A stretch of DNA of 64,000 nucleotides from Chlorobiota bacterium (GTDB lineage: Bacteria > Bacteroidota > Chlorobiia > Chlorobiales > Chlorobiaceae): assembly GCA_016866305.1 (NCBI GenBank), contig VGMX01000006.1, forward strand, positions 1-64,000. The letters run 5' to 3'. Below the pieces are notes generated by a model that was given only the letters and a program-made list of their open reading frames with translations, made no database searches and was not told the DNA's origin. Shown here one piece after another: positions 1 through 64,000 of the stretch. The translations under genes and the position numbers were made by a program. Position 1 is the first letter of the stretch. Each line of letters starts with the position of its first letter.

Positions 1-27
1 TAAAGAAGAATTGTTACGGGTTATGTT

Positions 28-1245
28 ATGATGAAAGCTTGGTTCGGGGATGGGGGGTTTCGTGTCTCGGCGATGGTGGCGGTTCTTGCGGTAACGATCG
101 GATTTGCTGTGCAGTACATGATCGGAACGGGTGTCCCGGTGTTTCACTGGCCGTACAACGCCTTGTTTGTTGCTGTTTTTGCTGCGCTGCTTCTTGTTTT
201 TGGCGTTCTGTTCAGAAACAACACTTTTGTTCTCTGGATAGGAGGCATTCCGTTTGGGCTTTCCCTCATTTTCGCGATTGCTTTTCTTTCCCTTATCGGG
301 GGTGTTATTCCACAGGACGGTCAGGTTGCCGGTTCCCTGCCCGGCAGGCTTGGCATGAACCGTATTTTTTCCGGCTGGCCCTTTCTGCTGGTTGTGTTGC
401 TGTTTCTCTGCAATCTCGGGCTCTCGGTTGTCTGGAAGACCGTTCCTTTCAGGTTTTCGAACCTTCAGTTCATGCTCTTTCACGGCGGTTTCTGGATTGT
501 GTTGGCCTGCGGGCTGGCCGGAGCTTCAGACCTGCAGCGGGTCATCATTCCCGTATATGAAGGCAGGGAGAGCAGCCGGGCCTACATTCCACATGAAAAT
601 CGCATGATGCAGCTGCCGTTTTCGGTCTTTCTCGAGGATTTTTCCATCGAAGAGTACTCTCCCCAGATCGTGCTCTACGATCCGCAGAACGACAGGGTCA
701 TGTCCGGAAGGCAGGGCAGGGAAACCGAAGTCCGCATCGGCTACAAGGCTTCCTGGCCGGGATTCCAGGTCGAGGTGCTGGATTATATGCCGCACGCCAT
801 TCCCGACAGCAGCGGTACGCCCCGCAGGACGGGGAAATCGGAAGGTATTCCGTATGCCAAGGTGCGGATCGTTGCCGAAGGAACCCGTGTCGAGCGCTGG
901 CTCAATACCGGAAGTCCCTTCATCCGTCCCGGGGTTGTCCAGCTTGACCGGTATTTTCTGGTCATGTTTCCGGGGTCTCCCAAAGTGTTCCGCTCGGGCG
1001 TTGTGCTCACCGGAGCGGGCGGCAGGAAAACCGTCGATCTCGAAGTCAACAAGCCGGCAGCATATGCCGGCTGGAAGCTTTACCAGATGGGGTATGATGA
1101 AAAGGCCGGAAGGTGGTCGCAGCTGAGCCTGATCGAAGCCGTCAGGGATCCCTGGCTTCCAGCGGTTTATTGCGGGTTTATCATGATCATGGCAGGTAAT
1201 GCGCTGTTTTTCTGGAAAGGAATCAAACGGAGGGAAACGGTATGA
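28..1245 (+). CDS. ResB-like cytochrome c biogenesis protein (system II)
   Basis: 405-aa ORF with N-terminal TM segments and a large soluble domain; ATGA overlap with the downstream CcsA-like gene. Confidence 0.85.
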   Translation: MMKAWFGDGGFRVSAMVAVLAVTIGFAVQYMIGTGVPVFHWPYNALFVAVFAALLLVFGVLFRNNTFVLWIGGIPFGLSLIFAIAFLSLIGGVIPQDGQVAGSLPGRLGMNRIFSGWPFLLVVLLFLCNLGLSVVWKTVPFRFSNLQFMLFHGGFWIVLACGLAGASDLQRVIIPVYEGRESSRAYIPHENRMMQLPFSVFLEDFSIEEYSPQIVLYDPQNDRVMSGRQGRETEVRIGYKASWPGFQVEVLDYMPHAIPDSSGTPRRTGKSEGIPYAKVRIVAEGTRVERWLNTGSPFIRPGVVQLDRYFLVMFPGSPKVFRSGVVLTGAGGRKTVDLEVNKPAAYAGWKLYQMGYDEKAGRWSQLSLIEAVRDPWLPAVYCGFIMIMAGNALFFWKGIKRRETV

Positions 1246-2042
1246 CACTTTCGGATTTTCCTCCGGTTGCCTTTACAGCGATGGCATTCTGGGCCATCGG
1301 GTCACTTCTGAGGCTATCCTCCCGCCGCCGGCCGCTGCTTGCGTATGCTTCTTACGGCATCATGGTTGCCGGGGCCCTGCTTCTCGGATGGTTCATCGCC
1401 GCCTACTGGCATACGCTTGAGCGTCCTCCGCTCAGGACCCTGGGCGAAACGAGGTTGTGGTATGCGGCCTTTATTCCCGTCGTGGGTTTTCTTGTGGAAT
1501 TGCGCTGGAAGATCGCCTGGCTGAAATATTACTGTATGGCGCTTGCCGCATTCTTTCTCTCGATCAATCTTGCCCATCCCGACGTTTTCGACAAGGCGCT
1601 CATGCCGGCATTGCAGAGCGCCTGGTTTGTTCCCCACGTCATCGTGTATCTGGTCGGTTACGTGCTGTTGGCGGCATCATCGGCCGCTGCGTGGCACAAC
1701 ATCATTTCAGTATTCCGCTCCGGCGCCGACCGGCTGGGTTATGCGGTTTCCCACTACCTTGCTCTGCTCGGTTTTGTGTTGCTCACCTTCGGGCTGGTGT
1801 TCGGTGCGCTCTGGGCCAAAGAGGCATGGGGTCACTATTGGACCTGGGACCCAAAGGAGACGTGGGCATTCATTTCCTGGCTGGCTTATCTCGGCTATCT
1901 TCACCTCTCGGCACATGGAACCGGACGTGACAAACTGCAGTGGTACCTTGCGCTTTCTTTTCTTGTCCTGCTGGTCTGCTGGTTCGGCGTGAACTACATG
2001 CCATCTGCACAGAACAGCGTGCATAGCTATCAGCCGAACTGA
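1242..2042 (+). CDS. ccsA: CcsA/ResC-type cytochrome c biogenesis protein
   Basis: Multi-TM protein with WWD-type heme-handling motif WGHYWTWDPKETWAFISWLAY. Confidence 0.9.
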   Translation: MTLSDFPPVAFTAMAFWAIGSLLRLSSRRRPLLAYASYGIMVAGALLLGWFIAAYWHTLERPPLRTLGETRLWYAAFIPVVGFLVELRWKIAWLKYYCMALAAFFLSINLAHPDVFDKALMPALQSAWFVPHVIVYLVGYVLLAASSAAAWHNIISVFRSGADRLGYAVSHYLALLGFVLLTFGLVFGALWAKEAWGHYWTWDPKETWAFISWLAYLGYLHLSAHGTGRDKLQWYLALSFLVLLVCWFGVNYMPSAQNSVHSYQPN

Positions 2043-2162
2043 CCGGGGCGGCACCCTGCTATCTTTGCACCTGCTGCGTATTGAACTGCCGTAAACAGCC
2101 GCTTGTGACCTGTTTTTCGGGTGAGTGGTTCTGTCTGGCCGAGATCTTTGCAGGGGAGGTGC

Positions 2163-3854
2163 TTACAGTTCGACAACGAGATGGGTTTCCGTAGAATGCC
2201 CGGCAAGCAGATTTTTCAGGGTATCTATCAGGTCGAAACCGTATTTATTGATAAAATAAAATACATTGATCATCCTTTCCTGAGGAACCCCTTCGGGAAA
2301 GAATGCTGTTTCGGTTTTCAGAATCTGCTCGATCAGTTCTTCGTTTTTACGTCTTCCCGCTTTGCGTGTTTTCTGTTCTATTGTGTCCACAATTTTCATG
2401 GCCTGCTGGGTCGATGCGGCAAGCACCGGTTCAAGAGTCGGGTCGATTTTTCCGAGTTCCGGTCCCAGTTTGCGTAATGCGGCTTCGATTTCCGTTCTTG
2501 TTTTTTCGAACACGGCATCGATATCCGGATTTTCCGCTATCATCTCGGCATTGCGTTTCAGTGCCTGCAGGTCGCTGAACAGCGCGTGATAGATCTGCTT
2601 TCTTGAAAAGCCGGGCCTCCCTGAAACTCTCAGCAGTTTGTCCATGATCCGGCTGAATTTCGGCTCTACAAGGGTAAAGCTTCCTCTCGGTATGATAAAT
2701 GGCATGGTTATGCCGAAGTGTTCGTAATTCCTTCGGAACTGAGCAAGGTAGCCGATCTCTCCGGGGCCGGCAATACAGGCGAACGTCGGCAGTACCGTGT
2801 CCTGTACGACAGGGCGGAGCACCACGTTCGGACTGAACCTCTCGGGATGGTCCTGGCAGAGTTCGAGCATCTGGTGGCGTGAAAGCCGCACGTTGTCAGG
2901 CGCAATGACGAACAGATTTTCTTCGGGGTACTCGATTTTCTGTCGCTGGCCGTGGTGGTTGACGTGAAACAGGTTGACCGCTCTCGGTTTGGACTGCGCA
3001 TTGTAGCCGAGCTGTTCGAGCATCGAGCTTTGTGCTATGACGTTGTACGACGAGGTCGGACAGGTTGCGAGTTCTCTCTGGAATACCGGCCGGGAGAGCC
3101 TCTTGAAGTCGGTGTTCTGGCTTGAAAGCAAAACAAGCGGGTGGTTCCGGAAAAGATGCATCATGATCTGGGCAAAACTCATATCGAGCGTGTTTCCCGG
3201 AAAACAGCTTTCTTTGAGGATGGCCTCTATCTGGGGTTTGGATGGCGAATCAGGAAGCCTTTCGAGAAAGTTCCTGACAAGATGGCGGATATCCTCACCG
3301 AAACAGGATGCGGCAACCATCTGGTCGGGTAGGTGTTTGAACGGTTCGGCCCTGAAGTGTTCAATGGTGCCATGAGCGAAAGATGCCGTATGGGAGGATT
3401 CATCGAAATCGTGATCCTCACCCTCGATCCAGAATACCGGAACGAAGTCGTATTCCGGAAACAGTGTTTTCTGCCGCTCTGCAAACACCAGGGCGGTCAG
3501 TGCCTTGTAGATTGTATAGGCAGGGCCGGTGAACAGGCCGGGCTGCTGACCGGTTACGACAGCCATGCAGCGATGCGAGCGGAGTTTCTCTATTTCCTGC
3601 AGATGCAGTTCCCTGCATCCATAACGGATATTCTGGGTACGGAGTATCTCGACAAGCAGGTTGCGGTCGAACGTCCTCGATTCAAGCAGGTTGAGCTGGC
3701 GGTAGTAGTCGCTCTCCTTCTGATAGTCGAGATGAAAGCTTGCCGAGAGCAGACGGTTTCGCATCTCGCCTTCAGCGGTGTAGTCTCTGAAGAGTGCCGG
3801 AAAACCCTTTTTCGGGGTCAGAATCGTTCGATAGTCAAGAAGAAAAGTATTCAC
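2163..3854 (-). CDS. bshC: Bacillithiol biosynthesis cysteine-adding enzyme BshC
   Basis: 563 aa; motif [24 protein letters not shown] and overall BshC-like organisation. Confidence 0.9.
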
Positions 3855-3858
3855 CCGA

Positions 3859-4635
3859 TTATTTTTGCAGGTTCCATTGGTTCAGTGCGCCGAGAAACGC
3901 ATGGTTCGTCAGGTCACAGGAGAGCGGCGTGACGGCGACATAGTTGTTCCGGACGGCATATTCGTCCTTTTGCAGGGAGTTGTCGAGCAGCTTGAGGGTG
4001 CCGTTGAGCCAGTAGTAGGGGTTCCCGTACATGTCGTTGCGTTCGATTGCGGCCTCCTCCCAGCGCGAGCTCCCCTGCTGGGTGATGACGATGCCTGCGA
4101 TCTCCTTCTCCGGAAGGTTGGGGATATTGACCGAGAGAATCGTGTCGGGGGGGAGGCCTTCCTGCAGGACTTTGCGGGCCAGCTTCCGTGCGAATTTCGC
4201 GGCATAGGTGAAGTCGGCGTTTTCATAGGTGGTCAGCGAGAAAGCAAGCGAGGCGATGCCTTGAATCGCCCCTTCGCGTGCTGCGGCTACTGTTCCCGAG
4301 TAGAGGGTATTGGTCGCGGTGTTGCTTCCGTAGTTTATGCCCGATAGAATGAGGTCCGGCTTATCGTCAAGGATATGGCTGAGGGCAACCTTGATGCAGT
4401 CAACCGGGGTGCCGGAGACCGTGTAACCGAAAAAGCGGTTGTTTTTCTGATACCGCCTGATGCGGAGTGGAACCCCGAGCGTCATGGCATGGCTCATCCC
4501 GCTATGCGGCTCCGCTGGCGCCACAACGGTAACCCTGCCGATTTTCTTCATCGAAGCCGCCAGCGCGTGAAGGCCTTCGCCTTCAATGCCGTCATCGTTG
4601 CAAATCAGGATGTGAGGATTATTCAGGTCCTTCAA
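3859..4635 (-). CDS. surE: 5'-nucleotidase SurE
   Basis: N-terminal [17 protein letters not shown] and SGINYGSNT motifs. Confidence 0.95.
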
Positions 4636-4692
4636 AACGGTAGGCTTTGTTGTTGATAACCGGTTACGGGCGTAAAATTAAAAAAGTTCCTT

Positions 4693-7548
4693 TCAAAAAT
4701 CATGTCCCAGACTGAAATACCAGACAGTATCGGAAAATCTCAGTGATGAGGCGTCATTGTCCTCTTCTTTCCGCAGAAAGGCAAAGGCTTTCGAGACGGT
4801 CAGTCTGGCGGGGCCGACCGGGGTGTTCCAGATGATTCCGGTGCCGGCGCCGTGTATGAGCCTTGAAAGGGACATGTCGCTCCGCTTTTGCCACGCGTTG
4901 CCGACGTTGTAGTAAAACATGAACGATGCGGGAAAGAGGATTTCGAAAGGCGGACTGTAACTGATCTGCATTCCTGCAACCGCCATATTGCTGCCGATCA
5001 GGTCGTTCTGTTTCAAGCCGATAAACCGCCGGCTGTAGAGGGAGCCGGGTCCCCCGAGAAAAAACTGCTCGGAAAGAGGCAGGTAGCTGCTGCTGATTCC
5101 TGCGGAGCCGGAAAGTTGCAGTGCGGTACGTTCTCCGAGGGGAATGTTCTCTTCATGTGTTCCTGCAAGCTGCCAGAACATGACGTCGTTGTCGAGCAGC
5201 TCGGGAGTCGCCGAGTAACTGATATGGGTATAGCGTCCCGATGTGGGTACCTGGGCATTGTTACGCGAGTCGATAATCAGCGAAGTTCCTGCGGAGAGCA
5301 TGTTCCTGTTGTCCGTCCGGAGCGCCGTCTGCTCGGGTCCTTTATTGTGGTATGTTTGTGCGTTCTGAACGGTTACATCAAGCGCCAGCCGTCCGTTTTT
5401 ACGGATTCTCGTGCCGAACGTGCCGGTTACGCCATATTTCTGGATGCCGTAGGTGGAAATATTTTCGGAATCGTATCCGCTGAACTCCCTGGAAAAGCGA
5501 AGCTCCCTGGTTTCGAATTCATGCTGGTCAAAAAAAAGCTTCGAGTACAGCGTGAAATGCGTCGAACCGATGCGGGGGATGGTGTACTCAATGGCGGCAG
5601 CACTGTTGTTTTTTCCCGCCTTGATCCAGCCGCCCAGGGATGCCGTGGTTCCTCCGAGATTTTCGTTTCTGAGATCGACAAGTGCCTGGGCGTTGGTGGT
5701 TTCGTCGTAACGGATTCCGAGGCGGAGTACCGATGAGGGTTTTTCCACAAGCGAGAAAGTCAGGCTTTTTTCACCGTTTTCCGCAGCGGGCGAAGTGTTT
5801 TCCGCAGAGACCGATACCCGGTTGAAAATTCCCGTTTCATAAAGATTCGCTGCAGACCGTTCGGCTTTGTCGAGCCTGACGGCCTTTGTCGTGTCGATAC
5901 TGATCTCTCTGCGGATAGGTGTCCTGTCGGTTTTGTTTCTGCTCCGGACGATTTCAATGGCTCCCACCTTTCCTGAAGACATGGCAACCAGCAGGGTGTC
6001 GCCGGAAAATGACACGGATTCAGGTTCGACAAGGCTGTACCCCATGTTCCGGTAAAGGCGTACCAGGTTTTCAAGCGCCCTTGTTCCCGCGTTGTTCGTA
6101 TAAAGTTTGTTCCGGACAGGTTCGAAGCAGGCATCGATTTCCTGTTTTGCCGGGGTTTCCTGCGGTCCTCCCGATACCACCACTCCGCCGATACGGGGGA
6201 GGGGCGCAAGGCGAAACTTCACGGTTTTCTTCCGGGTGTCGATCACCGCATGTGTGCTGGTGAAGAGATCGGTTTCCAGCAGTTCCCGGAGCGTTCTGGA
6301 CAGAGAAGTTGCATTGCGGACAATTCCTGCGACGATGCCCCGAAGCTCCGGGTTTATACCGTTTTTTTGCTCTATTTCGAAAGATTTCGAAAAGGAACCG
6401 ATGAACATGTCTTTTTTCGGTGCGGTTTCGATGCTTCTCATGATCGTGCCTGCCAGCACTTTTCCTTTCGCATAACCGGTATTGACAAGCTCTCCGATAT
6501 CCGAGAAATCGGTTGCACTGTGCGAGGAAAGGTCAGGTGTAATGACGATATCGGCTTTTTCAAGCTGCGCGGGGTATTGCAGGCCGGTCAGGATGTTGAT
6601 CGCCTGGTCTGCGGCTTTCCAGGGAAGGTCGAGATCCCCGTTTTTTGAATACATGCTGCCGTGGGTATCGACGGCAATTTTGTATTCGGCGGTAAAATTG
6701 TCCAGCTCATCGACCGGCAGGTTTGCGACAAGACCTCCGTCAACAAGCCGGTATCCGTCGCGCTCAATCGGTTCGAACAGCACCGGAACCGTACTGCTTG
6801 CCCTCATGGCTTCCGAAAGTGGTCCCGAAACCAGGGAAATCCGTTTTCCGGACACCAGGTCGGTTGAAACCGCCCTGAACCGGACGGGGAGGGAGCTGAA
6901 ATCCTTCCATCCGTGATAGATGCCGTTCAGTACCAGCAGGTCGAGTGTGCCGGTGAGCGCCTGTGCCGAGCTCAGGGATTTCGGCACCATGAGTTTCAGC
7001 TTGTTGAACCTGACCGCTACGGTCGAGCGGTCACGGATATTCTGCTGTTCCAGGAAAATGCCTGCGCGGGGTGACTCTTCCCTGATCGCCAGAATGGATT
7101 GCCATGGCAGGGTGCCGGCAATCTCCTCAAGCTCACCGGGAGTATACCCGCAACTGTACAGCCCGCCGATAATGGCCCCCATACTTGTTCCCGCAATGTA
7201 GTCCACCGGTACTCCCTCCTCGTCGAGAGCCTTGAGCACGCCGATCTGCGCAATGCCGTTGGCTCCCCCTCCGGAAAGTGCAATGCCTACGGTTTTTCTC
7301 TGGGGGCGCATGAAGGGCATGACGCTGTAGCGTCTGGATGGCAGGTCAAGGGTGTCGGGATACACCACCACATGAGCAGCCGCCGAAAGCGGACGGAACA
7401 GAAGCAGTATTTGCATGAGCCCTGCGAGGAGGACGATCAAGGCAGGCATGCCGGCTCCTGGCAGGCGGCCTGGTCTTTTTTTCCGTTTCATGGCGTGTTT
7501 CCCGGTGACGCTTTCCGGCTGTTTTTTGAGTTCTGCCGGGGACTTCAT
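4693..7548 (-). CDS. Patatin-like phospholipase fused to POTRA/BamA-type outer-membrane barrel
   Basis: GTSMG nucleophile elbow, DGG dyad motif (RLVDGGLVANLP), C-terminal surface-antigen-type barrel ending in aromatic residue (YFSLGHDF). Confidence 0.88.
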   Translation of the reverse strand: MKSPAELKKQPESVTGKHAMKRKKRPGRLPGAGMPALIVLLAGLMQILLLFRPLSAAAHVVVYPDTLDLPSRRYSVMPFMRPQRKTVGIALSGGGANGIAQIGVLKALDEEGVPVDYIAGTSMGAIIGGLYSCGYTPGELEEIAGTLPWQSILAIREESPRAGIFLEQQNIRDRSTVAVRFNKLKLMVPKSLSSAQALTGTLDLLVLNGIYHGWKDFSSLPVRFRAVSTDLVSGKRISLVSGPLSEAMRASSTVPVLFEPIERDGYRLVDGGLVANLPVDELDNFTAEYKIAVDTHGSMYSKNGDLDLPWKAADQAINILTGLQYPAQLEKADIVITPDLSSHSATDFSDIGELVNTGYAKGKVLAGTIMRSIETAPKKDMFIGSFSKSFEIEQKNGINPELRGIVAGIVRNATSLSRTLRELLETDLFTSTHAVIDTRKKTVKFRLAPLPRIGGVVVSGGPQETPAKQEIDACFEPVRNKLYTNNAGTRALENLVRLYRNMGYSLVEPESVSFSGDTLLVAMSSGKVGAIEIVRSRNKTDRTPIRREISIDTTKAVRLDKAERSAANLYETGIFNRVSVSAENTSPAAENGEKSLTFSLVEKPSSVLRLGIRYDETTNAQALVDLRNENLGGTTASLGGWIKAGKNNSAAAIEYTIPRIGSTHFTLYSKLFFDQHEFETRELRFSREFSGYDSENISTYGIQKYGVTGTFGTRIRKNGRLALDVTVQNAQTYHNKGPEQTALRTDNRNMLSAGTSLIIDSRNNAQVPTSGRYTHISYSATPELLDNDVMFWQLAGTHEENIPLGERTALQLSGSAGISSSYLPLSEQFFLGGPGSLYSRRFIGLKQNDLIGSNMAVAGMQISYSPPFEILFPASFMFYYNVGNAWQKRSDMSLSRLIHGAGTGIIWNTPVGPARLTVSKAFAFLRKEEDNDASSLRFSDTVWYFSLGHDF

Positions 7549-7595
7549 ATCTTAAGGTCTAATGTATAACCTTTGGTATTAATTAAGAAAAGAAG

Positions 7596-8435
7596 ATGGC
7601 GTGGTTCAAACGGGTAAAGCCTTCGATACGTACGACCGACAGGCTTGACATGCCTGAAGGGCTCTGGTGGAAGTGCGAGGAGTGCGGAGCAATGATTCAT
7701 AAAAAACAGCTTGAGGATCATGTCTACACCTGTTCGGATTGCGGTTACCATTTCAGGATCTCCCCGTACCGCTATTTTTCCATTCTTTTCGACAACGAGA
7801 ATTATCAGGAGTTCGACGATACCCTTCGGTCAGCCGATCCTCTCGGGTTTACCGATACGAAAAAATATCCCGACCGGGTACATGACATCATCGAAAAGAG
7901 CGGTAAAACCGAAGCATGCAGGAATGCATGGGGCGATTCGGGCGGCAAGCCTCTGGTGATATCGGCCATGGATTTCGGGTTTATCGGGGGCTCGATGGGA
8001 TCGGTTGTCGGGGAGAAGATCGCCCGTGCCGCAGACAAGGCTGTCGATCTCAATGCCCCGTTACTGGTGATTGCACAGTCCGGAGGTGCAAGAATGATGG
8101 AAGGTGCCTTCAGTCTCATGCAGATGGCCAAAACCTCCGCCCGGCTTACGCTGCTCAGCGAGAAAAGACTGCCGTTCCTCTCGCTCATGACCGATCCGAC
8201 AATGGGAGGCATCACCGCATCCTTCGCCATGCTTGGCGATATCAATCTGAGCGAGCCGAAAGCACTGATCGGTTTTGCCGGACCCAGGGTCATCAGGGAT
8301 ACCATAAAAAGGGATCTGCCCGAAGGGTTCCAGAGAGCCGAATTCCTGCTCGAACACGGTTTCATCGATGCCATTGTTCACCGCAAGGATCTGAAAAACC
8401 AGATCTCCCGCCTTACCGGCATGCTCTCTGCCTGA
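7596..8435 (+). CDS. accD: Acetyl-CoA carboxylase carboxyltransferase subunit beta
   Basis: N-terminal zinc finger CEEC...CSDC and carboxyltransferase motifs ([22 protein letters not shown]). Confidence 0.95.
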
Positions 8436-8445
8436 TGTCTCGCCT

Positions 8446-9105
8446 TCAGATCCAGCCGAGAGCTCCGGAGGTCACGGGGAACTCGGCGCAGAAAACTTTT
8501 TTTATCTCTTCGGCAATATCGCGGTGCTCCTTCTGCGTGCTCATCTCCGTGCGCACTTGAAGGTAGTGAATCCAGCTCCGCACCGAACCTTTCATGTACA
8601 GCTTGGTCTGCGTGCCGAGAGGCAGCAGCATTCGTGCACACTCCTTGGCAATGCCCCTTTCAAGAGCCTCCTTGTAGGTTTCCATCGACAGGCGGGTAAT
8701 GTTTTCCTGCGCGTCGTCGAACCATTGCAGGGTTTCGCTGTCAAGGTCGTCAAGCGAATTCTGCCGGTTTTTGCTGTCCTGCCTGCGTGGCCGGTACTTC
8801 TCCACCGTCTGCGCTTTTGCATACCGCTGTGAAAATTCCTGGAACTGGAAGCTCCTGTGTCGCAGAATCTGCGGGGCGATCGCCCTCGATGTGACAATCT
8901 CGACGGTCATGTCCGCCATTTCAAAAATGCTCCAGTGCCTGTGTTCGATGCAGTAGGCAAGCAGCCTGCCGTAATCGAGATTTTCCTGATTCGGGCTTGA
9001 AACCCTTGCGCAGTAGGCGATAAGCCCTTCGGCGGTGAGCGGCCGATTTTCGAACTCGAAACAGGGGGTTGTGACCGAGATGAGACGAACCTGCATAGTC
9101 GGCAA
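8446..9105 (-). CDS. thyX: FAD-dependent thymidylate synthase ThyX
   Basis: ThyX signature [14 protein letters not shown]. Confidence 0.92.
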
Positions 9106-9292
9106 TATTTGATTCAGTTGGCAGAAAATATACGGATAAGGCGGCTTTATTCCCGCAAGGAGCGGCTTGTTTTATCGTCTTCTTTTTTACTTATTGGAAC
9201 CTCGACGATTGATTTGTTGTTAGCTCTATGTATTTTACGTATTTCTTCTGCGCGCGGCCGCATTATCAAATTCAACCCAACTGACCACAGCC

Positions 9293-9970
9293 ATGGCTAA
9301 TATCAATTTCGGTTTCGATCACCATGCCCGCAAACTGTACTCGGGGGCAATAGAACAGGGGATCCAGAATACGCTTGTCCCGATGGTTATAGAGACGTCC
9401 GGGAGAGGGGAGCGGGCGTTCGATATCTTTTCTCGACTGCTCAGGGAGCGGATCATTTTTCTCGGCAGCGGTATTGACGAGCATGTGGCCGGCCTTGTGA
9501 TGGCGCAGCTGATCTTTCTCGAATCCGAAGATCCCGAGCGCGATATCTATATCTATATCAACTCTCCCGGCGGCAGCGTTTCAGCAGGTCTCGGCATTTA
9601 CGACACCATGCAGTATATCCGGCCCGATATTGCCACGGTCTGTGTGGGCATGGCGGCAAGCATGGGAGCGTTCCTGCTCGCCAGTGGCACAAAAGGCAAG
9701 CGGGCCTCCCTTCCGCATTCACGCATCATGATTCACCAGCCCTCCGGCGGTGCCCAGGGGCAGGAAACCGATATCATCATCCAGGCCCGCGAGATAGAGA
9801 AGATCCGCAAGCTGCTCGAAGAGCTGCTTGCAAAAAATACCGGACGCGATGTCCAGCAGATCAGGGAGGATTCCGAACGCGACCGGTGGATGAACGCGGG
9901 GGAAGCGCTCGAGTATGGCCTTATCGACCAGATTTTCGAAAAGCGTCCGGCACCTGAAAAAGCCGAATAA
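9293..9970 (+). CDS. clpP: ATP-dependent Clp protease proteolytic subunit
   Basis: [14 protein letters not shown] (Ser) and [10 protein letters not shown] (His) catalytic motifs. Confidence 0.96.
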
Positions 9971-10023
9971 TCCGTGCATTTTCCGTAACCAGCAACCATC
10001 TTGTCAGCTGTAACCCTGTACCC

Positions 10024-12738
<2,715 letters not shown>

Positions 12739-12757
12739 GGATTTACCACCGTTGTGT

Positions 12758-12790
12758 CGTGCAGGTGTTATGAGGTCGCATGCCTGCACG
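12758..12790 (+). terminator. Hairpin downstream of valS, possible terminator with weak tail
   Basis: CGTGCAGG (12758-12765) pairs with CCTGCACG (12783-12790); T6 run only at 12802-12807. Confidence 0.4.
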
Positions 12791-12900
12791 GTAAAAACGT
12801 ATTTTTTCAATTTGTCCTGAAATGATATTTTGTCGGTTTACCACGACAAACCGGTCACATCAGGAGTTTTACCGATGAGTTCGCAAGGAGCGTATTGACT

Positions 12901-13800
12901 ATGAGGCAGTTGAAAATCAGCAAACAGATCACCAATCGCGAGAGCCTTTCGCTCGACCGCTATCTTCAGGAGATCGGGAAGTACGATCTTCTGACCGCAG
13001 AAGACGAAGTCAGGCTGACCATGGCCATCAAGGAAGGGTATGATATGCCGGTTGACACCGTGGAGTACAAGCGGGCAAAGCGCGCGCTTGACAAGCTGAT
13101 CAAAGGCAATCTGAGGTTCGTGGTTTCTGTGGCCAAGCAGTACCAGAATCAGGGGCTGACGCTCGGCGATCTGATCAACGAGGGGAACCTTGGCCTTATC
13201 AAGGCGGCGAAGCGGTTCGACGAAACGAGAGGGTTCAAGTTCATCTCCTATGCGGTCTGGTGGATCCGCCAGTCCATCCTTCAGGCGCTTGCCGAGCAGT
13301 CGAGGATCGTGCGTCTGCCCCTCAACCGGGTCGGCACGCTCAACAAGATCAGCAAGGCATACAGCCAGCTCGAACAGGAGTACGAGCGCGATCCCAACAC
13401 TCGTGAACTTGCCAACCTGCTCGACATGGATTCCCAGGATGTCGCCGACACCCTGAAAATCGCCGGTCGTCACGTCTCGGTGGACGCGCCCTTTGCGCAG
13501 GGGGACGACAACCGGCTGCTCGACGTGCTGCAGAACGACGGGCATCTGCCCGATCACGGTCTTAACCGCGATTCGCTTACCCTTGAAGTCGAGCGTTCCC
13601 TATCCGTGCTTGCACCCCGTGAAGCTGACGTGATCCGCTCCTATTTCGGCATCGGCATGGACAATCCGCTCACGCTCGAGGAGATTGGCGAGAAATTCAA
13701 GCTTACCCGTGAACGGGTGCGCCAGATCAAGGAGAAAGCCATCAGAAGGCTTCGCCAGTCGGCATACAGCAAGATTCTCAAGGAGTACATCGGAAGCTGA
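12901..13800 (+). CDS. rpoD: Primary sigma factor RpoD/SigA
   Basis: Region 2 ([32 protein letters not shown]) and region 4 HTH; AAGGAG about 10 nt upstream of ATG at 12901. Confidence 0.95.
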
Positions 13801-13821
13801 TGTGCTTTGGATAAGCGATCG

Positions 13822-13849
13822 AGCCCTGTTTTCCTGCAGGGCTTTTTTA
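13822..13849 (+). terminator. Rho-independent terminator after rpoD
   Basis: AGCCCTG...CAGGGCT hairpin followed by a T tract. Confidence 0.8.
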
Positions 13850-14656
13850 TTTCCGCACCAGTCGTACCGGTATTCCGGGTTCAATTCCCGTTATCTGCGA
13901 TGCGTTTGCATTGCGCGCCGCTATTTCCACCGTTCCGAAACTTCCTTCATAAGCCAGCAGTTCCCCGTCCTGCACATTGCCGTAAGTCTTTACAAGCGGC
14001 AGCGGCGGTAAACCGGCCGCTTCGATACGCCACTCTTCAGGATGTTCTAACGGGGCGGTATCGATTGTCGTGACCAGATTGCCGAAACGGTCGGTAAAAA
14101 GTACGCTCCCCTCCATGGCGGATCCGTCGGACTTACCCCGGATACAGGCAGGCAACTGGATGCAGGAGGCAGGATCGACGGGTTCACCGAGCCGGCTGAC
14201 CGGTAATCCGCGAGCAAGATGAGCTGCTGCAGGAGAGAAAATGTCCCGTCCGTGAAACGTCGAACTCTGAACGGGAAGCATGACATCGGGACTGGTGATG
14301 CCAACGCAGTCCTTTATCTTCAGGGAGTTGAAGACGGGAGTCAGCAGGCCGTTGTCAGGAGCGAGAAATGTCTGTCGTTCCGTTTTCAGGGCGACAGGCT
14401 TTCTCGACGTTCCGACTCCCGGGTCGACAACGCAGACGACGATCGAATGCGGTGGAAGGAATGGCAGGGAGCGTTCAAGGAGAAAGGCTCCCAGTGCGAT
14501 ATGCTGCGCCGTAACGGCATGGGTGAGGTCAATGATGCGAGCGTTCGGGCAGATCGAGAGGATAACTCCCTTCATCTGTCCGACATACGTGTCGTCAAGC
14601 CCGAAGTCCGTCAGCAGCACAACGACCGGGTCATGCATTCGGGATCGGGCATTCAT
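13847..14656 (-). CDS. SAM hydroxide adenosyltransferase (DUF62/SAM hydrolase family)
   Basis: VVLLTDFGLDDTYVGQMKGVIL motif; start chosen at the ATGA overlap with the upstream LptG-like gene. Confidence 0.88.
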   Translation of the reverse strand: MNARSRMHDPVVVLLTDFGLDDTYVGQMKGVILSICPNARIIDLTHAVTAQHIALGAFLLERSLPFLPPHSIVVCVVDPGVGTSRKPVALKTERQTFLAPDNGLLTPVFNSLKIKDCVGITSPDVMLPVQSSTFHGRDIFSPAAAHLARGLPVSRLGEPVDPASCIQLPACIRGKSDGSAMEGSVLFTDRFGNLVTTIDTAPLEHPEEWRIEAAGLPPLPLVKTYGNVQDGELLAYEGSFGTVEIAARNANASQITGIEPGIPVRLVRK

Positions 14657-15735
14657 GACGAAGCTTTCCGATAGAGAATCCCTGCGGCTCCAAGAAACAG
14701 CAGGAGCGGAATCCACGCGGCGGCCCATGGCGCCATGACGCCATTATATCCCATGGTGGCGACGGTTCTTTGCAGGCCGAGAAACAGGAACCCGATAAAG
14801 AGCGCCATGGCGATTTCCGCGGCAAGACCGCTCCGTTTTTTTACCGATGCGAGTGAAACCCCGATAAGAATAACCACCAGGGATGCCAGGGGCATGGCAA
14901 GTTTTGCGTGCAGCTTCACCTTTGCCCGGTCAAGGGCCGGAAAACCGGCCTGCGTTTTTCCCCTGACGTACCGGTAGTGCTGTACGAGGTTCATCTCTTC
15001 GGGCAGCACATTGAGTTCCCTGAGAGACTGCAGGGAGAGGGCGAGATCGAGGGTGTCGCGGCTTTTCCTGAAGGTGTAGGTTCCGGGATCGTTGCCGAAT
15101 GAACGGATGACGGCATGCTGCATGATCCATTTTTTCATGCTCTGGTCGAACACCATGGCCGGTCCGTCCGTTCTCGACCGGAGGTGCGGGCCGTCGAACT
15201 TCTCGATGCTTACTCCGAGGGCTTTCGAATGCGCGATGTCGAACGAGCCGATCGTGACGACGCTGTTGTCCGGTTCAAGGATGTGAATGTTGGTGCTTTC
15301 GTGCACTCCCGGCCGGGTTTTCTTGAGGACGTTTCGTTGCAGCGCGATTTTTGCGCCCGATGCAGCCGGTTCCGCCACCGATGCATTGAACAGGTTGAAA
15401 ACGCAGATGATTACTCCTCCCAGCAGGAACGGCCGCATGAACTGATCCTGGCCGACTCCGGCAGAGCGTATTGCCGCAAGTTCGCTCGAGGCCGAAAGTC
15501 TTCCCGCAGTGAGAATCGCTGCCAGCAGGGCGGAAAGAGGCGCTGTCACCTGGAAAGTGGAGGGAAGCGTGAGGAGATAATATTGCACTGCGACGGCAAT
15601 GCCGGTCTTGCGGTCGAAAAACTCGTCGAGGTTATCGACCATGTCAATGAGGGTGAACAGCAGTGCGAATGCCAGCGAAGCGAAAAGAAAAGAGATGGCG
15701 AACTGTCTGAAAATGTATCGTTCGATCAGTTTCAT
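14653..15735 (-). CDS. LptF/LptG family LPS export permease
   Basis: YjgP/YjgQ-type N-terminus (MKLIERYIFRQFAISFLFASLAFALLFTLID) and C-terminal TM cluster. Confidence 0.88.
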   Translation of the reverse strand: MKLIERYIFRQFAISFLFASLAFALLFTLIDMVDNLDEFFDRKTGIAVAVQYYLLTLPSTFQVTAPLSALLAAILTAGRLSASSELAAIRSAGVGQDQFMRPFLLGGVIICVFNLFNASVAEPAASGAKIALQRNVLKKTRPGVHESTNIHILEPDNSVVTIGSFDIAHSKALGVSIEKFDGPHLRSRTDGPAMVFDQSMKKWIMQHAVIRSFGNDPGTYTFRKSRDTLDLALSLQSLRELNVLPEEMNLVQHYRYVRGKTQAGFPALDRAKVKLHAKLAMPLASLVVILIGVSLASVKKRSGLAAEIAMALFIGFLFLGLQRTVATMGYNGVMAPWAAAWIPLLLFLGAAGILYRKASS

Positions 15736-15820
15736 GCTTTCCGTTTCCTTTCCTTGCCAGTCCCGATGGCTGCGGTTTTCCTGTTATTCTTCTTCCGTGC
15801 GGTATGCTTTGTCTGCCGCT

Positions 15821-18769
15821 CTAATACCCGAAAAGCTCTTCGAGTTTCAGTTCGCGAACCTCGCCGTACCTTGCGAGCGTCTGCATGTCGAGCCGTGAGG
15901 TATCACCAAGAACCAGCATGACGTGGTTGCGGTTCCTGAAATGCTCGCGGTGGAATGCCTGTACCTCCTGGAGGCTCATGCCGGGAACCTGCCGGTAAAT
16001 ATCCTTTCTGATGTCCTCATCGAGTCCAAGCCGCCGGGCGTCCTCGTAATTGAAGAGCACCTCCGTTCTTGTCAGCCTTTCCGAGGCGATTTTCTGCATG
16101 ATGCCGCTTTTGGCCGAAGCGAACAGTTCAGGTGATTCCGGCAACTCCTGCATGAGAGCGCTGATTCCTTCGATCGCCTCGGGCAACTTGTCGGACTGGG
16201 TGCCGATATAGCTGAAAATATAGTTGTGCCGGTCGCGGAACTTCGGCATTCGGTAGACCGAGAAGACCGAATAGGCAAGAGCTTTCGCTTCGCGCAGTTC
16301 CTGGAACACCACTGAGGACATTCCTCCGCCGTAATACTCGTTGAACAGTGTTGCCATCGGCACCGCCGGGGGATTGAAAGGGTCGTCCCTCGAAAGCATG
16401 ATCACCTCTGCCTGGGTCATATCGTAATCGACCACATAGACAAGATTTTTTTTCTGATCGAGTTCAGGGTAGGGATCGGCAGCCGGAGTATCAAGGAATG
16501 TCGCCGGATAGTGCCGCACGGCATGGAGTTCCGACAGGATTGTTTCTGCCGAAGAGGGGCCGTAGTAGAGCACCCGGTGGCGGTACTGCATGAGATTCCT
16601 GATCTCGTCGAGCAGTTCTTTTGAAGAAATGCGTTCCAGTTCCCGGTTTGAAAGTACGTTGGTAAAAGGGGAAGACGGCCCGTATTTTCCGTAGCTTACC
16701 ATGGCCTCGAAAAGGATTTTCCGCTTCGAAAGCTTGTCGTCCGCCCGCTCTTTCATGGTGCCGGCCTTGAGCTTTTCGAGAGCCGGTTCATCGGGTCTGG
16801 CGTCATCGAGCAGCTGTTCAAGCAGCCGGAGCGAAGCGGCAAAATTTTTCTGCAGGCCCGACAGCTTCAGATACACATAATCTTCGGAAGTGAATGCCGA
16901 AAAGCTTGCGCCGTTTCTGTACAGTTCCTGGCTGAAGGCCGCTGGCGTCAGCGCTGATGTCCCCAGATAGGAGAGGTAGTCGAGCGCAAGATCGATTTTG
17001 CGGCTGTGGTTCTTGCCGATATCGAAGACGTAATAGATCGAGAAAAGATCATTTTCACGGTTTTTCAGGTAGTGCAAGGGGATGTCGGAATTGACATCGT
17101 AAAACCCGATGTCCTTGGCGTAGTCGAGAAATGACGGCTCGATCCTTTCGGATTGCCTGGCAAGGATTTCGCCGGCGAACCGCGACGAGGTATCGCGGTT
17201 GACCTTGATCGGCGTAATCGGAGGCTTCTGTATTTTCGGGCTGCTTTTTTCGCTGCCATGCTCCTTGTAGACAGCCACGTAGTTTGAACGGTAATGATTT
17301 TTGGCAAAAGCCACGAGCCTGTCTTTCGTGATCTCTTCGAGCCTTCCGATCTGGTCGGTGTAATCTTTCCAGTCCATTTCCCAGACAAAAGCATCGACAT
17401 AGGCTTCCACCCGTCCCCGGTTGTTTTCGTACATCTTGAGCTGCTCGATTTTAAGGTCGTTGATGGCGGCCTCGAGCAGCCAGTCCGGAAAGTTTCCCTG
17501 CCTGAGCTGTTCGATCTGTTCGAGCAACAGGTCCCGAACCTGGTCGAGACTCTGGCCATCGCGGGGTTTCGCACTCAGGAGATGGGCGGAGTAGTCCTTC
17601 ATCAGTACCAGCATCGAGCCGGCATCGAGCACCTTCTGCTGCTGGTTCAGGTTCAGGTCGATCAGTCCTGCGGTCTGGTTGTAGAGTACCTTGTCGATCA
17701 GGGTGAGGTAATCGGTTTCCCTGTCGTTCACACCGTTGAAGCGGAATCCGATCACGAGTTCCTCGGCTTCAGGACCTTTGACGGTTCTGACGACAGGCCT
17801 GCCGAGCGGTGTTTCCGAAGGCGGAATGAAAACCGGAACCTCCTTGGGCTGCAGGCCGGAAAACTTTTCGTCGATCAGCCTGATGGTTTCATCCGGATCG
17901 AAATCACCGGCAATGCAGAGCGCCATGTTGTTCGGTACGTAATAGGCTCGATAGTAGTTGATGACGTTGCGGATTGACGGGTTTTTCAGATGTTCCGCCT
18001 TGCCAATCGTGGTCTGTGTTCCGTAGGTGTGTTTGCTGAACAGGCCGGCGAAAAGCTCCTCCCAGATTTTCCGGCTGTCACTGTCCATGGTCATGTTTTT
18101 CTCTTCATAAACCGTCTCAAGTTCGGTATGGAAAAGCCGCATGACCGGGTTCCTGAACCGTTCCGCCTCGATGGTGAGCCACTGATCGAGCTTGTTCGAG
18201 GGAATATCGTTGATGTAGACGGTCTGTTCGACCCAGGTGTAGGCGTTGGTGCCCTGTGCGCCGATGGAATTGAGCAGTTTGTCGTATTCATTGGGCACCG
18301 TATACTGTGCCGCGATGTTTGAAATACTGTCGATATCCCGGTAGATTGCCGCCCGCTTGTCCGGATCGGAAGTCATCCGGTACGTTTCGTACAGGTCGAT
18401 TATCTTTTCAAGTTCGGCATGTTCCTTTTCATAGTTGAGCGATCCGATGGAGTCGGTGCCCTTGAAGAGCATGTGCTCGAGATAATGGGCAAGACCGGTG
18501 GTTTCCGCAGGGTCGTTCTTGCTTCCTGCCCTGACGGCAATCGAGGTGTAGATTCTCGGTTCATCGTGGTAAGGGCTCATGAACACGGTCAGTCCGTTCG
18601 TGAGCGTATAGATTCTTGTATGGAGCGAGTCGCCGGGAACAGTGGTATAGGGATACGTCTTGACTTCATTCATCATTGGTCTGCAGGATAGTAAATGCAA
18701 AAAAAGGAAAACCGCTATACCTGCCGGGATACGGCGTTTTGTCTGTGGTGGGTGCGGTGCGTCGGCCAT
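15821..18769 (-). CDS. M16 family zinc metallopeptidase, lipoprotein-like
   Basis: HYLEH zinc motif ([14 protein letters not shown]); downstream start (MADAPHPP...) chosen because a signal/lipobox LLSC follows it. Confidence 0.88.
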
Positions 18770-18951
18770 TGCAAAAAACATATATAATGGGAATTCCGGA
18801 GCATTAATGCAACTGTCCCGGAGATCAGGGAAAAAATCAGCGCCTTTTCGGCCTGAAAATTCGTTTCCCGGTTTCAGGGTTGCTGAACGAACAGGCAGCA
18901 TTAATAGTTCTTTCTGCTGCAATGTGACTGGCAACCATCAGCAGCGGGGAT

Positions 18952-21006
18952 ATGTACGGAATAACAGGAAGCGGTTACCGGCTTGTCAGCCCTTACGGGC
19001 CGAAAGGCGATCAGCCGAAAGCCATCGAACAGCTCGTCGAGGGAGTGGCCCGCGGCGACCGATGGCAGACTCTCCTCGGGGTCACGGGTTCCGGCAAGAC
19101 CTTTACGATTTCCAACGTGATCGCCTCGGCCGGAAAGCCTGTGCTGGTCATGAGTCACAACAAGACGCTCGCTGCACAGCTCTACGGAGAACTCCGGCAG
19201 TTTTTTCCCGACAATGCCGTTGAATATTTCATCAGCTACTACGATTTCTATCAGCCTGAAGCCTATCTGCCGGCGCTCGACAAGTACATTGCCAAGGATC
19301 TTCGCATCAACGACGAGATCGAGCGGCTTCGCCTCAGGGCGACAAGTTCGCTGCTCAGCGGAAGGCGGGACGTGATCGTGGTGAGTTCGGTAAGCTGCAT
19401 TTACGGGCTCGGTTCTCCCGAGGAGTGGAAAGCCCAGATCATCGAGCTGCGGCCCGGCATGGAGAAGGATCGCGACGGGTTTCTGCAGGAACTCGTTTCC
19501 CTGCACTATGTCCGTGACGACATCACTCCCGGCCCCGGAAAGTTCAGGGTGCGCGGCGATAGCATCGATCTGGTGCCCGCTCACGAAGATCTCGCCCTGC
19601 GGGTGGAGTTTTTCGGCCCTGAGATCGAAAAACTCCTGACCTTCGACATGCAGAGCGGTGAGGTGCTTGGGCAGGACGATTATGCATTCATTTATCCGGC
19701 CCGCCAGTTCGTGGCCGGAGAGGAACAGATGCGCCGGGCCATGGTTGCCATCGAGAACGAGCTTGCCGAACGGCTCAACCTGCTGCGTGCCGACAATCGC
19801 CTCATCGAGGCAAGACGGCTTGAAGAACGGACACGCTACGATCTTGAAATGATGAAAGAGCTTGGATACTGTTCGGGTATCGAGAACTATTCGCGCCATC
19901 TTGCCGGAAGGGCGCCTGGCGAGCGCCCGCACTGCCTGCTCGACTATTTTCCCGACGACTACCTCGTCGTGGTTGACGAGTCGCATGTCACGCTGCCGCA
20001 GATCAGGGGGATGTACGGAGGTGACCGTTCGCGCAAGACCATACTGGTCGAACACGGCTTTCGGCTGCCTTCAGCGCTTGACAACCGTCCGCTCCGCTTT
20101 GATGAGTATACGGAGATGGTGCCGCAGGTGATCTGCGTGAGCGCAACGCCCGGTGATCTCGAACTGGAGCTTTCCGGAGGGGTTGTTGTCGAGCAGCTTG
20201 TGCGTCCGACCGGTCTGCTCGACCCTCCTGTGGAGGTGCGTCCGGTCAAGGGGCAGATCGACGATCTTCTCGGTGAGATACGCAGACATACCGGAAAAGG
20301 CTTCAAGGTGCTGGTCATGACGCTTACCAAGCGTATGGCCGAAGATCTCGATGCCTTTCTCCGCAAATCCGCCGTCCGCTCCCGCTATCTGCACTCCGAG
20401 ATCAAGAGCCTTGAACGCATGCAGATTCTCAGGGAGCTGAGGACCGGAGATATCGAGGTGCTTGTGGGGGTGAACCTGCTTCGGGAAGGGCTGGACCTTC
20501 CCGAAGTTTCCTTCGTGGCGATTCTCGATGCCGACAAGGAGGGGTTTCTGCGAAACACCCGCTCGCTCATGCAGATAGCCGGCAGGGCTGCCCGTAATGT
20601 CGAGGGGTTCGTGGTGCTCTATGCCGATGTGCTGACGCGCTCGATTCGGGACGTGCTCGATGAAACCGCCCGGAGACGGAGCATACAGCAGCGTCACAAC
20701 GAGGAGCACGGTATCGTGCCGCAGTCCATCGTCAAATCGGTTGAACAGGTGCTCAACACCACGAGCGTGGCAGACGCCGAAGAGCGGTATCGCAGGAAGC
20801 GATTCGGGCTCGAACCCAAGCCGGAACGCCTGCTCGGCACCCTGATCGGAACGCTTTCACCCGAAGAGTGCTGCATCATGGCGGCGGAATTGCGGCTTGA
20901 AATGCAGGAGGCTGCTGCGCAGATGGAGTATGAGAAAGCTGCATACCTGCGCGACGAGATCGCGAAGTTCGAGCAGCATGCCGCGGAATCGCTCAAAGAG
21001 GAATAG
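18952..21006 (+). CDS. uvrB: Excinuclease ABC subunit B
   Basis: [10 protein letters not shown] Walker [12 protein letters not shown]-terminal UVR domain. Confidence 0.97.
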
Positions 21007-21028
21007 CGGTTTTTCTTTTTCCTTCGCT

Positions 21029-21056
21029 TTGTTAAAGGAAAATAAAATCATATAAG
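21029..21056 (+). promoter_or_regulatory. Possible sigma-70-type promoter upstream of relA/spoT
   Basis: TTGTTA - 16 bp - TATAAG. Confidence 0.3.
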
Positions 21057-21102
21057 AATAGAAAGAAAGTAACGTTCACGGGAACAGGGGGATAGACGGT
21101 CC

Positions 21103-23301
21103 ATGCTGGCACAGATTGAGAAACAGCACTACGCGAAACTGCACGAGATCCTGCGCCTTTGCCGCAGCAACCTCAAACACTGCGACGAGTCACTGATCCA
21201 GAGGGCGTTTTTCATGTGCTATCGGGCTCATGAAGGGGAAAAGCGTGCTTCGGGCGAGCCCTATTTCTATCATCCGGTCGAAGTGGCAACCATCCTGCTT
21301 GAAGAGCTGCCTCTTGACGACGTTTCCGTTGCCGCTGCGCTTTTGCACGACGTGATCGAGGACAGTGGCTACACCTATGACGATCTTACCGCCGAGCTTG
21401 GCGTAGAGGTTGCCGACATTGTAGAAGGGCTGACCAAGATATCCGGTATTCTCATCAACCGGGAAACCACCCAGGCAGAAGGGTTCCGCAAGATGCTGCT
21501 CTCGATGGTCAAGGATATCCGTGTGATTCTCATCAAGTTCTGTGACCGGCTGCATAACATGCGGACACTCGAATCGCTGCCCGAGCACCGCCGCCTGAAA
21601 ATCGCCCTCGAGACAAGGGATATCTATGCCCCGCTTGCACACCGTTTCGGTCTCGGCAAAATGAAGGTGGAGTTCGAGAACCTCGCCCTGAAATATATCG
21701 ATCCCGAAATGTATGATTTTCTGCAGCAGAAAGTCAGGCTGAGCAGGGCGGAACGCATCAACTACCTCAACAGGATGATCGGCCCCATCAAGGATGATCT
21801 CCAGAAGCAGGGTTTCAGCATCGAGGTGCAGGGCAGGGCCAAACACCTGTTTTCCATCTACAACAAGATGCGCAACAAGAACAAGAATTTCGAAGACATC
21901 CACGATCTCTACGGAATCCGCGTTATCGTCGATACCGAACGGGTAGCCGACTGTTTTGCGGTTTACGGCTTCATTACCCAGAAGTATCCTCCCATTCCTC
22001 AGCATTTCAAGGACTACATCTCCATTCCCAAGCACAACGGCTACCAGTCGCTGCATTCGGCCATTATCGGGCCGAAGGGGTATGTCGTGGAACTGCAGAT
22101 CCGCACCAAACGCATGCACGAGTTTGCCGAACTTGGTGTGGCCGCACACTGGCGCTACAAGGAGAAGATATCAAAAGATGACGCCACCATCGACTCCTTT
22201 CTGCGATGGGCGAGGGAACTGATCAAGGACGCCGATTCGGCGGCGTCCTTCATGGAGGGGTTCAAGCTTAATCTTTACCACGACGAGATCTATGTGTTCA
22301 CCCCGAAAGGGGATATGAAGACCATGCCTGCTGACGCCACGCCCATCGACTTCGCTTACGCCATTCATTCGGAAATCGGTAACGGTTGCATTGGAGCCAA
22401 GGTGAACGGCAAGATCGTGCGACTCAACGCACGCCTCAAGTCGGGCGACCGGGTCGAGATCATCACCTCGAAAAACCAGAAGCCCAAGGCCGACTGGCTC
22501 AAGTTCGTCGTTACGCACCGCGCCCGTTTGAAGATCCGTTCGGCAATCAACGAAGAGCGTCGTCTGCAGATCGAAAAGGGGCGAAGCATGTGGGAAAAGC
22601 TGCTGTCCGGCGGGAAAAAGCTTTTTTCCGACAACGATATCATTCGCCAGGCCAAGAAATACGGTATCAGGACCCCTGCTGACTTTTTCAGCGCCCTTGC
22701 CAGCCAGCAGATCAACGGCGAGGAGATTTTCGAGCGGGTCAGCAATGCCCGCAAGGAGCCCCAGGAGCCCGTGAAAAACGCGGTCAGCGAATCGAAACAG
22801 GTTGAAACCTACCTGCAGCAGGCCCGTCATGAGCAGGAGACCCCCGCATCGAGAAAGGATGAGGTGATCATTGCCGGTATGAACAATATCGCCTATGCCT
22901 ATGCGAAGTGCTGCCAGCCGGTCCCCGGCGATGACGTCATCGGTTTCGTCACTGCTGACGGCCTGGTGAAGATCCACAGGAAGAACTGTCTGAACGTCAG
23001 TAACGAAAATCTCCTGAAAAGTGAACGTATCGTTTCGGTTTCGTGGAACAGGAAAGTCGAGACCGATTTCCTTGCCGGCATCAAGATTGTCGGGGAGGAC
23101 CGGATCGGCATCACCAACCAGATCACCACGGTCATATCGAAATTCGATACCAATATCCGCAGCATCTCCCTGCACGCAAGGGACGGCATGTTCATTGGCA
23201 CCCTGATGGTTTATGTGCGCAACATCGAAAAACTGGGCACCCTCATGGAAAAACTCAAGAAGGTGCAGGGCATTTTCAGCGTCGAGCGCCTGATAAGCTG
23301 A
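21103..23301 (+). CDS. Bifunctional (p)ppGpp synthetase/hydrolase RelA/SpoT
   Basis: Intact HDVIED hydrolase motif, synthetase region (KDYISIPKHNGYQSLHSAI), TGS and ACT domains. Confidence 0.95.
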   Translation: MLAQIEKQHYAKLHEILRLCRSNLKHCDESLIQRAFFMCYRAHEGEKRASGEPYFYHPVEVATILLEELPLDDVSVAAALLHDVIEDSGYTYDDLTAELGVEVADIVEGLTKISGILINRETTQAEGFRKMLLSMVKDIRVILIKFCDRLHNMRTLESLPEHRRLKIALETRDIYAPLAHRFGLGKMKVEFENLALKYIDPEMYDFLQQKVRLSRAERINYLNRMIGPIKDDLQKQGFSIEVQGRAKHLFSIYNKMRNKNKNFEDIHDLYGIRVIVDTERVADCFAVYGFITQKYPPIPQHFKDYISIPKHNGYQSLHSAIIGPKGYVVELQIRTKRMHEFAELGVAAHWRYKEKISKDDATIDSFLRWARELIKDADSAASFMEGFKLNLYHDEIYVFTPKGDMKTMPADATPIDFAYAIHSEIGNGCIGAKVNGKIVRLNARLKSGDRVEIITSKNQKPKADWLKFVVTHRARLKIRSAINEERRLQIEKGRSMWEKLLSGGKKLFSDNDIIRQAKKYGIRTPADFFSALASQQINGEEIFERVSNARKEPQEPVKNAVSESKQVETYLQQARHEQETPASRKDEVIIAGMNNIAYAYAKCCQPVPGDDVIGFVTADGLVKIHRKNCLNVSNENLLKSERIVSVSWNRKVETDFLAGIKIVGEDRIGITNQITTVISKFDTNIRSISLHARDGMFIGTLMVYVRNIEKLGTLMEKLKKVQGIFSVERLIS

Positions 23302-23401
23302 CGGTCTTTGCGGACAGGTGTGTCGTGAAATTCGTAAATCGCCTTATATTTTTTCATGACGTACAGAAACACGTTTCAATAACCAGAACAAATTGAATGC
23401 C

Positions 23402-23989
23402 ATGAAACCGATTGTTTTGAGACTTTTCGCGTTTTTCCTGCTGCTCGGTTCGCTTTCCGGATGCGGCTACAACTCCATTCAGCAGAACGAGGAGGGCGTC
23501 AACCGGGCATGGGGCGATCTCGAATCGCAACTGCAGCGCCGGGCTGATCTTGTGCCGAACCTGGTCGCCACGGTCAAGGGGGCCGCAAATTTCGAGAAAG
23601 AGACCCTCACCGCGGTTGTCGAAGCAAGGGCGAAGGCAACATCCATCCAGCTTACTCCTGAAATGCTCAGCAATCCCGAGGCTATGAACAAGTTCCAGAG
23701 CGCCCAGGGAGAACTCTCCTCGACACTGTCCCGTCTGCTCGTAGCCGTCGAACGTTACCCCGATCTCAAGGCCAACCAGAATTTCAGGGATCTGCAGAAC
23801 CAGCTTGAAGGCACTGAAAACAGGATCAGCGTCGCCCGGCAGCGGTATAATGGCGCGGTAGAGACCTTCAATTTCTCGATACGCCAGTTTCCCAATTCCA
23901 TGACGAACAGCCTGCTGCTGAAGCTCAAGCCGAAGGAGTACTTCAAGGCTGATGCAGCCGCAAAAGCTGTTCCTGAAGTGAAATTCTGA
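23402..23989 (+). CDS. LemA family protein
   Basis: Lipobox SGCGYN and LemA core ([27 protein letters not shown]). Confidence 0.93.
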
Positions 23990-23992
23990 GGT

Positions 23993-24727
23993 GTGCGGGA
24001 GTTCTTGCACACGCACGCGAGGCGGCTGTTTCTTTTCTGCAGCATGCTGGCGTATCTGCTGTCTTTTTCTGCAGCAAGTGCGCTTGAGGTGCCTCATCTC
24101 AGTGGCAGGGTGAACGACTATGCGGGCATGATCTCACCGGGGACTGAGGCCGAGCTTGAAGCGAGGCTTGCGGATCTTGAAAAGAACGAGTCCACACAGG
24201 TCGTGATTCTGACGGTTCTCTCGCTTCAGGGGAAGCCTATAGAGGATTTTTCCATCAAGGTGGCGGAAGCCTGGAAAACAGGCTGGAAAGGGGTTGACAA
24301 CGGGGTGCTTTTCGTTGTTTCCCGTGAAGACCGAAAGATGCGCATCGAGGTGGGTTACGGTCTTGAAGGGCGCCTGACCGACCTCGTTGCAGGACGTATC
24401 GTCGATAACGAGGTTTCCCCCCTTTTCAAGGCCGGACGGTTCGACGAAGGGTTCCGTCGCGGCGTGGAGTCCATTCTCCTTGCCGTGCATGGTGAGTACA
24501 AGGAAAAACCCCGTGCTGAAGAGAACGGCAGCCCCTCCCTTTTCCTTGTACTGCTCATTGTGCTGTTCATCTATTTTCTCAGCCAGACAACCAGGGGCAG
24601 TGGCGGCGGAGGGCCGATTATCTACGGCGGCGGACCGGGCGGCGGTTCGTCCGGCGGCGGTTTCGACGGTGGATTCAGCGGTGGTGGCGGCGGTTTCGGT
24701 GGTGGCGGTGCATCGGGAGACTGGTAA
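23993..24727 (+). CDS. TPM-domain (YgcG-type) membrane protein with Gly-rich tail
   Basis: LSGRVNDYAGMISP start of TPM domain, C-terminal GGGxGG/FGGGGASGDW tail; GTG start. Confidence 0.9.
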   Translation: MREFLHTHARRLFLFCSMLAYLLSFSAASALEVPHLSGRVNDYAGMISPGTEAELEARLADLEKNESTQVVILTVLSLQGKPIEDFSIKVAEAWKTGWKGVDNGVLFVVSREDRKMRIEVGYGLEGRLTDLVAGRIVDNEVSPLFKAGRFDEGFRRGVESILLAVHGEYKEKPRAEENGSPSLFLVLLIVLFIYFLSQTTRGSGGGGPIIYGGGPGGGSSGGGFDGGFSGGGGGFGGGGASGDW

Positions 24728-24744
24728 TGGCGTTATGAAACAGG

Positions 24745-25407
24745 ATGAGAGATGTCATGAACGATCCGGTAAACAGGTTTTTCACGCAGCAGGACAGGCA
24801 TCTGGTCGAAGAGCGTATCCGGGAAGCTGAGAAAACCACTTCGGGCGAGATTGTCGTCAAGGTTGTTTTTTCCAGCCACACCTATCCCCAGGCAGGGCTG
24901 CTCGGGGGTTTCATGCTTGCGCTCATGGTTTCCATTGTGGCCATGCTTGTGGCCGGAAACCGTGACGTCTGGCTGTTTCTCGGAATATTTTCCATGCTTT
25001 TCATCTTGCTGAACGAACTTTTCAGGAGGGTACCTTTACTAAAACGTCCGTTTGTCCCCGCTTCCGACATGCACGGGGAGGTTGATGAGGCGGCTGCCAC
25101 AGCCTTCTGCAGGCGAGGTATCTACAATACGCAAGATCGTACCGGGATTCTCATCTACATTTCCGTTTTCGAGCACCGGGTGAGGGTTCTTGCCGACAGG
25201 GGTATCAATGAAAAGGTCGAACAGCATCTCTGGCAGGAGATTGTCGATACCATCATCGCCGGAATCCGGCGAAACCGGCAGGGCGCAGCCATAGCCGAAG
25301 CTGTCGATCGGTGCGGCAGAATTCTTGCGGTGCATTTTCCCCTCAAACCCGGAGACCGGAACGAGCTTGCCGATTCGGTCATCATGGGCAAGGGCTTCCG
25401 GCCATGA
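24745..25407 (+). CDS. TPM-domain membrane protein
   Basis: TPM-like fold with RTGILIYISVFEHRVRVLADRGI. Confidence 0.85.
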   Translation: MRDVMNDPVNRFFTQQDRHLVEERIREAEKTTSGEIVVKVVFSSHTYPQAGLLGGFMLALMVSIVAMLVAGNRDVWLFLGIFSMLFILLNELFRRVPLLKRPFVPASDMHGEVDEAAATAFCRRGIYNTQDRTGILIYISVFEHRVRVLADRGINEKVEQHLWQEIVDTIIAGIRRNRQGAAIAEAVDRCGRILAVHFPLKPGDRNELADSVIMGKGFRP

Positions 25408-25577
25408 AAAAACTTTGCAGGCTCAAGCGTCAAGAAATCCATACTCATGTCCGGATGCTTGCCGTCGAAGGCCGGAAACCGAAATTTGTCTGCACTCTTT
25501 GCGGCAGGGTCGCCTCCGATCGCAGGCAGCTTTGCGATCCCCTGAAAATCCGCAGCCACAAACGGAAAAAGAAATGA
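25404..25577 (+). CDS. Small Cys-rich (zinc-ribbon-like) protein, 57 aa
   Basis: ATG at 25404 overlaps the TGA of the upstream TPM gene (ATGA); peptide MKKLCRLKRQEIHTHVRMLAVEGRKPKFVCTLCGRVASDRRQLCDPLKIRSHKRKKK. Confidence 0.7.
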   Translation: MKKLCRLKRQEIHTHVRMLAVEGRKPKFVCTLCGRVASDRRQLCDPLKIRSHKRKKK

Positions 25578-25785
25578 CGGGAAACAGGGTTTTCCTGCCT
25601 CTCATTCGCCGCCATGCACGTTCTTATTCTCCGGATGCGTATATTCCATTTCTGAAAACGGTACGCAATGTTCTCCGGCATGAAAAATCCGCACCCCCAG
25701 GTCGGAAAAAACTTTGAACTTCCCTGTAAAATGCTTTTTTACAGACAATTGCCATTCAATACAATATTATCCGGTAACAGTGGTT

Positions 25786-26883
25786 ATGAAAAAAACAGCG
25801 CTTTACTCATGGCATGAACAGGCCGGAGCAAAAATGATCGATTTCGGCGGTTATCTCATGCCGGTCCAGTACAGCGGGATCATTGCCGAGCACAAGGCGG
25901 TGCGGGAGCGGGCCGGGCTGTTCGATGTTTCCCATATGGGAAATTTTTTTCTCAGGGGGAAGCGGTCAGGCGAGTTTCTGCAGTATCTCACCACGAACGA
26001 TATCAGCAAGATATCCGACGGGGAGGCGCAGTACAATCTGATGCTCTATCCCGGAGGTGGCATCGTTGACGATCTCATCATCTACCGCATGGATGCCGAA
26101 ACCTGGTTTCTCATCGTCAATGCAGGTAATGCACAAAAAGACTACGAATGGATTCAGCAGCATGTCGGCGATTTTCAGGGCGTGACGCTTGAGGACCACA
26201 CCGGTGATCTCAGTCTCGTCGCCCTTCAGGGGCCACGGGCCGGCGCGATACTCGGGAAGGTCTTTCCCGATGTTGCGTTCGATTCACTCGGCGCCTTTCA
26301 TTTCGTGAAAGCCGGGTACCAGGGCAGGGAAATCGTCATAGCCCGGACGGGATATACCGGAGAGCCCGGTGTGGAAATCTGCATGCCCAACGATGTGGCT
26401 CCGGAACTCTGGAAGGATCTCCTGCATGCAGGCGAGGAGTACGGTATCCAGCCTGTCGGTCTCGGCGCACGGGATACCCTCCGTCTTGAAATGGGTTATT
26501 CGCTTTACGGTCATGAAATCGACAGTACGGTCAATCCTCTCGAAGCAAGGCTCAAGTGGGTGGTGAAAATGCAGAAAGGCCCTTTTATCGGCAGGGAAGC
26601 CTGTCACCAGGTGGAGCTCAGCCCGCGGCGCGCCGTTGCCGGATTCAGTCTTGAGGGGCGGGCGCTTCCGAGGCAGCATTTCAGGATTTTCAACTCCGAC
26701 CGTCAGGAAATCGGAACGGTATGCAGCGGAACCCTTTCTCCGACGCTTCAGGAACCGATAGGCACCTGTTCGCTTCTCAGGGAGTACAGCAGGCCGGGGA
26801 CTCCTGTTTTTGTTGAAATCCGGGGATCACTTCAGCCGGGAGTCGTCAGGGCGCTTCCGTTCGTAGAGCGTTCTCCGGCTTAA
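25786..26883 (+). CDS. gcvT: Glycine cleavage system T protein (aminomethyltransferase)
   Basis: MKKTALYSWHEQAGAKMIDFGGYLMPVQY N-terminus and GARDTLRLEMGYSLYGHEI motif; start placed at internal ATG 25786. Confidence 0.93.
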   Translation: MKKTALYSWHEQAGAKMIDFGGYLMPVQYSGIIAEHKAVRERAGLFDVSHMGNFFLRGKRSGEFLQYLTTNDISKISDGEAQYNLMLYPGGGIVDDLIIYRMDAETWFLIVNAGNAQKDYEWIQQHVGDFQGVTLEDHTGDLSLVALQGPRAGAILGKVFPDVAFDSLGAFHFVKAGYQGREIVIARTGYTGEPGVEICMPNDVAPELWKDLLHAGEEYGIQPVGLGARDTLRLEMGYSLYGHEIDSTVNPLEARLKWVVKMQKGPFIGREACHQVELSPRRAVAGFSLEGRALPRQHFRIFNSDRQEIGTVCSGTLSPTLQEPIGTCSLLREYSRPGTPVFVEIRGSLQPGVVRALPFVERSPA

Positions 26884-26921
26884 ACCAGCACAAGGAATCA
26901 TCTTCAGGGAGTAAGAGAGGC

Positions 26922-29366
26922 GTGGCACCCAGGAAGAATACCAGAAAAAGCGCGACGGTTTCCGTCGGCAGTGAGGAGCAGAAACGGGAGATTGCCGGCA
27001 TCGTGCTGATGCTTGCCGCGCTTTTTTTTATCGCGGCATTGCTGAGTTTTCATCCTGAAGACGAGTTGCTGCTCTCCTCTCTTGCCTGGAACGACATTTC
27101 AAGTCCGGCAGCAAAGGATGTGGCCGGCAGCATCGGCAACCCCTTCGGTCTGCTCGGGGCCCGGCTTTCCGCATTTTTCATCCGCTCGTTTTTCGGTTAT
27201 CCGGCAATTCTTCCGGGCATGGCATTGCTGTTCTGGGGCTGGTCGCTGTTCCGTCAGAAAAGCCAGAAGTCGGCGCTGCTGTTTTTTCTCTACATGCTCT
27301 TCATGGCCATCGATATTGCCACCATTTTCGGCTTGACCTCAACGCCGTTAAGCGATCTTCTTGCGGGAACCATCGGCCGGATGCTTGCCGCCATGCTCTC
27401 CACCCTTATCGGCCAGACCGGGGCGTGGGTGCTGCTTGTTGCTGCAGGCGTCGTCACCAGCATCTACATGAGCAGGGGCGTCGGTGCACTGCTTTCCGAG
27501 ACTCTCGACTCGTTCAGCGAGGTTTTCGGGAAGCCACTGGCACAGTTCAGGAGCTGGCTTGACGGGAGGCGGGCCAGAAAGGCAGACCGGGCGATCCTGA
27601 AAGCCCGGCGAAGGCAAGAGAAAGAGGCGAAGAAACAGCGCAAGCGTGAACAAAAGGAGGATTCGCTGGCCGGCATGCCTGACCGGGACCCTTCGGATTC
27701 CGCTGCTTTTGCGGACGGTCAGCTTTTTGAAGAGATATCCGGCGCTGCTTCCGGCGGAGTCGAAGTCCAGCGGCAGCTTGCGGCTCCGGCGGCTCTCGAA
27801 CCGGTTTCGGGTGAGCCTGAAATGACGATCAGCGCCGGTGTTCACGAAAAGGAGGCCGACCTCGACGAACGTCGCCTGAAAGTCAAGACCAAGGATCGGG
27901 AGCCGTACCGTTTTCCTTCGATCGACCTGCTTGAACGGGTTCCTGACGACGATAACCGCATCGACGAGCACCATCTCACCGAAAGCAAGCGCAAGCTGCT
28001 TGAAAAGCTCAGCATCTACAAGATCGACGTGGTGAGGATCTCGACTACGGTCGGCCCTCGTGTGACGCTCTTTGAAATGGAGCTTGCCCCCGATGTGAAG
28101 GTCAGCCGGGTGAAATCCCTCGAAAATGATCTTGCCATGGCGCTTGCCGCAAGGGGCATCCGGATCATCGCGCCCATTCCCGGCAAGAATGCCGTTGGGG
28201 TTGAAATTCCCAACAGCAAGCCGAAAACCGTCTGGCTCCGTTCAGTCCTGCAGGTCGAGAAATTCAAGAACAGCACGATGAAACTGCCGATCGTGCTCGG
28301 CAAGACCATCGCCAACGAGGTGTACATCACCGATCTTGCCGCGATGCCTCATCTTCTCATTGCCGGCGCGACCGGAGCGGGAAAGTCGGTCTGCATCAAC
28401 GTCATCATCAGCAGCCTGCTCTATGCCTGCAGCCCCGACAAGGTCAAGTTCGTGATGATCGATCCGAAACGGGTGGAACTGTTTCATTACCAGCACCTGA
28501 AAAACCATTTTCTCGTCCGTTTTCCCGGTATTGACGAGCAGATCATCACTGATCCCCAGAAAGCGGTCTATGCCCTGAAATGTGTCGTCAAGGAGATGGA
28601 ACTCCGCTATGAAAGCCTCGAGAAGGCGGGGGTCCGCAATATCGGCGACTACAATCACCGGTTGCCTGAGGAGGCCATGCCCTACCTTGTCGTGGTGATT
28701 GACGAGCTTGCCGATCTCATGATCACGGCAGGCAGGGAGGTCGAAGAGCCGATCATCAGGATCGCCCAGCTTGCCAGGGCCGTAGGCATTCATCTCATTG
28801 TGGCCACCCAGCGCCCTTCGGTCGATGTCATTACCGGTATCATCAAAGCCAACTTTCCCTGCCGCATCGCATTCCAGGTGGCGAGCCGGGTCGATTCGCG
28901 CACCATTCTCGACGGTTCCGGAGCAGAACAGCTTCTGGGAAACGGCGATATGCTTTTCCAGCCCTCGGACCAGCCGAAAGCCATGCGTATTCAGGGGCCA
29001 TTCGTTTCTTCAGCCGAGGTCGAGTCGATAACCACCTTTATCGGCGAGCAGCACTCCCTCAAGAACATGTTCGTGCTTCCTCTTCCGGACATGCAGAAAG
29101 GCAACGGAATGCAGTCGCCCGGATATCAGGAAAGGGACGGGCGCGACACCATGTTCGAAGAGGCCGCAAGGCTGGTGGTGATGCATCAGCAGGCAAGCGT
29201 TTCGCTGTTGCAGCGGCGCCTGAGGCTCGGGTTCAGCAGGGCAGCAAGAGTGATGGACCAGTTGGCGTTCAGCGGAATCGTCAGCGAAGCCGACGGCAGC
29301 AAGCCGAGGGAGGTCCTCATCGCCAACGAGGACTCCCTGGAGCTGTTACTGAGAAATCTCGACTGA
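26922..29366 (+). CDS. ftsK: DNA translocase FtsK/SpoIIIE
   Basis: N-terminal TM segments, Walker A IAGATGAGKSV, C-terminal gamma winged helix. Confidence 0.95.
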   Translation: MAPRKNTRKSATVSVGSEEQKREIAGIVLMLAALFFIAALLSFHPEDELLLSSLAWNDISSPAAKDVAGSIGNPFGLLGARLSAFFIRSFFGYPAILPGMALLFWGWSLFRQKSQKSALLFFLYMLFMAIDIATIFGLTSTPLSDLLAGTIGRMLAAMLSTLIGQTGAWVLLVAAGVVTSIYMSRGVGALLSETLDSFSEVFGKPLAQFRSWLDGRRARKADRAILKARRRQEKEAKKQRKREQKEDSLAGMPDRDPSDSAAFADGQLFEEISGAASGGVEVQRQLAAPAALEPVSGEPEMTISAGVHEKEADLDERRLKVKTKDREPYRFPSIDLLERVPDDDNRIDEHHLTESKRKLLEKLSIYKIDVVRISTTVGPRVTLFEMELAPDVKVSRVKSLENDLAMALAARGIRIIAPIPGKNAVGVEIPNSKPKTVWLRSVLQVEKFKNSTMKLPIVLGKTIANEVYITDLAAMPHLLIAGATGAGKSVCINVIISSLLYACSPDKVKFVMIDPKRVELFHYQHLKNHFLVRFPGIDEQIITDPQKAVYALKCVVKEMELRYESLEKAGVRNIGDYNHRLPEEAMPYLVVVIDELADLMITAGREVEEPIIRIAQLARAVGIHLIVATQRPSVDVITGIIKANFPCRIAFQVASRVDSRTILDGSGAEQLLGNGDMLFQPSDQPKAMRIQGPFVSSAEVESITTFIGEQHSLKNMFVLPLPDMQKGNGMQSPGYQERDGRDTMFEEAARLVVMHQQASVSLLQRRLRLGFSRAARVMDQLAFSGIVSEADGSKPREVLIANEDSLELLLRNLD

Positions 29367-29377
29367 AAAACGAGCAT

Positions 29378-29417
29378 CTCTCTTTACTGTCGGGGCGCTC
29401 AGAGACAATAAAGAGAG
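29378..29417. terminator. Long imperfect inverted repeat between convergent ftsK and nfu
   Basis: CTCTCTTTACTGTC (29378-29391) vs GACAATAAAGAGAG (29404-29417), one mismatch; no long T tract. Confidence 0.45.
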
Positions 29418-29443
29418 GCGCTCCTGCTTGTTGCGGCGTTTTG

Positions 29444-29704
29444 TTATACCGACTCGACGCGGGCGATTTCCGGAATGGCTTTCTTGATGGCCTGTTCAAC
29501 GCCTGCGCGGAGTGTAAGGGTGCTCATCGGGCAGGAGCCGCAGGCGCCGAGCAGTTTCACGTCCACAACCATATCCTTGGTGATGCCGACAATCTGGCAG
29601 TCGCCGCCATCAACCTGCAGGTAGGGGCGAACGGTTTCAAGTGCGGCGATAACCCGGTCGTAGAGTGCGTCGCTGCTCGGCAGATAATCCTTGCTGGTGC
29701 TCAT
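29444..29704 (-). CDS. NifU-like C-terminal-domain Fe-S scaffold
   Basis: 86 aa with LGACGSCPMSTLTLRAGVEQAI (CxxC) NFU motif. Confidence 0.93.
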   Translation of the reverse strand: MSTSKDYLPSSDALYDRVIAALETVRPYLQVDGGDCQIVGITKDMVVDVKLLGACGSCPMSTLTLRAGVEQAIKKAIPEIARVESV

Positions 29705-29838
29705 GATGAAATGCAGTTAAGATGATTTGTGAATTCGGAACGACAGATGCATTACTTTTTTCAGGTGTTAATAATATCACTTCCTGCTCAAAAAAAACAG
29801 GAAATAAAATCAGCGGCACGTACCGGCCTTCAGGGCAG

Positions 29839-30945
29839 TCAATGGCAGCAACCCGAGCCGCATGAAGGTTCCGCGCCAACGCCGGCATTGGTCAGGGAAA
29901 TCTGCCGTGCGATCTCCCTGGCAGAGCCGGACATCGCCAGAGCGGTGAGGGAATCCGGTCGGGCAAGCACGAACGGAACGCCGCTGTCGCCGCCTTCGCC
30001 GACTTCACGGCCGATAGGAATCGCCCCGAGAAACGGAATGCACTGGGCCTTTGCGAATTTCTCTCCTCCCGCTTTTCCGAAAATGTAGTCTTTCGCGCCG
30101 TCGGGCAGCTCATAGTAGCTCATGTTCTCCACAAGTCCGAGAATCGGCACCTGCACCTTGCGGAACATGCTGACGGCTTTCGAGACGTCGGCAAGCGCGA
30201 CATCCTGGGGAGTGGTGACGATAACGGCTCCCGTCAGGGGAATGGTCTGCACCAGCGTCAGCTGAATGTCGCCGGTTCCCGGAGGCATATCGAATATCAG
30301 GTAATCGAGTTCTCCCCACGCGACGTCGGTTATGAACTGCTTGATGGCACTCGATGCCATGGGGCCGCGCCAGATTATCGCGGTGTCGGTTTCGACAAGG
30401 AAGCCGATCGACATCAGCTTCACGCCGTATTTTTCAACCGGAACAAGGTTCTTTCTGTCGTCAATGCCTGGTTTCGCGTCATGCATGCCGAACATGGTCG
30501 GGATGCTCGGGCCGTAAAGGTCGGCGTCGATAAGTCCCACGCTTGCGCCGCTTTCGGCAAGGCTGACGGCAAGGTTCACCGCGAAGGTAGACTTGCCGAC
30601 TCCTCCCTTGCCCGAGGCGACGGCGATGATGTTCTTCACCCCCTTGAGCGGGCGTTCCTCGGTGGCGTTATGGTGGCTGCATCCCGAGGTGACTTTCGAT
30701 GTCATGTTCACCTCGATCTCGTCGGCCAGTGGTGCGTAGGTCCGGACGGCATCGATGCAGGCCTGTTTGATCTGGTTTTTCAAGGGGCATGCCGGCGTGG
30801 TGAGCACCACGCTGAACGATACCCTGTTGTCGTCCCCGATGCGGATATCCTGAATCATGCCGAGCGAAACCAGATCCTTTTTCAGGTCTGGTTCCATGAC
30901 GGTCTGCAGTGCGGCTATGATGTGAGCTTCTTCTACCTTGTGCAT
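29839..30945 (-). CDS. Mrp/NBP35 family Fe-S carrier ATPase
   Basis: N-terminal DUF59/MIP18 domain and deviant Walker A ASGKGGVGKSTFAVNL; Cys-rich C-terminus CGSGCCH. Confidence 0.94.
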   Translation of the reverse strand: MHKVEEAHIIAALQTVMEPDLKKDLVSLGMIQDIRIGDDNRVSFSVVLTTPACPLKNQIKQACIDAVRTYAPLADEIEVNMTSKVTSGCSHHNATEERPLKGVKNIIAVASGKGGVGKSTFAVNLAVSLAESGASVGLIDADLYGPSIPTMFGMHDAKPGIDDRKNLVPVEKYGVKLMSIGFLVETDTAIIWRGPMASSAIKQFITDVAWGELDYLIFDMPPGTGDIQLTLVQTIPLTGAVIVTTPQDVALADVSKAVSMFRKVQVPILGLVENMSYYELPDGAKDYIFGKAGGEKFAKAQCIPFLGAIPIGREVGEGGDSGVPFVLARPDSLTALAMSGSAREIARQISLTNAGVGAEPSCGSGCCH

Positions 30946-31005
30946 GGATGTGCTGTTGTTGAAATGATCGTGGAAAATCTTCCCCGGGCGTTTATCGGGG
31001 CGGCT

Positions 31006-32319
31006 TTACTTCGCCATGAACCGGAGCGATACCGGTACCCCTTCGAGACTGAACGCTTCACGGAGCTTCTTTTCGAGAAACTTCCTGAAATTGCTCTGCA
31101 CAAGCTCAGGATTATTGCAGAAAAATGCAAATACCGGCCACGGTGCTTCGATCTGGGTCATGTACTTGATTTTCAGCTCCCTTCCCGACTTCGTGGACGG
31201 ATGCCTGGTGGCGAGCGCTTCCTCCAGAAACCGGTTCAGCGCGCTGGTGCTGATTTTCCGGGATCGGTTCTGACTGATCTGTGCAGCGGCATCGACGGCC
31301 CGGTAGAGATTCTTTTTCGTCATGGCCGAAATGAACAGCACCGGTATCCAGGAAAGGTTGCCCATGTGTGAGCGCAGCGTGTCCTCGTAGATTTTGCTGG
31401 TTTTCGAATCCTTTTCGATGAGATCCCACTTGTTGACCAGAAGCAGGACGCCCCGTTTCCGTTCCGCAGCCATGTTGATGATTTTCAGGTCCTGTTTTTC
31501 GATGCCCTGGCGTGCATCGAGCAGCACCATGGTGACACTGCACCGTTCAATGGCCTTTTCGGTACGCAGGGAGCTGTAGAACTCGATACCCGCATCAATT
31601 TTCGTGCGTTTTCTCAGGCCCGCCGTATCGATCAGCACGAACTCCTGCTGTTTGCGTACGAAACGGCTGTCGATAGCGTCTCGCGTGGTCCCGGGAATAT
31701 CCGACACGATCTGCCGGTTTGTGCCAAGGAGGGCGTTGACGAAACTCGACTTGCCGACATTGGGCCGTCCGACCACAGCGAGCTTAATGGCAGGATCCTC
31801 GTCATCGCCGTTTCCTTCATGTGCAGGAAGGGCCTCAAGAATATCGTCGAGCATGTCGGCCACACCGCTGCCGTCGCGTGCCGAAAGAAAATAGGGGCGG
31901 GTGAAGCCCGTGCTGACGAACGATTCGGCATCGATGGCGAGCTGTGGGCTTTCAACCTTGTTGACAGCGAAGAACAGCTGTTTCTGGCCGAAATTCCGCT
32001 GCAGCATCCTGCTTATTTCCAGGTCTTCGTAGGTAAGGCCCGAACGCACATCGGTCAGGAATACCACGCAGTCAGCATCGCGGATAGCCGTCATGGTCTG
32101 CTCGAGCATGGCCATGCTGATCACGTCGCCCTCCATGCAGTAACCGCCGGTATCCATCAGGAGAAACTGTTTTCCCTGCCACTCACCCGGCATGATGTGC
32201 CGGTCGCGGGTCACCCCGGGGGTGCTGTCAACGATGGCGGTTTTCTGGCGGAGAATTCTGTTGAAGAGGGTCGATTTCCCCACATTCGGACGGCCTACCA
32301 GAGCGATTAACGGCTTCAT
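31006..32319 (-). CDS. der: Ribosome-associated GTPase Der/EngA
   Basis: Two tandem G domains ([12 protein letters not shown] and [12 protein letters not shown]). Confidence 0.96.
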
Positions 32320-32388
32320 ACGCGATACGGACGGATCATGTGCGGCGGCCTTTGCGCCGACGCCTGAAATTCAGTAAGAGAGTACGGG

Positions 32389-32423
32389 TATAATTTGTAG
32401 AATTAAATGAAATAATTTACATT
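32389..32423 (+). promoter_or_regulatory. Candidate promoter region for rplM-rpsI
   Basis: Consensus TATAAT at 32389-32394; alternatively TTGTAG - 17 bp - TACATT at 32395-32423. Confidence 0.3.
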
Positions 32424-32470
32424 GCTAAACTTTATTTTTCGGAAAAGATCCAGTTAATCCATTGTACAGC

Positions 32471-32920
32471 ATGAGCAAGACGTTAAGTTTCAAAACATAT
32501 TCGGCAAAGCCTGCGGAAGTTGATCGGAAGTGGTATATCGTTGATGCCGAAGGCCAGGTTCTCGGAAGAATGGCGGCTGAAATCGCCAGGGTTCTCAGGG
32601 GCAAACACAAGGCGCAGTTCACTCCGCACATCGATACCGGAGACTTCATTATCGTGACCAATGCGGAGAAGGTGGCGCTCAGCGGCAAGAAAGTGGAGTA
32701 CAAATCCTATTTCCACCACTCTCACTATCCGGGTGGAGTGAAGATCGATCATGTCAAGGATCTTCTGAAGAAAAAGCCGGAAAAAGTCATTGAGCACGCA
32801 GTGTGGGGAATGCTCCCGCATAACAACCTCGGTCGCCAGCTGTTCAAGAAACTCAAGGTCTATGCCGGTTCGGAGCATCCGCACGCTGCGCAGTGCCCCG
32901 CTGAACTGAAAGTTAACTAA
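32471..32920 (+). CDS. rplM: 50S ribosomal protein L13
   Basis: [28 protein letters not shown]. Confidence 0.96.
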
Positions 32921-32938
32921 ACACCATAACAAAGAGGA

Positions 32939-33328
32939 ATGAAAGAGGTTATCGATACCGTAGGACGCCGTAAAACCTCGGTGGCAAGAGTGTTCATGAC
33001 TCCGGGAAAAGGCCGGATCATCATCAACAAGCTCCCGGTGGAAGAGTATTTCAAGGATGAGGTGAAGCGCAGCAAGGCTCTCAGGCCGCTTGCCCTGACC
33101 GAAAAGACAGAAGAGTTCGATATCAAGGTGAATGTTCAGGGAGGCGGGCTCAGCGGCCAGACCGGAGCGGTCAGTCTTGCCATTGCCCGCGCGCTTACCG
33201 AGTTCGACGAAACGGTCCGTCCGGCCCTGAAAACCGAGAAACTGCTCACCAGGGATCCCCGTATGGTCGAGCGGAAGAAGTTCGGACGCAAGAAGGCCCG
33301 CAAACGCTTCCAGTTCTCCAAACGCTGA
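32939..33328 (+). CDS. rpsI: 30S ribosomal protein S9
   Basis: [20 protein letters not shown]-terminus, C-terminal FQFSKR. Confidence 0.97.
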
Positions 33329-33370
33329 TTTTTACGTTTTTTATATTTTCAGTTCAGTAAACATCCCGCA

Positions 33371-33461
33371 TACCGTGCCATTCCGGAGCAGTTCCGGATA
33401 AGGCACTGCGGAAGTGTCCGGTGCCTCGGGGTACCGGATCCCGCAGTGTAACGGCACGGTA
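33371..33461 (+). ncRNA. Candidate structured leader RNA in the rpsB 5' UTR
   Basis: P1 TACCGTGCC/GGCACGGTA (9 bp), P2 TCCGGA/TCCGGA with 5-nt loop, P3 CACTGCGG/CCGCAGTG (8 bp) continuing as P3b TCCGGT/ACCGGA; ends 32 nt before the rpsB ATG. Confidence 0.75.
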
Positions 33462-33493
33462 GAGGTTCCAACTAAAACAACAGGAAGACAGCC

Positions 33494-34258
33494 ATGTCAC
33501 AGCAGTTTCAGCTTGAAGATATGCTCCGGGCAGGAGTGCACTTCGGCCACCTCGCCCGCCGCTGGTGCCCGAAAATGAAACCCTACATCTTCATGGAGAA
33601 AAACGGTGTTCACATCATCGACCTCCAGAAAACCGTCGTCCTCGCCGACGAGGCGCTCAGGGCCCTTGAAGCCATCGCTTCAACCGGCCGTGAAATCATG
33701 TTCGTCGGCACGAAAAAACAGGCAAAGCACATCATCGCCGAAGAGGCTGAACGTGCAGGTATGCCTTACGTTTGCGAGCGGTGGCTCGGCGGCATGCTGA
33801 CCAACTTTTCGACCATCCGCCAGAGCATCCGCCGCATGAATGCCATCGACCGGATGGAGACCGACGGCACCTTCGACATGATCACCAAGAAAGAACGTCT
33901 CATGCTTGCCCGCGAGCGCGAGAAGCTCATGAGGATTCTTGGCGGCATCGCCACCATGAACCGGCTTCCCGCCGCACTGTTCGTGGTCGATATCAAGAAA
34001 GAGCATATCGCTATCAAGGAAGCCCGTTCGCTCGGCATTCCCATCTTCGCAATGGTTGATACCAACTGCGATCCCGAAACCGTGGACTACGTCATTCCCG
34101 CCAACGACGACGCCATCCGTTCCATCAAGCTGATGGTCAAGGCAGCCGCCGATACGGTCGTCAACGCCCGTGCGCTGAAGGTCGAGCAGGAAGTGCTTGC
34201 CGGCATGGACTCGGAGGAGGGACCCGAAGAGGAGGAAGGCGAGGAGATCGCTGAATAG
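33494..34258 (+). CDS. rpsB: 30S ribosomal protein S2
   Basis: [24 protein letters not shown] and C-terminal acidic tail. Confidence 0.97.
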
Positions 34259-34313
34259 GCGTTGCCGCAGAGCATATTGCATCATTATCAAAACAACAGT
34301 AGCGAATTTTCCA

Positions 34314-35180
34314 ATGAGTCAGATTTCAGCCAAAGACGTCAAAGACCTGAGAGATATTACCGGTGTAGGCATGATGGACTGCAAGAAAGCCCTTGAGGAG
34401 ACCGGTGGAGACATGCAGAAAGCTATCGAATATCTTCGCAAGAAAGGCGCAGCCCTTGCCGCAAAGAGGGCGGAAAAGGATGCCCGTGAAGGCATGGTAG
34501 CCATCAGGCTTTCGGAAGACCGCAGGTCGGGTGTCATTCTCGAACTCAACTGCGAAACCGATTTCGTGGCTCGCGGCGACGTGTTCACCGGATTTGCCCG
34601 TGCGCTTGCCTCGCTTGCCCTTCAGAGTGGTGCCTCAACGCCCGAAGCCCTGCTGGCGCTTACGCTTGGACAGGAGTATGGCGGTGAGAAGGTTGAAGAC
34701 GCCATGAAAACCATGACCGGCCGTCTCGGTGAAAAGATTGAGCTGAAGAGGTTTGCGCTTTGCCAGGCTCCCGACGGAGTGGTTGAATCCTACGTGCACC
34801 CCGGTTCGCAGCTCGGTTCTCTCGTTCAATTCGTCACCGACAAGCCGGACGAGGCACGGGAGCTTGCAAAGGATCTCTCCATGCAGGTTGCCGCATCATC
34901 GCCGATCGTCGTGGACCGTTCCGCTGTTCCGGCTGAATACATCGACAAGGAGATGGAAATCTACCGTCAGCAGGCACTCGGGCAGGGTAAGCCCGAGCAG
35001 TTCGTCGACAAGATCGTGACCGGACGTCTCGAGAAGTACTATCAGGAGGTGGTGCTTACCGAGCAGAGCTTCATCAAGGACAGCAATACCAGGGTTTCCG
35101 ACGTGCTGGCCGAATTCAGAAAGAAGCATCAGGCCCAGGTCGATGTTAAAGGGTTTGTCCGTTATCAGTTAGGAGAGTGA
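34314..35180 (+). CDS. tsf: Elongation factor Ts
   Basis: [35 protein letters not shown]; start at internal ATG 34314. Confidence 0.96.
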
Positions 35181-35184
35181 AAAA

Positions 35185-35218
35185 GAAAAAAGGCCTCGTT
35201 GTTCGAGGCTTTTTTTTT
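35185..35218 (+). terminator. Rho-independent terminator after tsf
   Basis: GCCTCG-TTGTT-CGAGGC hairpin flanked by A-rich 5' and T9 3' runs. Confidence 0.85.
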
Positions 35219-35272
35219 GACCATATTTAACGGTATCGTCAGTTCTGTCAATATCATTGCCATGGAGGAGCT

Positions 35273-35983
35273 ATGCTGAAATACAGGCGCATCCTGCTGA
35301 AGTTGAGCGGTGAATCGCTTGCCGGTGATGATGGTTACGGCATCAATGCCGCCATGCTCGATCGCTATGCCGAGGAGATTCGCGAAGCGCGCGAGATGGG
35401 GGCCGAGATCGCTCTTGTTATCGGCGGAGGCAACATTTTCAGGGGAGTCTCGGACGCTGCGGCCAACATGGACCGTGTCCAGGCAGACTACATGGGCATG
35501 CTTGCCACGGTTATCAATTCCATTGCTTTCCAGGACGCGCTCGAGCGCAAGGGTATTTTTACCCGCCTGCAGACCGCAATCAAAATGGAGCAGATGGCCG
35601 AACCCTTCATCAGGCGCAGAGCCATACGCCATCTTGAAAAGGGACGTGTGGTGATTTTTGGGGCCGGTACCGGCAATCCCTACTTTACCACCGATACGGC
35701 AGCATCGCTCAGGGCCATCGAGATCGAGGCCGATGTGATCGTCAAGGGGACCAGGGTTGACGGTGTGTACGACTCCGATCCCGAAAAGAACCCGAAAGCC
35801 GAATTCTTCCCGGAAATATCCTACCTCGATGTCATCCGCAAGAACCTGAGGGTGATGGACATGACGGCAATCACCCTCTGCAGGGAGAATGTCCTGCCGA
35901 TTGTGGTGATGAACATGAACGAGAAGGGGAATTTCACCCGTCTGCTCCGCGGCGAGGAGGTCGGCTCCCTGGTGCACGCCTAA
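35273..35983 (+). CDS. pyrH: UMP kinase
   Basis: [19 protein letters not shown] and GGGNIFRG motifs. Confidence 0.96.
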
Positions 35984-36468
35984 GGCACGTCGTCGGTTTC
36001 ATCTCCCAGGTCGGCCTGAAAAAGATCTTCAAGGATCTCTTTTATGGCCGGCCATTCGAACCCCCGGTTGCGCAGGAATACTTCGAGTTTTTTTTTTCTG
36101 ACCGCTTCGGATCCTCCTTTCATCGAGGCGAGTTTTTTCATGCCCGCACGACGGCACAGCTCCTGGCTGTCGCACTCTTTGAGGAGGTCATCGGCTATTT
36201 CATCGGGAACTCCTTTTCGCATCAGTTCATAGCGCATGACTTTGCGTCCGGCGGGTTTCCTTCTGGAAAGGGTGGCGATCAGCTCGCTTCCGAATGCCGC
36301 GTCATCGATCAGCTTTTTACTGACGAGCCGCTCCAGTGTGTCTTCCACGGTTCCTTTCCCGAATCCTTTCCGGAGCAGCTTTTCCTGAAGCTCGAACCGG
36401 CTGTGGCTGCGTCGTGCAAGCAGTTTCAGTGCATACGCCGTCGCCTTGTTTATCGCATGTTCCTCCAT
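35980..36468 (-). CDS. recX: Regulatory protein RecX
   Basis: 162 aa RecX-like ([24 protein letters not shown]...). Confidence 0.85.
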
Positions 36469-36574
36469 AGGGATTTCAGCTCTTTACCTGGTTGTATTCG
36501 GAAAACAACGGGTTTTTCGCTTATTTGCAAACCTGTTCGAAAAAAAAGTCATTTCCAGCCGCAACAGCAGCAGC

Positions 36575-36991
36575 ATGGATCCGGTTCATCATATAGGCGA
36601 CGTTGTCTGTGCAATCATCGAACGCAACGGCAGGTTTCTCATCGCGCAGCGGCCTGAAGGGAAAACGCTCGCATGCAAATGGGAGTTTCCCGGCGGAAAG
36701 CTCGACGCGGGGGAGGACGAACCTGCGGCGCTTTATCGCGAGTTGCGCGAAGAACTGGACATAACCGTTCGGATAGAACAGCGGCTCACGCCTGTTTTTC
36801 ATGCCTACGAGACATTTTCACTCCGGCTTGTGCCCTTTGTCTGCTCGCTCGCATCGGGAGAACCGGTTCTGCATGAACACCGGGCGCTCGCATGGATCAC
36901 GACGGGGATGATCGACGCCTACGATTTTCCCGAAGCAGATCTTCCCGTACTCGAAGAGTATCGGCAATTCCGTTCGTCAAGGACGACATGA
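36575..36991 (+). CDS. NUDIX hydrolase, MutT/8-oxo-dGTP diphosphatase-like
   Basis: Nudix box GGKLDAGEDEPAALYRELREEL; start at internal ATG 36575. Confidence 0.92.
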   Translation: MDPVHHIGDVVCAIIERNGRFLIAQRPEGKTLACKWEFPGGKLDAGEDEPAALYRELREELDITVRIEQRLTPVFHAYETFSLRLVPFVCSLASGEPVLHEHRALAWITTGMIDAYDFPEADLPVLEEYRQFRSSRTT

Positions 36992-37117
36992 GGGCGCTTT
37001 TACCGTCACGTTAAAACCTGTATTTTTGCATATTAAGGATTTATTCTTTCTTTTATTTCCTTTTGTTTTTGAAAACGGCTTCCCGGCGTTTCCGGCGGCC
37101 TCTATGCGGAGGGTTTT

Positions 37118-38359
37118 GTGGCAAGTTCAGAACATGCATCGGTTCGCGATGTTTTCAGCATGCCGGTCATCGTGGCCGCGCTTGGCTACTTTGTCGATAT
37201 TTACGATCTCGTCCTGTTCAGTATCGTCCGGGTGCCCAGCCTGAAGGAACTCGGTATCGACGGGCAGTCGCTTATCGACGACGGGGTGTTCCTGCTCAAC
37301 ATGCAGATGATCGGCATGTTGCTTGGCGGCATTCTCTGGGGATGGCTCGGTGACAAAAAAGGACGGCTGAAAATCATGTTCGCCTCCATTCTCATGTACT
37401 CGGTTGCCAATATCGCCAACGGATTGGTGACCTCATTGCCTGCATACGGCCTCTTGCGTTTCATTGCCGGTGTCGGTCTTGCCGGGGAACTCGGCGCAGG
37501 CATCACGCTGGTGTCCGAAATCCTGCACACTCGTATCCGTGGCTACGGCACCATGCTTGTTGCCTCGATCGGCGTTTCCGGCGCGATTCTTGCCAATTTT
37601 GTCGCCAACACCTACGACTGGCGCACCGCGTTCTTTATCGGCGGCGGCCTCGGGCTGCTGCTGCTTCTGGCGCGATTCAGGGTTGCCGAATCGGGCATGT
37701 TTCGCACCATGGAGGAAAAAAACGCCGTCAATCGCGGCAATATGCTGGCGCTATTCACCGACCGCAACCGGTTTTTCCGTTATCTGAATTCGATCCTGAT
37801 CGGGGTGCCCATCTGGTTCGTGGTGGGCGTGCTCATCACCTTTTCACCTGAATTCGCCATCGATCTCGGCATCGAGGAGCCGGTTTCCGCCGGCAATGCC
37901 GTCATGTTCTGTTATCTCGGTCTGGTGTTCGGAGACCTGTCGAGCGGTCTGATGAGCCAGTTCCTGAAGAGCAGAAAAAAAGCCGTGCTGCTCTTCATGA
38001 CGATGACCGTCGCTGCCGTGGCGCTCTATTTCCTGCAGGGGAGCAGTTCGGCGTCGTTTTTTTATGGCGTCTGCACTCTGCTCGGCTTTGCCGGAGGCTA
38101 CTGGGCCATCTTCATCACCATTGCCGCCGAACAGTTCGGTACCAATCTGCGTGCGACGGTCGCCACTACCGTGCCCAATCTCGTGCGCGGCATGGTGGTG
38201 CCCATCACCATGCTTTTCCAGTTCAGCCGCGGCTTGATCGGCTTGCGTTACGGAGCGCTTCTGGTAGGGGCTGTCTGTGTCATCGCAGCCTTCCTCTCAC
38301 TTGCCGCGATCGAGGAGACCTTTGACAAGGATCTCGATTATTACGAGGAGTTTCTCTGA
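37118..38359 (+). CDS. MFS transporter
   Basis: 12-TM-like hydrophobic profile, loop motif GWLGDKKGRLKIM; GTG start. Confidence 0.87.
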   Translation: MASSEHASVRDVFSMPVIVAALGYFVDIYDLVLFSIVRVPSLKELGIDGQSLIDDGVFLLNMQMIGMLLGGILWGWLGDKKGRLKIMFASILMYSVANIANGLVTSLPAYGLLRFIAGVGLAGELGAGITLVSEILHTRIRGYGTMLVASIGVSGAILANFVANTYDWRTAFFIGGGLGLLLLLARFRVAESGMFRTMEEKNAVNRGNMLALFTDRNRFFRYLNSILIGVPIWFVVGVLITFSPEFAIDLGIEEPVSAGNAVMFCYLGLVFGDLSSGLMSQFLKSRKKAVLLFMTMTVAAVALYFLQGSSSASFFYGVCTLLGFAGGYWAIFITIAAEQFGTNLRATVATTVPNLVRGMVVPITMLFQFSRGLIGLRYGALLVGAVCVIAAFLSLAAIEETFDKDLDYYEEFL

Positions 38360-38401
38360 GCCGGACGGCTCCTCCGGATTTTTTAACCGGTAATCAATCG
38401 C

Positions 38402-39403
38402 ATGTCTACCGCGAAACAGAGCTACAATTTCCAGAAAGTCATCGCAATTACCGGTGTACTGCTGCTGGTCGTCAAGTTTGCTGCATGGTACATGACCCGG
38501 TCGGTGGCGATCCTGACCGATGCGCTCGAAAGCATTGTCAATGTCTCAAGCGGCTTCATCGGTCTCTACAGCCTCTCTATTTCAGCAAAACCGCGCGACA
38601 GCAGCCATCCCTACGGCCACGGCAAGGTGGAGTTCATCTCGGCGGCTGTTGAAGGCACCCTGATTACCGTTGCAGGTTTGCTCATCATCAACGAAGCGGT
38701 TGATAACCTGCTGCATCCGAAGATGCTCGGAAAGCTCGATTACGGTATTCTGCTGGTCGGCATTACCGCTTTGGCGAACTGGCTTGTCGGTTCTCTTGCC
38801 GTGCACAAAGGCAAAAAAAACAGCTCACCGGCTCTCGTGGCCAGCGGAAAGCATCTCCAGTCGGACACCTGGTCGACCATAGGCATCATCGCAGGCCTCG
38901 GCCTGCTCGCCCTGACCGGCATGGCATGGCTCGACAGCGCTGTAGCCCTGGTGTTTGCCGTGGTGATTCTTGTTACCGGATATCGCATCCTGCGCAGTTC
39001 GCTCGGGGGCATCATGGATGAAGCCGACAGCGAACTGCTCGAAAAGATTGTCACCCTGCTGCAGGTAAGCCGCAGGGAAAACTGGATCGATCTGCATAAT
39101 CTCAGAATCATCAAGTATGGCAGTGTGCTGCATCTCGACTGCCATCTTACCGTGCCGTGGTATCTCACTGTTCGCGAAGCCCGGAAAGAGATCAACAAAC
39201 TGCAGCGTCTGATCCGGCAACATTTCGGGGAAAGCGTCGAACTGTTCGTGCATACCGATGCCTGCCTCAGGTTCTCGTGCAGTATCTGCATGAAACAGGA
39301 GTGCGCGGTGCGCCAGGGAGATTTCGAGCAGGCTGTTGAATGGACGGTCCGGAACATATCGAGGGACTGCATGCACAAGATCGATGCTGCAGAACAAGGT
39401 TAA
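38402..39403 (+). CDS. Cation diffusion facilitator family transporter
   Basis: CDF profile with SVAILTDALESIVNVSSG and HPYGHGKVEF metal-site motif. Confidence 0.92.
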   Translation: MSTAKQSYNFQKVIAITGVLLLVVKFAAWYMTRSVAILTDALESIVNVSSGFIGLYSLSISAKPRDSSHPYGHGKVEFISAAVEGTLITVAGLLIINEAVDNLLHPKMLGKLDYGILLVGITALANWLVGSLAVHKGKKNSSPALVASGKHLQSDTWSTIGIIAGLGLLALTGMAWLDSAVALVFAVVILVTGYRILRSSLGGIMDEADSELLEKIVTLLQVSRRENWIDLHNLRIIKYGSVLHLDCHLTVPWYLTVREARKEINKLQRLIRQHFGESVELFVHTDACLRFSCSICMKQECAVRQGDFEQAVEWTVRNISRDCMHKIDAAEQG

Positions 39404-39468
39404 CCGTGCACAAGCATGAGGGCAGAACAGTTTTCTGAACGGATAAACACATGGATACGGGGTGAATT

Positions 39469-40473
39469 ATGGAAACCGTGCTTGTAACCGGAGCCTCGGG
39501 GTTCATCGGATCACATCTTGTCAGACGCTGCCTGAAGGAGGGGTATCATGTTACCGCTCTGGTCAGGAGAGGAAATGTTGTTGCATCGCGTTTACGGGCA
39601 CAGGGAGTTACGGTTGTCGATGGCGATATCCGCGATGCCGGGGCAGTTGGCAGGGCCGTAGCGGGGTGCGACATTGTGTTTCATGCAGCAGCGATGACGT
39701 CCGACTGGGGTGACCCGCAGGATTTCATCGATATCAATGTCGGCGGAACCAGAAATATTGCCGATGCGGCTTTGACGCATGACGTCAGGCGGTTTGTTCA
39801 CCTGAGCAGCTTCCAATCGTTCGATCATGTCAGAAACGAGCGGGTTGACGAACAGACGCCCTATTTCATCAGGAACCAGTCCTATCCGGATACGAAGATA
39901 GCTGCGAACAGGATTGTTCGTGGATATGCCGCTAAAGGGCTTGTAACATCCATGGTCTATCCTGTCTGGGTATACGGTCCTGAAGACCGTACTCTTTTTC
40001 CTCTCATTGCCGATGCCATCAGGAAAGGGCTGATCTTCTACTGGGCACGGAATGCCCGCATGAGTCTGGTATATATCGACAACCTCATCGACCTGCTGCT
40101 GCTTGCGGCAACGCATCCGGGAGCAGCGGGAGAGGAGTTTCTCTGCTGTGACGGTGAAGATCTGACTTTCGAAGCGTTCTGTGAGCGTCTTGCTGCAGGC
40201 ATTCATGCCCCTCCTCCGTATATCCGCATACCGCTCGGAGCGGCATACCTGCTTGCATCACTGATGGAAACGGCTGGTCGTCTCACCGGAAGCGAAAAAC
40301 GGCCGATGCTGACCCGCCAGTCGGTTACCATTCTCACTTCCCGGGCACTTGTCGATACCTCGAAAGCCCGCAACCTGCTCGGATGGAGTCCGAAGGTGCC
40401 GATGGAGGAGGGTTTCCGAAAAACCCTCGACTGGCTGAACGGTATCGATCCGGCCAAGTGGAAAACAAAGTGA
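39469..40473 (+). CDS. NAD-dependent epimerase/dehydratase (3-beta-HSD-like SDR)
   Basis: TGASGFIGSHLVRRCL Rossmann motif. Confidence 0.9.
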   Translation: METVLVTGASGFIGSHLVRRCLKEGYHVTALVRRGNVVASRLRAQGVTVVDGDIRDAGAVGRAVAGCDIVFHAAAMTSDWGDPQDFIDINVGGTRNIADAALTHDVRRFVHLSSFQSFDHVRNERVDEQTPYFIRNQSYPDTKIAANRIVRGYAAKGLVTSMVYPVWVYGPEDRTLFPLIADAIRKGLIFYWARNARMSLVYIDNLIDLLLLAATHPGAAGEEFLCCDGEDLTFEAFCERLAAGIHAPPPYIRIPLGAAYLLASLMETAGRLTGSEKRPMLTRQSVTILTSRALVDTSKARNLLGWSPKVPMEEGFRKTLDWLNGIDPAKWKTK

Positions 40474-40487
40474 GGGAGTCAACCGGC

Positions 40488-41101
40488 ATGGAACCCGACC
40501 GTGACCTTTTTTTCGATCACGCACGGCGCGCCCTCTTCAACGGAAGGTTCCGGCAGAGCCAGGTCGACGGGCTTAACCTGTTGCCCGACTCCTGGTGGAT
40601 TCTCCTTCCCGGCAGGGACCAGCGTTGGCTGGCCTACGCGCGGGCCACCGTGCACTACGAGGTCGATCGCACCATGCAGCCGATACGCGAGCGCGGTTCG
40701 GAGGTCTATTTCACAATAATTACAACATCGAGGGTGACAACCCGAAAAAAGCACGGCAGCTCGGCAACATCCTTCCCGGCGACGGCGCACGTTTCTGCGG
40801 TCGGGGCTTCGTGCAGCTTACCGGGCGGTGCAACTACGAGGAGTGGTCATTGCGCCTCGGTATCGATCTTGCGGGCAATTCCGATCTCGCGCTTGAAAGC
40901 AGCATTGCAGCAGCCATCCTCTTCGAAGGCATGCGGCTCGGCACCTTCACCGGCAAGCGGTTCGCGGACTACCTCAACGCGGAAAAAACCGACTGGGTAA
41001 ATGCCCGCCGCATCGTCAACCGCCTCGACAAGGCCAATCTCATCGCGGGTTTCGCCCGCAACTACCACAATGCGGTGCTCACGGGGAGCAAGGCGCTTTA
41101 A
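40488..41101 (+). pseudogene. GH19/lysozyme-like hydrolase interrupted by a frameshift
   Basis: N-terminal part (MEPDRDLFFDHAR...TMQPIRERGSEVYF) in one frame; remainder (HNNYNIEGDNPKKARQLGNILPGDGARFCGRGFVQLTGRCNYEEW...) in the -1 frame; switch near 40709-40713. Confidence 0.75.
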
Positions 41102-41180
41102 GGTTTGTCCCGTGATGATATCCTTCCGGGAGGTGATGTAAAACCTGCCTGTGGAGACAGGGGGGGGAAATTGTATGGGT

Positions 41181-41909
41181 TCATACATGCTCTTTCCTGT
41201 TCCGGATGTCGTTGATCAGCTCCATCTGGATCTCCTGGATCTCGACGAGACGCTCCCACTGGCGGGAGAGCAGGTGGTCCACTTTCTGATGGAGCTGGCG
41301 GATTTCAAGTTCGGCTTTCAGGTTTACCTGGTAGTCGTGGATCGCCCTGGCTCGGTCACGTGCTTCCTGCCGGTTCTGGCTCATCATGATGAGCGGCGCC
41401 TGTATGGCGGCCAGCGAGGAGAGTACGAGGTTGAGCAGGATGAACGGGTAGGGGTCGAAAGGCCTGGCAACGAGCAGCCAAGAGTTCAGGCCCATCCAGA
41501 GGAAAAGGAACAGCCCGAAGATCATGATGAACGACCAGCTTCCGCCGAACGAGGCTATTTTGTCGGCAAGGCGCTGGCCGAAGGTCAGTTCGGCATCGAA
41601 GTCGATGTCGGGATTTTTCGAGAGCACTTCCTGTTCCTGCATCGCCTTGAGCACGTCATGGTCGAGTCGGGTGATCTCTCCCTTTTCGGTCTCGAGTATC
41701 TGCTGGATGTATCGGTACTGGAACTGCTGAAGGTCGTCGAGGCATATCCACCCGTTTTCATCCCAGACACCGGTTTCCTTCCTGATCAGTTCGGATATCG
41801 CGGGCCGAACGGTAAATGCCCTGCGGAGCCTCGAACGTTGCGTTGTTCCGCAGACCTGGCAGGAGCCGGCATGTGTTTCGTGTGAGGGTTCAGTTGCGGC
41901 TGCTTTCAT
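41181..41909 (-). CDS. DUF1003 family membrane protein
   Basis: [22 protein letters not shown]...[29 protein letters not shown]. Confidence 0.88.
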
Positions 41910-44745
41910 GACTTTCCATCTCGATTTTCAGGAATCGGCCGGTATGGGAGTGTTCCAGTTTCGCGATATCGGCAGGCGTGCCTTCGGCGATCAGCTTCCC
42001 CCCGCCGTTGCCGCCTTCAGGGCCAAGGTCGATAATCCAGTCGCTGTTTTTGATGATGTCGAGGTTGTGCTCGATGATGATGACCGTATTGCCTTTGTCC
42101 ACAAGTTTGCGCAGCACTTCGAGCAGGTGCTGGATATCCTGGAAGTGCAAGCCGGTGGTCGGTTCGTCAAGGATGTACAGTGTCTTGCCGGTCTGTATTT
42201 TTGCGAGTTCCGCGGAAAGTTTGATGCGCTGCGCTTCTCCTCCCGAGAGCAGGGGAGAGGGCTGGCCGAGCTTGAGATAGCCGAGTCCGACGCTTTGCAT
42301 GGTCGAAAGGATGCGACGGATGCGGGGAAAGTCCTCGAAGAAGCCCGAAGCCTCCTCGATGGGCATTTCAAGCACGTCGGCGATTGATTTGCCCTTGTAT
42401 TTGACCTGCAGGGTTTCGCGGTTGTAACGCTGACCCTTGCAGCTTTCGCATGGCACGTAAACGTCGGGCAGGAAATTCATCTCGATTTTTACGGTACCGG
42501 CACCCTGACAGACTTCGCACCGCCCGCCCTTGACGTTGAAACTGAACCGTCCGGCCTTGTAGCCGCGTATCTGGGCTTCGGGCAGACGGGTGAAGAAGTC
42601 GCGGATGAAGGTGAACGCCCCCGTATAGGTTGCCGGGTTGGAGCGCGGGGTACGACCGATAGGGGTCTGGTCGACGTTTACCACCTTGTCAACGAGCTCC
42701 ATGCCTTCAATACCGCTGCATGGCTGGCTGATGAGCTTCGATCGGTAGAAGTGTCGTGCCAGCACCGGGTAGAGTGTTTCGTTGACGAGGGTTGACTTGC
42801 CGGAGCCGCTTACCCCGGTTACGCTGATGAGGGAGCCAAGCGGGAACCGCACGTCGATGTTCTGCAGGTTGTTTCCGCGGGCCCCCCTCAGAGTGATATA
42901 CTGCGGCTTTTCCTGGTTGCCCTGTTGTTCCGGATTGCAAGAAACGGTTTTCCGTCCTGTCAGGTAAGCTGCGGTCAGGGAGCCATGATCGAGCTGCGCA
43001 GCAGGACCTTTGGCTACGATTTCACCCCCGTATTCACCGGCTCCCGGACCGAGGTCGATGATTTCGTCTGCCATGAGCATGGTGTCCTTGTCGTGTTCCA
43101 CCACGAGCACCGTGTTGCCGATGTCGCGGAGCTGCTGCAGCGAGTCGATCAGCTTGTGATTGTCGCGCTGATGCAGGCCGATGCTGGGCTCGTCAAGGAT
43201 GTAAAGCACCCCGCTCAGGCGGGAGCCGAGCTGCGATGCAAGACGGATGCGCTGCGCTTCACCTCCCGAGAGCGTGCGTGCGCTCCGAACGAGTGTGAGG
43301 TAGCCGAGTCCTACATCAAGCAGGAATTCAAGCCGTCTGCTTATTTCGTGCAGCACCGGAGTGGCTACAAGCAGCTCCCGTGTCGTCAGGGAGGATGGGA
43401 GATTCCTGAAAAAGTCGAGTGATTCGGGGAGAGGGAGCGACTCGGCTTCGGCGATGTTCAGTCCGTTTACTTTGACGTGCAGGCTTTCCTGCCGCAGCCG
43501 GGCCCCCCTGCAGACCGGGCAGGGCTGGTGCACCATGAAGCTTTCCGCCCATTCGCGCATTCTGGAGGAACTGCTGTTATGGAGCATCTCCTGCACATAG
43601 GGAACGGCGCCCTGGAAAATCTGCGGATAGCTGTGCTCCTTGCCGGCGTATGCATAAGTGACATCGAAGGTGCGGCTTCCGGAGCCCAGCAGCAGGATGT
43701 CGAGCGCCTTCGGGGGAATCTCTGCAACCGGTGTGTCGAGCGTGAAGCGGAACTCTCTGGCAATGGCCTTGACGATCTGCCAGAGGTTGCGCTTTCCCGG
43801 TTTGCCGAACGGTTCGATTGCTCCCTGGTTCAGCGAAATTGCCGGATCGGGCACCATCAGGTCGGCAGAGAGCTGCATCAGCTCACCGAGGCCGTTGCAC
43901 TCCGGGCATGCCCCGTAAGGCGAGTTGAAGCTGAAATGGTTCGGGGCGAGCGTATCGACCGGCACGGATCCATCCGAGTAAGCGTACTGCGTGCTGAAGA
44001 AGAGCTCCCGGCCTTCGCCGCCAAGCGGCAGGCAGATCACCGCCGACCGGTGTTCCGAAATGCCGATGGCCATGCCGACAGCCTGTTGCAGCCGTTCGGT
44101 ATCTCCCTGGCCGATCACGAGTCGGTCGATCACCAGTTCGATGGTATGGGTCTTGTACCGTTCGAGCTGCATGTTTTTTTCCATCTCCCGTTCCTCTCCG
44201 TCGATGCGCACCCGAAGAAAGCCTTTCTGCAGCAGCCGCTCGAACAGCTCCCGGTAGTGCCCTTTGCGCCCCGTGACGACTGGAGAGAGGATGCTCACCT
44301 TCGTGCCTTCGGGCAGCGAAAGAATGGTTTCGACAATGCTCTCCGGCGACTGTTTCTGCAGCATCTGTCCTGTAACCGGATCATGGCGCCTGCCGGCTTT
44401 TGCGTAAAGCAGGCGGATGAAGTCGTGGATTTCCGTAATGGTGCCCACGGTCGAGCGGGGTGATCGGCTGGTGCTTTTCTGGTCGATGGCGATGACCGGG
44501 GAGAGTCCCTCGATGAAATCCACGTCGGGCCGTTCGATATTGCCGATGAACTGCCGGGCATAGGGCGAAAGCGTCTCCATGAAGCGCCGCTGGCCTTCGG
44601 CGAAGATGGTGTCGAAGGCGAGACTGGACTTTCCCGATCCCGAAATGCCGGTGATTACCACAAACCGGTTGCGGGGAATATCAAGAGAGATGTTCTTGAG
44701 ATTGTGAACCCGGGCTCCCCTTATGGCAATATGGCTGAATTCCAT
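41890..44745 (-). CDS. uvrA: Excinuclease ABC subunit A
   Basis: Two ABC ATPase modules ([24 protein letters not shown]) and zinc fingers; 951 aa. Confidence 0.97.
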
Positions 44746-45088
44746 GGTTTGTTCGGCACTTCTGTCGGAAAAAAATCTCGGTATTTCATTATAGCGATTT
44801 GGCGGTTAAATCCCTGTTCGGGAAGCGAGCTTTACGCCATCAACCGGGAATAACGGTCTTCCGATAATGATGGTTTCCCTCTCTTCGGGGAATTTTGTGA
44901 AATCGCGTGCAGTCGCTCCGTTTCCCCCAGCGGGGTGTTGTCCGGCGTTAACCTGCCCGCAAACCCGGCTGATGATACCTGCAACGGCAACGAGGTGTTT
45001 GCCGAGGGGGTGGCATGTCTTTCAAGCCGAAGGAAGAAAAGCAGGAAGAGGAAGAACGGATAATACCCGGTTCATCTCGCTTGAAAAC

Positions 45089-45121
45089 CGGAAAAGGCGG
45101 CTTTCGAGGCCGCCTTTTCCC
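45089..45121 (-). terminator. Rho-independent-type hairpin downstream of ppdK
   Basis: GGAAAAGGCGGC...GCCGCCTTTTCC inverted repeat immediately 3' of the ppdK stop region. Confidence 0.75.
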
Positions 45122-45146
45122 GGTTATCTGGAGGGAGCGCAGGGGT

Positions 45147-47897
45147 TCATCCCTGCAGCGCCGCCCTTGCTGCAGCGAGTCGTGCGATGGGCACTCGGAA
45201 GGGGCTGCAGGAGACGTAGTTCAGACCGGTTTTGTGGCAGAATTCAACCGTTGCCGGATCGCCGCCGTGTTCGCCGCAGATGCCGAGCTTCAGGTCGGGT
45301 TTCACCGAAAGGCCCTCCTTTGCCGACATGCCGAGAAGGCGTCCGACACCCTCGATGTCGATGGACTCGAAGGGGTTGCGCGGGAAGATGTCCTGCTGCT
45401 GGTAGATCGGAAGGAACTGTCCTGAATCGTCCCGGCTCATGCCGAGGCCCATCTGGGTGAGGTCGTTGGTGCCGTAGCTGAAGAAGTCTGCGGCTCTTGC
45501 GATCCCTGCCGAGGTGATAGCTGCCCTCGGCACCTCGATCATGGTGCCGACGAGATAGCTGATGCCGATACCCTGTTCGGCGATCACGCTCCTTGCGGTT
45601 TTGTGGATGATCTCCGCAGTGAGTTCGAGTTCTCTGACGGTTGAAACCAGCGGCACCATGATTTCCGGTACCACCTCGTGGCCCTCCTTTTTCAGGCGGC
45701 AGGCGGCTTCGATGATGGCGCGCACCTGCATGACGGGTATTTCCGGGTGCAGAATGCCGAGACGGCAGCCGCGCAGGCCGAGCATGGGGTTGAATTCGTG
45801 CAGGTCGCCGATCCGCTCCTTTATGGCGGATACCGGCTTGTCGATTTTAGCGGCAAGATCGGCGATTTCGACATCGGTGTGCGGCAGGAACTCGTGCAGC
45901 GGAGGATCGAGCAGCCTGATGGTGACAGGCCTGGATCCCATGACCTTGAAGAGGCCGTAGAAGTCGTCGCGCTGGTAGGGGAGCAGTTTGCCGAGCGCGG
46001 TTTTGCGACCTTCGATGTCGTCGGCCAGAATCATCTCGCGCATGGCGTCGATTCGCTCGCCGCCGAAGAACATGTGTTCGGTGCGGCAGAGCCCGATACC
46101 TTCGGCACCGAACGTGACAGCGATTTCAGCCTGGTCCGGCTGGTCGGCGTTGGTGCGGATTCCGAGCTTGCGGTAGCGGTCGGACCACTCCATGAGCTGG
46201 TTGTAGATTGCCCAGGTCGCCGCGTTTTCAGGTTTCAGGGTCTTGTCAATCAGCACCTCTATGATTTCGGAGTTTTTCGTGGGGACCTCTCCGGCGATCA
46301 CCTCGCCGGTGCTGCCGTCGATTGAAAGACAGTCGCCTTCGCGGAGCACCAGGCTGCTTCCTTCGACATGCATTTCACCTTTCTGGTAGTCGATACAAAG
46401 CGCCCCGCACCCTGCCACGCACACCTTGCCCATCTGGCGGGCTACAAGGGCTGCATGGGAGGTCATGCCGCCCCGTTCGGTCAGGATGCCTTCCGAAACC
46501 GCCATGCCCTTGATGTCTTCCGGGGAGGTTTCGATACGCACGAGAATGACCGGTTCTCCTCGTTTGGTGGCTTCAGCAGCATCGGCTGCATTGAAGTAGA
46601 TACGCCCGGTGGCGGCTCCCGGACCTGCGTTGAGGCCGGTAGCGAGCAGACGCCCGTTATCGATGGCCTGCTGTTTCTCCTTCATGTCGAATACCGGCCT
46701 GAGCAGTTGGTTGAGTTGTTCGGGTTCGATACGCATGATGGCTTCTTTCTCGTCGATCAGTCCCTCGTTGAACATATCGACGGCTATTTTTATGGCGGCC
46801 ACGCCGGTACGCTTTCCGACACGGCACTGCAGCATGAAGAGCTTGTTGCTTTCAATGGTGAACTCGATGTCCATCATGTCGCGGTAGTGTTTTTCGAGAA
46901 TCGAACGGATATCCTCGAGCTGGGCGTAGATGCCCGGATTTTCCTGCTTGAGCTGTTCGATCTTCAGGGGTGTCCTGATCCCGGCCACCACGTCCTCGCC
47001 CTGGGCGTTCATGAGGAACTCGCCGTAGAAGATGTCATCACCGGTAGCCGCGTCGCGGGTGAAGGCAACGCCGGTTCCGCAGTCGGGTCCCATGTTGCCG
47101 AACACCATAGCCTGCACGTTGCACGCGGTGCCCCAGTAGCCGGGTATGTGGTTGAGTTTGCGGTACACGATGGCCCGTTCGTTGTTCCAGCTGTTGAAGA
47201 CCGCGCCGATGGCGCCCCTGAGCTGTTCATAGGGGTCTTCGGGAAAAGCCTGTCCGGTTTTTTCAAGGATGGCGGCTTTATAGCGGCTTACGAGGTCTTT
47301 CAGGTCATCAACGGAGAAATCGGTATCGAGTTTGATGCCGAGCTCGTGCTTTTTCGCTTCGAGGATGGCTTCAAAGGGATCGACCTGTTTTTTGTCTGCA
47401 GGTTTCAGTTCGAGCACGACGTCGCCGTACATCTGGACGAAACGGCGGTAGCAGTCCCATGCGAAACGGGAATTGCCCGATTTGCGTGCAAGGCCTTCGA
47501 CGGTTTCGCTGTTGAGTCCGAGGTTGAGGATCGTATCCATCATGCCGGGCATCGAGGCCCTCGATCCAGAACGAACCGATACGAGGAGCGGGTTTTCGGG
47601 ATCGCCGAACTTTTTGCCCAGTTCTTCTTCGACCTTGCCGAGCGATGCCGGAATGTCCTGTTCGAACAGGTTTGCGGGGTAGGTTTTCTGGTGGTCGTAA
47701 TACCAGGTGCAAACCTCGGTTGAAATGGTAAAGCCGGGAGGGACAGGGAGGCCGATATTGGCCATTTCAGCCAGATTGGCTCCTTTTCCACCGAGCAGGT
47801 TCTTCATGGATGCGTCGCCTTCGGCGGAACCGCCGGCAAAACGGTAAATGTACTGTTTTGCAATGTTCGAGGTTGTGTTGCTGTCTTGCACAAACAT
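45147..47897 (-). CDS. ppdK: Pyruvate, phosphate dikinase
   Basis: 916 aa; [25 protein letters not shown] phosphohistidine motif and [10 protein letters not shown]-terminal motif. Confidence 0.96.
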
Positions 47898-48055
47898 GGA
47901 TTTCTCGTGGTGAAATTGTTATTTTTAGCTGGAAATCGGGCAAAGTGAATACGGTACGCATTCGGATGACGACACCCCATAGGGATGTAAACAATCGTAA
48001 ACATGATTGTCCTTGAATATAATAACGGCGTGTGAATTTTTCATATGCCTGACAA

Positions 48056-48946
48056 ATGGTTGTCATGGGTCTGGAACTTATCGTTATCCTGGAGCAAGTC
48101 ATCCGCATTGCTGTGCCGTATGTGCTGACATCGGTCGGCGCGTCGTTTTCGGAGCGCGGGGGGGTGGTGAATCTTGCTCTTGAAGGGATGATGCTTGCCG
48201 GTGCATTCGGTGCAGCTGCAGGCCAGCACTATAGCGGTTCAGCTGCGGGTGGCATTTTTCTGGCTCTCATCGCCGGACTTGCAGTTGCACTCCTTCATGC
48301 CTTTGTAACGGTTACCATGAAGGCTGATCAGATCGTTTCCGGCATCGCCATCAACATCCTCGTGATGGGTGCTACCCGTTTTGGTTCAAGCATTGTCTTC
48401 GGGAGCGCCATGAACTCTCCGAGAATAGCCGGAATCGAGGTGTCGTCGGTTTTTCTTGACCCGCTTTTTCTTGCCGCGGTCGTTTCGGTTGTCGCCGGAC
48501 AGTTCATCCTGTTCATGACACCGTTCGGCCTGCATCTGCGAGCTGTCGGCGAAAGCGCTGAAACCGCTGATTCGGCAGGCATCGGCGTCAGCTTCATGCG
48601 CTATAACGGGGTGCTCATTTCGGGTGTGCTTGCGGCTCTTGCCGGCGCCTTCCTCGCATTCCAGCAGCACTCGTTCACCGAGGGGATGACGGCCGGCAGG
48701 GGGTATATCGCGCTTGCAGCCATGATCGTCGGTAAATGGAACCCCGCAGGAGCCGCACTGGCCAGCATGCTGTTCGCTTCAGGTGAGGCGGCGGAAATGT
48801 GGCTGCAGACCGGATTAGTGCCCTCACAGCTCGTACAGTCGCTGCCTTATGTGATTACACTGTTGGTGCTTGCCGGTTTTGTCGGCAAGTCGGCAGCTCC
48901 CCGGGAAGCGGGAATACCCTACAGGAAAGCAGGCCGTTCAGAGTAG
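48056..48946 (+). CDS. ABC transporter permease, sugar/nucleoside (YufQ/RbsC-like) type
   Basis: SFSERGGVVNLALEGMMLAGAFGA motif; true start may be the ATG at 48065. Confidence 0.85.
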   Translation: MVVMGLELIVILEQVIRIAVPYVLTSVGASFSERGGVVNLALEGMMLAGAFGAAAGQHYSGSAAGGIFLALIAGLAVALLHAFVTVTMKADQIVSGIAINILVMGATRFGSSIVFGSAMNSPRIAGIEVSSVFLDPLFLAAVVSVVAGQFILFMTPFGLHLRAVGESAETADSAGIGVSFMRYNGVLISGVLAALAGAFLAFQQHSFTEGMTAGRGYIALAAMIVGKWNPAGAALASMLFASGEAAEMWLQTGLVPSQLVQSLPYVITLLVLAGFVGKSAAPREAGIPYRKAGRSE

Positions 48947-49594
48947 CCGCATGATATCGCCGATCAGTTTCTCGATGCCTCTGGACACTTCTCCGATGGT
49001 TGGCCCAAGCATGTATGCCGGGGTGCTCACCACGGCGCCATTCCGGCTGATCACCGTGTTTCTGACCGGACAGTCGATGTGTCGGGCTCCGAGCGCTTCA
49101 AGTGCTGAAGCCGTAGCGCTGTCGTTGCCGATGGTGAGATCAACCGCTTCGCCGCCCAGCACTTTTGCCGCTATTGCAGGCGCGATGCAGATGAAGCCGA
49201 GCGGTTTTCCTGCATCGTAGCAGTCGCGAACGGCACGGGCAACTGCAGTGTTGACCTCGCATGCCGCTCCCTTGAAAGCAAAATCGCAGAGATTCTTTGC
49301 GGCGCCGTATCCTCCCGGCAATACCAGTGCATCGAGGCTTTCAATATCGGTATCTTCAAGTGTTTCAATCGCTCCCCTGGCGATACGGGCGGACTCCACG
49401 AGCACATTACGGGTTTCGCCGGCCACGATTTCACCGGTCAGGTGGTTTACCACGTGGTGCTGCGGGATGTCGGGAGCAAGGCAGACCGCTCGGGCACCTG
49501 CCCGGTCGATGGCAAGCAGCGTCAGCACGGCCTCCTGGATTTCCGCACCGTCAAGGAAGCCGCATCCCGAAAGAATGACCCCTATATTTTTCAT
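48938..49594 (-). CDS. elbB: ElbB-like DJ-1/PfpI superfamily protein
   Basis: KNIGVILSGCGFLDGAEIQEAVLTLLAIDRAGA; start at internal ATG. Confidence 0.9.
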   Translation of the reverse strand: MKNIGVILSGCGFLDGAEIQEAVLTLLAIDRAGARAVCLAPDIPQHHVVNHLTGEIVAGETRNVLVESARIARGAIETLEDTDIESLDALVLPGGYGAAKNLCDFAFKGAACEVNTAVARAVRDCYDAGKPLGFICIAPAIAAKVLGGEAVDLTIGNDSATASALEALGARHIDCPVRNTVISRNGAVVSTPAYMLGPTIGEVSRGIEKLIGDIMRLL

Positions 49595-49707
49595 GGATCT
49601 GTTGTCTTGTTGATTCGTGCCGCGTTTTGGAAGGACTACAGAAAAAAGTATCATGAAGGAACGAAAAAAGCAATCTTCCGGCACTCGTACCCCTGAAAAA
49701 AGGTTTC

Positions 49708-50353
49708 ATGCACACTGATCGATCGCGGAGTGTTTCGACTTCGCATTACATGCTCTTCTTGCTTTTCTTCCTGTTTCTGCCGGGTTGTTCTCAGCAGCGC
49801 GAAACCCTGCAGGTGACGATCGGCGAGCAGGTCTGGATGAGCCGGAACCTCGATGTCGAGCGCTACCGTAACGGCGATCCGGTGCGCCTGGCACGATGCC
49901 GCTTCGAAGGGGGAGGGGGCCTGGCGCTGGTACGGCGGCGATGCAGAAACCGGCAAGGTGTATGGAAAGCTTTACAACTGGTTTGCGGTCAACGATCCAA
50001 GGGGGCTCGCCCCCGCAGGGTGGCACGTTCCGACGGACGGGGAGTGGGAGAGGCTTGTACTGGCACTTGGCGGTGATACCGTTGCCGGAAGGGCGCTGAA
50101 GAAAGCATCCTCACGGGATGTTGCTGCAGGTTCGGCAACCGGCGGGGGGAGCGGATTCAATGCACTGCCTGCCGGCAGCCGCAACTGCCTCGGAGGATTT
50201 TTCGCGCAGGGCAGTGATGCGTTTTTCTGGTCGTCGACGTCTTCAGGAGAGTTTGAAGCCTGGAATCGCGAGATCGGCAGCAGATACGCGGGTGTGCGGC
50301 GTGTCAGCGTCAATAAAAGCATAGGGTTTTCCGTTCGCTGCCTGATGGATTGA
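49708..50353 (+). pseudogene. FISUMP-domain lipoprotein interrupted by a frameshift
   Basis: Lipobox FLPGC and IGEQVWMSRNLDVERYRNGDPVRLA in frame 1; GEGAWRWYGGDAETGKVYGKLYNWFAVNDPRGLAPAGWHVPTDGEWERL... in frame 2; frame switch near 49890-49915. Confidence 0.75.
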
Positions 50354-50507
50354 GCGGGGCACCTCAATTTGTTTGTTCCGGAGCATGATTGCACTGTTGG
50401 GTGGTGCTCGGAATCCTGTACTCCTTGTACATTCCGGGTTCTGCGATCCATCCGCCCTGCACTCAGGCTTCTCGCGACAATGAATTAGCGGTGCCCGCAG
50501 AGGTTGG

Positions 50508-51005
50508 TCAGTAAATCCAGGGGATGAATTTTTTCGTTTTTTTTGCATAGCTGGTGTATTCCGGATGCCTTTCCGTCAGCCACCGCTCTTCTTTCGAGGC
50601 CTTGAAGCTGAAAAACAGGAATCCGACGCATAGCAGCAGCAGATGCGAGAGGCTGAGCGCAAAGACCGCCCATCCGAACGCCGCGAAGAGCTGGCTGCCG
50701 TAAAGCGGATGGCGCACCAGCCCGTATATGCCGTTCGTGACCAGCCGGTTGTGATCGACAGGATAGGGGAGCGGGGTGAGGAATTCCCTGATGTGGTGCG
50801 ATCCAAGGCCGCCGAGCGCAAGGGCGGAAGCCCAGCAGCAGAACAGCACCGGCCAGCGCAGCAGCGCGGAATCCCGGAAATATGCGGTTTCATGCAGTTT
50901 CGGCCAGACGGGCATCAGGATGAACGCCGCCATGAGAAGGAATTGCAGCACCACAAGGTATTCGCCGCGCCCTTCTTTCTGCGGCAGTGTTTTTTTCGGA
51001 GTCAA
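50508..51005 (-). CDS. Isoprenylcysteine carboxyl methyltransferase-like membrane protein
   Basis: LVTNGIYGLVRHPLYGSQL...EERWLTERHPEYTSYAKKTKKFIPWIY, ICMT/PEMT-type pattern. Confidence 0.82.
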   Translation of the reverse strand: MTPKKTLPQKEGRGEYLVVLQFLLMAAFILMPVWPKLHETAYFRDSALLRWPVLFCCWASALALGGLGSHHIREFLTPLPYPVDHNRLVTNGIYGLVRHPLYGSQLFAAFGWAVFALSLSHLLLLCVGFLFFSFKASKEERWLTERHPEYTSYAKKTKKFIPWIY

Positions 51006-51114
51006 GTCTGAAAAATTAGTTTAAAAAGTTACTTTTATGTAGATAGTATCGTTCAGGCCGGAGTAGCCTCCGGCAGCACCTTTTTTTCTTCAATACCATA
51101 TCATCAGATGCTTC

Positions 51115-51657
51115 ATGATCGTTCCCGATGAGACCCTCCTGCTTTTGATCGACATACAGGGGAAGCTTGCGCAAAGCGTGCATCGGCCTGAACAGGTCGC
51201 GCGCAATATACAAAAACTCATCAGGGCCTGCGGGATTCTCGACGTACCGGTGCTCTACACCGAGCAGTACCCAAAAGGGCTCGGCGAAACCGTCGCTCCG
51301 CTGAAGGATCTGCTCGGCGATCTTGAGCCGGTAGAGAAGATCACCTTCAGTTGCTGCGCTACCGAGGCGTTCATGCAGCGTCTCCGTTCGTTCAGCCGCA
51401 ACGATATCCTCGTTGCCGGCATGGAAACCCATGTGTGCGTGTACCAGACCTGTGTTGAACTGCTCGAGTTCGGTTATAATGTGCATCTTGTCACCGATGC
51501 GGTTTCCTCAAGAACTCCGGAAAATCTCGAAATCGGTATCCGTTGCATCGAAAAGGCGGGAGGCAACCCGACCAGCACCGAGATGGCGATCTTCGAACTG
51601 CTGCGTATTGCAGAAGGGGAGCGGTTCAAGGCGATTTCGAAAATCGTCAAGGAGTAG
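51115..51657 (+). CDS. Isochorismatase-family cysteine hydrolase
   Basis: TLLLLIDIQGKLAQSV, GMETHVCVYQTCVELL motifs. Confidence 0.9.
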   Translation: MIVPDETLLLLIDIQGKLAQSVHRPEQVARNIQKLIRACGILDVPVLYTEQYPKGLGETVAPLKDLLGDLEPVEKITFSCCATEAFMQRLRSFSRNDILVAGMETHVCVYQTCVELLEFGYNVHLVTDAVSSRTPENLEIGIRCIEKAGGNPTSTEMAIFELLRIAEGERFKAISKIVKE

Positions 51658-52726
51658 TCTTCCGGTTTTCTTGCGTACTCAAGACGGATTGGAGCATGGC
51701 CTCGAGCGTTTCCCTTCCTTCGGTGATTTCCATGAGGATGTTCAGATAGCAGCAGCCGTGCGCGGCCAGCGTAAGGCATAGTTCCGGCATGTCCAGCAGC
51801 CGGAAATAGTCTTTTTCCGTGGTGACGGGACGGAGTCCTTTCTCTCTGGCTTCCTGCAGAATCGGCACGAGTTTTTCATGCGTATAGGGCTCGTGGTCCC
51901 TGAAAAACCGGTAAGCCCCGACCTGCAATCCCTTTTCTTTCAGGGTGTCGAGAAATCCTTCTGGAGCACCGATGCCGGCAAAGGCGTAACAGGCCTCAAT
52001 ACCGCGGGTTCCGTCCTGCAGCAGGGCTCCGGGAAAGGGCTTCAGCTCCCCGGCCACGGTTCTTGCACGAACGGCAGGTACCCCTTTTTTCCCAAGATCG
52101 CCGGCAATGGCATCCGCAACGGTTCGGTCGGTTATCTTGTTGAGTACGGCAAGATCGGCTCTTACGATGTTCTCTCTCGGTTCCCGCAGCCGGCCTGCGG
52201 GCAGCATTTCAGCATCGAAATACCGTTCGCCGGCATTGATGACCACGATATCGAGGTTCCGGGCAACCTGCCGGTGCTGGAATGCGTCATCGAGAATGAG
52301 CACCGATGGGCAGCGATCGCCGAAATGCCCAAGGATGAACTCCGCGCCCTGCTTCCGTTTTTCGGCAACTACCGCGATCAGTCCGGGATTTTTTGCCGCG
52401 AGCATGGCGACTTCGTCGCCGGCTTCCCGGCTGCCGAGGAGGATGTCCTTGCCGTCGGAGACAAGCCGCACCCCTTTCGTGATGCGCCCGTAACCACGCG
52501 AAAGCAGGGCAGGTTTTTCGCCGAGCGAACGGTAATAACGGATGATCCAGTCTGCAAGCGGGGTCTTTCCGGTGCCTCCGGCCGTGATGTTGCCGATGGA
52601 GACTACCGGCAGCGGGGCCTGCCACGATTTCAGCACCTTTTTTTCGAACCCGAGGTTTCTGAACTGCACGATTGCTCTGTAGAGCAGTGCGGCGGGTTTC
52701 AGCAGAAGGCGCAGCCGCTCAGTCAT
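51647..52726 (-). CDS. lpxK: Tetraacyldisaccharide 4'-kinase
   Basis: GNITAGGTGKTPLADW P-loop, ILDDAFQHRQVARNLDIVVI. Confidence 0.94.
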   Translation of the reverse strand: MTERLRLLLKPAALLYRAIVQFRNLGFEKKVLKSWQAPLPVVSIGNITAGGTGKTPLADWIIRYYRSLGEKPALLSRGYGRITKGVRLVSDGKDILLGSREAGDEVAMLAAKNPGLIAVVAEKRKQGAEFILGHFGDRCPSVLILDDAFQHRQVARNLDIVVINAGERYFDAEMLPAGRLREPRENIVRADLAVLNKITDRTVADAIAGDLGKKGVPAVRARTVAGELKPFPGALLQDGTRGIEACYAFAGIGAPEGFLDTLKEKGLQVGAYRFFRDHEPYTHEKLVPILQEAREKGLRPVTTEKDYFRLLDMPELCLTLAAHGCCYLNILMEITEGRETLEAMLQSVLSTQENRKTTP

Positions 52727-53339
52727 GGCCAAGCATTGCCGTGAGTTTGCCGCTCCAGTCACGGAGTTCTTCCTCGCTCCGGAATTCCGGTACGCTGATG
52801 TGATGGAGGATGATGCTTGCCCTGCTGAATGGCCAGGGTATTTCGAACCGGTCCCAGCTTTTGAGTTGCCATGCCCGTTGGTAACGGATGTCAGCGAACA
52901 GCAGCGGCGTGCGGCATTGCGACGCCAGGCGCACGGTGCCGTATTTGAACTCGTGTCTCGGGCCTCTGGGCCCGTCGGGCGTTATGGCGACAATGTCACC
53001 GCCCGAAAGGGTTTCGGCAGTTTCTTCCCTGACGTTCAGGCTTCCTTTCGAGCTCGATCCCCTGATCAGCGAGAAACCCAGGACAGCAAGTGTTCCGGAC
53101 AGGATGTTTCCGTCTTCGGAGAGACTCACCACTGCGCTGACGCGCCGGTTTGCAAAGAGCTTCCGGGCAAGCATCCAGCCGGCCACCATTTTTCCGTGCC
53201 AGAAAGAGAAGATTGCGGACCCTTCCGGCAGGCAGGCAGTTTCAGGCCGCCAGGTCAGCGTGATCCTCAGGCTTCCGAAGAGCATCCGCAACAGCAGCGG
53301 AAGCACCCGGTGAACTATCGACAGGGGTGCACGCATCAA
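52719..53339 (-). CDS. DUF374 lysophospholipid acyltransferase-family protein
   Basis: FSFWHGKMVAGWML and AITPDGPRGPRHEFKYGTV. Confidence 0.88.
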   Translation of the reverse strand: MMRAPLSIVHRVLPLLLRMLFGSLRITLTWRPETACLPEGSAIFSFWHGKMVAGWMLARKLFANRRVSAVVSLSEDGNILSGTLAVLGFSLIRGSSSKGSLNVREETAETLSGGDIVAITPDGPRGPRHEFKYGTVRLASQCRTPLLFADIRYQRAWQLKSWDRFEIPWPFSRASIILHHISVPEFRSEEELRDWSGKLTAMLGHD

Positions 53340-53540
53340 AAGCTGGTTACGCGATTGTTTTTTCCGGTCATCCTTCTGATTTCAGGAAAAATTTTTTAAT
53401 TGTTTTTTTTGCACAACCTGATTTATATACAACCGGCATTTCCGGGAATGCCGCCGGGCGGGCTCCGTGGGTAATTTAACAATCCGGCTTGATAAACCGT
53501 ATGGCTTGCCTTGCAGCCATCAGCATGAAAAAATCTGTAC

Positions 53541-54827
53541 ATGAATGTTCTGATTATCGGAAACGGAGCGCGTGAGCATGCGTTCGCCCGGGCAATTGCC
53601 GGGAGCAGCAGGGTGGAAAAGGTTTTTGTGGCCCCTGGAAACGGCGGTACCGCCTTGATGGGAGGAAACGTGGTCAACGTGCCGCTGAAAGCCCTGCAGC
53701 TTGACGAATTGCTTGAATTCGCACGTGAAAACCGTGTTCTCCTTACCGTTGTCGGTCCTGAGCAGCCGCTTGAGGCGGGCATCGTGGACCGGTTTCGCGC
53801 TGCTGGCATGAAAATCGTCGGTCCCGTGCAGGCAGCGGCGCGCCTCGAATCGAGCAAGGTGTTCGCCAAGGATTTCATGCGTCGTCACGGGATTCCCACC
53901 GCCGGATACCGTGTGTTCAGAGACCTTCCTGCTGCAAACAACTATGTTGAATCGATTTCGTCTGCGACTTTTCCTCCGCAAGTGATCAAGGCAAGCGGGC
54001 TTTGTGCCGGTAAAGGTGTCATTATCGCTTTTGATAAGGACCAGGCGCTGAAGGCAAATGGTGAATTGTTCGAAGATCGCATTTTCGGCAGTGCTGCCGA
54101 CGAGGTGGTGATCGAGGATTTCCTGCATGGCCAGGAGGCAAGCGTGTTCGCCCTGACCGACGGCCGGGAGTACCGGCTCTTTCTTCCAGCCCAGGATCAC
54201 AAACGCATCGGCGAGGGAGATACCGGCAAGAACACCGGCGGCATGGGAGCCTATGCTCCGGCTCCTCTTGTAACGCCGGAAGTGATGCGCAAGGTCGAGG
54301 AACGTATCATTCGGCCAACCTTGGCTGGAATGGCTGAAGAGGGAATGCCCTACACCGGGTTTCTGTATGTCGGACTCATGATCGACCGGGGGGAGCCATC
54401 GGTCGTGGAGTTCAACGCACGTCTCGGCGATCCTGAAACGCAGGTGGTGCTTCCGCTGCTGAAAAGCGACCTGTTCGACGCCCTGCTCGCCAGTGTTGAG
54501 GGCGGTCTCGGCGAGGTGCCTTTCCTGATGCATGAAGGCGCTGCGGCGACGGTGGTGATGGCTTCCGGCGGGTATCCTGATGCTTTCGAAACCGGCAAGC
54601 CGGTTGTCATCGAGCCCGGAACCGAGCAGCCGGACGAGGTGACGATCTTTCATGCGGGCACATCGCTCGATGACGGACAACTCAGAACCTGCGGAGGCAG
54701 GGTGCTTTCGGTTACGGCTCTCGGATCCACGCTGCAGGAGAGCCTCGAACGGGCCTACCGGGCGGTAGGAAGGATTCGTTTCGAGGGGGCATACTACCGC
54801 AGGGATATCGGGGCAAAGGCCCTCTAA
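53541..54827 (+). CDS. purD: Phosphoribosylamine--glycine ligase
   Basis: NVLIIGNGAREHAFARAI and ATP-grasp region. Confidence 0.96.
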   Translation: MNVLIIGNGAREHAFARAIAGSSRVEKVFVAPGNGGTALMGGNVVNVPLKALQLDELLEFARENRVLLTVVGPEQPLEAGIVDRFRAAGMKIVGPVQAAARLESSKVFAKDFMRRHGIPTAGYRVFRDLPAANNYVESISSATFPPQVIKASGLCAGKGVIIAFDKDQALKANGELFEDRIFGSAADEVVIEDFLHGQEASVFALTDGREYRLFLPAQDHKRIGEGDTGKNTGGMGAYAPAPLVTPEVMRKVEERIIRPTLAGMAEEGMPYTGFLYVGLMIDRGEPSVVEFNARLGDPETQVVLPLLKSDLFDALLASVEGGLGEVPFLMHEGAAATVVMASGGYPDAFETGKPVVIEPGTEQPDEVTIFHAGTSLDDGQLRTCGGRVLSVTALGSTLQESLERAYRAVGRIRFEGAYYRRDIGAKAL

Positions 54828-54857
54828 CTCCAGTTACTCCATTTCAACCGGATTCAT

Positions 54858-55289
54858 ATGAAGTTACCCCGGCGTAAATTCGAAATTATCCAGGAGCATG
54901 CATTTCGTGAAAAGCCCTATGAGTGCTGCGGTCTGCTCGCCGGCAGGAAATATGTCGATCACAGGGGCAATATCGACAATGTGGTTCATGAGATCGCTCC
55001 GTGTCGCAACAGCCTCTATTTCGGAAGGGAGAACGGTTTCGAGATCTCTTCCACCGAGTATTGCGATGTCGAGCGTGAGGCCCATACGCTCGGCTACGAG
55101 ATTGTTGGTTCCTACCACTCCCATATCAACTCACCTGCCGTGCCTTCCCGAAACGATATCGATTTCGCCCGTCCCGGCCATACCATGCTGATCATCTCGC
55201 TCATCAACGGCGTACCGAAGGAGGTCACGGCCTGGCAGCGAAGGGAGTCCGGTGGATTTCACCAGGAACCGATCAGGATTATCGAGTGA
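54858..55289 (+). CDS. JAB/MPN-domain (M67) metallopeptidase-like protein
   Basis: Intact JAMM motif HSHINSPAVPSRNDID. Confidence 0.9.
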   Translation: MKLPRRKFEIIQEHAFREKPYECCGLLAGRKYVDHRGNIDNVVHEIAPCRNSLYFGRENGFEISSTEYCDVEREAHTLGYEIVGSYHSHINSPAVPSRNDIDFARPGHTMLIISLINGVPKEVTAWQRRESGGFHQEPIRIIE

Positions 55290-55382
55290 AGTCGAAGCCT
55301 GAAAGGGAAAGGAAACTCTCCTGAATATTTTGTACATTACGTTCGAAAAAAAGCTTACCAATCGATTAATCCCGGGAAAAGA

Positions 55383-56861
55383 GTGCCAAAAAGGGAGGAC
55401 ATCAAGTCCATTTTAGTGATCGGAGCCGGCCCTATCGTCATAGGCCAGGCATGTGAATTTGATTATTCGGGAACGCAGGCGTGCCGGGCCCTCAAGGAGG
55501 AAGGTTACAGGGTGATTCTGGTCAACAGCAACCCTGCTACCATCATGACCGATATCGAGATGGCCGATGCCACCTACATAGAGCCGATTACTCCGGAATA
55601 TGTCCGGAAAATCATTGAAAAAGAGAAGCCGGATGCGCTTCTGCCTACCATGGGAGGTCAGACCGCTCTCAATACAGCGGTCAGTCTTGCCGAATCGGGC
55701 ATTCTCGAACGCAACGGCGTCGAACTGATCGGCGCCAAGCTCAGGGCTATCAGAAAAGCCGAGAACCGCGAGTTCTTCAGCGATGCCATGAAGAAAATCG
55801 GTCTCGATATGGCCAAGGGATTCTTCGTGCGCAACGAAAAGGAGGCCAGGGAAGCTCTCGAGGAGATCGGATTGCCGATCGTGATCCGGCCTTCGTTCAC
55901 GCTTGGCGGTACAGGCGGCGGTTTTGCCGAAACGAAAGCCGATTATTACGACGCCGTGCGAAGAGGTCTTGCTGAAAGTCCGATCAGCGAAGTGCTCGTC
56001 GAGGAGTGCCTGCTTGGCTGGAAAGAGTTCGAACTCGAGGTTATCCGTGATCTTGCCGACAATGTCATCATCGTCTGCTCCATCGAGAATGTCGATCCCA
56101 TGGGTGTGCATACCGGCGACAGCATTACCGTGGCTCCTGCCCAGACGCTTACCGACCGTCAGTACCAGGTGCTCAGGGATGCCTCGATCCGCATTATCCG
56201 TGAAATCGGCGTGGAGACCGGGGGCAGCAACATTCAGTTCGCCATCCACCCCGAAAACGGGAGAATCGTGGTGATTGAAATGAACCCGCGTGTTTCGCGC
56301 AGCTCGGCGCTTGCCTCGAAGGCTACCGGTTTTCCCATTGCCAAGGTTGCCGCAAAACTTGCTGTGGGCTATACGCTCGACGAGATTCTCAACGATATTA
56401 CCAAGTCCACGCCGGCAAGTTTCGAACCCGCCATCGACTACTGTGTCGTCAAGGTTCCCCGCTGGGATTTCGAGAAGTTCAAGAACGTCGATGCGCGTCT
56501 CGGCGTGCAGATGAAGTCAGTTGGCGAGGTGATGGCTTTCGGGCGCAACTTCCGTGAAGCACTGCAGAAATCGCTTCGCGGTCTTGAAATCGGCCGTGCA
56601 GGTCTGGGTTCCGACGGAAAGGATCTCATGAACGTCGTGGGTATGACCCAGCAGCAGAAAATGTTTGCCAAGGAGGACATTCTCGAAAAGATCAAGGTGC
56701 CGAAAGCCGACCGGATGTTTTACCTGCGTTACGCGTTCCAGGCGGGGGCGACGGTCGATGAGGTGCATCAGGCTACGAAAATCGATCCGTGGTTTCTTGA
56801 CAACATCCGTCAGATCGTCGAGTTCGAAGCCGAGCTCAGGGATCTGGCTGCCGCGGAATAG
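55383..56861 (+). CDS. carB: Carbamoyl-phosphate synthase large subunit, N-terminal half
   Basis: [34 protein letters not shown]...; ORF ends at [29 protein letters not shown] start. Confidence 0.94.
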
Positions 56862-56883
56862 ACGCCGGAACCGCCGGTTTTTT

Positions 56884-57660
56884 ATGACCTATCTTTCCAG
56901 AATACTCGATCAGAAACGCATCGAGATTGCCGAACTGAAAAAACAGCAAATCCTGCAGCGCTATGGCGATCTGCAGGGTTCCCTTGCGCCATGCCGCGAT
57001 TTCAGGGCGAACCTGAAACGTTCCGGACGGGAGCTCAGACTCATTGCCGAAATCAAGAAGGCCTCTCCGTCGCGCGGGATCATCGTTCATGATTTCCATC
57101 CGGTCGAGATGGCCCGCCGTTATCTCGGCCTTGGAGCATCGGCTTTTTCGGTATTGACCGACAGGATGTTTTTCCAGGGTTCGAACGACTACCTGGAAGC
57201 GGTTAAAAAAGAGTTTTCCCTTCCAGTGCTGCGCAAGGATTTCATTATCGACGAGCACCAGATTTACGAGTCGAGGCTGATAGGCTCCGATGCCATTCTT
57301 CTGATTGTCGCTGCCCTCGACCACTCCCAGTTGCGCGATTATCTTCAGCTTGCCTCGGAAACCGGCATGGCCGCTCTTGTCGAGGTGCATGACCTTCGGG
57401 AACTCGATGCGGCTGCCGGAGCGGGCGCCGGGATCATCGGCGTCAACAACCGGAATCTGAAGGATTTCAGCATCAGTCTTCGCACCTCTACGGAACTCAG
57501 GCCCTTTTTCCCGGAGGGAGTGATCGCCGTCGCGGAAAGCGGCCTGCAAACTCCTGACGATATAGAACGGATCAGCACCGCATCATTCGATGCGGTGCTG
57601 ATTGGCGAAGGACTGCATGTCAGCACCGCACTGCATGGTGTTGCCTGGCAAAAGCCTTGA
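56884..57660 (+). CDS. trpC: Indole-3-glycerol phosphate synthase
   Basis: LIAEIKKASPSRGII, VLRKDFIIDEHQIYESR, GVNNRNLKDF. Confidence 0.96.
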   Translation: MTYLSRILDQKRIEIAELKKQQILQRYGDLQGSLAPCRDFRANLKRSGRELRLIAEIKKASPSRGIIVHDFHPVEMARRYLGLGASAFSVLTDRMFFQGSNDYLEAVKKEFSLPVLRKDFIIDEHQIYESRLIGSDAILLIVAALDHSQLRDYLQLASETGMAALVEVHDLRELDAAAGAGAGIIGVNNRNLKDFSISLRTSTELRPFFPEGVIAVAESGLQTPDDIERISTASFDAVLIGEGLHVSTALHGVAWQKP

Positions 57661-57776
57661 TGTTGCAGCTGAAACGCTGTTGAGCGACCTGATTGCCGCA
57701 TTGTCCCGAAAGTTTTCGGATCAACGGTTTTCCGGCCGTACCATCCACCCTGAACCCGGGGTCGACATGACATTTT

Positions 57777-58448
57777 TCAGCTGTGCCTGGAATACCCCTT
57801 GAGCTTCGAGGCGGTCGCCACGGGGTCCGTGGCCTTGAAGAACGCCGTGCCGGCAATAAGCGCATCGGCACCTGCCGCCACGACATCTCCGGCATTCTCA
57901 TCCGTTATCCCGCCGTCAACGGCAATCACCATGCCGGGGTTCAGTCCGTTGCGCATGGCATGCAGCCTTGCGATTTTTTCAACTGACGAGGGAATGAACT
58001 TCTGACCTCCGAAACCGGGATTGACCGACATCAGCAGCACGAGATCGAGGTCCGGCAGGATGGACTCCAGCACCGAAACCGGGGTGGCCGGATTGATTGA
58101 GACTCCGGCTTTGGCTCCGAGGCTTTTGATGTACTGTACCGTCCGGTGCAGATGCGGACAGGCCTCCTGATGGACGGTGATCTGGTGTGAACCGGCCTTG
58201 ATGAAATCGGCAATGAACCTGTCGGGATCAGCAATCATCAGATGGGTGTCGATCGTCATCGACGTGCAGGCGGCTACGGCCTGGACGATGAACGGGCCGA
58301 AGGTGATGTTGGGTACGAAGACGCCGTCCATGACGTCGCAGTGCATCCAGTCTGCGCCGGCCTTTTCCGCCAGGGCGATCGATGCCCTGAGATCGGTGAA
58401 ATCGGCGGATAAAATTGATGGAGCAAGAAGGGTCGTTGTTGCGGGCAT
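57777..58448 (-). CDS. rpe: Ribulose-phosphate 3-epimerase
   Basis: LLAPSILSADF, WMHCDVMDGVFVPNITFGP, MSVNPGFGGQKFI. Confidence 0.96.
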   Translation of the reverse strand: MPATTTLLAPSILSADFTDLRASIALAEKAGADWMHCDVMDGVFVPNITFGPFIVQAVAACTSMTIDTHLMIADPDRFIADFIKAGSHQITVHQEACPHLHRTVQYIKSLGAKAGVSINPATPVSVLESILPDLDLVLLMSVNPGFGGQKFIPSSVEKIARLHAMRNGLNPGMVIAVDGGITDENAGDVVAAGADALIAGTAFFKATDPVATASKLKGYSRHS

Positions 58449-58504
58449 TGCAGTTCAGTACTTAAGAGTGAGCAAGGCTGGTTACGAAAAGCGTTCCTAA
58501 ATAA

Positions 58505-60739
58505 TCAAAAAGCCTCTCCAATTCCAAAGTTGAAGGTATAGTCGAGAGGGTTCCATTTGAAAATTTTCCATGCCTCTTCTTCCGCCGGGTCGTGAACCTT
58601 CCAGGCGAAATCGAACCGGAACGGCCCGATAGGCGAACCGATTCGCAGGCCGATGCCGACGTCCCAGGCGAAATCGTTCAGGAGGGAGTTCACGCTGAAT
58701 CCGTATGGCCCGGTCCGGTCCCAGATATTGCCGATATCGGTGAAAACGGTTATGCCCGACTGCTGTCCGAACAGCTTGAAGAACTTCCAGCGGTATTCAA
58801 GCCCAAGTTCGAGCTTGATATCAGCGCCGAAGTTCGCGGCAGCTTCACTTGCGCTGCTGCCCGGGCCAAGCGTGTTGAAGAGCCAGCCGCGCATGCTGTT
58901 GGCACCTCCCGCGAAGAACCTTCGCTCTTCGGGAGTTGCAGAAGCCTTGCCGTAAGGCATCATCCAGCCGAGGTGCAGCCGTCCGGCTATCTGCCGTTCC
59001 GGAGAAAGGTTTCTTGTAAAGGCGAGCTTTGTTTCGGTTTTGACGTACTGTGAGTAGGATGTGCCGAAAATCTGCGGATCGTTGTCGGAGAATCCTGTGT
59101 ATGATTTCGTGTCGATCACCTGGTCGATAAGCCAGGCAAGGCTTCCCGACTCTTCGAGCAGCAGGTCGAGATTCCAGATGTTTTTTCCCGGAGGGGCGGT
59201 ATTCAGGTTGGTATAGTTGTATCGGAGACGGAAGGTCTGGTTTACCCGTGTTTCCAGCAGGCTGTCGATTCCCGCATCGACAGCGGCGTCGTCGGCCGGA
59301 TCGATGCCGATATTTCCGGCAAGGTCTGTCTTGAAAAGTTTCCTGAACCCTCTCAGCGAGTCTTTCTGCACCCATTCGAACTCGAAGAAGTCGAAGCTCA
59401 GGCGAGAGGAAGGCGTGAGCCTGGCGCTGTAGGTGCCTCTGACGAGGCCGTTCAGGCTGGAGAGCAGGATCGGCAGTTTTGCCCGCGAGTATTCGATATA
59501 TGCGGAATAGACGTTGTCGGGTTTTGTCAGCACCGGCATGAGAAGACTGCTTTTCAGGCTGAATTCGTAGGGTATGAATTTATCATAGTCATCCTTGCCG
59601 AGATTGTCGAGCAGGTTGTTGCTGTAACTGGTCCGGGTGCCGAATTCAGCGGAGGTCTTGAGTTGTTCGGCTCCTCCGAAAAGATTCCGGTTTTCGTAAG
59701 CAAGCGAGGCTCCGAAAAAGAGCGATCCGTACCGGTTGTCGACAAGCAGCTTTGGTTCAATCTGGTGTTTCGGTGCAGGTTCCAGGTGTACCGTGGTATA
59801 GAGTTGCCCGTCACGGGTCGAGTCCGGACGGATGATAATGGACGAGAATATGTTGGTTTTGCCGAAATTCTGCAGGGTCTTCTGTTCGAGGCTTTCCCTG
59901 GTTGACTGGCCCGGACGGAAGGCAATGGCGCTGGTAATGAGTGCCGGGCGTATCTTCTGGGGGCCGAAAACGATACCCGAGATGCTGTCGGCTTCGAAAC
60001 GCCACTCCCTCGATGTCGTATCTCTTCTTTGCGGATTGTGTACGATTGTCCGGATCGGCCCGTAAACGAGTTTTTCCGGCAGCCTGATCCTGTATCGAAT
60101 GCCTGCTATGGCACCTACCGTATCGACCTTGATACGGATGCTGTCCTCATGCAAGAAGGTGTATCCCTCCTCACGGAAAAACGTCATGGTGCGGTCCCGT
60201 TCGGCGATGAGCTTTTCAACGGAGAAGCTGTCTCCTGTATTCAGGACGCGGCTCTGCAGGAACTGTGTTCTGATCTGCTCCTCGATGGTTTCGAGTCCTT
60301 CATAGGCCAGCGAGTCGATCTTCGCCTGTTCGTTTTCGGTTATCGTAACGAGAATATCGACATTGCGGTTCTTGTTCCGTAACTGTATTGATGGGTTGAT
60401 GTCGGCAAAGAAATATCCCTTGTAGGTGTAAAGTTTCCTGATGATGCCGAGGTCCCGCTGGAAATCTTCCGGGTTGAAAGGTTTTCGGGATTTTCCGAAA
60501 AGGCCGAGGCCGAGAAACGAGGTCGGTTCGGAGGTGACGATGATCTGCCGGAGTTCTTCGTCGGGAACTGCAGTATTGCCGATGAACCTGATGGAGTGGA
60601 CATAAGGACGGGGAGCGCCGGTTGTGTCTGGCTGGTTTTCAGGGGTCATTTCCGCGGAAAACGCGGTCGAACCCGCAAAAAAAAGGGCAATGACCAGAAT
60701 CCCGGCAATTGCCCTGAAAAGAGTTTTTATAAAAAACAC
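58505..60739 (-). CDS. BamA/TamA-family outer-membrane assembly protein
   Basis: Signal peptide, POTRA repeats, C-terminal surface antigen barrel (RRFFAGGANSMRGW... ending FNFGIGEAF). Confidence 0.9.
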   Translation of the reverse strand: MFFIKTLFRAIAGILVIALFFAGSTAFSAEMTPENQPDTTGAPRPYVHSIRFIGNTAVPDEELRQIIVTSEPTSFLGLGLFGKSRKPFNPEDFQRDLGIIRKLYTYKGYFFADINPSIQLRNKNRNVDILVTITENEQAKIDSLAYEGLETIEEQIRTQFLQSRVLNTGDSFSVEKLIAERDRTMTFFREEGYTFLHEDSIRIKVDTVGAIAGIRYRIRLPEKLVYGPIRTIVHNPQRRDTTSREWRFEADSISGIVFGPQKIRPALITSAIAFRPGQSTRESLEQKTLQNFGKTNIFSSIIIRPDSTRDGQLYTTVHLEPAPKHQIEPKLLVDNRYGSLFFGASLAYENRNLFGGAEQLKTSAEFGTRTSYSNNLLDNLGKDDYDKFIPYEFSLKSSLLMPVLTKPDNVYSAYIEYSRAKLPILLSSLNGLVRGTYSARLTPSSRLSFDFFEFEWVQKDSLRGFRKLFKTDLAGNIGIDPADDAAVDAGIDSLLETRVNQTFRLRYNYTNLNTAPPGKNIWNLDLLLEESGSLAWLIDQVIDTKSYTGFSDNDPQIFGTSYSQYVKTETKLAFTRNLSPERQIAGRLHLGWMMPYGKASATPEERRFFAGGANSMRGWLFNTLGPGSSASEAAANFGADIKLELGLEYRWKFFKLFGQQSGITVFTDIGNIWDRTGPYGFSVNSLLNDFAWDVGIGLRIGSPIGPFRFDFAWKVHDPAEEEAWKIFKWNPLDYTFNFGIGEAF

Positions 60740-60756
60740 ACTGAAAGTGGTTTGTC

Positions 60757-60984
60757 TCAGTTCAACATCTCTTCATCGCCATAGCAGAAATCCTCGTCAG
60801 TAGGGTAATCCGGCCATACCTCATCGATGCTTTCATAGATTTCGTCACTCTCCGGCAGATCATGCAGGTTTTCGATGACCTGCTGGGGCGCTCCCGTTCT
60901 GTTCGCATAATCGAGAAGCTCATCTTTTGTAACCGGCCATGGGGCATCTGCTATATATCGGGCGAGATCCAGATTCCAGTACAT
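60757..60984 (-). CDS. DUF2795-like small acidic protein
   Basis: 75-aa MYWNLDLARYIADAPWPVTKDELLDYANRTGAPQQVIENLHDLPESDEIYESIDEVWPDYPTDEDFCYGDEEMLN. Confidence 0.8.
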   Translation of the reverse strand: MYWNLDLARYIADAPWPVTKDELLDYANRTGAPQQVIENLHDLPESDEIYESIDEVWPDYPTDEDFCYGDEEMLN

Positions 60985-61009
60985 GGTGAAGCGCTTGAAT
61001 TTAATCAGT

Positions 61010-61771
61010 TTATGAATTACTGCCGTTTTCTGACGGTTGCTTGACAGTCAGGAACTTGTCCGGATTGCTGTCGTCGAAGAAGTAGGCGGCAGGATTGACT
61101 TTAACGTTGTTCTTGTGAATCTCGTAATGCAGATGCGGCCCGGTCGAAACTCCGGTATTGCCCGAAAAGGCGATGATTTCCCCTCTCCGGACACGCTGGC
61201 CCTGACGCACAAGCGATCTGGAAAGATGGGCATAGACGGTGGTAAACCCGTATCCGTGACTCACGCGCACTTTCTGTCCGTAACTCCGGTCGTAGCCGGA
61301 GAAGGTGACGACTCCATCTCCCGTGACATGCACCTTCGTTCCCTCGGGAGCGGAGAAGTCCGTTCCGGAATGGAATATGACTCGGCTGTATACGGGATGC
61401 AGCCTCATTCCGAAGCCGCTGGTGATTCTTCCGTTGATCGGCTTGATGTTGGGAACGGATGAAAAATAGGGGCGGTTCGTTTCAACGTGCTGGTAGTTTG
61501 CGGTTTCCCCGCTCTCCTCCTGTCGCTCAATCTGCAGGATCAGATGCTCGATCATCTGTTCGGTGGAGGCAAGCAACCCTTCAGCGGAACTCATTTCTTC
61601 CGGCATTTTATCTTCAGCTTCAAGCGTGCGGAAAGCCGGAAGCGCCAGAACCAGCAACAAAACAGAGGTCAGAAGCGCCCGGCAGTTTCTGGCCGGAGCA
61701 CCGGTACCGGCTGCAGCCTGCTGTCTCCTGCTGCAGCCGGCCGGGCTGAAAAACAGTGTTGATAGAAACAT
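61010..61771 (-). CDS. M23 family metallopeptidase
   Basis: HSGTDFSAPEGTKVHVTGDGVV and STGPHLHYEI (HxH) motifs. Confidence 0.93.
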   Translation of the reverse strand: MFLSTLFFSPAGCSRRQQAAAGTGAPARNCRALLTSVLLLVLALPAFRTLEAEDKMPEEMSSAEGLLASTEQMIEHLILQIERQEESGETANYQHVETNRPYFSSVPNIKPINGRITSGFGMRLHPVYSRVIFHSGTDFSAPEGTKVHVTGDGVVTFSGYDRSYGQKVRVSHGYGFTTVYAHLSRSLVRQGQRVRRGEIIAFSGNTGVSTGPHLHYEIHKNNVKVNPAAYFFDDSNPDKFLTVKQPSENGSNS

Positions 61772-61854
61772 GCAGTGCCGGGTTGGTTGTCAGATCGGGC
61801 AAGATTTTGTTGTCCGAATAATATATAAAAACTTTTTTTTTATAAATCAACGCT

Positions 61855-64000
61855 CTAATGAGCCTCCAGCCAGTTTTTTCCCATGCCGGTATCGACCTCG
61901 ACTGGTACGGTCTGGAGGCCGCAGTAACGGGCTGCGTCGATCATGGAGGCTTCCACGAGATCCTTCAGCTGCTCCTTTTCTCCATCAGGTGTTTCGAACA
62001 GCAGTTCGTCATGCACCTGCAGCAGCATGACCGATTGCATGCCGCTTTTCCTGATTCTTGTGCTGCAGAGGTTCATGGCGTATTTGATGATGTCTGCGGC
62101 GGTTCCCTGGATCGGTGTGTTCATGGCCGCCCTTTCGGCGGCTTTCTGGCGTATGCTGTTGCGGCTGTTCAGATCCGGCATGTAGCGGCGCCGTCCGAGC
62201 AGGGTTGATACATAGCCGTTTTTCCGTCCTTCGGCGATGATCTCCTGCAGCGCCATAAACAGTCCGGGATATTTCGATGTGTATACCTCGATGATCTCCC
62301 TTGCCTCTTTTTGCGGGATGTTCAGCCGTTTTGAGAGTCCGAACGGCTGAATGCCGTAGAGCACCCCGAAATTGACTTCCTTTGCTTTTCTTCGCATGTC
62401 GGGGGTAATATCGGCGGTGCCGAAAATGACCCTTGCGGTTGCGCTGTGGATGTCCTCCCTTCTGCGGAACGCCTCGATGAGATTTTCGTCACCTGAAATC
62501 TCCGCGGCGATGCGGAGCTCAATCTGGGAATAGTCCGCCGAAAGCATGAGGTTTTCCGGGTTCGAGGCGATGAATGCGCGCCGGATCTCCCTGCCCGAGG
62601 GCGTGCGCACAGGAATGTTCTGCAGGTTCGGATTCGACGACGAGAGCCTGCCTGTTGCGGTGATGTGCTGGTTGAACGAGGTGTGCAACTTTCCCGTTCT
62701 CGGATTGATCATTTTCGGCAGGGCGTCGATGTAGGTGGTCTTGAGCTTCTGCAGGCTGCGGTACTCCAGCAGGGCTCCGGCAACCGGGTGCAGCGGAGCA
62801 AGCTCCTCGAGCACCTCCACGTTGGTTGAGAACCCGGTTTTGGTGGCTTTCCGGGTCGGCAGGCCGAGCACGGAAAAGAGTATGTGCGCGAGCTGTTTCG
62901 GGGAATCGAGATTGAAGACCGAGCCGGTCGTTTCGTGGATGCGTTTCCTCAGTTCGTCAATCTGGGCGTTCACCTGCTCCGCTGTTCGGGCCAGATGCGG
63001 TGTATCAATGGAGATGCCGTGGTATTCCATGCATGCGAGCACTTCCACGAGCGGGAATTCAATGGTTCTGCACAGTTCCAGCAGTTCAGGATTTTCCTGC
63101 AGTCTGCTTTCGAATACCTCCTGAAGCCTGAGGGCCACGTCAGCATCCTGGCATGCATAGTCGGTGAGTGCTGCGGGAGGGACTTCGTGAATGGGTATCC
63201 GTTTTTTCCCTTCTCCGGTCAGTTCGTCATAGGTTTTTGTCCTGATCGACAGGTGGCGCTCGGCCAGGTCGTCGAGATTATGCGTTTTTTCCGGATCGAG
63301 CACATAGCTCGCCAGCATGGTGTCGAATCCTGTCGGCGAGAGATTTATACCGTGGTTTTTCAGGACGAGCAGGTCATATTTGAGGTTCTGTCCGGATTTC
63401 CGGATTTCCGGGTTTTCAAGCGCCGGTTTGAGGATGCCGAGCGTTTCGCGCACGTCGAGACCGTCTTTTCCGAAATACACGAACCACGCCTCTTTCGGCT
63501 TGAGGGAAAATGAGATGCCGGCAAGCTCGGCCTGGAATATGTCGAGGCTCGTGGTTTCGGTGTCGATTGCGAAAGCATCGGCGAGTTCGAGTTTTCCGGC
63601 AAGCATCCTGACTTCCTCGATGGTTTCGATCAGGTGATAACTGGCGCCGTCGAGGGGTGAAAGGAGCGGTTTGTCGCATTTCTGTTCCTGCGGTTCTGCC
63701 TCGGGGGTTTCCGTCTGCTGTTCTGCGGCGGTCGTCGTGATGCCCGGAAAGATCACCGGCAGGCGGGCAGCGATTTGTCTGAGCTCGAACTTTTTCAGAA
63801 ACGGCATGATCCTGTCTTGCTCGGGAGTTCTGCATGCAAGGTGTTCCAGCTCAAACTCAAGATCGATATCGGAGTGAATGGTGACCAGTTGCCGGATGAG
63901 GTCGCGTTGCGGACTGAAGGTTTCCAGGCTTGCGCGGGTTTTCGGGGCGAGTTCTCCGATATGCTGGTAGATACTGTCCAGCGAGCCGTATTTCTGGAGC
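61855..64000 (-). CDS. polA: DNA polymerase I (5' end outside the window)
   Basis: Motif A DYSQIELR, motif B KEVNFGVLYG, motif C QVHDELL; reading frame stays open to the window edge (…SLDSIYQHIGELAPKTRASLETF…). Confidence 0.95.
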   Translation of the reverse strand, partial: LQKYGSLDSIYQHIGELAPKTRASLETFSPQRDLIRQLVTIHSDIDLEFELEHLACRTPEQDRIMPFLKKFELRQIAARLPVIFPGITTTAAEQQTETPEAEPQEQKCDKPLLSPLDGASYHLIETIEEVRMLAGKLELADAFAIDTETTSLDIFQAELAGISFSLKPKEAWFVYFGKDGLDVRETLGILKPALENPEIRKSGQNLKYDLLVLKNHGINLSPTGFDTMLASYVLDPEKTHNLDDLAERHLSIRTKTYDELTGEGKKRIPIHEVPPAALTDYACQDADVALRLQEVFESRLQENPELLELCRTIEFPLVEVLACMEYHGISIDTPHLARTAEQVNAQIDELRKRIHETTGSVFNLDSPKQLAHILFSVLGLPTRKATKTGFSTNVEVLEELAPLHPVAGALLEYRSLQKLKTTYIDALPKMINPRTGKLHTSFNQHITATGRLSSSNPNLQNIPVRTPSGREIRRAFIASNPENLMLSADYSQIELRIAAEISGDENLIEAFRRREDIHSATARVIFGTADITPDMRRKAKEVNFGVLYGIQPFGLSKRLNIPQKEAREIIEVYTSKYPGLFMALQEIIAEGRKNGYVSTLLGRRRYMPDLNSRNSIRQKAAERAAMNTPIQGTAADIIKYAMNLCSTRIRKSGMQSVMLLQVHDELLFETPDGEKEQLKDLVEASMIDAARYCGLQTVPVEVDTGMGKNWLEAH

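Follow-up and report, generated by a model that had tools for sequence, protein, structure and literature searches.

Directly upstream of rpsB, in the 64,000-nucleotide stretch analysed here (the window; positions 1 to 64,000 of contig VGMX01000006.1, Chlorobiota bacterium), lies a structured RNA that we read as the Chlorobi form of the bacterial rpsB (S2) leader, a cis-acting element for feedback of ribosomal protein S2 on its own gene. We give this reading a probability of roughly 0.85. An initial annotation had proposed a structured RNA in the rpsB 5' UTR, and the covariation, the position before rpsB and the core typical of the rpsB motif indicate that an S2 autoregulatory leader is indeed its best interpretation. 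The same annotation took the leader to be lineage-specific and of independent origin. This part was not supported, as the diagnostic core and a pseudoknot are common to the rpsB motif and to t44, and covariance models link them in both directions.

The genes around the element are all encoded on the plus strand, in the order rplM (32462-32920), rpsI (32939-33328), leader, rpsB (33494-34258) and tsf. The parts of the locus are listed below. Invariance and two-sided changes refer to a covariation set of 63 distinct trimmed sequences from Chlorobiaceae, and R1 is a covariance model built from Chlorobiaceae leaders alone, whose match in the window is the single one in the window's genome.

33367-33473, plus strand: whole S2 (rpsB) leader element; R1 match at 33360-33475, E 1.6e-25
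33367-33370, plus strand: C + GCA, 5' side of a 3x3 internal loop, consensus CRCA; C and CA invariant (63/63)
33371-33379, plus strand: P1 5' strand; two-sided changes in 7/9 pairs, 94% of cells paired
33382-33398, plus strand: P2 hairpin (33382-33387/33393-33398); two-sided changes in 5/5 pairs, 97% of cells paired
33403-33411, plus strand: inner stem (P3) 5' strand, partner 33441-33449; two-sided changes in 5/7 pairs
33412-33415, plus strand: 4-nt bulge AAGU, its last 3 nt the pseudoknot 5' strand; GU invariant (63/63)
33416-33439, plus strand: upper stem-loop (P3b, 33416-33425/33430-33439, loop TCGG); two-sided changes in 7/9 pairs
33441-33449, plus strand: inner stem 3' strand, from fold and covariation
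33453-33461, plus strand: P1 3' strand, from fold and covariation
33462-33465, plus strand: GAGG, 3' side of the internal loop and closing G; last G invariant (63/63)
33470-33473, plus strand: AACU, pseudoknot 3' strand; almost invariant in Chlorobiaceae, with compensatory changes in relatives
33482-33485, plus strand: Shine-Dalgarno-like AGGA, from the sequence, outside the folded structure
33494-34258, plus strand: rpsB (ribosomal protein S2), with tsf next downstream

On the rpsB strand the leader folds at -66 kcal/mol, compared with -42.3 +/- 3.9 kcal/mol for dinucleotide shuffles (z = -6.1; 0/200 as good). Sequence and fold together reproduced exactly the coordinates first proposed for P1, P2 and P3, and the latter (33404-33411/33441-33448) is extended by a G-U pair, 33403/33449. 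The upper stem P3b is present as well, longer than the 33417-33422/33433-33438 first described. What had been called an asymmetric internal loop between P3 and P3b is really the 4-nt bulge AAGU facing a single nucleotide, C33440, and followed by the G33416-U33439 pair that opens the upper stem. Two features had been missed. One is the invariant pair C33367-G33465, which closes the 3x3 internal loop GCA (33368-33370) / GAG (33462-33464) below P1; the other is a pseudoknot between bulge and 3' extension, 33413-33415 x 33471-33473 (AGU x ACU), which ends 9 nt upstream of the Shine-Dalgarno-like AGGA in the window. Two candidate helices were dropped: an outer helix UUC/GAA beside C33367-G33465, which fails in many sequences, and an alternative hairpin GG-AAGUGU-CC within P3, where sequence inspection and covariation identify the nested stem as the covarying one.

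Scans of 33200-33520 returned neither a terminator-like nor a sigma70-like promoter site. The T-rich segment 33329-33356 between the rpsI stop and the leader, which is T-rich in many relatives too, could be a spacer or a promoter of a type other than the sigma70 consensus; no transcription-start map for Chlorobi was found in the literature. At the other end of the element (33466-33486), the window and its nearest relatives (L001-L005) have a UUCC behind GAGG with the potential to pair with a GGAA in the Shine-Dalgarno region, a possibility that is not conserved elsewhere.

The initial annotation had named compensatory substitutions and presence in sister species as checks on its proposal, and both came out in favour of a conserved RNA. 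Compensatory substitutions are abundant: two-sided changes were found in 24 of the 34 pairs, compared with 12.3 +/- 1.6 after shuffling (0/500 shuffles), while 95.7% of cells are paired (86.5 +/- 0.4 shuffled) and the covariation score is 0.332 (0.164 shuffled). Sliding the register by 1-3 columns lowers pairing to 31-43%. The unpaired CRCA, AAGU, GAGG and AACU are nearly invariant in the same 63 sequences. That G33416-U33439 is G-U in 63/63 sequences and never turns Watson-Crick suggests that the conserved object is an RNA rather than a DNA palindrome. As for sister species, the structure occurs in every examined genome with an intact rpsB upstream region. Of 86 Chlorobiaceae genomes, 79 yielded an S2 gene, and in the 74 whose upstream sequence could be read the rpsI-rpsB gap is 133-185 nt throughout; the element lies directly before rpsB in each of these gaps (74/74).

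The pseudoknot is nearly invariant within Chlorobiaceae, and its compensatory support comes from relatives. In a wider alignment of 88 sequences, whose model did not include the pseudoknot, the middle pairs are AGU/ACU in most sequences, with GGU/ACC in L109, L114 and L150 and GGU/ACU in another four. Seven of the 88 sequences have a fourth pair of G-C type and four others one of A-U type, there are two further U-A cells, and the rest have none. GAGU/ACUC is among the compensatory types, and across Chlorobi and relatives the pseudoknot is 3-4 pairs long.

How far the leader extends was followed with two covariance models. With strict filters R1 matches 84 of the 98 genomes of the class, and with filters off it recovers leaders of order relatives missed at first (33-56 bits); the leader is present in 12/12 of the order relatives examined outside Chlorobiaceae. 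Most genomes without an R1 match are assemblies in which S2 is not complete or the sequence upstream of it is lacking. In a 248-genome sample of the phylum, R1 matches outside the order were found in two genomes, G109 and G227, both directly before rpsB. Upstream of rpsB it has matches in a KSB1 bacterium (6e-6), in a contig from Clostridia (1.6e-5) and in two MAGs, one of Bacteroidetes (5e-5) and one of Ignavibacteriae (1e-3), and it matches rpsB leaders of other Bacteroidota at 4e-8 to 5e-5; in a 95 kb search, all R1 matches with E < 1 lie just upstream of rpsB. On the E. coli leader its score is weak (12.6 bits); no other position in 1.1 kb scores higher, and the match is in register.

The second model, R2, was trained on 13 leaders from Firmicutes and a single desulfuromonad group, with no Bacteroidota and no E. 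coli among them. It matches E. coli at 2e-8, exactly over t44, and further matches Ignavibacteriae L130 (2e-15), L109 (3e-14) and L110 (7e-14) as well as KSB1 (1e-9). On the Chlorobiaceae leaders themselves R2 reaches only about 8-11 bits, a level to be expected if the model penalises the P2 insertion. Given this low score, the link between Chlorobiaceae and the wider family is transitive, via L109, L110, L126, L130 and L150; R1 and R2 matches meet on these five loci and on L162. A descriptor based on E. coli and Chlorobi for the core they share recognises sites upstream of rpsB in many members of Clostridia, Bacilli and gammaproteobacteria, compared with 12 hits in 1840 shuffles. One R2 match in a Chlorobiaceae genome lies away from rpsB (G065:C5:19253-19340, E 4e-4) and is either chance or another RNA.

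Whether the element corresponds to a known Rfam family had been left undecided by the initial annotation. Neither at gathering nor at permissive thresholds did a scan assign the leader to a meaningful family, though its core, with an (R)CA / GRG internal loop below P1, matches that of t44 and the rpsB motif. At its gathering cut-off of 44 bits, the t44 family (RF00127) detected the E. coli positive control and had no match above the cut-off in any of the 98 genomes of the class. It calls gammaproteobacterial leaders only and misses those of Clostridia, Ignavibacteria and KSB1 that are picked up by R2. Clear rpsB leaders with an NGGU bulge and an AACC extension are likewise uncalled by t44 in L159, L162, L173, L174, L192, L194, L199 and other Clostridia and Bacilli, some 25-110 nt upstream of rpsB; a single broad model of the family would bring them together. 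Thermotoga maritima, a control genome, has a weak t44 match below the cut-off.

Another aspect regards P2. Most Chlorobiales have the hairpin; L112 shows no evident one, and L109, L126, L130, L150 and E. coli t44 lack it. As judged from these alignments, P2 is the lineage-specific part of the leader, an insertion on an old core. In most Bacteroidia loci examined the rpsI-rpsB gap measures only about 2-50 nt, and neither R1 nor R2 found a leader in the Bacteroidia loci examined. Twelve of these (L129, L131-L133, L135, L137-L140, L142, L143, L145) have a gap of 2-18 nt and no leader, in contrast with Chlorobi and Ignavibacteria. An L13 leader has been described in Bacteroidia for rplM-rpsI and sometimes rpsB (Eckert and Weinberg, PMC7247131), and we infer an apparent loss and replacement of the rpsB leader in this class. 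A possible history, which we offer tentatively, is that the rpsB leader is an old S2 feedback RNA inherited from the Bacteroidota ancestor and kept in the Chlorobi-Ignavibacteria branch, where the Chlorobiales hairpin might add a new contact (to S2, S1 or another factor), and that it was lost in Bacteroidia when S2 passed to the leader fronting rplM-rpsI-rpsB.

Other readings of the element can be weighed against this evidence. A strong GC stem-loop in an intergenic region might serve as a terminator or attenuator of transcription, or be GC-rich sequence that folds by chance. The initial annotation had rightly set the terminator aside for want of a T tract, the scan of 33200-33520 agrees, and the z of -6.1 together with the invariant unpaired bases speaks against chance; covariation refutes this explanation, to which we assign next to no weight. 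The leader might also answer to L13, S9 or EF-Ts, or mark the point at which a polycistronic mRNA is processed between rpsI and rpsB. Its place in the rplM-rpsI-rpsB-tsf cluster would suit such a role, as would the missing recognisable promoter of its own (33200-33520) and the Bacteroidia leader that precedes rplM-rpsI, sometimes rpsB, and is assigned to L13 (PMC7247131). However, the element is always directly before rpsB, it occupies the same place in Clostridia, KSB1 and E. coli despite different upstream genes, and the E. coli ligand is S2 (PMC10931766), all of which makes another ligand or a processing site improbable.

Finally, an S2 leader might have evolved independently in Chlorobi and come to resemble the rpsB motif by convergence on S2 binding. 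Most new ribosomal-protein leaders are confined to one phylum (PMC7247131), Rfam t44 misses the Chlorobi form, P2 is an extra hairpin and R2 hardly scores Chlorobiaceae leaders directly. Against this stand the core elements, which follow in the same order with bulge, G-U pair and pseudoknot in the same place, and the same-phylum intermediates L109, L110, L126 and L130, matched by both R1 and R2 and devoid of P2. We therefore consider convergence unlikely and prefer to regard the element as a member of the bacterial rpsB leader family.

For this rpsB leader a mechanism can be proposed by analogy with E. coli, in which S2-dependent repression through the rpsB leader is known (PMC2704228; review PMC10931766). 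From the same system we infer S2 as the ligand, repression as the outcome, a role for S1, and translation rather than transcription as the regulated step; S2 probably shuts off its own production through the Chlorobi leader. The long interrupted stem (outer P1, inner stem, upper stem) would present two recognition sites, namely the CRCA/GAGG internal loop at its base and the pseudoknot formed by the GU-ending bulge and the AACU after P1. Once free S2, joined in E. coli by S1, outstrips the available 16S rRNA, S2 would bind and stabilise the pseudoknotted fold, which, being directly upstream of the ribosome binding site, would reduce initiation on rpsB. Through coupling, tsf might be lowered too.

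The S2 leader, represented in Rfam only as the gammaproteobacterial t44, hence reaches into Bacteroidota. We found no description of the Chlorobi form in the open-access literature, and it is absent from Rfam 15; the new points are the covarying P2 insertion in most Chlorobiales, the occurrence of the motif in this branch and its apparent loss in Bacteroidia. Compensatory changes across phyla are now available for the pseudoknot and the two conserved loops, which are the parts most likely to touch S2. Chlorobi and Ignavibacteria, which keep the rpsI-rpsB leader, and the Bacteroidia, most of which (among those examined) closed the gap, offer a testable contrast, and a covariance model is ready for annotation.

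Four known systems invite comparison. The S6:S18 leader of Chlorobi (PMC7247131) is a ribosomal-protein leader of the same lineage; it precedes rpsF and was unmatched in the window in the Rfam scan. The L13 leader of Bacteroidia (PMC7247131) shares the phylum and the syntenic rplM-rpsI(-rpsB) cluster, but is listed for rplM, rpsI and sometimes rpsB, has another ligand assigned, and no Rfam family match was obtained in the window. The rpsB motif (Meyer et al. 2009, PMC2704228) is far closer: it lies directly before rpsB, with a long interrupted P1, a top stem after a junction or bulge, and a pseudoknot that joins the 3' extension following P1 to the junction or bulge strand ahead of the top stem. 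That paper reports 3 pseudoknot pairs for Firmicutes, compared with 3-4 in the Chlorobi set; its taxa list is without Chlorobi, Ignavibacteria and KSB1, and its P2 apparently sits elsewhere than the Chlorobiales P2, which lies between outer P1 and inner stem. The t44 (tff) RNA of E. coli (RF00127) lacks P2, its stem sequences differ, and its pseudoknot is read as GGGGU/ACCCC (5 pairs) rather than the AGU/ACU of Chlorobi. Nonetheless, the ribosome binding site is outside the structure in both, the E. coli arrangement CACA-P1-GAGG corresponds to C-RCA-P1-GAG-G of the Chlorobi element, a 4-nt bulge followed by a G-U pair is in the same place (GGGU in E. coli, AAGU in Chlorobi), and in each case an AAC-containing stretch after P1 (AACCCC and AACUAAA, respectively) can pair with the bulge.
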